Shown here piece by piece: positions 1 through 21,582 of a stretch of DNA of 21,582 bases. Position numbers and translations under genes: made by a program. Within the stretch, counting starts at the first letter, position 1. The number at the start of each line of letters is the position of its first letter. The stretch comes from a virus. The stretch spans positions 1,121 to 22,702 of IMG/VR virus record IMGVR_UViG_3300029448_000111; one strand, written 5' to 3'. Below the pieces are notes generated by a model. It saw only the letters and a program-made list of their open reading frames with translations. It was not told the origin of the DNA and searched no databases.

Positions 1-177
1 ATTGATTGGGAAAATGATATTTACTATTATCAACCATCATTTGATGACATTATGTCACGTATAATGGAATTAGATCCATTTTCTAAAGTATATACAGATG
101 ACATAGAGGAATACTTTCCTGAATACGAAATTGAAGATTGGATTAACAATAACGAAGATACAGATGAAGACTATTAA
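1..177 (+). CDS. C-terminal end of an unidentified acidic protein (5' truncated by window edge)
   Basis: Frame 1 is open from the first base to a TAA at 175-177 and gives 58 residues beginning IDWENDIYYY. The fragment is strongly acidic and aromatic, with a Tyr/Asp/Glu-rich tail ending NNNEDTDEDY. The start lies outside the window. The next gene starts inside it with a 14-base overlap, the same overlap seen at several later junctions, which supports this frame as a real gene. I do not recognise a family. Confidence 0.55.
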   Translation: MDWENDIYYYQPSFDDIMSRIMELDPFSKVYTDDIEEYFPEYEIEDWINNNEDTDEDY

Positions 178-334
178 AATTAGAAATTTAAAAACAAATA
201 AAATGATTGAAATGAAGCCTTATTTAATTGGTGACATACCGAATAGCTTTAATAAATATAAAGACATATACTTTAATAAAAACGGTATAACTTATATTGA
301 GAAAAAAGAATCTTTTTGGGATGCCATTAGCTAA
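164..334 (+). CDS. small hypothetical basic protein, 56 aa
   Basis: The frame contains an earlier ATG at 131. The ATG at 164 is preferred because it gives a 14-base overlap with the upstream stop, like the junctions at 321 and 762. The 56-residue product (MKTIKIRNLKTNKM...) is Lys/Ile/Asn-rich with a short predicted beta pattern at the N terminus (TIKIRN) and again near residues 40-45 (GITYIE). No membrane segment, signal peptide or known motif is visible. It belongs to the early cluster of small phage genes, and its function is unknown. Confidence 0.5.
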   Translation: MKTIKIRNLKTNKMIEMKPYLIGDIPNSFNKYKDIYFNKNGITYIEKKESFWDAIS

Positions 335-482
335 AGTAATTGTAGATAATGATATGTATTTAATAAATACAGACACTCCAATTGATTTTCAAGAAAAATT
401 AATTAACCACATAATAAATCAATACCCACCAAATACTTTGTGGGAATATTTTGAAACTGTAGAAATAAATGATGTAATATGA
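321..482 (+). CDS. small hypothetical protein, 53 aa
   Basis: An upstream ATG exists at 297. The ATG at 321 (MPLAKVIVDN) is preferred because it again overlaps the preceding stop by 14 bases. The product is 53 residues, acidic at its C terminus (WEYFETVEINDVI), with a beta-like start (AKVIVDNDMYLIN) and a helical middle. The stop overlaps the next start as ATGA, which indicates translational coupling. I do not recognise the family. Confidence 0.5.
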   Translation: MPLAKVIVDNDMYLINTDTPIDFQEKLINHIINQYPPNTLWEYFETVEINDVI

Positions 483-775
483 CAAGTGATCAACTTAATA
501 AGCTTGCTGATTTAATAAGTGATAAAATAATAACTTATTTAGATCATCAATTTAATATTGAACCTGTTAAAGAAATTGGTCCTCAAGAATTTTTTCATCA
601 TTCTTTAGACACTTTTGGGAATATTAAAAATATTGATAAAAAAACATTAATCGCAACACAACTTCAACAGCTTGAAGCAACAAGAGATGAATTACTAGAA
701 CAAGAAAAATATGAATTACTATCTGAATTAAAAGAAATATATGACAAACTTAAAAAAGAATATGATGAACTTTAA
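479..775 (+). CDS. coiled-coil hypothetical protein, 98 aa
   Basis: It starts with an ATGA overlap on the preceding stop. The 98-residue product has an N-terminal helix (DQLNKLADLISDKII), a linker with several His and Phe residues at about 40-48 (EFFHHSLDTF), and a C-terminal half (about 58-98) that is almost entirely charged heptad-like coiled coil (LEQEKYELLSELKEIYDKL). This suggests an oligomer or a partner-binding protein. No catalytic motif is seen. It sits immediately upstream of the DNA ligase, whose start lies inside its last codons, so the two are probably co-translated. Confidence 0.6.
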   Translation: MTSDQLNKLADLISDKIITYLDHQFNIEPVKEIGPQEFFHHSLDTFGNIKNIDKKTLIATQLQQLEATRDELLEQEKYELLSELKEIYDKLKKEYDEL

Positions 776-1628
776 ACCAATGCTAGCGCACCCGGTATCA
801 AAAAAAATTAAATATGACCAAACACTATTTATTCAGCCAAAGCTGGACGGAGTTAGATGCTATATTACAGCAGACGGCGCATTCAGCCGCAACAACAAGC
901 AGTTCCACAATTGTAAGCATATACTCACTGAGCTTAAACCACTCTTTGCTAGCAATCCTTACCTTATTCTTGATGGCGAGCTTTACAATCATAAGTTTAA
1001 AAACAATTTTAACAAAATAATTTCTCTTGTACGTAAGCAAAAACCTACACAACAAGATAAATTTGAATCTGCAAGTTATTTGCAATTTCATTGCTACGAT
1101 TTGTTTTCTGATTATGTAGATCCTGAACCTGCAAATTCATTTGCTAATCTAAAATTTATTGATCGTACACTTGCTATTACAAGCTTTAAAAGTAAATACA
1201 ACCTTAAGTTTACCCATGAGGTTGATACCAAAGTAGTATTTAATAATAAACAACTAAACGAACAACATGGACAAAACAAAGCAAACGGCTACGAGGGCTC
1301 AATGCTTAGAACAAACAGCTTATATGAACAAAAACGAAGTTACACATTACAAAAAATTAAAGACTGGTCGGATACCGAGATCACAATCACTGATTATATT
1401 GAAGGCAAAGGCAAATTCAAAAATGGCCTTGGCAAATTCATCGGTGTTGATTCAGACAATCGAATAGTTGAAGTACCTTGGCCATCACTTACAATACTTG
1501 ATCGTCAAGGTATATGGCACAACAGAGCAGCTTATATTGGCAAACAACTAACCTTTGAGTATTTCGAACGCACGCCATCGGGTGCATATCGTTTTCCTCG
1601 AGCTAAAGCAATGCGCAGTTATGAGTAA
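762..1628 (+). CDS. lig: ATP-dependent DNA ligase
   Basis: The product seals nicks in duplex DNA using ATP. Numbering from the ATG at 762 (288 aa), the adenylated lysine motif KLDGVR is at 27-32, motif III LILDGEL at 68-74, motif IV YEGSMLR at 177-183 and motif V LQKIK at 196-200. These form the adenylation domain. A short OB-fold domain follows (about 203-288), with IEGKGKF and the ending FERTPSGAYRFP. The length is typical of minimal phage or T7-type ligases. Tandem ATGs at 762 and 765 are both possible starts; ATG 741 is less likely. It overlaps the upstream gene by 14 bases. Codon use is less AT-biased than the neighbours (more CTT, AAC, GGC), which may reflect separate acquisition. It likely joins Okazaki fragments and repairs nicks beside the primase-helicase and recombination genes. 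Confidence 0.93.
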   Translation: MMNFKPMLAHPVSKKIKYDQTLFIQPKLDGVRCYITADGAFSRNNKQFHNCKHILTELKPLFASNPYLILDGELYNHKFKNNFNKIISLVRKQKPTQQDKFESASYLQFHCYDLFSDYVDPEPANSFANLKFIDRTLAITSFKSKYNLKFTHEVDTKVVFNNKQLNEQHGQNKANGYEGSMLRTNSLYEQKRSYTLQKIKDWSDTEITITDYIEGKGKFKNGLGKFIGVDSDNRIVEVPWPSLTILDRQGIWHNRAAYIGKQLTFEYFERTPSGAYRFPRAKAMRSYE

Positions 1629-1707
1629 ACTTATCTGGGAATTATATAACACAAATCAAATTAGCGAAGAAGTCGCACACACATTATTAGACAAATTATA
1701 TGAGTAA
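1621..1707 (+). CDS. microprotein, 28 aa
   Basis: A short frame starts at ATG 1621, overlapping the ligase stop by 8 bases, and ends TAA at 1705-1707. The product begins MSKLIWELYNTN, ends LLDKLYE, and looks like one or two amphipathic helices. No family is recognised. Support is positional only: without it there would be a gap in an otherwise gapless gene chain, and its end overlaps the next start by 8 bases, as its own start does with the ligase. Confidence 0.4.
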   Translation: MSKLIWELYNTNQISEEVAHTLLDKLYE

Positions 1708-1810
1708 AAAATTATACAAACATTTGCTATACACGAACTATAACGGGATAGTACAGAAAATTAAAACAGAAAAAAATGAACTTAAAAATAAAAAGAAGGC
1801 AAGATCATAA
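1700..1810 (+). CDS. basic microprotein, 36 aa
   Basis: ATG 1700 to TAA 1808-1810. The product (MSKKLYKHLLYTNYNG, then KKARS at the end) is very lysine-rich and could bind nucleic acid, but no motif is present. It overlaps the preceding microprotein by 8 bases and the following one by 35. The short length and A-rich composition mean a chance frame is possible. The chain of regular overlaps is the main support. Confidence 0.38.
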   Translation: MSKKLYKHLLYTNYNGIVQKIKTEKNELKNKKKARS

Positions 1811-1967
1811 AAATTATATTTTTGATAATATATATAGATTGCGCAGAGAAATAATAAATGACGTTTTAGTGGGCACTAGAAAAGAAAAAATGCCTATAAA
1901 AATGTTAAAACATAAAGCGGGTTTAATATTAAAATATAGTAGACGACTAAAACTATTACATATATGA
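1776..1967 (+). CDS. small basic hypothetical protein, 63 aa
   Basis: A 63-residue product, strongly basic (MNLKIKRRQDHKNY), with alternating Arg/Lys and Ile/Leu that suggests amphipathic helices (IYRLRREIINDVL; KMLKHKAGLILKYSRRLKLL). The stop overlaps the start of the sigma-like gene as ATGA at 1964-1967, which implies coupling. It could be a nucleic-acid-binding or sigma-partner protein, but that is only suggested by charge and position. The start at 1776 overlaps the previous frame by 35 bases; later ATGs (for example the codon for MPIKML) are possible. Confidence 0.5.
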   Translation: MNLKIKRRQDHKNYIFDNIYRLRREIINDVLVGTRKEKMPIKMLKHKAGLILKYSRRLKLLHI

Positions 1968-2695
1968 AATGGTACAGCCACCCAACTTATAAGTCTCACT
2001 TAAATCAAATGAAATCATTCAAGTCCGTAGACAATATAAAAAGTCCTTATATTGAATGGCCTAGATCTTTAGCTAATTCATTTAATAGAGCTTACTCAAG
2101 AATTGGTATACTGGATTTAAATGATTTATTGCAAGAGGGATATTGTAGTTTTTATAGAGCATGGAAAAAATTAGACTGGGAGTTAATAGGGAAGTCCATT
2201 CCTGAAGAGCGTAACGGTATAATAATCAACTATTTAAAAATAAATATTAAAAATGGTATTAAAAGAGCCATTGCAAAAGATAGAGACACTATAAGGATTC
2301 CTGAAGCTTATTATAATTTAAGACCTCACGGTGATGCTTATGACGGTAAATACGATGCTAACTATCAAATTGATATCTTTTTAACTAGAACATTTTCATC
2401 TTTTTTTAACTCTGATTACTTAGACATTGTAGATCAAACACCTGATTTTAATAATGAGCAATTAAATTTATTACTTAATGATGTATTTAATAAATTTTTG
2501 ACTACCTTTGAAAGAGAAGTTATTAAAAGATCTTTTGGTATTGATGAACCTTATGATAAACCTCAAAGCATTAAAAAAATAGCTGAATGGTTTAATAAAT
2601 CACCCGTGTGGATTAAAAAAACTAAAGCGCGAGCTTTACTCAAACTTAAAGACGAAGAAATAACTCAAATAATAAACAATTTTTTAGAAAAATGA
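1964..2695 (+). CDS. sigma-70 family RNA polymerase sigma factor (phage-encoded)
   Basis: The 243-residue product has the layout of a small sigma factor. Region 2-like sequence is at about 51-72 (LDLNDLLQEGYCSFYRAW, then a KLDW turn), equivalent to the core-binding and -10 recognition helices (D-L-x-Q-E-G). A start-of-region-3 IRIPEAYY stretch is at 110-117. A divergent acidic linker follows at 120-165. Region 4 (about 170-230) contains a helix-turn-helix at 202-226 (IKKIAEWFNKSPVWIKKTKA). The family binds host core RNA polymerase and selects promoters. By analogy with T4 gp55 and similar factors, this one probably directs middle or late phage transcription (inference). It is coupled to the gene before it, and the longest A/T-only gap of the plus strand follows it. 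Confidence 0.8.
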   Translation: MKWYSHPTYKSHLNQMKSFKSVDNIKSPYIEWPRSLANSFNRAYSRIGILDLNDLLQEGYCSFYRAWKKLDWELIGKSIPEERNGIIINYLKINIKNGIKRAIAKDRDTIRIPEAYYNLRPHGDAYDGKYDANYQIDIFLTRTFSSFFNSDYLDIVDQTPDFNNEQLNLLLNDVFNKFLTTFEREVIKRSFGIDEPYDKPQSIKKIAEWFNKSPVWIKKTKARALLKLKDEEITQIINNFLEK

Positions 2696-2734
2696 TATAC
2701 TTTTTTATATTTTTATGTAATAAATATTATAGCT
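2696..2734 (+). promoter_or_regulatory. A/T-rich intergenic leader, possible promoter
   Basis: At 39 bases this is the longest gap between plus-strand genes. It is nearly pure A/T, with TTTTTATG followed by AATAAATATTATAGCT just before the ATG at 2735. The TATTAT hexamer could serve as a -10 element, but no convincing -35 is seen and there is no Shine-Dalgarno site. Its position right after the sigma gene and before the recombination module makes it a natural place for a new transcription start. The call is weak. Confidence 0.22.
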
Positions 2735-3001
2735 ATGAATACTAAATTATATGACATTGAAGATGATATAATAGATAGAGGCGATGCCACTAATATGGAC
2801 GAAGCTTTAGACTATTATAATATAGAGCGCATTTATCAACATGATAAAAACACACATGATAAACTAAACGATTTTAATATCAGGGTAGAATCTGATTATT
2901 ATAATTCTTATTATATTAATGGTAGCTTCACTACCAAAACAATTAAATTAAATAACAAATTATATCACAAATTAAATGACAACAGCAGAAAAATTAAGTA
3001 A
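2735..3001 (+). CDS. hypothetical protein, 88 aa
   Basis: An 88-residue acidic, Tyr/Asp/Asn-rich product (MNTKLYDIEDDIIDRGDATN). The MDEALDYYNIERIYQ stretch is probably helical, and the C-terminal part becomes basic with YYINGSFTTKTIKLN, probably a beta hairpin. No known motif. It is the first gene after the 39-base gap, and its last 26 bases contain the start of the ERF gene, so it may be the leader gene of the recombination operon. Function unknown. Confidence 0.55.
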   Translation: MNTKLYDIEDDIIDRGDATNMDEALDYYNIERIYQHDKNTHDKLNDFNIRVESDYYNSYYINGSFTTKTIKLNNKLYHKLNDNSRKIK

Positions 3002-3503
3002 CATTCAAGTAGAATTTAAAGCTAAAAAGTCTAGGTTTAATTCTTTTGGAAAATATAACTTCAGATCAGCTGAGGATATACTAGAAGCATTGAAACCTAT
3101 TAACAAAAAATACAGAGTATATTTTACGGTAAACGAAACGTTTATTCAAGCTGAATTGCCTGTAATAGAAACAACCGCCACTATGTTTGATATAGATGAC
3201 AACTCTAAAATTGCGGCAAAAGCTATTGTAGCAGTTGATTTAAATCAAAAAGGTATGGCAACACCCCAACAGTTTGGGAGCGCTTCTAGCTACGCTAAAA
3301 AATATGCGCTAGGTAATCTATTATTAATAGATGATACTGCAGATGCGGACGCTACAAATGATCATGGGAAGCTAAAGCCAAAGATCAGTTCTAACAATAT
3401 TGACAAAGCTAAAAAGTTTTTAGATAATGGAGGATTATTAAAAACTTTACAAGATAAATATGATATAGAACCTACTGCATTAAAACAATTACAGAATGGA
3501 TAA
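2976..3503 (+). CDS. erf: ERF-family single-strand DNA annealing protein
   Basis: ERF proteins (P22 Erf) bind ssDNA and anneal complementary strands in phage recombination and genome circularisation or repair. The 175-residue product begins MTTAEKLSNIQVEFKAKKSR and keeps the family signature near residues 97-125: FGSASSYAKKYALGNLLLID followed by DTADADATN. The YNFRSAEDILEALKP stretch at about 27-42 also fits. After residue 130 a poorly conserved tail follows, where other ERF proteins carry a variable C terminus. It overlaps the upstream gene by 26 bases and the exonuclease by 8, the usual annealase-exonuclease pairing of phage recombination systems. Confidence 0.88.
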   Translation: MTTAEKLSNIQVEFKAKKSRFNSFGKYNFRSAEDILEALKPINKKYRVYFTVNETFIQAELPVIETTATMFDIDDNSKIAAKAIVAVDLNQKGMATPQQFGSASSYAKKYALGNLLLIDDTADADATNDHGKLKPKISSNNIDKAKKFLDNGGLLKTLQDKYDIEPTALKQLQNG

Positions 3504-4227
3504 ACAAGAGATATTAAATAAACTACGAGATGACGAAAATTATTACGGTGATTTTGGAAAACAGTTTTTAAGCAATTCTGACATTTCGTCGTTATTAAAT
3601 AACCCTCTTGATTTCAAGAAGCAATTATCTCCATCACCGGCATTGGTCATAGGAGGCTACTTCCATACATGCATACTGGAGCCACACAAGCTTGATAAGT
3701 TTAAAATAATTAAATCTAGTACAAGGAATACAAAAGTATATAAAGAATTATCTGACGGCGATATTTGTTTATTAGAACATGAAGCAGATAATATACAACT
3801 AATGCGAGAAAAAGCTTTAGGTAATGATTTGTTTAAAGATTTAATTCAAGAAGGAGACGTTGAATATGAAGTTCCTGGACTTATTGAGCTTGAAGGTTTA
3901 CAGTGGAAAGGTAAAGCAGATATTATTAATAAATCTCATCAACTTGTAGTTGATTTAAAAACAACTAACAATATAAATTCATTTCAAAATAGCGCTCATA
4001 AATATAATTATGACAGCCAGGCTTATATATATTCTAAAATGTTTGGTTATGAATTAATATTTTTAGTTATTGATAAAAACACACGACAACTTGGATTGTT
4101 CGATTGTTCAGATAGATTTTTAGATTCTGGTCAAAACAAAGTTGCAAGAGCAGCCCAAGCCTATAACGAATTTTTCGTTAATGAAGACATTGACATAGGT
4201 CAATATTATATTTCTAAAACACTTTAA
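3496..4227 (+). CDS. RecE-like PD-(D/E)XK exonuclease (DUF3799 type)
   Basis: This enzyme likely resects dsDNA 5' ends to make ssDNA for the adjacent ERF annealing protein. The 243-residue product shows LSNSDISSLLNNP at 25-37, a GGYFHTCILEP motif at 53-63 (His57), the nuclease core WKGKADII (Asp142) and VVDLKTT (Asp153, Lys155), and a QAYIYSKMFGY motif (Gln175, Tyr178). These match the Cas4/RecB-like exonuclease fold of E. coli RecE and related phage PDDEXK proteins. It overlaps erf by 8 bases. An A/T-only 15-base gap follows, so this gene ends a tightly coupled sub-operon. Exonuclease rather than endonuclease action is inferred from the ERF partner. Confidence 0.85.
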   Translation: MDKQEILNKLRDDENYYGDFGKQFLSNSDISSLLNNPLDFKKQLSPSPALVIGGYFHTCILEPHKLDKFKIIKSSTRNTKVYKELSDGDICLLEHEADNIQLMREKALGNDLFKDLIQEGDVEYEVPGLIELEGLQWKGKADIINKSHQLVVDLKTTNNINSFQNSAHKYNYDSQAYIYSKMFGYELIFLVIDKNTRQLGLFDCSDRFLDSGQNKVARAAQAYNEFFVNEDIDIGQYYISKTL

Positions 4228-4242
4228 TTTAAATTTAATTTT

Positions 4243-4407
4243 ATGAGAACAAAAAAGAAAATTTGTGATGTTACTGGAATCGAAACAAAACCAGCTAATT
4301 TTTATGCAAACCAATCGCATGTAAAAGCAGTTGATAATATGAGAAGATTAACAGGGGCAAATAAATCACAGCTTAAAAGAATGTTTAACCAATTAGCTAC
4401 ATACTAA
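4243..4407 (+). CDS. small basic hypothetical protein, 54 aa
   Basis: ATG 4243 follows a 15-base leader of only A and T (4228-4242), and the frame ends TAA at 4405-4407, overlapping the SSB start by one base (TAATG). The product begins MRTKKKICDVTGIETKPANF and is basic, with a C-terminal helical stretch (ANKSQLKRMFNQLATY) that looks nucleic-acid-binding. No motif is recognised. Coupling to the SSB-like gene suggests a role in DNA handling (inference). Confidence 0.55.
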   Translation: MRTKKKICDVTGIETKPANFYANQSHVKAVDNMRRLTGANKSQLKRMFNQLATY

Positions 4408-4736
4408 TGGCAAGTATTATTTCAGCAAACATTGACTTAACTAAAATTGATAAGTCAAAAATTTATGAAGGTAAAAAAGGTAAGTATTATCCGGTAACTA
4501 TTGTTTTAAATGATGAACCTGGCCAGTATGGCGATTCAGGCTATATTCAAACAGAACAAACTAAAGAGGAAAGAGACGCAAAACAGCCTAAAAGTTATTT
4601 AGGAAATGTTAAAGTTGTATGGACTAACGGAGAAAATGTAACTACAGCAGCCAGAGAAGGTATGCCACAGCAAACTTCTATGCAGACACAGGCTCCTGCT
4701 CCTGCCATGACCTCTGAGCCTGATCTTCCTTTTTAA
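4407..4736 (+). CDS. ssb: SSB-like single-stranded DNA-binding protein
   Basis: A 109-residue product with a beta-rich N-terminal body (ANIDLTKIDKSKIYEGKKGK, then YYPVTIVLNDEP), a central LGNVKVVW strand (about 65-72), and a disordered Gln/Pro/Ala tail ending SEPDLPF. The acidic hydrophobic tip is the hallmark of bacterial and phage SSBs, which use it to recruit repair and replication proteins. Length and layout fit the small OB-fold SSBs of phages. TAATG junctions on both sides couple it to the 54-aa gene before it and the 23-aa frame after it, just ahead of the primase-helicase. The OB fold is inferred, because the sequence is too divergent for a confident family name. Confidence 0.72.
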   Translation: MASIISANIDLTKIDKSKIYEGKKGKYYPVTIVLNDEPGQYGDSGYIQTEQTKEERDAKQPKSYLGNVKVVWTNGENVTTAAREGMPQQTSMQTQAPAPAMTSEPDLPF

Positions 4737-4807
4737 TGAATGAAGATTTCGATTTTATAAGCGTCGAGTATGACGACGATGGAGAAATAACTTTAATTGA
4801 AGACTAA
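4736..4807 (+). CDS. acidic microprotein, 23 aa
   Basis: A frame of 23 codons (MNEDFDFISVEYDDDGEITL, ending IED) starts by TAATG overlap on the ssb stop, and its own stop forms TAATG with the primase-helicase start. About 11 of 23 residues are Asp or Glu, with alternating hydrophobics. It could be a peptide that mimics DNA or the SSB tip, or only a frame that keeps ribosomes moving from ssb to the helicase gene. Exact coupling at both ends argues against chance. Confidence 0.45.
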   Translation: MNEDFDFISVEYDDDGEITLIED

Positions 4808-6516
4808 TGAATACAACTGAGATTAACGGTTTTGAAATTGACGCATTTAATCAGTATGATCTACAGGCTGGGAAAAGAGAGGGTGTATGCCCTCTCTGCT
4901 CTCATACAAGAAAGCCTAAAAATCAAAAAGCTAAATGTGCAATGTACGACTGGGAAAGAGGTCTCGGAACTTGCATGAATTGCAATGAGGTATTTCAATT
5001 ACACACATTTAAAAGACAATCAAATAAATTGAAAGAATATACCAAACCAGAATGGAAAAATAAGACAGACCTTAGTGATAAGGCAATTAAATGGTTTGAG
5101 TCTCGTAGTATTAGTCAAAAAACTTTAGTAAAAATGAAAGTTACTGAAGCTATTGAATATATGCCGCAAACCGGCAAAGAAGAAAATACAATACAATTTA
5201 ATTACTTTATTAATAACGAACTTATAAATATAAAGTATAGAGATGGAAGGAAAAATTTTAAACTGGTTAAAGGGGCCGAAAAGGTTTTCTATAACATTGA
5301 TAACATTATTGATAGTGAATATGTTGTTATTGTGGAAGGGGAGATGGATGTTCTTTCTTTTGTGGAAAGTGGAATCAATTCTGCTATCTCAGTTCCGAAC
5401 GGAGCTACTATTAATAGCGTTAACCTCGATTACTTGGACAGCTGCATTGATTATTTCGAATCAAAAGAAAAAATCATTATCGCAGTTGATCAAGATGAAG
5501 CGGGATTTGCTCTTAAGCAAGAGCTTATTAGAAGACTCGGAGCAGAAAAATGCTTTACGATTGAGCTCGGTGTACACAAAGACGCTAATGAATTTCTTAT
5601 GGAACATGGGCGCAATAGCCTTGCTGATCTTGTTGATAAAGCTAAGCCTGTACCCATTGAAAATGTTGTAACACTAAAAGATATAAATGAAGAGCTAGAA
5701 GAATTCATATATGAAGGATTCAAACCTGGCTACCAAATTGGTTTAAATAATTTTGATAGTATATTTAGTACTTACACAGGGCAATTTATTACTGTAACAG
5801 GTGTACCAAGTAGCGGTAAATCTGATTTTGTGGACAGAATGGTAGTTGGCTATCAAAGAAATTATGGTTGGAAAACTGCATTTGCGTCTCCAGAAAATAA
5901 ACCAACATTTTTACATACGCATAAACTTATACGTAAATTTGGCAATTGGATGCCGAGAGAACAAGATATTGGTACAGATAAATGGAATAATATTATTTCT
6001 GAAGTTAACGATAATTTTTATTTTATTGAGAACGAAAGATACGATTTAGATGCAGTGCTTAGTAAAGGAGCAGAGCTAGTAAAACGCAAGGGCATTAAAT
6101 GTTTAGTTATAGATCCTTATAATAAAGTTAAAATGCAAGGATCTAGTAGTATGAGCATACCTGATGCCACTATGGAATATTTAACTAGAGTTGAAGCTTT
6201 TGCTAAAAAATATGATGTGCTTGTTATAATAGTTGCTCACCCTACTAAAATGTATAAAAAAGATGATGGCACTATTGAAGAACCGAATATGTATAGCATT
6301 AAGGGTGGAGGAGAATGGTATGATGCATCATATCACGGATTGTTGGTACACCGTAATTATCAAAACAAAACAGTTAAAGTAAAGGTTTTGAAAGTAAAGT
6401 TTCAAAATTTAGGTGAAAACCAAGCAGAAGCACATTTTAAATGGGATCATATAAGCGGTGATTATTTACCCGTTGAAGAAACAACAATAGACTCTATGCC
6501 ATGGGAAGTGGATTAA
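4807..6516 (+). CDS. T7 gp4-type DNA primase-helicase
   Basis: The bifunctional replication enzyme makes RNA primers and unwinds the fork. The 569-residue product has an N-terminal zinc-binding domain (CPLC at 28-31 and CMNC at 56-59, with Cys44 between), a TOPRIM primase core (VEGEMD at 176-181; AVDQDEAG at 226-233; KDANEF at 258-263), and a RecA-like DnaB/twinkle helicase domain. The helicase part has Walker A GVPSSGKS (332-339), Walker B CLVID (432-436), a sensor-like IIVAHPTK (474-481) and the final KVKVLKVKFQNLG arm. Length and order match T7 gp4 and phage twinkle homologues. It lies directly after ssb and before nucleotide metabolism genes. No DNA polymerase gene is in the window, so the partner polymerase must lie elsewhere. 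Confidence 0.94.
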   Translation: MNTTEINGFEIDAFNQYDLQAGKREGVCPLCSHTRKPKNQKAKCAMYDWERGLGTCMNCNEVFQLHTFKRQSNKLKEYTKPEWKNKTDLSDKAIKWFESRSISQKTLVKMKVTEAIEYMPQTGKEENTIQFNYFINNELINIKYRDGRKNFKLVKGAEKVFYNIDNIIDSEYVVIVEGEMDVLSFVESGINSAISVPNGATINSVNLDYLDSCIDYFESKEKIIIAVDQDEAGFALKQELIRRLGAEKCFTIELGVHKDANEFLMEHGRNSLADLVDKAKPVPIENVVTLKDINEELEEFIYEGFKPGYQIGLNNFDSIFSTYTGQFITVTGVPSSGKSDFVDRMVVGYQRNYGWKTAFASPENKPTFLHTHKLIRKFGNWMPREQDIGTDKWNNIISEVNDNFYFIENERYDLDAVLSKGAELVKRKGIKCLVIDPYNKVKMQGSSSMSIPDATMEYLTRVEAFAKKYDVLVIIVAHPTKMYKKDDGTIEEPNMYSIKGGGEWYDASYHGLLVHRNYQNKTVKVKVLKVKFQNLGENQAEAHFKWDHISGDYLPVEETTIDSMPWEVD

Positions 6517-6800
6517 AAAAACGTAAAGGCAAACAAAAGAAAACTTTATGTTTCTACGATTTCATCCCAAGTAAAGAGCATATAAAATGGGATGATTATT
6601 GTATTAAGAACAATATTAGAATTAGCCCTAAACCAACGCAGCGTGGGATGGAACCTGAAGAGTGGAGAATTGAAATTAGAGTTGGTCCTTATCAAAAAGG
6701 CGAAAAAGCTTATTTATCTCCTAACGCTTATACAGCGGAAAGTATACACCAAGAATTATATAATATGAAAAAATATTACTATGATAAACGTTCAAGATGA
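6501..6800 (+). CDS. conserved-looking hypothetical phage protein, 99 aa
   Basis: The start at 6501 overlaps the helicase end by 16 bases. The 99-residue product has a very basic N terminus (MGSGLKKRKGKQKKTLCFYD), then a mixed alpha/beta body with WDDYCIKNN, EEWRIEIRVGPYQKGEKAYL and a C-terminal helix ending YYYDKRSR. A hydrophobic strand framed by Trp/Arg (WRIEIRVGPY) suggests a folded domain. No named family is recognised. The last 20 bases contain the start of the ThyA-like gene. Confidence 0.6.
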   Translation: MGSGLKKRKGKQKKTLCFYDFIPSKEHIKWDDYCIKNNIRISPKPTQRGMEPEEWRIEIRVGPYQKGEKAYLSPNAYTAESIHQELYNMKKYYYDKRSR

Positions 6801-7593
6801 ATATAGAGGATTGCTATCAGGAACATTCCACGGTGGTGTTCCAAAAAAAGATAGAACAGGGACTGGCACAAGAACTGTGTATGGTAGAATAATCAGACAC
6901 GATATGGCAAGTGGCTTCCCATTATTAACAGCTAAAAAAATATATTTTAATCATGCAGTTACGGAATTACTATGGATCCTTCAAGGACGTACTGACCTTG
7001 CTTACTTGCACCAACACGGTGTTACTTATTGGGATGATAATTATAACAAATCAAACAGATCAGATGGAACTCTGGGGGCTGTTTATGGCCAACAGCTTAG
7101 GAACTTTAATGGTCAGGATCAGCTTAAATATGTACTCCAGCAGATTGAGCACGAGCCAAGCTCGAGGCGCATTATGGCTAGCTTATGGAATCCCAGCGAT
7201 ATGGACAATATGGCATTGCCTCCCTGTCATTATGGTTTTCAAATACATATAAACAATAATACTCTTGATCTTAGTTGGAATCAAAGATCAGTAGATTTAT
7301 TTTTAGGTTTGCCCTATGATATAGCTATGTATGGTTTATTATTATTAATGTTCGCAAAAGGTAACGGCTACAAGCCTGGTCAGCTTATTGGTTTTTTGGG
7401 AGACTGTCATATATATAATAATCATATTAGCCAGGTTGAAGAATACCTAAAAAGAAATGATACAAAATTACCTAATGTAAAATTAACAAAAGGGTTGCAG
7501 TATAATGAAAAAATTGTTGTACCTTTACATAAAGATATAAAATTAGAAAATTATAAATTTAATGAACCTATAAAAGCACCACTAGCAACATGA
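6781..7593 (+). CDS. thymidylate synthase-fold enzyme, probably dCMP hydroxymethylase/methylase (Asn-to-Asp at the base-specificity site)
   Basis: A full-length (270 aa) member of the ThyA superfamily, which transfers a one-carbon unit from methylene-tetrahydrofolate to C5 of a pyrimidine nucleotide. Seen: DRTGTGT at 24-30 (phosphate-binding Arg25), ELLWILQG at 62-69 (catalytic Glu62), ALPPCHY at 145-151 (nucleophile Cys149), QRSVDLFLGLP at 168-178, GDCHIYNNH at 207-215 (His210, Tyr212) and the C-terminal IKAPLAT. These align to E. coli ThyA at a constant +3 offset from the nucleophile on. That places Asp180 opposite ThyA Asn177, the residue that reads the uracil ring. In T4 dCMP hydroxymethylase this position is Asp, and Asn-to-Asp mutants of ThyA gain dCMP activity (established knowledge). 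I therefore prefer a dCMP-specific enzyme. Plain ThyA activity is the alternative. The downstream MazG-like gene overlaps it by 4 bases. Confidence 0.88.
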   Translation: MINVQDEYRGLLSGTFHGGVPKKDRTGTGTRTVYGRIIRHDMASGFPLLTAKKIYFNHAVTELLWILQGRTDLAYLHQHGVTYWDDNYNKSNRSDGTLGAVYGQQLRNFNGQDQLKYVLQQIEHEPSSRRIMASLWNPSDMDNMALPPCHYGFQIHINNNTLDLSWNQRSVDLFLGLPYDIAMYGLLLLMFAKGNGYKPGQLIGFLGDCHIYNNHISQVEEYLKRNDTKLPNVKLTKGLQYNEKIVVPLHKDIKLENYKFNEPIKAPLAT

Positions 7594-8369
7594 CATATTA
7601 TGTATATCATATACCCGGAGTAAAAGTTGGTTGTACAACTAATTTAGAAAGAAGGGTTACTAAACAACAGGGATATAATTCTGGAGAATACGAAGTACTT
7701 CTTGAAACTAAAGATATTACTGAAGCTTCTACAAAGGAACAGGTTTCTCAATTAAAGTTTGGTTATAAAAAAGATTTAAAATTATATAAAAATTTATTTA
7801 AAAAAAGAGCAATGAAAAAGCACAGCTCATCCCCTGCCACAACAACATTTAAAATATCAAAATCAGATTTAAACGCTGCATTTCTTGCTGATTTAGAAGT
7901 CAAAACTCAATATGGAAACTTTAAATTTGATTCAAGCGATAAAATTGATTGGGTTATTAGTAATGCAGTATCTAGCCAATTTGGGCCGTCAACTTGTTAT
8001 ATATATAATAAAGCGATGTTAGAAGCAGGCCCATTCCAAAAAAACTTTACTGCTAAAAAAAAGCTATATTCTCATCAAGACCAATTTGAATTAATTAGAG
8101 AGTGGGCTAAGGATAAAGGTATATATGAACAAGGAGATGTTAAAACACAATTAATTAAATTATATGAAGAATCAGGAGAATTATCCCAAGCTATACTTAA
8201 GAATGATAAAGACGGTATTATTGATGCTATTGGTGATAGTGTTGTTGTTCTTACTAATCTGGCCAAACTCGCCGGTGTTCGCATTGAGGACTGCATTAGC
8301 GCTGCTTATGATGAAATATCTAATAGAACTGGTAGAATGATTAACGGAACATTTGTAAAAGATGAGTAA
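7590..8369 (+). CDS. GIY-YIG-like / MazG-like nucleotide pyrophosphohydrolase fusion
   Basis: A 259-residue multidomain protein. Residues 1-55 resemble the GIY-YIG/T5orf172 fold (YYVYHIPGVKVGCTTNLERR), with Tyr3/Tyr4, Gly14, Arg21/22 and a possible catalytic Glu50. Residues about 75-155 form a middle domain I cannot name (for example STCYIYNKAMLEAG). Residues 160-259 look like an all-alpha MazG NTP pyrophosphohydrolase: EESGE at 193-197 and DAIGD at 212-216 give the EExxE...DxxxD metal-binding pattern, followed by SAAYDEISNRTGRM. MazG-type enzymes hydrolyse (d)NTPs to (d)NMPs. It overlaps the ThyA-like gene by 4 bases (ATGA), so the two are probably made together. A role in supplying dCMP or dUMP to that enzyme is inference. 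The nuclease-like part may be a DNA- or nucleotide-binding remnant. Confidence 0.72.
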   Translation: MTYYVYHIPGVKVGCTTNLERRVTKQQGYNSGEYEVLLETKDITEASTKEQVSQLKFGYKKDLKLYKNLFKKRAMKKHSSSPATTTFKISKSDLNAAFLADLEVKTQYGNFKFDSSDKIDWVISNAVSSQFGPSTCYIYNKAMLEAGPFQKNFTAKKKLYSHQDQFELIREWAKDKGIYEQGDVKTQLIKLYEESGELSQAILKNDKDGIIDAIGDSVVVLTNLAKLAGVRIEDCISAAYDEISNRTGRMINGTFVKDE

Positions 8370-8667
8370 AGATAAAATAATACAACAGGTTGTAGAAAAA
8401 ATACAGAATAGATCCAAAGTTGGTTTTAAAAAATATGGCGTTACACTTTACGATGATAACCAGCCACTAGACACATGGCTTAACCATATACAAGAAGAAC
8501 TAATGGACGCCGTAAATTACATTGAAAAAACAAGAATGTCTTTGCGAGAAGAAATTGAAGAATGTTATATAAAAGATTTAAAAGTTACAGACCCTGAATT
8601 AATTTCAGCATATCCAGAAACAGATTATTGGACAACTAATCATACAAATGAAATACAAAAAAAATAG
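8362..8667 (+). CDS. small MazG-like helical protein, 101 aa
   Basis: The product has a phage-type motif R-S-K-V-G-F-K-K-Y-G (17-26), then TWLNHIQEELMDAVNYIEK (38-56), in which Glu45, Glu46 and Asp49 resemble the metal-binding helix of MazG-like all-alpha NTP pyrophosphatases. The second acidic helix of full MazG is not obvious, although the REEIEE stretch at 62-67 may stand in. It overlaps the GIY-YIG/MazG gene by 8 bases and the endonuclease gene by 20. I infer a nucleotide hydrolase or binding role from the motif and from the neighbouring ThyA-like and MazG genes. Specificity cannot be read. Confidence 0.55.
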   Translation: MSKDKIIQQVVEKIQNRSKVGFKKYGVTLYDDNQPLDTWLNHIQEELMDAVNYIEKTRMSLREEIEECYIKDLKVTDPELISAYPETDYWTTNHTNEIQKK

Positions 8668-9106
8668 AAAAAGAGGCCCAGTAACCTCTAAAAAAATATC
8701 ATATGATGGTATAAACTTCGCTTCAGGCCTTGAAAGATATACTTATATTGCTTTAAAAAAAGCAAAACTATTTGAATATTACGAAGGCGAAAACTTTGCT
8801 TTAATAGATCCATTTGATTTCCCAAATGAATCATATGAAAAACAAGCAAACGGCAAGGGCGAATATATTAACCGTGGTATTAAAAAAATATTAGGTATAA
8901 AGTATACACCTGATTTTACTGGAAAAGATTATATAATAGAATGTAAAGGGCGTGCTAACGAGTCATTCCCTTTGCGGTGGAAATTATTTAAATTATGGCT
9001 AACGAAAAACAATATTGGAAGGACGCTTTACAAGCCGCAAAACCAGAAAGAAGTAGATTTAACGATACAGATGATAAAAGAAAAAAGAAAAAGCAAGCGC
9101 AAATAA
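8648..9106 (+). CDS. T7 endonuclease I-like Holliday junction resolvase / PD-(D/E)XK endonuclease
   Basis: The 152-residue product keeps the layout of T7 gp3 endonuclease I: FASGLERY at 24-31 (Glu29, like the FRSGLE of T7), YTPDF at 86-90 (Asp89) and YIIECKG at 95-101 (Glu98, Lys100), forming a PD-(D/E)XK site. Basic tails at both ends (MKYKKNRKRG; KEKRKSKRK) suit DNA binding. T7 endonuclease I resolves branched DNA and degrades host DNA. Here it would complete the ERF/exonuclease/ligase recombination set. A DUF1064-type nuclease is the close alternative. It overlaps the MazG-like gene by 20 bases, and the next small gene starts on its stop (TAATG). Confidence 0.82.
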   Translation: MKYKKNRKRGPVTSKKISYDGINFASGLERYTYIALKKAKLFEYYEGENFALIDPFDFPNESYEKQANGKGEYINRGIKKILGIKYTPDFTGKDYIIECKGRANESFPLRWKLFKLWLTKNNIGRTLYKPQNQKEVDLTIQMIKEKRKSKRK

Positions 9107-9210
9107 TGTACAAAAGGCGCAAAATTGAAAAAGAAATTAAAAAACTATTAAAACATAATCCAATAAAATATAAAGAAATAGTGGAAGTGCATGGAAGATA
9201 CGGAATTTAA
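9106..9210 (+). CDS. small basic protein, 34 aa
   Basis: The ATG at 9106 forms a TAATG overlap with the endonuclease stop, the same junction used at 4407, 4736, 4807 and 11632, so I chose it over the in-frame ATG at 8995, which would overlap the endonuclease by 112 bases and give 71 aa. The product (MYKRRKIEKEIKKLLKHNPI, ending HGRYGI) is highly basic and helical. No family is recognised. The last 20 bases contain the next start. Confidence 0.5.
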   Translation: MYKRRKIEKEIKKLLKHNPIKYKEIVEVHGRYGI

Positions 9211-9289
9211 TTTAGAAGATCACTACGCAGAAAGAATTAGTTTTCATAAAAAAATGTTATTGTATTATTTAAATGAGCAAGCAACATGA
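9191..9289 (+). CDS. microprotein, 32 aa
   Basis: ATG 9191 to TGA 9287-9289. The product (MEDTEFNLEDHYAERISFHK, then KMLLYYLNEQAT) has an acidic start and a hydrophobic-basic helix, too short for a sure transmembrane call. It overlaps the preceding gene by 20 bases and the next by 4 (ATGA). No family is recognised. It fills what would otherwise be an uncoded gap in a continuous gene chain. Confidence 0.45.
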   Translation: MEDTEFNLEDHYAERISFHKKMLLYYLNEQAT

Positions 9290-9435
9290 CATCTTGGGAA
9301 CTTTCTTTAGGACTTTACCCTGGTTTCTTAATAGGGGCCAGGAGTTATGATAACAACACTACGTGGGAACACGTTATATACATACCGTTCGTTGAATTAT
9401 GCTTAACAATTTATAAAGATGGCGATGAGAACTAA
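9286..9435 (+). CDS. conserved-type small phage protein, 49 aa
   Basis: ATG 9286, coupled by ATGA to the previous frame, to TAA 9433-9435. The product MTSWELSLGLYPGFLIGARS continues with a Tyr/Asp segment, then HVIYIPFVELCLTIYKDGDE. The pattern S-W-E-L-S-L-G-L-Y-P-G-x-L-x-G-x-R and Y-I-P-F is one I associate with a small protein recurring in T4-like and other aquatic phages. Function is unknown. The beta-rich hydrophobic pattern suggests a folded soluble or peripheral membrane protein. Confidence 0.6.
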   Translation: MTSWELSLGLYPGFLIGARSYDNNTTWEHVIYIPFVELCLTIYKDGDEN

Positions 9436-9556
9436 TATAAATAATTTCACGCCTACTAAAAAAATAAAAAGGCCCGGAATACACGCTAAGACTAAAACGT
9501 CTAAACTAAAATCAAGTAAACATTATAAAAAATTATATAAAGGACAAGGAAAATGA
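9425..9556 (+). CDS. small very basic phage protein, 43 aa
   Basis: ATG 9425 to TGA 9554-9556. The product contains KIKRPGIHAKTKTSKLKSSK followed by HYKKLYKGQGK and is almost free of acidic residues, which suggests nucleic-acid or ribosome binding. I recall similar RPGxHAKTKTSKxKxSKxYKK proteins from other phages, but no function. It is preceded by an 11-base overlap and followed by an ATGA overlap. An AGGA-type Shine-Dalgarno (AAGGACAAGGAAA) in its last codons serves the next gene. Confidence 0.6.
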   Translation: MRTNINNFTPTKKIKRPGIHAKTKTSKLKSSKHYKKLYKGQGK

Positions 9557-9786
9557 AAGAATTATATCAAATGTTATTCACTTCTGCACAAGCAGATAGA
9601 TCTAAAGCACTTCTAACTTTAAACTTATTAGGCAATAGACCTGCTGGTATTGGAGATCACTCAACAACAGACTTCTACAAAAATGCGGAAGAGGCGCTAC
9701 AAATGCTAACAGACGCGGACGATAGAGTAGAAACTTTACAAAAATATTTTATGACAGAAGAAAACAAAAAAGATGAAGGAAAGTAG
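9553..9786 (+). CDS. hypothetical protein, 77 aa
   Basis: ATG 9553 is preceded by one of the few clear Shine-Dalgarno-like sequences in the window (AGGACAAGGAAA). The product MKELYQMLFTSAQADRSKAL is mainly alpha-helical with a conserved-looking central loop (LLGNRPAGIGDHSTTDFYKN) and an acidic second helical pair, ending in a charged tail. No family is recognised. It overlaps the next gene by 14 bases and lies directly before the RNR genes. Confidence 0.6.
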   Translation: MKELYQMLFTSAQADRSKALLTLNLLGNRPAGIGDHSTTDFYKNAEEALQMLTDADDRVETLQKYFMTEENKKDEGK

Positions 9787-9997
9787 ACTGCTGGAAATGC
9801 ACAACAAAATAGAAACACTTGGCAAAGCAGTTAATATGCTAGCAAGAGACTTAACTCATATAAAAGACTTATCAGTTGGAACTATGAGTTTGATAAAAAA
9901 GTTTAAAGGTTATAAAAAAGCATTAGAAGAATTAAAAACAGAACACGCAAAAAAACAAATTGAGAATGAGCCTATTCAAGGAAAGGATACCGTATAA
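9773..9997 (+). CDS. hypothetical helical protein, 74 aa
   Basis: The start at 9773 gives a 14-base overlap with the upstream stop. ATG 9797 is an alternative. The 74-residue product (MKESRLLEMHNKIETLGKAV) is all-helical and probably coiled coil (LEELKTEHAKKQIENE), without catalytic motifs. Its last 32 bases contain the nrdB start, so it may be translated together with NrdB. Function unknown. Confidence 0.5.
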   Translation: MKESRLLEMHNKIETLGKAVNMLARDLTHIKDLSVGTMSLIKKFKGYKKALEELKTEHAKKQIENEPIQGKDTV

Positions 9998-10934
9998 ACC
10001 ATTTGAATACCCTGAATATTATAATGATGGTTGGTTAAAACAAGCGCAAGCATTTTGGTTACATACCGAAATACCAATGCAAGGTGATGTTAAAGATTGG
10101 AATGAAAAACTTACCAAATCAGAAAAAAATTTAGTAGGTAATATATTATTGGGATTTGCACAAACAGAATGTGCAGTTTCAGATTATTGGACACAAAAAG
10201 TTGTAGGCTGGTTTCCAAAACACGAAATAAAGCAAATGGCTATGATGTTTGGTAGCCAAGAAACAATACACGCTGTAGCATATAGCTATTTAAACGAAAC
10301 ATTAGGCCTTGAAAACTTTGAAGCATTTTTACAAGATGAAGCAACTATGGAACGGTTTGACAACCTCGTCGCTTATGAAGGAACTGAGTTGGGTGGCATC
10401 GCAAAATCCCTGGCTATTTTTTCTGCTTTTGCTGAAGGAGTTAGCCTTTATTCTGCTTTTGCTGTATTATATTCTTTTCAATTAAGAAATTTATTAAAAG
10501 GAATCGGTCAGCAAATGAAATGGTCTGTTAGAGATGAATCTTTGCATTCTAAAATGGGATGTCAGCTATTCAAGCACATGTGTGCTGAAGTACCTGAACT
10601 ACGAAATAAATGTTATAAAGATGTTATTGAAGCAGCAGAAGCAATGCTTAGTGCAGAAGAAAAATATATTGACAGGATGTTCGAACAAGGGGATATTGAA
10701 AACCTTAAAGCTTACGACCTCAAACAATTTATTAGAAAAAGACTTAATGAAAAAATCGTTGAACTTGGTTACAGCAACAGGGGGAAACACTTTAAATATA
10801 ATGAAGTCGCATCAGCAAACCTCGACTGGTTTTACCATCTTACCGGTGGTCATACTCATACTGACTTTTTTGCTGTTAGGCCGACTGATTATTCAAAAGC
10901 TAATGAAGGTGAAGACTTTCAAGATATTTGGTAA
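9966..10934 (+). CDS. nrdB: class I ribonucleotide reductase small subunit (R2)
   Basis: R2 holds the metal cofactor and radical that start reduction of ribonucleotides to deoxyribonucleotides in NrdA. I start at ATG 9966 (MSLFKERIPYKPFE, 322 aa). A TTG six bases upstream is less likely. Ligand positions: Glu68 (AQTEC), Glu99 and His102 (SQETIHAVAY), Glu157 (FAEGVSLY), Glu191 and His194 (RDESLHSK). Tyr106 sits where the E. coli radical Tyr122 is. The first ligand is Glu, not the Asp84 of E. coli, with the same 31-residue spacing to the second. The C terminus EGEDFQDIW is the tail that would dock on NrdA. Two small genes separate it from nrdA. It supplies dNTPs for phage replication. Confidence 0.94.
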   Translation: MSLFKERIPYKPFEYPEYYNDGWLKQAQAFWLHTEIPMQGDVKDWNEKLTKSEKNLVGNILLGFAQTECAVSDYWTQKVVGWFPKHEIKQMAMMFGSQETIHAVAYSYLNETLGLENFEAFLQDEATMERFDNLVAYEGTELGGIAKSLAIFSAFAEGVSLYSAFAVLYSFQLRNLLKGIGQQMKWSVRDESLHSKMGCQLFKHMCAEVPELRNKCYKDVIEAAEAMLSAEEKYIDRMFEQGDIENLKAYDLKQFIRKRLNEKIVELGYSNRGKHFKYNEVASANLDWFYHLTGGHTHTDFFAVRPTDYSKANEGEDFQDIW

Positions 10935-10949
10935 ATTAAATAAAACAAA

Positions 10950-11291
10950 ATGAAATATTTATTTGGAACATTATTATTATTATTTTTTATATTAATAGGA
11001 ACTTATGCTTTTGCGCAGCCCCCTGAAATATATGGCTTGTGGAGTAATCAAGAAGGCGAATTTGTAGAAATAGATTATAACGACACTTTTAATAGGTTTG
11101 TTGTTATACCGGCTACTAAGAAAAAAAGGTCTTTAGCCACAGGTAACATAGAGTATGCAGACAAAGAGCTAAGAATATTTAGATCAGATACAACAGATAT
11201 ATATAATTTATGTTATTATATAGGCAATGAAACAATGGTTATATGCAGACCCCGATCAACGAAAGCTTGGCTATGGCAAAAGGTACGCTAA
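10950..11291 (+). CDS. small exported protein with signal peptide, 113 aa
   Basis: The product begins with a signal peptide: Lys2, a Leu/Ile/Phe core (LFGTLLLLFFILIGTYAFA) and a likely cleavage AFA|Q after residue 22. The mature part (about 91 aa) is predicted beta-rich (GEFVEIDYND, FNRFVVIPAT, KELRIFRSD, YNLCYYIGNETMVICR), with two cysteines (88 and 99) and a Trp-rich end. It resembles a small beta-barrel or lipocalin-like fold, but that is only a guess. An A/T leader of 15 bases without a Shine-Dalgarno precedes it. It lies between nrdB and nrdA yet is not an RNR part, so it may act at the envelope, for example in superinfection exclusion. Confidence 0.65.
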   Translation: MKYLFGTLLLLFFILIGTYAFAQPPEIYGLWSNQEGEFVEIDYNDTFNRFVVIPATKKKRSLATGNIEYADKELRIFRSDTTDIYNLCYYIGNETMVICRPRSTKAWLWQKVR

Positions 11292-11632
11292 AAATATGCA
11301 ATAAATGCCATAAAGAAAAAAGTAATATAAAGTTTAGACCAGATAAAAAAACCTGTATAAAATGTGAGTACCGCTTTAAACAAAGATGGTTAAGATCTTT
11401 AGTAAAAGAAAGAAAATTAATTCCTTACGAAAGATTAGCCAATAGATTAGGTTATATGGGTACAGGTTTTTTTGTTACAGCACCTCACATGCTACCAGAC
11501 ACTTCTGGTGTAGTTGTTTATTTTTTAGCCGGCTTATTTTCTTTACCCCAGGTTTGGGTCGCAAAACAATGGAATCTTGTTATAGTTAATTTAAACGTCA
11601 TAGCTGCGTACAGCTTATTATTTTTTAGATAA
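11273..11632 (+). CDS. zinc-ribbon plus transmembrane protein, 119 aa
   Basis: I start at ATG 11273 (MAKGTLKICNKC); an in-frame ATG at 11243 would add ten residues. Residues 9-31 form a Cys4 zinc ribbon (CNKC ... CIKC, Cys9/12/28/31). A basic stretch follows (RFKQRWLRSLVKERK), then two or three hydrophobic helices (about 60-74, 79-98 and 100-118), with GLFSLPQVWVAKQWNLVIVN between the last two. The PQ inside the helical turn recalls PQ-loop or PnuC-like small transporters, but the match is weak. The Zn finger would face the cytoplasm. It overlaps the exported-protein gene by 19 bases and joins nrdA by TAATG, so it is co-translated with the reductase. Confidence 0.65.
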   Translation: MAKGTLKICNKCHKEKSNIKFRPDKKTCIKCEYRFKQRWLRSLVKERKLIPYERLANRLGYMGTGFFVTAPHMLPDTSGVVVYFLAGLFSLPQVWVAKQWNLVIVNLNVIAAYSLLFFR

Positions 11633-13374
11633 TGTGGAATAACGATTGGAAAAAAGGAGAAGATTACCCTACTTGGGGAGACACTGATGTTTACAAAAAA
11701 ACAATATCAGGAGGTTACCTACTATTAGGAGAGACGCCAAAAGAAGCTTATTGGAGAGTTGCTAAAGCTGTAGCTAGACGTTTATACAAGCCAGAACTAG
11801 CTGAAAAGTTTTTTCAATACATATGGGATGGCTGGCTGTGTTTAGCTTCACCTGTGCTATCTAATACAGGCACAGATCGAGGTTTACCTATAAGTTGTTT
11901 TGGTATTGATGTAGGTGACAGCATTTCCGAAATAGGTACTAAGAATTTAGAGATGATGCTACTTGCTAAACACGGCGGCGGAGTTGGTATTGGAATTAAT
12001 ATGATAAGGCCCGCTGGAGCTAAAATAACAGGTAATGGAACAAGTGATGGAGTGGTGCCATTTTGTAAGGTTTATGATTCAACTATACTTGCCACTAATC
12101 AAGGGTCTGTCCGAAGAGGAGCGGCGAGCGTTAATATTAACATTGACCATCCCGACTTCGACGAATGGCTTGAAATTAGAGAACCCAAAGGAGACGTTAA
12201 CAGACAGTCACTTAACTTGCACCAGTGCGCTGTGGTCGGCGATAAGTTCATGCGAAACCTTGAAGCAGGAGATGCTGAGGCTAGACAAAAATGGGCAAAG
12301 CTATTACAAAAACGTAAAGCAACTGGAGAGCCTTATATATTGTTTAAAGGAAATACAAACAAGAATAATCCAGAAGCATACAAGAAAAATAGTTTAAAGG
12401 TACACATGACTAACATATGTAGTGAAATAGTGCTACATACAGATGAATCACATAGTTTTGTGTGCTGTTTATCATCAGTTAATTTAGATAGATACGACGA
12501 GTGGAAGAACACAAATTTAATTTACGACGCAACTTGGTTTCTAGACGGTGTGCTAGAAGAATTTATTCAGCGTGCCAAGAATATGAAGGGATTCGAGAAC
12601 TCTGTACGCAGTGCGGAGAAGGGCCGAGCGGTTGGGTTAGGTGTGCTTGGATGGCACAGCCTACTGCAAAAAAACGGAATATCTTTCGAAAGTTTATTAG
12701 CACAATTCAAAACGCGAGAAATCTTTTCAAAAATAAAAATTGAAACAGAGAGAGCATCGCGTAGCTTAGCAGAAACTTATGGCGAACCGCTGTGGTGTGC
12801 GGGAACTGGAATGAGGAATACTCACCTTAGAGCCGTCGCGCCTACAGTTTCAAATAGCAAATTAGCTGGGAATGTTTCTCCGGGTATTGAACCTTGGGCA
12901 GCGAATGTTTTTACAGAGCAATCAGCTAAGGGTACTTTTATTAGAAGAAACAAAGAATTAGAAAAAGCATTAAGAAAAGTTGGTATCAATAATAAAGAAA
13001 CTTGGGATAAAATTCTTAAGGATGGTGGATCCATTCAAGGGATTAAAGAACTTAGCGGATGGTATTACGATCACGGAGGAAGACTTAATCAAGAAGAGGG
13101 GGAACCAGTAAAGAATGTATTTAAAACATTTAAAGAAATAAATCAATTAGAGCTTGTTCGCCAAGCAGGCATAAGGCAAGATTATATTGATCAATCTGTT
13201 TCTTTAAATTTAGCATTTCCTTCAGAAGCTCCACCTAGATGGTTAAATCAGGTACACATGGAAGCATGGAAGCGTGGTATTAAAACACTATATTATACGC
13301 GTACAGAATCAGTATTAAGAGGAGATATAGCCGCAGCAGCTATGGATCCTGATTGTTTAAGCTGCGACGGTTAA
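11632..13374 (+). CDS. nrdA: class I ribonucleotide reductase large subunit (R1)
   Basis: R1 carries the active site and reduces ribonucleotides. The 580-residue product has ASPVLSNTG at 72-80, the redox Cys89 (LPISCFG), NICSEI at 261-266 (radical Cys263, Asn261, Glu265), Cys278/279 (SFVCCLSSVNL) as the second redox partner, GRAVGLGVLGWH at 331-342, the radical-pathway pair Tyr554-Tyr555 (TLYYTRTES), and a C-terminal CLSC (575-578) that re-reduces the site through thioredoxin or glutaredoxin. At 580 aa it is much shorter than E. coli NrdA (about 760) and lacks the N-terminal ATP-cone, as in many phage R1s, so dATP inhibition at that site is probably absent. It starts by TAATG on the zinc-ribbon gene. 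Confidence 0.95.
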   Translation: MWNNDWKKGEDYPTWGDTDVYKKTISGGYLLLGETPKEAYWRVAKAVARRLYKPELAEKFFQYIWDGWLCLASPVLSNTGTDRGLPISCFGIDVGDSISEIGTKNLEMMLLAKHGGGVGIGINMIRPAGAKITGNGTSDGVVPFCKVYDSTILATNQGSVRRGAASVNINIDHPDFDEWLEIREPKGDVNRQSLNLHQCAVVGDKFMRNLEAGDAEARQKWAKLLQKRKATGEPYILFKGNTNKNNPEAYKKNSLKVHMTNICSEIVLHTDESHSFVCCLSSVNLDRYDEWKNTNLIYDATWFLDGVLEEFIQRAKNMKGFENSVRSAEKGRAVGLGVLGWHSLLQKNGISFESLLAQFKTREIFSKIKIETERASRSLAETYGEPLWCAGTGMRNTHLRAVAPTVSNSKLAGNVSPGIEPWAANVFTEQSAKGTFIRRNKELEKALRKVGINNKETWDKILKDGGSIQGIKELSGWYYDHGGRLNQEEGEPVKNVFKTFKEINQLELVRQAGIRQDYIDQSVSLNLAFPSEAPPRWLNQVHMEAWKRGIKTLYYTRTESVLRGDIAAAAMDPDCLSCDG

Positions 13375-13385
13375 TTTAATTTATT

Positions 13386-13574
13386 ATGACTTTAAAAGAA
13401 AAAGTAAAAAAGTTAGAAGCTGAATTGCTTAAGGCTAAGCAAAAAGCAGCTGACGTTATTTTAGACACGAAAGATAACGTATTCACCCAGAAAGAACTTA
13501 AAAAAATTAGGTTTTTAGAAATGTGGGCAATTGCAGGGCCAATAGTAGGTTTACTTATTGGTTTAATATTTTAA
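13386..13574 (+). CDS. small membrane-anchored coiled-coil protein, 62 aa
   Basis: The last plus-strand gene, after an 11-base A/T-only leader (13375-13385). Residues 1-44 are a charged helix (MTLKEKVKKLEAELLKAKQK), likely coiled coil. Residues 45-62 form one hydrophobic segment (MWAIAGPIVGLLIGLIF) that ends the protein, so the topology is a tail anchor with the charged part in the cytoplasm. Tail-anchored small phage proteins include holin-like and exclusion proteins, but no specific match is seen. The terminator at 13584-13620 follows immediately. Confidence 0.65.
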   Translation: MTLKEKVKKLEAELLKAKQKAADVILDTKDNVFTQKELKKIRFLEMWAIAGPIVGLLIGLIF

Positions 13575-13583
13575 ATAATTAAA

Positions 13584-13620
13584 GGGGATGACGCCGTAAT
13601 TGGTATCATCCCCCTTTTTT
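13584..13620 (+). terminator. rho-independent terminator between convergent operons
   Basis: GGGGATGA at 13584-13591 pairs with TCATCCCC at 13606-13613. After one mismatch, three further pairs (including a G-T) close a six-base loop, and a run of T ends the site (TTTTTT, 13615-13620). The plus-strand reading is a classic intrinsic terminator. On the minus strand the tail after the stem is TTTAATT, so termination of the giant-gene transcript there is plausible but weaker. It lies 9 bases after the last plus-strand stop and just beyond the minus-strand stop at 13623. Confidence 0.85.
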
Positions 13621-13622
13621 AT

Positions 13623-16600
13623 TTAAGCATATAGCTTTTTAGCCTGTTTAGTTGTAGGCTCTGCGTCATACGCGCGTTTTTCCCACGGTAATTTTGGGTC
13701 ACCCTCTTTATAGTATTTACCGTTATAAAGTATCTTTCCGTTTTTTCGCTTATACTTTTTACCTTTCCAATATACAAATTTATCATCATAATCAAGTACA
13801 CCACTTTTCATATCTTTAACATGCTGTTTTTCGTGGGCTACTGTTTTAACCTTTTCTACTGATGATAAATTAGGATCTATTTCTATAGTTCCATCTCTAT
13901 TAGCTTGTCCCGCTACACCTTTTTTAAGTTTTTTTGCAGGAGACTTTTTTCTGGCCTCCATTACTCTTTTATATGCGTCAGGGTTTGATTTTTTAAGGTT
14001 TTTCATAAAAGACTCAAACTCTTTACTTCTTTCTACCTGGCTGTCATTATCAATGTCTAAATTGTAATCTGAATACCCAAGCGCTAAAGCAATTCTTTGC
14101 CAAGTTTCTAATTCTTGGTCTAAAGACATTTTTATATTACGAGCTTTTAATACAGCTCTATCTGCCGGAACATTTGCAACAGCAGATAAAACCTGGCCTA
14201 ATGCAAGCGCAGCTGGATTATCTACACTAATACCTTTAGATCTTATATCTTTTAAATTATCTTTATATGTAAAAGCTCTTCCCGCATTTCTTAAATTTGA
14301 TATTTTTTTATCAATAGGAGGCGTCAAACTTAAAGCTTCCAACCCAACATCTACATAATTAGGGGCTTTAGACTTATATTGTTCTACAGCTTTTATTACT
14401 ACATTCTTAATTGCCGCTGCGCCCGCTCCATAAACTCCGGAACCTCTAAGAAATAAGTCAGCTGTTGAGTTTGCGATAGTTTGAATAGCTTTCTCTTCTT
14501 CTTCATCATCAATAGTATCATCGTCAAATAGTGAAGCAAACAGAGCTTGCTGTAGTGCTGTAAATATTATATTTTGAACAGCTCCATAATATATTATTTT
14601 AGATAAATTTGTTTTCCAATCACCTCTACCATTATAAAGATCTAAAGAAGCTTTTTTAACTAATCTAGTATATTGCATAGGGGTGTTTGCAAAAGCTAGT
14701 ATAACACGCCCTAAATTGCTTGCTTGCTGCATTGAAACTCTATCTGGTCTAGATGATTGTTGAGACTCTTCTGCTATTTCTTGGAATTCTATTAATGTCT
14801 TACTAATTGCTTCTTGCTCAGAAAATCCTTTCTTTTTATAAGAATTAATTCTATTGCGATAAAAACTAGCGCCCCCTATTGCTATAGCAAAATTATCTGC
14901 TATTTGTGTAGGTAAAAAACCTGCTTTTAATAATCCCGATAGAGCTCCTTTAATTCTGTTTTTTGAAGTTGAAGCAGCATTTGCTATTTCATCTGCATTA
15001 ACATCATTTTTTAGACCAGATCTCCTAGCTTTCAAAAAGTCTGAATTCATTAATGTTGCAAAATCTTTCCAAAATTGTGGTTGATTTGCAAAAGCTTTAC
15101 CTGCCATTAAAGGATTGTTATCGCTAAAATTAATAAAGTTGACAGAAGAAATTGTTTGCAGAAGAGCTGACCGGGTGTTAAAGAACATTATTGTTCCAAC
15201 AGAATCATTAACCCACCCTAAAAATTCTTGCTCTAAACGATTACCACCAATTCTATTTCTACCGGTTTTCATTCTATGTAAGATATTCTCTAGTGCCTCT
15301 ACATATTTATCACCAAATATAGCCTGAAGCTTATTTAAGTTTTCTTTGCTATACACGGTGTCTACATTCTCTTGCCAGTCCTTTAAAAATTCAGAACGAG
15401 AAACAGTATTAATATTGTTTATTAAATCAATTGTTAAATTTCCAGCTAACCAATCAGATTCCGGCGCAGGATAAGGATTACCATTTAATAATGATTTAAT
15501 AGAATTAGCAAACTCTAATAACTCCGGGCTATTCTCTACATAATTTACTAAAGCTTTAGTATCTCTTTTAGATGTAGTTTCTGGTACAACATTTTGTTCG
15601 TTCCATAAAAATATTCTTAAAGCTTGTTCATTAGTAAATCCTCTTACAGCTTGTTTTTTTAAGCTTTTAGGACTTTTCTTTATTTGCTTTTTTAGTTGTC
15701 TCCACTCTTTTAAAGTATTTACTTTCGCAGCTTCAAACTGATTTATAGCAACAGCGTATGGAGTTAAAAGATTTTTCTTATACCATTCAAAGTTTTTATC
15801 TCCAACTTTACCTTTACCCAGTGTTGGATATATAAGTCCTACAAAATCCTCAGCAGAATAAGGGACAAAGAATTTAAATTTGCCTTTATTCTTGCCTAGC
15901 ATTTTAGCTCTATCTTCCGAGTACCTTGCTTCTGATTTTATGCCTTTAACTTTTTGCAAAATATCGTTGAACTCATTATCTAATATTTTAGAAGCCATCA
16001 CTCTTGTAGATTTACCTGCGGCGTCAATTTTATATTTATCAGCCATTGTTTGACCGTTAATGTCAATTATACTCGCAGGATCGATACCTCCAAAAATAAA
16101 TACATCAGGATGAAAATATCTTTCTGTCCAATGACTATCATATACATCCCAGCCTAAGCCCATCGAATTGCCTCTATTCGCTTTTTTTAACACGGCATCA
16201 GCCGCTGCATCCAAAGCAATTACTTTATAATTATTCATAACAGCGGGATAAGCTGTTTGAAAAGGAACTTTGTTTAATGCTGACGAAATTAAAAATAATC
16301 TAGCATTATTAGCTTGCATGGCATGTTCCCATTCATATAATTTTTTCCCGTTTCCTTTTGGATTTTGAGAATAACCTATAACTTCAGCCCCAAGCCTGTG
16401 CCAACCCGCTCCTCCAAAACTTGTAGGTGTTAAATAAACAGCAAGTCTAGCCGCAGAAGGGTTTTGAATTATAGCTTCGTATAGCGGTTCCCATACTTGT
16501 TTGTGCATCGCGCTGTTTGAATCATTAAAATTTTGCAGTCTTCCTGATTCAATAGACTTTTTAATTGTTTCTGGTGTACTGCCTAACCATTTATTAAAAT

Positions 16601-19600
16601 CTCTTGCCGCCCAGCCTTCAGCTTTGCCTTCTAATTTAGTTTTGCTTTTTTGTTTTATTTCTTCAACAACATTTTCTATTTTGTTTTTTAGCTGAGCTTT
16701 TAATTTTTTAAATTGTTGTGCTCCTTTTTTAGATTTTTTAGAATTTTTATAAGCATCTTTCATCATCCTATGATTAGGAAATATTTTAGAAAAAGACCCT
16801 ATTATTTCTATAGGCAAGGTGGGCCCAATTTTTTCCAAATCTCCAACCAATTCATTTTGACCTTTTTCAGTGCTTAAGTCATATTCTCCTCCGAACTTTT
16901 CTAATAAAGCAGCTGTAACATTTTGTGCAGGTCTACCGGCCCCATCTTTAAAGCCGGCCATGTTAGAAAGCTTAGTTGGCCCATTTTTCGGAGGAAGTAT
17001 TTTACTAGCTAAAACAACACCATGCTTTTCTTTAAATAATTTAGCAGTGGCTTTGTCTTTTTTAGCGTATTCTATTCTTTTTTCGTTGCCAATTTGTCTT
17101 GCAATCGCTTTGTTAAGTGATTTCTTACGATCACTTCGTGTAGAAGCTTGGTCGTTTTTAGCCTCATAATATTCTAAAAACTCTTGATTACTCGGCTCAA
17201 TAACATTCCAATCAGTAGCAGGGCCGCCACCTTTTTGAAAATCAATATTTGATAAAGCAATATCTTTTAAATCATCAATATTTTTCTTTATAAATTTAGA
17301 AAAATCTTCTGAAGTTTTAGTGTTTTTGCCTAATACTTCTGAAATATCTTTAAAAAGTTGCTTACTAAATAAATCATTAAATGCTTTATTACGAGAATTT
17401 ACTTTTTTAAGATCTGATATATTTTTACCTGTTAAAGTTTTATCGGCTTTAATTGTAGCAAGTTCGGCTAGCTTATCTGATTTGTCGTTTAATTCCTTAG
17501 GTAAATTAAATTTTTCAAATACATTTCTAGTATCAGTTATTTCTGTTTTTTGGTCTTCAGCGACAACTTCTTTTGATTCGGGTGTGTCTAATGTTTGTGC
17601 ACCCTGCGTTACTTGTCCCCCAACTCTTTCATCTAAAACCCTTATAGCCCTATTTGCTAATTGGCTTTTAGCATAACCCCCAAAAGAACCCACCTCCGGA
17701 TTGTATGTTTTAGCTAAACCTAGCAAAGAACTCGCTTTATTACGTTCTGTACCAAAAGTAAGGTCTGAAACAATATCTTGCTTGTTTTGATTATCAGCAA
17801 GATAATCCATTATAAATTGATCTTGTTCTTTACTTATACCTAGCCCAACTTTGCTTATTCTATCAACAACCGCTTGCGCTAAAGGTTCATAAGCTATAGC
17901 TGCTTCCGCCTGAAACGATTCAGGAGCATTATTTGTTTTTCCGTCGTGCTTGTAGTTTTGAAATTCATTATTAACGGACCCTTCTTCAAACGCTACATTT
18001 TCAACTATTTTAGAAGTTTCAACACCTTTTTGATCTTCCGGCTGAGATGTTGCACCTAAATTAATTTTTTTGCCAGAAACAATTTTTCTATTAAAGTTTT
18101 TAATAAACTCAAATGCTTGTTCTCCGGTGTTAATTTTAAATTCATCCGCTTCATTAGGATTAACAAAAGTATTTATAGAAGACTTTATATTATCTCTTAG
18201 TTTTGATAAAAAATCTTTACTTTCTTCTCTTATTATATCTTGATTTATTAAATCACTAATTACAGTAAAAAGTTCTTCCGACTGATCTTCTGTTTCATAT
18301 AAAGATAACTTAGCTTTTATATTGTTTAATTGATCATTAGTAATATTGCCCTCGCCTTGCTCCATCTCAACCTGCAACATTAAATCATCTTTTACAGCGT
18401 CAAAAGCTTCTTTTGTAAGGCCTTTTGCTAGGAAAGCAGCATGCATATACTCGTGTATTGCTGCGGCTCTATTTGTTTTAGGTGCTATATCCGTAAACAC
18501 CACGGCATTTTTTGAATCTTTGTCAAAGAACCCATCATTGCCCGCTACGTTTTCTAATATTACTCTAGCCTCTTCCTTGTTTATAGTATCACCAGCGTCT
18601 GTGGTCATCGCAGGGCTTTCGCCCTCTATAAAAGAATTTAATTTAGAAATATCATTATTAGATATTCCTAATACTTTATTAGCCCATTTTGTTTTTTTAT
18701 TATGGACCTTTACTTTTTGTAAGTTTGTTTGAGTAGTTAACGCATTCCTATATATATCTCCCTCAGATAATCCTTCTACTGCTTCCAAAGATTTAAATCT
18801 TTTATCCGCGGAGTCTATTAAATCTCGTTTTTGCTGTTGTAAAGAATTAAATTCTTGCTCTAATTCTTTTCTTAATATATCCTTACTTTTTTCAGATATA
18901 GAAGGATCTGACGCTGCACTAGTCCAGTTGCTGTTTATTTTTCTTGATTGCCTATCTAATTCAAATACTTGTTTTTGTTGCTCTTCAGATAGCCTTAAAA
19001 ACCTAGCGGAAGTGATGTCTTGATTTTCGCTAATTGATTTTATTTTTTTAGTTATAATTTCACCAATTTGGTTTTTACGGTCAGTGGTTGTATTTTCATT
19101 TTTTAATTCTAAGGTAAGTTCAGATATTTCAGAAAGCCTATTCGCTATATCTTGTTTTTCTTGCTTAGAAGAAATTACATTGAGCATTGCGGCCCTACCA
19201 ACAACACCTCCTTCGGCAACTCTAAAGCCTGTTCCTATTAAAGCACCTTGAGCCATAGCTTCATCCATGCCTTCAGTATAAGATTTCTCTTGACCGTCTA
19301 TGTGTATATCAGCTATGTTTTGTGTTAAAGTTGTTAAGCCTTCCGTGCCCCCCTCTATAACAGTGCCCCCGGGTAAACGGGCTGCTGATTTACTTATAGC
19401 TTCTTTATATGAAGAAACAGGTATTGCCTTTCTAGCAGCCTTAAGATCATTTATAAGTTTAACAGTACCTAATCTTTCAAAAACACCTTCTGCAGCACCA
19501 TATATACCACTTGTAGCTAGTTTAGTAAGATTATTAGTGCTAATTACATCATTATATTTATTTATTTGCTCAGTTATTTTATTTTTTTCGAGCTGGTCAG

Positions 19601-20816
19601 TTGTATTTTCTAACTGTTCTTTTAGTTTTGGTAAATTTTTTATAGCTTCTGCTTCGTTTACCGCATATTCAGAAATTCTACTAGTATATCCTGTAGTAAA
19701 AAATAATGGTAATGCAGCAGGTCCTGATGCAGCCATTATACCTGACGGTACAAAATTAATTAAAGCATCGCCCGCCCACTCTGAAAATTGAGAAATATTA
19801 GATACTGCTCCAATAGCAACAGGTTTTGCTAAATTTTCTTGTCTATTTTTAGCAAGCTCTTGGCTTAAATTTATTAAATCTTTTGTATACGATTTAGCTT
19901 TGCCTTCTTCACTTTTAAGCATGTCAAGCGTATAATTTACGCCTAACGCAATATCAATTCCTGTTTTAGCTAAAGTATTTTCTAACATATCTAAGTCGCT
20001 ATAACTGCGCTTAAATGCGTCATAAATGCCTTTTGTTTTATTTAAATCAGATTGTTTTGCTATAATATCAGTGCTTCTTTCTTTTAAATCTTTAAGATTA
20101 AGCTGGAGCTCCTCGACCTCTTCAGGGGTTGGGTTTACACCCATATCAATGCTTATGTTTATAGCCTTTACTTTTTCTTCGTAAGCATTAAGATTGTCTG
20201 TAAATTCTAATTCTGATTGAGCATACGAAGCTTCTTGTTCTTCTTTTCTTTGTCCAAGCTGTTGTTTCAATTCTTGTTGAGCATATTCTGGAACATCTTC
20301 CATGAAGTCCCTTTCTTTTGCGTCAAACTCTTCTTGCATTTTTTCAGCAAGTGTTTCATCAGGTATTTCAAGATCTACACTTGGATTTTGCAGATATTCC
20401 TCATAAAGCTCACGCTCATTAGATTTAAATTCGCCTTGTTCAAAATTATTTTTTAATTGTTGCTGAAGATTTTTTTTCTTTGTACTAATATCCTCTATAG
20501 ATGTTGCTTTATAGTATTCTTCTTCTAAATTATTTATTAATTCTTGTTTATTATCAGCTATTAAAGCTAACTCTTTTTGACGGGTTTGTTTTCTAACGCT
20601 TTTGCGGGGTGATTCCAAAGAACCACTTTCCGACTGTAAACCCATATCTACGGGCTTTTCTGCCGCCGCAGGCACAGTCTCCTCCACAACGGCATTCGTC
20701 TTTCCCACATTAGAATCAGGATTTGATTTTTGATATTCAGCTATTACAGCATTTATATTTTCTTCGGGTTGCCCCTCATCAAGCATCTGCTGTACAATTT
20801 GTTCTAATTCGTTCAT
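13623..20816 (-). CDS. giant 2397-aa multidomain virion protein with two HExxH motifs
   Basis: The largest gene of the window. Residues 1-350 are charged and coiled-coil-rich (Gln/Glu/Lys). Hydrophobic Gly/Ala-rich segments follow (about 352-376 and 475-560, with IEGGTEGLTTLTQNIA). A metallopeptidase-like motif HEYMH is at 788-792 with a possible third ligand Glu848 (SEELF). Around 1038-1061, YNPEVGSFGGYAKSQLANRA resembles sigma-70 region 2. A long mixed region without named motifs follows. Residues 2072-2096 are membrane-like (YGAVQNIIFTALQQALFASL). The C-terminal domain has HEKQH at 2328-2332 and a WEKRAYDAE segment (Glu2379 a candidate ligand). Such proteins are internal or injected virion proteins or 'polyvalent' proteins of phages. 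Which one this is remains inference. No frameshift is seen. It overlaps the upstream structural gene by 4 bases. Confidence 0.78.
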   Translation of the reverse strand: MNELEQIVQQMLDEGQPEENINAVIAEYQKSNPDSNVGKTNAVVEETVPAAAEKPVDMGLQSESGSLESPRKSVRKQTRQKELALIADNKQELINNLEEEYYKATSIEDISTKKKNLQQQLKNNFEQGEFKSNERELYEEYLQNPSVDLEIPDETLAEKMQEEFDAKERDFMEDVPEYAQQELKQQLGQRKEEQEASYAQSELEFTDNLNAYEEKVKAINISIDMGVNPTPEEVEELQLNLKDLKERSTDIIAKQSDLNKTKGIYDAFKRSYSDLDMLENTLAKTGIDIALGVNYTLDMLKSEEGKAKSYTKDLINLSQELAKNRQENLAKPVAIGAVSNISQFSEWAGDALINFVPSGIMAASGPAALPLFFTTGYTSRISEYAVNEAEAIKNLPKLKEQLENTTDQLEKNKITEQINKYNDVISTNNLTKLATSGIYGAAEGVFERLGTVKLINDLKAARKAIPVSSYKEAISKSAARLPGGTVIEGGTEGLTTLTQNIADIHIDGQEKSYTEGMDEAMAQGALIGTGFRVAEGGVVGRAAMLNVISSKQEKQDIANRLSEISELTLELKNENTTTDRKNQIGEIITKKIKSISENQDITSARFLRLSEEQQKQVFELDRQSRKINSNWTSAASDPSISEKSKDILRKELEQEFNSLQQQKRDLIDSADKRFKSLEAVEGLSEGDIYRNALTTQTNLQKVKVHNKKTKWANKVLGISNNDISKLNSFIEGESPAMTTDAGDTINKEEARVILENVAGNDGFFDKDSKNAVVFTDIAPKTNRAAAIHEYMHAAFLAKGLTKEAFDAVKDDLMLQVEMEQGEGNITNDQLNNIKAKLSLYETEDQSEELFTVISDLINQDIIREESKDFLSKLRDNIKSSINTFVNPNEADEFKINTGEQAFEFIKNFNRKIVSGKKINLGATSQPEDQKGVETSKIVENVAFEEGSVNNEFQNYKHDGKTNNAPESFQAEAAIAYEPLAQAVVDRISKVGLGISKEQDQFIMDYLADNQNKQDIVSDLTFGTERNKASSLLGLAKTYNPEVGSFGGYAKSQLANRAIRVLDERVGGQVTQGAQTLDTPESKEVVAEDQKTEITDTRNVFEKFNLPKELNDKSDKLAELATIKADKTLTGKNISDLKKVNSRNKAFNDLFSKQLFKDISEVLGKNTKTSEDFSKFIKKNIDDLKDIALSNIDFQKGGGPATDWNVIEPSNQEFLEYYEAKNDQASTRSDRKKSLNKAIARQIGNEKRIEYAKKDKATAKLFKEKHGVVLASKILPPKNGPTKLSNMAGFKDGAGRPAQNVTAALLEKFGGEYDLSTEKGQNELVGDLEKIGPTLPIEIIGSFSKIFPNHRMMKDAYKNSKKSKKGAQQFKKLKAQLKNKIENVVEEIKQKSKTKLEGKAEGWAARDFNKWLGSTPETIKKSIESGRLQNFNDSNSAMHKQVWEPLYEAIIQNPSAARLAVYLTPTSFGGAGWHRLGAEVIGYSQNPKGNGKKLYEWEHAMQANNARLFLISSALNKVPFQTAYPAVMNNYKVIALDAAADAVLKKANRGNSMGLGWDVYDSHWTERYFHPDVFIFGGIDPASIIDINGQTMADKYKIDAAGKSTRVMASKILDNEFNDILQKVKGIKSEARYSEDRAKMLGKNKGKFKFFVPYSAEDFVGLIYPTLGKGKVGDKNFEWYKKNLLTPYAVAINQFEAAKVNTLKEWRQLKKQIKKSPKSLKKQAVRGFTNEQALRIFLWNEQNVVPETTSKRDTKALVNYVENSPELLEFANSIKSLLNGNPYPAPESDWLAGNLTIDLINNINTVSRSEFLKDWQENVDTVYSKENLNKLQAIFGDKYVEALENILHRMKTGRNRIGGNRLEQEFLGWVNDSVGTIMFFNTRSALLQTISSVNFINFSDNNPLMAGKAFANQPQFWKDFATLMNSDFLKARRSGLKNDVNADEIANAASTSKNRIKGALSGLLKAGFLPTQIADNFAIAIGGASFYRNRINSYKKKGFSEQEAISKTLIEFQEIAEESQQSSRPDRVSMQQASNLGRVILAFANTPMQYTRLVKKASLDLYNGRGDWKTNLSKIIYYGAVQNIIFTALQQALFASLFDDDTIDDEEEEKAIQTIANSTADLFLRGSGVYGAGAAAIKNVVIKAVEQYKSKAPNYVDVGLEALSLTPPIDKKISNLRNAGRAFTYKDNLKDIRSKGISVDNPAALALGQVLSAVANVPADRAVLKARNIKMSLDQELETWQRIALALGYSDYNLDIDNDSQVERSKEFESFMKNLKKSNPDAYKRVMEARKKSPAKKLKKGVAGQANRDGTIEIDPNLSSVEKVKTVAHEKQHVKDMKSGVLDYDDKFVYWKGKKYKRKNGKILYNGKYYKEGDPKLPWEKRAYDAEPTTKQAKKLYA

Positions 20817-21582
20817 TTACCTTGATTATAATTATTTATATATTGCTTTGCATCAAAATTTGTAGATGGTAAGTTATCTGGAAATGCAATTTTATTAGAT
20901 TGTATAATTAAATCCAATTGAGTAGCTATTTGTTCTGGTGAAGCTGTAATTGGAATTCTAGCTAATATATCGCCTCCACTTGTTCTAGCTGATGTACCCC
21001 CATCTTTTCCTAAAGTAGTAGAAGTTTTTGAAGTAGATCTAATTACTAATTCACCATCTTCAACTGTTGGTTCTTGAAGGTTAGGTGCTAAGCCTAGCTG
21101 TTTTATATTAGGATAGCTTGCAAAAAACGTTTCTTCTCTTGATGGAGTAGAGGGAGTTTGTTTTGGTAAGCGAGGCTCTAATGCGGTATTATCTAAACCT
21201 AGATTTAGTTTTGGATCACTCGGGGTTGCTGGCGGTTGGACTTTCGTAGCAAAATAATCAGCAGGATTTGTAGTTTTAGTTTCTTGACCATCTGTGTTAC
21301 CAGTGGTTCCCGTAGCTCCTGTAGCTCCACGAACTGTCGATGCCAGCCTTGTAGTTTCCGTAGTGTGAAAGTAAGGTGCTAATAGATCCTTGGCAACTTC
21401 GTTAAATTTTTCTTTAACAAAGTTTTCAGGAGATTTAGATTTGCCATTAGCTGATAACTTAACATTTAGATCAAAAGCTTTAGCATCCATTCCGTCTTCA
21501 TCCCAATTATTCGGACTAGCATAAGCCCTTATGGCACTATTAGAATCAAGCTCTGCATCGTACATTCTATTTAAATAAGGGG
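20813..21582 (-). CDS. Pro/Ser/Thr-rich probable structural protein (5' end outside window)
   Basis: The frame is open to the right edge: upstream of the ATG at 21565 the codons read P-Y-L-N-R with no stop and no ribosome site, so the true start probably lies beyond 21582. The visible part begins with a structured domain (NNWDEDGMDAKAFDLNVKLS; NFVKEKFNEVAKDLLAPYF), then a low-complexity Gly-Ala-Thr stretch (GATGATGTTGNTDG) that is collagen-like, then Pro/Thr/Ser-rich disordered sequence and an ILARIPITASPEQIATQLDL domain. Its stop overlaps the giant gene start as ATGA, so the two are translated together. Likely a virion protein partner of the giant protein. No family name is recognised. Confidence 0.65.
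   Translation of the reverse strand, partial: PYLNRMYDAELDSNSAIRAYASPNNWDEDGMDAKAFDLNVKLSANGKSKSPENFVKEKFNEVAKDLLAPYFHTTETTRLASTVRGATGATGTTGNTDGQETKTTNPADYFATKVQPPATPSDPKLNLGLDNTALEPRLPKQTPSTPSREETFFASYPNIKQLGLAPNLQEPTVEDGELVIRSTSKTSTTLGKDGGTSARTSGGDILARIPITASPEQIATQLDLIIQSNKIAFPDNLPSTNFDAKQYINNYNQGK

Follow-up and report, generated by a model that had tools for sequence, protein, structure and literature searches.

The question raised by this locus is whether a phage gene with the fold of thymidylate synthase (ThyA) encodes an enzyme that acts on dUMP, or one that acts on dCMP and leads to modified cytosine in the phage DNA. The gene lies in a stretch of 21,582 nucleotides (here called the window), which covers positions 1,121 to 22,702 of the IMG/VR record IMGVR_UViG_3300029448_000111, a virus fragment of 39,893 bases. 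An earlier sequence-only reading of the window had proposed a dCMP hydroxymethylase or methylase, as the asparagine with which ThyA reads uracil is replaced by aspartate. The corresponding single exchanges, N177D in E. coli ThyA and N229D in L. casei ThyA, were described as giving dCMP methylases (Hardy and Nalivaika 1992; Liu and Santi 1992, as cited in PMC8670742), and Asp177 was enriched in contigs with modified cytosine (PMC8670742). From the identity of this residue, from comparative genomics and from a restriction-site footprint, we infer that the window protein is, with high confidence, a ThyA-fold enzyme acting on dCMP instead of dUMP. The phage DNA is very probably built with modified cytosine, evading bacterial restriction enzymes. 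5-methyl-dCMP is moderately favoured as the product.

Identity and conservation of the ThyA-fold protein

The ORF is intact and full-length, with a PF00303 match spanning residues 7-269 of the 270-residue protein (Table 1). The protein scored 249 bits against TIGR03284, the NCBI thymidylate synthase equivalog model (cut-off 108). An AlphaFold (AF2) model built from the clade alignment had a mean pLDDT of 91.7 and matched ThyA crystal structures, in a fold-level comparison, with a Z of about 36 and 1.5 A over 257 residues. The catalytic residues listed in the sequence-only reading (Glu62, Cys149, Arg25, His210 and Tyr212) were all found at the positions it gave, and its GAT codon was confirmed as the Asp of LPYDIA in the plus-strand ORF. 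Alignment with E. coli ThyA (b2827) placed this Asp180 on Asn177, as had been claimed. By its profile, its catalytic Cys, Glu and Tyr and its phosphate-binding Arg the protein belongs to the ThyA family, with the uracil-reading Asn177 replaced by Asp.

Table 1. Features of the window around the ThyA-fold gene.
Feature	Positions	Strand	Evidence	Remarks
Primase-helicase (Toprim + DnaB)	4807..6516	+		Upstream border of the slot; scan bait
p99, small ORF	6501..6800	+	Synteny	Between primase-helicase and enzyme; no assigned function
ThyA-fold protein, 270 aa, type D1	6781..7593	+	PF00303 E=1.8e-83	Proposed dCMP C5-methylase
Glu62 codon	6964..6966	+		Catalytic
Cys149 codon	7225..7227	+	Motif LPPCH	Catalytic; His150 kept
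GAT codon, Asp180	7318..7320	+	Motif LGLPYDIA	= E. coli ThyA Asn177, T4 gp42 Asp179
C-terminal tail IKAPLAT	7570..7590	+	Alignment	ThyA-like (E. coli IKAPVAI); absent from T4 gp42
T5orf172 (GIY-YIG-like) + MazG fusion	7590..8369	+	PF03819 6e-6, PF01503 1.7e-4	Candidate (d)NTP pyrophosphohydrolase
p101, small conserved ORF	8362..8667	+	PHROGs without assigned function; synteny	Downstream of the MazG fusion
DUF1064 protein	8648..9106	+	PF06356	Syntenic module member
NrdB, ribonucleotide reductase small subunit	9960..10934	+	PF00268	
NrdA, ribonucleotide reductase large subunit	11632..13374	+	PF02867	

Relatives of the protein were fetched by two scans, the peptide patterns of which left residue 177 uncovered. 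Asp was found in every one of the 55 nearest relatives, which come from viral contigs of many independent assemblies and share 51-80% identity, and Asn in each of the 25 remoter matches (below 42% identity). A second, profile-based scan gave 80 clade loci, some of them on contigs repeated from the first scan, and all had Asp. With both scans pooled, 132 sequences showed the YD motif, 25 showed FN (all outside the clade) and three T4-type sequences were missed by the motif. As the independent assemblies of the clade, here called type D1, all show Asp, this residue is attributable neither to chance nor to sequencing error. The median dN/dS of near-identical clade pairs was about 0.13, which indicates purifying selection on the gene. 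All 77 readable bacterial ThyAs were of the Asn type, and bacterial genomes yielded no clade member, their best matches having 38-47% identity. The closest match in the phage collection (46%) was the Td of an Aeromonas phage, and the related Aeh1 Td is of the Asn type. With these as the best matches, no isolate of the clade is known from that collection.

Among the 69 TS-fold proteins placed in a tree, the D1 clade formed a single group (SH-aLRT 100) adjoining Asn-bearing viral ThyAs (L060, L062, L066, L067 and L068; SH-aLRT 86). It stood apart from T4 gp42, SPO1 gp29 and the XP12-like enzymes of DLP4, AXL1 and RcRudolph, the placement of the T4 and SPO1 proteins being unsure because of their long branches. 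SPO1 gp29, a dUMP hydroxymethylase, is also a TS-fold phage DNA-modification enzyme, but, unlike D1, it keeps the Asn, i.e. uses dUMP. As D1 is nested in ThyA beside Asn-bearing neighbours, its Asp most likely arose from an Asn ancestor, separately from that of T4 gp42. The clade was not found deep among proven ThyAs carrying Asp, and the tree thus leaves the dCMP proposal standing.

The gene slot and its neighbours

The closest relatives of the terminase were found in Podoviridae ctfjg026 (MW202828, 64%) and then in Flavobacterium elemo phages, with further relatives in Cellulophaga, Tenacibaculum and Maribacter phages; on this ground a marine flavobacterium is the probable host. The best phage relatives of NrdA came from phages infecting Flavobacterium and Cellulophaga. 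On the TerL tree, the phages with an Asp enzyme formed one clade (SH-aLRT 99). A literature search on cytosine modification in Cellulophaga or elemo phages found nothing relevant.

The place of the ThyA-fold gene between its neighbours (the slot) was sampled with the neighbouring genes only as baits, first the terminase and then the primase-helicase and the MazG fusion, the enzyme itself being unused. The terminase scan gave 22 records, six of them with a PF00303 gene (one D1, two D2 and three D3), and all six encoded Asp and adjoined a MazG fusion. D2 is a second ThyA type, with the motif IPYDVA and His147 replaced by Tyr. D3 is of the T4 gp42 type, with Asp145 in 88/88 and Ser94 in 86/86 proteins and T4 dCMP hydroxymethylase as the best PDB match. 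The primase-helicase and MazG-fusion scans gave 160 loci, with a TS-fold ORF in the slot at 153 and the other seven cut by contig ends. The distinct slot proteins numbered 136 (88 D3, 30 D2 and 18 D1); all 136 had Asp and none Asn, with a scan profile that included Asn-type ThyAs. Exactly one TS-fold gene was present in each of the 16 large genomes tested, and the enzyme type was switched at least five times within the Asp clade on the TerL tree. This repeated replacement by enzymes of the dCMP type, and never of the dUMP type, suggests that the job of the slot is dCMP modification. The ThyX of MW202828 was considered as another occupant of the slot and was ruled out, as gene-order comparison showed a different replication module.

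The ten larger clade records (57-67 kb) shared, as far as the contigs extend, the order sigma - Erf - exonuclease - SSB-like - primase/helicase - (p99) - ThyA-D - MazG fusion - p101 - DUF1064 - NrdB - NrdA. Recognisable homologues of p99 were present in most genomes of all three enzyme types, and p99 had no match in PHROGs. In the 24 clade records (G000-G023), no second PF00303 gene, ThyX, dihydrofolate reductase (DHFR) or dCMP deaminase was found. No family A DNA polymerase was found in these records either, which contained primase-helicase, Erf, exonuclease, ligase and SSB-like genes; the replicase may be that of the host or an unrecognised one. In some members, a class II (B12-dependent) ribonucleotide reductase replaces NrdB/NrdA (L379:6143-8008 and L386:1502-3361, in D2 and D3 genomes).

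The neighbouring MazG-type gene, from which the sequence-only reading had suggested a supply of dCMP, adjoined the Asp enzyme in all three types. In the window it is translationally coupled to the ThyA-fold gene, as its ATG begins at 7590 and shares bases with the TGA stop at 7591-7593 (ATGA). Its acidic motif EE[SA]GE...DAIGD was present in 16 of 17 relatives, the seventeenth being cut by a contig end, and the T5orf172 match of the N-terminal part falls below the cut-off. None of the sister genomes examined has the fusion as such; in one of them there is a short MazG match. The presence of a MazG-type neighbour is thus confirmed, but no kinship between the MazG domain and the T4 dCTPase gp56 was found by BLASTP. 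A dCTPase role like that of gp56 is plausible. PF01503 co-occurs with TS domains in cytosine-modified contigs, with which DNA-ligase domains are also associated (PMC8670742), and the window contains TS, PF01503 and DNA-ligase domains.

Restriction-site footprint

Modified cytosine would relieve a phage of the need to avoid restriction sites. Counts of C-containing 4-base palindromes were compared with those expected under a maximal-order Markov model. The comparison was first explored with five controls. New controls were then fetched from the sister group of MW202828 as delimited by the terminase, giving 16 records that lack both ThyA and ThyX; 17 sister genomes were compared. Six Asp genomes were added in the second pass, giving a total of 22 Asp-enzyme phages. 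Small differences between palindromes were excluded as evidence, and only large ones (zero against expectation) were counted.

The observed/expected ratio of GATC was 0.78-1.17 in all 22 Asp-enzyme phages, whereas GATC was entirely absent from 13 of the 17 sister genomes (for example, 0 of 218, 202, 173 and 165 expected). With CATG set aside, at least one C-containing palindrome was under half of its expectation in 1/22 Asp phages and in 17/17 sisters. The footprint of the D1 phages matched that of the D2 and D3 phages. AT-only palindromes showed no comparable depletion, with slight differences in ATAT and TATA between the phage groups. Relief from site avoidance relative to enzyme-less kin was thus seen across 22 and 17 genomes, as one phylogenetic contrast which reflects a single evolutionary change on the TerL tree. 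The sisters in this comparison have a different replication module, a somewhat higher GC content and probably other hosts, and ten were sampled over 13-22 kb only. The absence of avoidance in the module-bearing phages, against its presence in the sisters, supports the reading of modified cytosine. Together with the invariance of the Asp and the exchange with gp42-type enzymes in the slot, it argues for the class of enzyme originally proposed, a dCMP hydroxymethylase or methylase.

In this sister group of uncultured podophages (records L719-L733, L668, L670, L683, L689, L706, L698, L707 and L212), several of the GATC-less genomes also lacked CTAG, GGCC, CGCG or CATG, an extreme purging of sites.

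The reaction product and rival readings

In the alignment with E. coli ThyA, the clade retains Trp80, Val93, Tyr94, Arg126/127, Leu143, Cys146, His147, Arg166, Ser167, Asp169, His207 and Tyr209 as well as the C-terminal tail. The changes are Asn177 to Asp, Ser180 to Met and Trp83 to Asn (window protein) or Asp (much of the clade). Trp83 is the reported controller of solvent access to the ThyA site, and its loss is common to Asn-type viral ThyAs such as Aeh1 Td. Like the ThyAs engineered in 1992, D1 differs by one Asn-to-Asp change with the other catalytic residues kept; unlike them, it is natural, belongs to a phage lineage, also lacks Trp83 and Ser180 and is accompanied by a coupled MazG gene. 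The thymidylate synthases of modified contigs from coastal and sewage viromes (MetaGPA, PMC8670742) share with D1 the Asp177, the co-occurring PF01503 and the associated DNA-ligase domains, but they also differ as a group at position 147, where D1 keeps the His. No carbamoyltransferase was found in two partly scanned D1 genomes.

A methyl product is favoured over a hydroxymethyl one because the protein resembles ThyA at Val93, Leu143 and His147 and in its C-terminal tail. The Asp would carry or accept the N3 proton of cytosine and so hold cytosine where Asn holds uracil, as in the established chemistry of ThyA and gp42. Cys149 would attack C6, with the one-carbon unit taken from methylene-THF, and the methylene would be reduced to methyl and not hydrated, because the environment for hydride transfer (Val93, Leu143 and the tail) is kept. 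Host kinases would then convert 5-mdCMP into 5-mdCTP, dCTP may be hydrolysed by the coupled MazG-like enzyme, and the virion cytosine would be largely replaced.

The main rival is a dCMP hydroxymethylase, by which the exocyclic methylene would be hydrated and the DNA would carry 5hmC, possibly decorated further. In T4 gp42, which has no C-terminal tail, Ser94, Tyr96 and Asp145 are needed to activate water, and Ser94 and Asp145 are required for full activity (PMC6400193). D1 has only the Tyr of these three: the window protein has Leu146 at the position of Asp145, and the clade has Gly, Glu or Ala, never Ser, at that of Ser94. The protein thus shares with T4 gp42 the Asp to which the sequence-only reading pointed (Asp179 in gp42), but not Ser94, Asp145, the missing tail or membership of the gp42 clade, so that a methylase is likelier. 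Glycosyltransferases of PF04488, which might have served further decoration, were found in 1/55 records scanned and in one more genome, none of them D1. On the other side, enzymes of the gp42 type, with the hydroxymethylation residues kept, fill the same slot in sister members, the D1 and D3 phages show an equal footprint, the loss of Trp83 could admit water, and the C-terminus of the clade is variable, with many members extending beyond the ThyA end (LSVGK). A hydroxymethylase is a serious but less likely alternative.

The residues are imperfect predictors of the product, as is seen from the XP12-like enzymes, represented here by those of Bosavirus DLP4 and AXL1, near a phage with 5mC DNA. 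These share with D1 the LPYD motif and an adjacent MazG-type gene, but form a separate clade, have Asn/Ala/Pro at Leu143/Val93/His147, lack the tail, and come with a DHFR and dCMP deaminase cluster which the window lineage does not have. Yet in XP12 DNA the cytosine is 100% 5mC, and this DNA is resistant to ~90% of Type II enzymes (PMC7653180, Table 1). Of the features of a dCMP methylase, the Asp177 equivalent, Val93, Leu143 and the tail are present in the window protein and Trp83 is replaced. With Trp83 lost, and with XP12-like enzymes that do without the ThyA-like residues, the preference for a methyl product is not decisive.

Two further readings leave the phage DNA unmodified or the substrate unchanged. 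Thymidylate might be supplied indirectly, by methylation of dCMP to 5-mdCMP and conversion of this to dTMP by a host deaminase; dCMP deaminases can deaminate 5-mdCMP, and these AT-rich phages (GC 0.32-0.35) need dTMP. This is improbable, as no phage deaminase was found in the 24 records and neither the swaps with hydroxymethylase-type enzymes nor the footprint would be explained. Least probable of all is an ordinary thymidylate synthase tolerating Asp and still using dUMP: the overall closeness to ThyA, the score against the equivalog model and the ThyX of the related phage MW202828 speak for it, but the Asp is invariant at an otherwise nearly invariant Asn, as in all slot enzymes, the ThyX sits in a different replication module, and the engineered N177D and N229D enzymes favour dCMP (1992 studies, as cited in PMC8670742).

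The preferred reading of a dCMP methylase may be set in a wider picture, to which, with all its parts taken jointly, an even chance is given. In a widespread marine, probably flavobacterial, podophage lineage, one slot for cytosine modification would have been refilled repeatedly by unrelated TS-fold enzymes; two of these would be ThyAs converted independently of each other, and one a hydroxymethylase of the T4 type. The type derived from ThyA would be a natural one-residue dCMP methylase, and sister phages would have 5mC or 5hmC DNA through a single locus, in genomes with no recognised phage DNA polymerase, no dCMP deaminase or DHFR and no regular glycosyltransferase. The rule for this residue has been published before; the lineage, the three-type slot and the footprint contrast were absent from the literature searched and are apparently new. 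Nature seems to have made the one-residue conversion of 1992 within a single abundant phage lineage, once at the least and probably twice. As annotation pipelines call such genes thymidylate synthase (the equivalog model is passed), cytosine-modified phages are overlooked. The slot offers a comparative system, with one gene place, three enzyme types and enzyme-less sisters purged of GATC and other sites, in which sequence alone shows what restriction costs and what modifying cytosine gains.

Some minor observations were made in the same genomes. A glycosyltransferase was rejected as a steady companion of the slot, as only two genomes were found to have one; both are of the D3 type and the enzyme is DXD-type (L384:87-746 and G086:C1:12626-12874), where its role could be the decoration of 5hmC or something else. 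In the window, a 2397-aa ORF at 13623-20816 on the minus strand, conserved in the lineage, contains two HExxH-like motifs (HEYMH and HEKQH) and may encode a very large polyvalent or virion protein. A sigma-70-like protein is encoded at 1964-2695 on the plus strand, with a region 4 match below the cut-off, and a protein of G013 shows region 2. GroEL is encoded by members of the lineage and by relatives (L097-L099, L111-L114, L212 and L213), and GroES additionally in MW202828 and elemoC.
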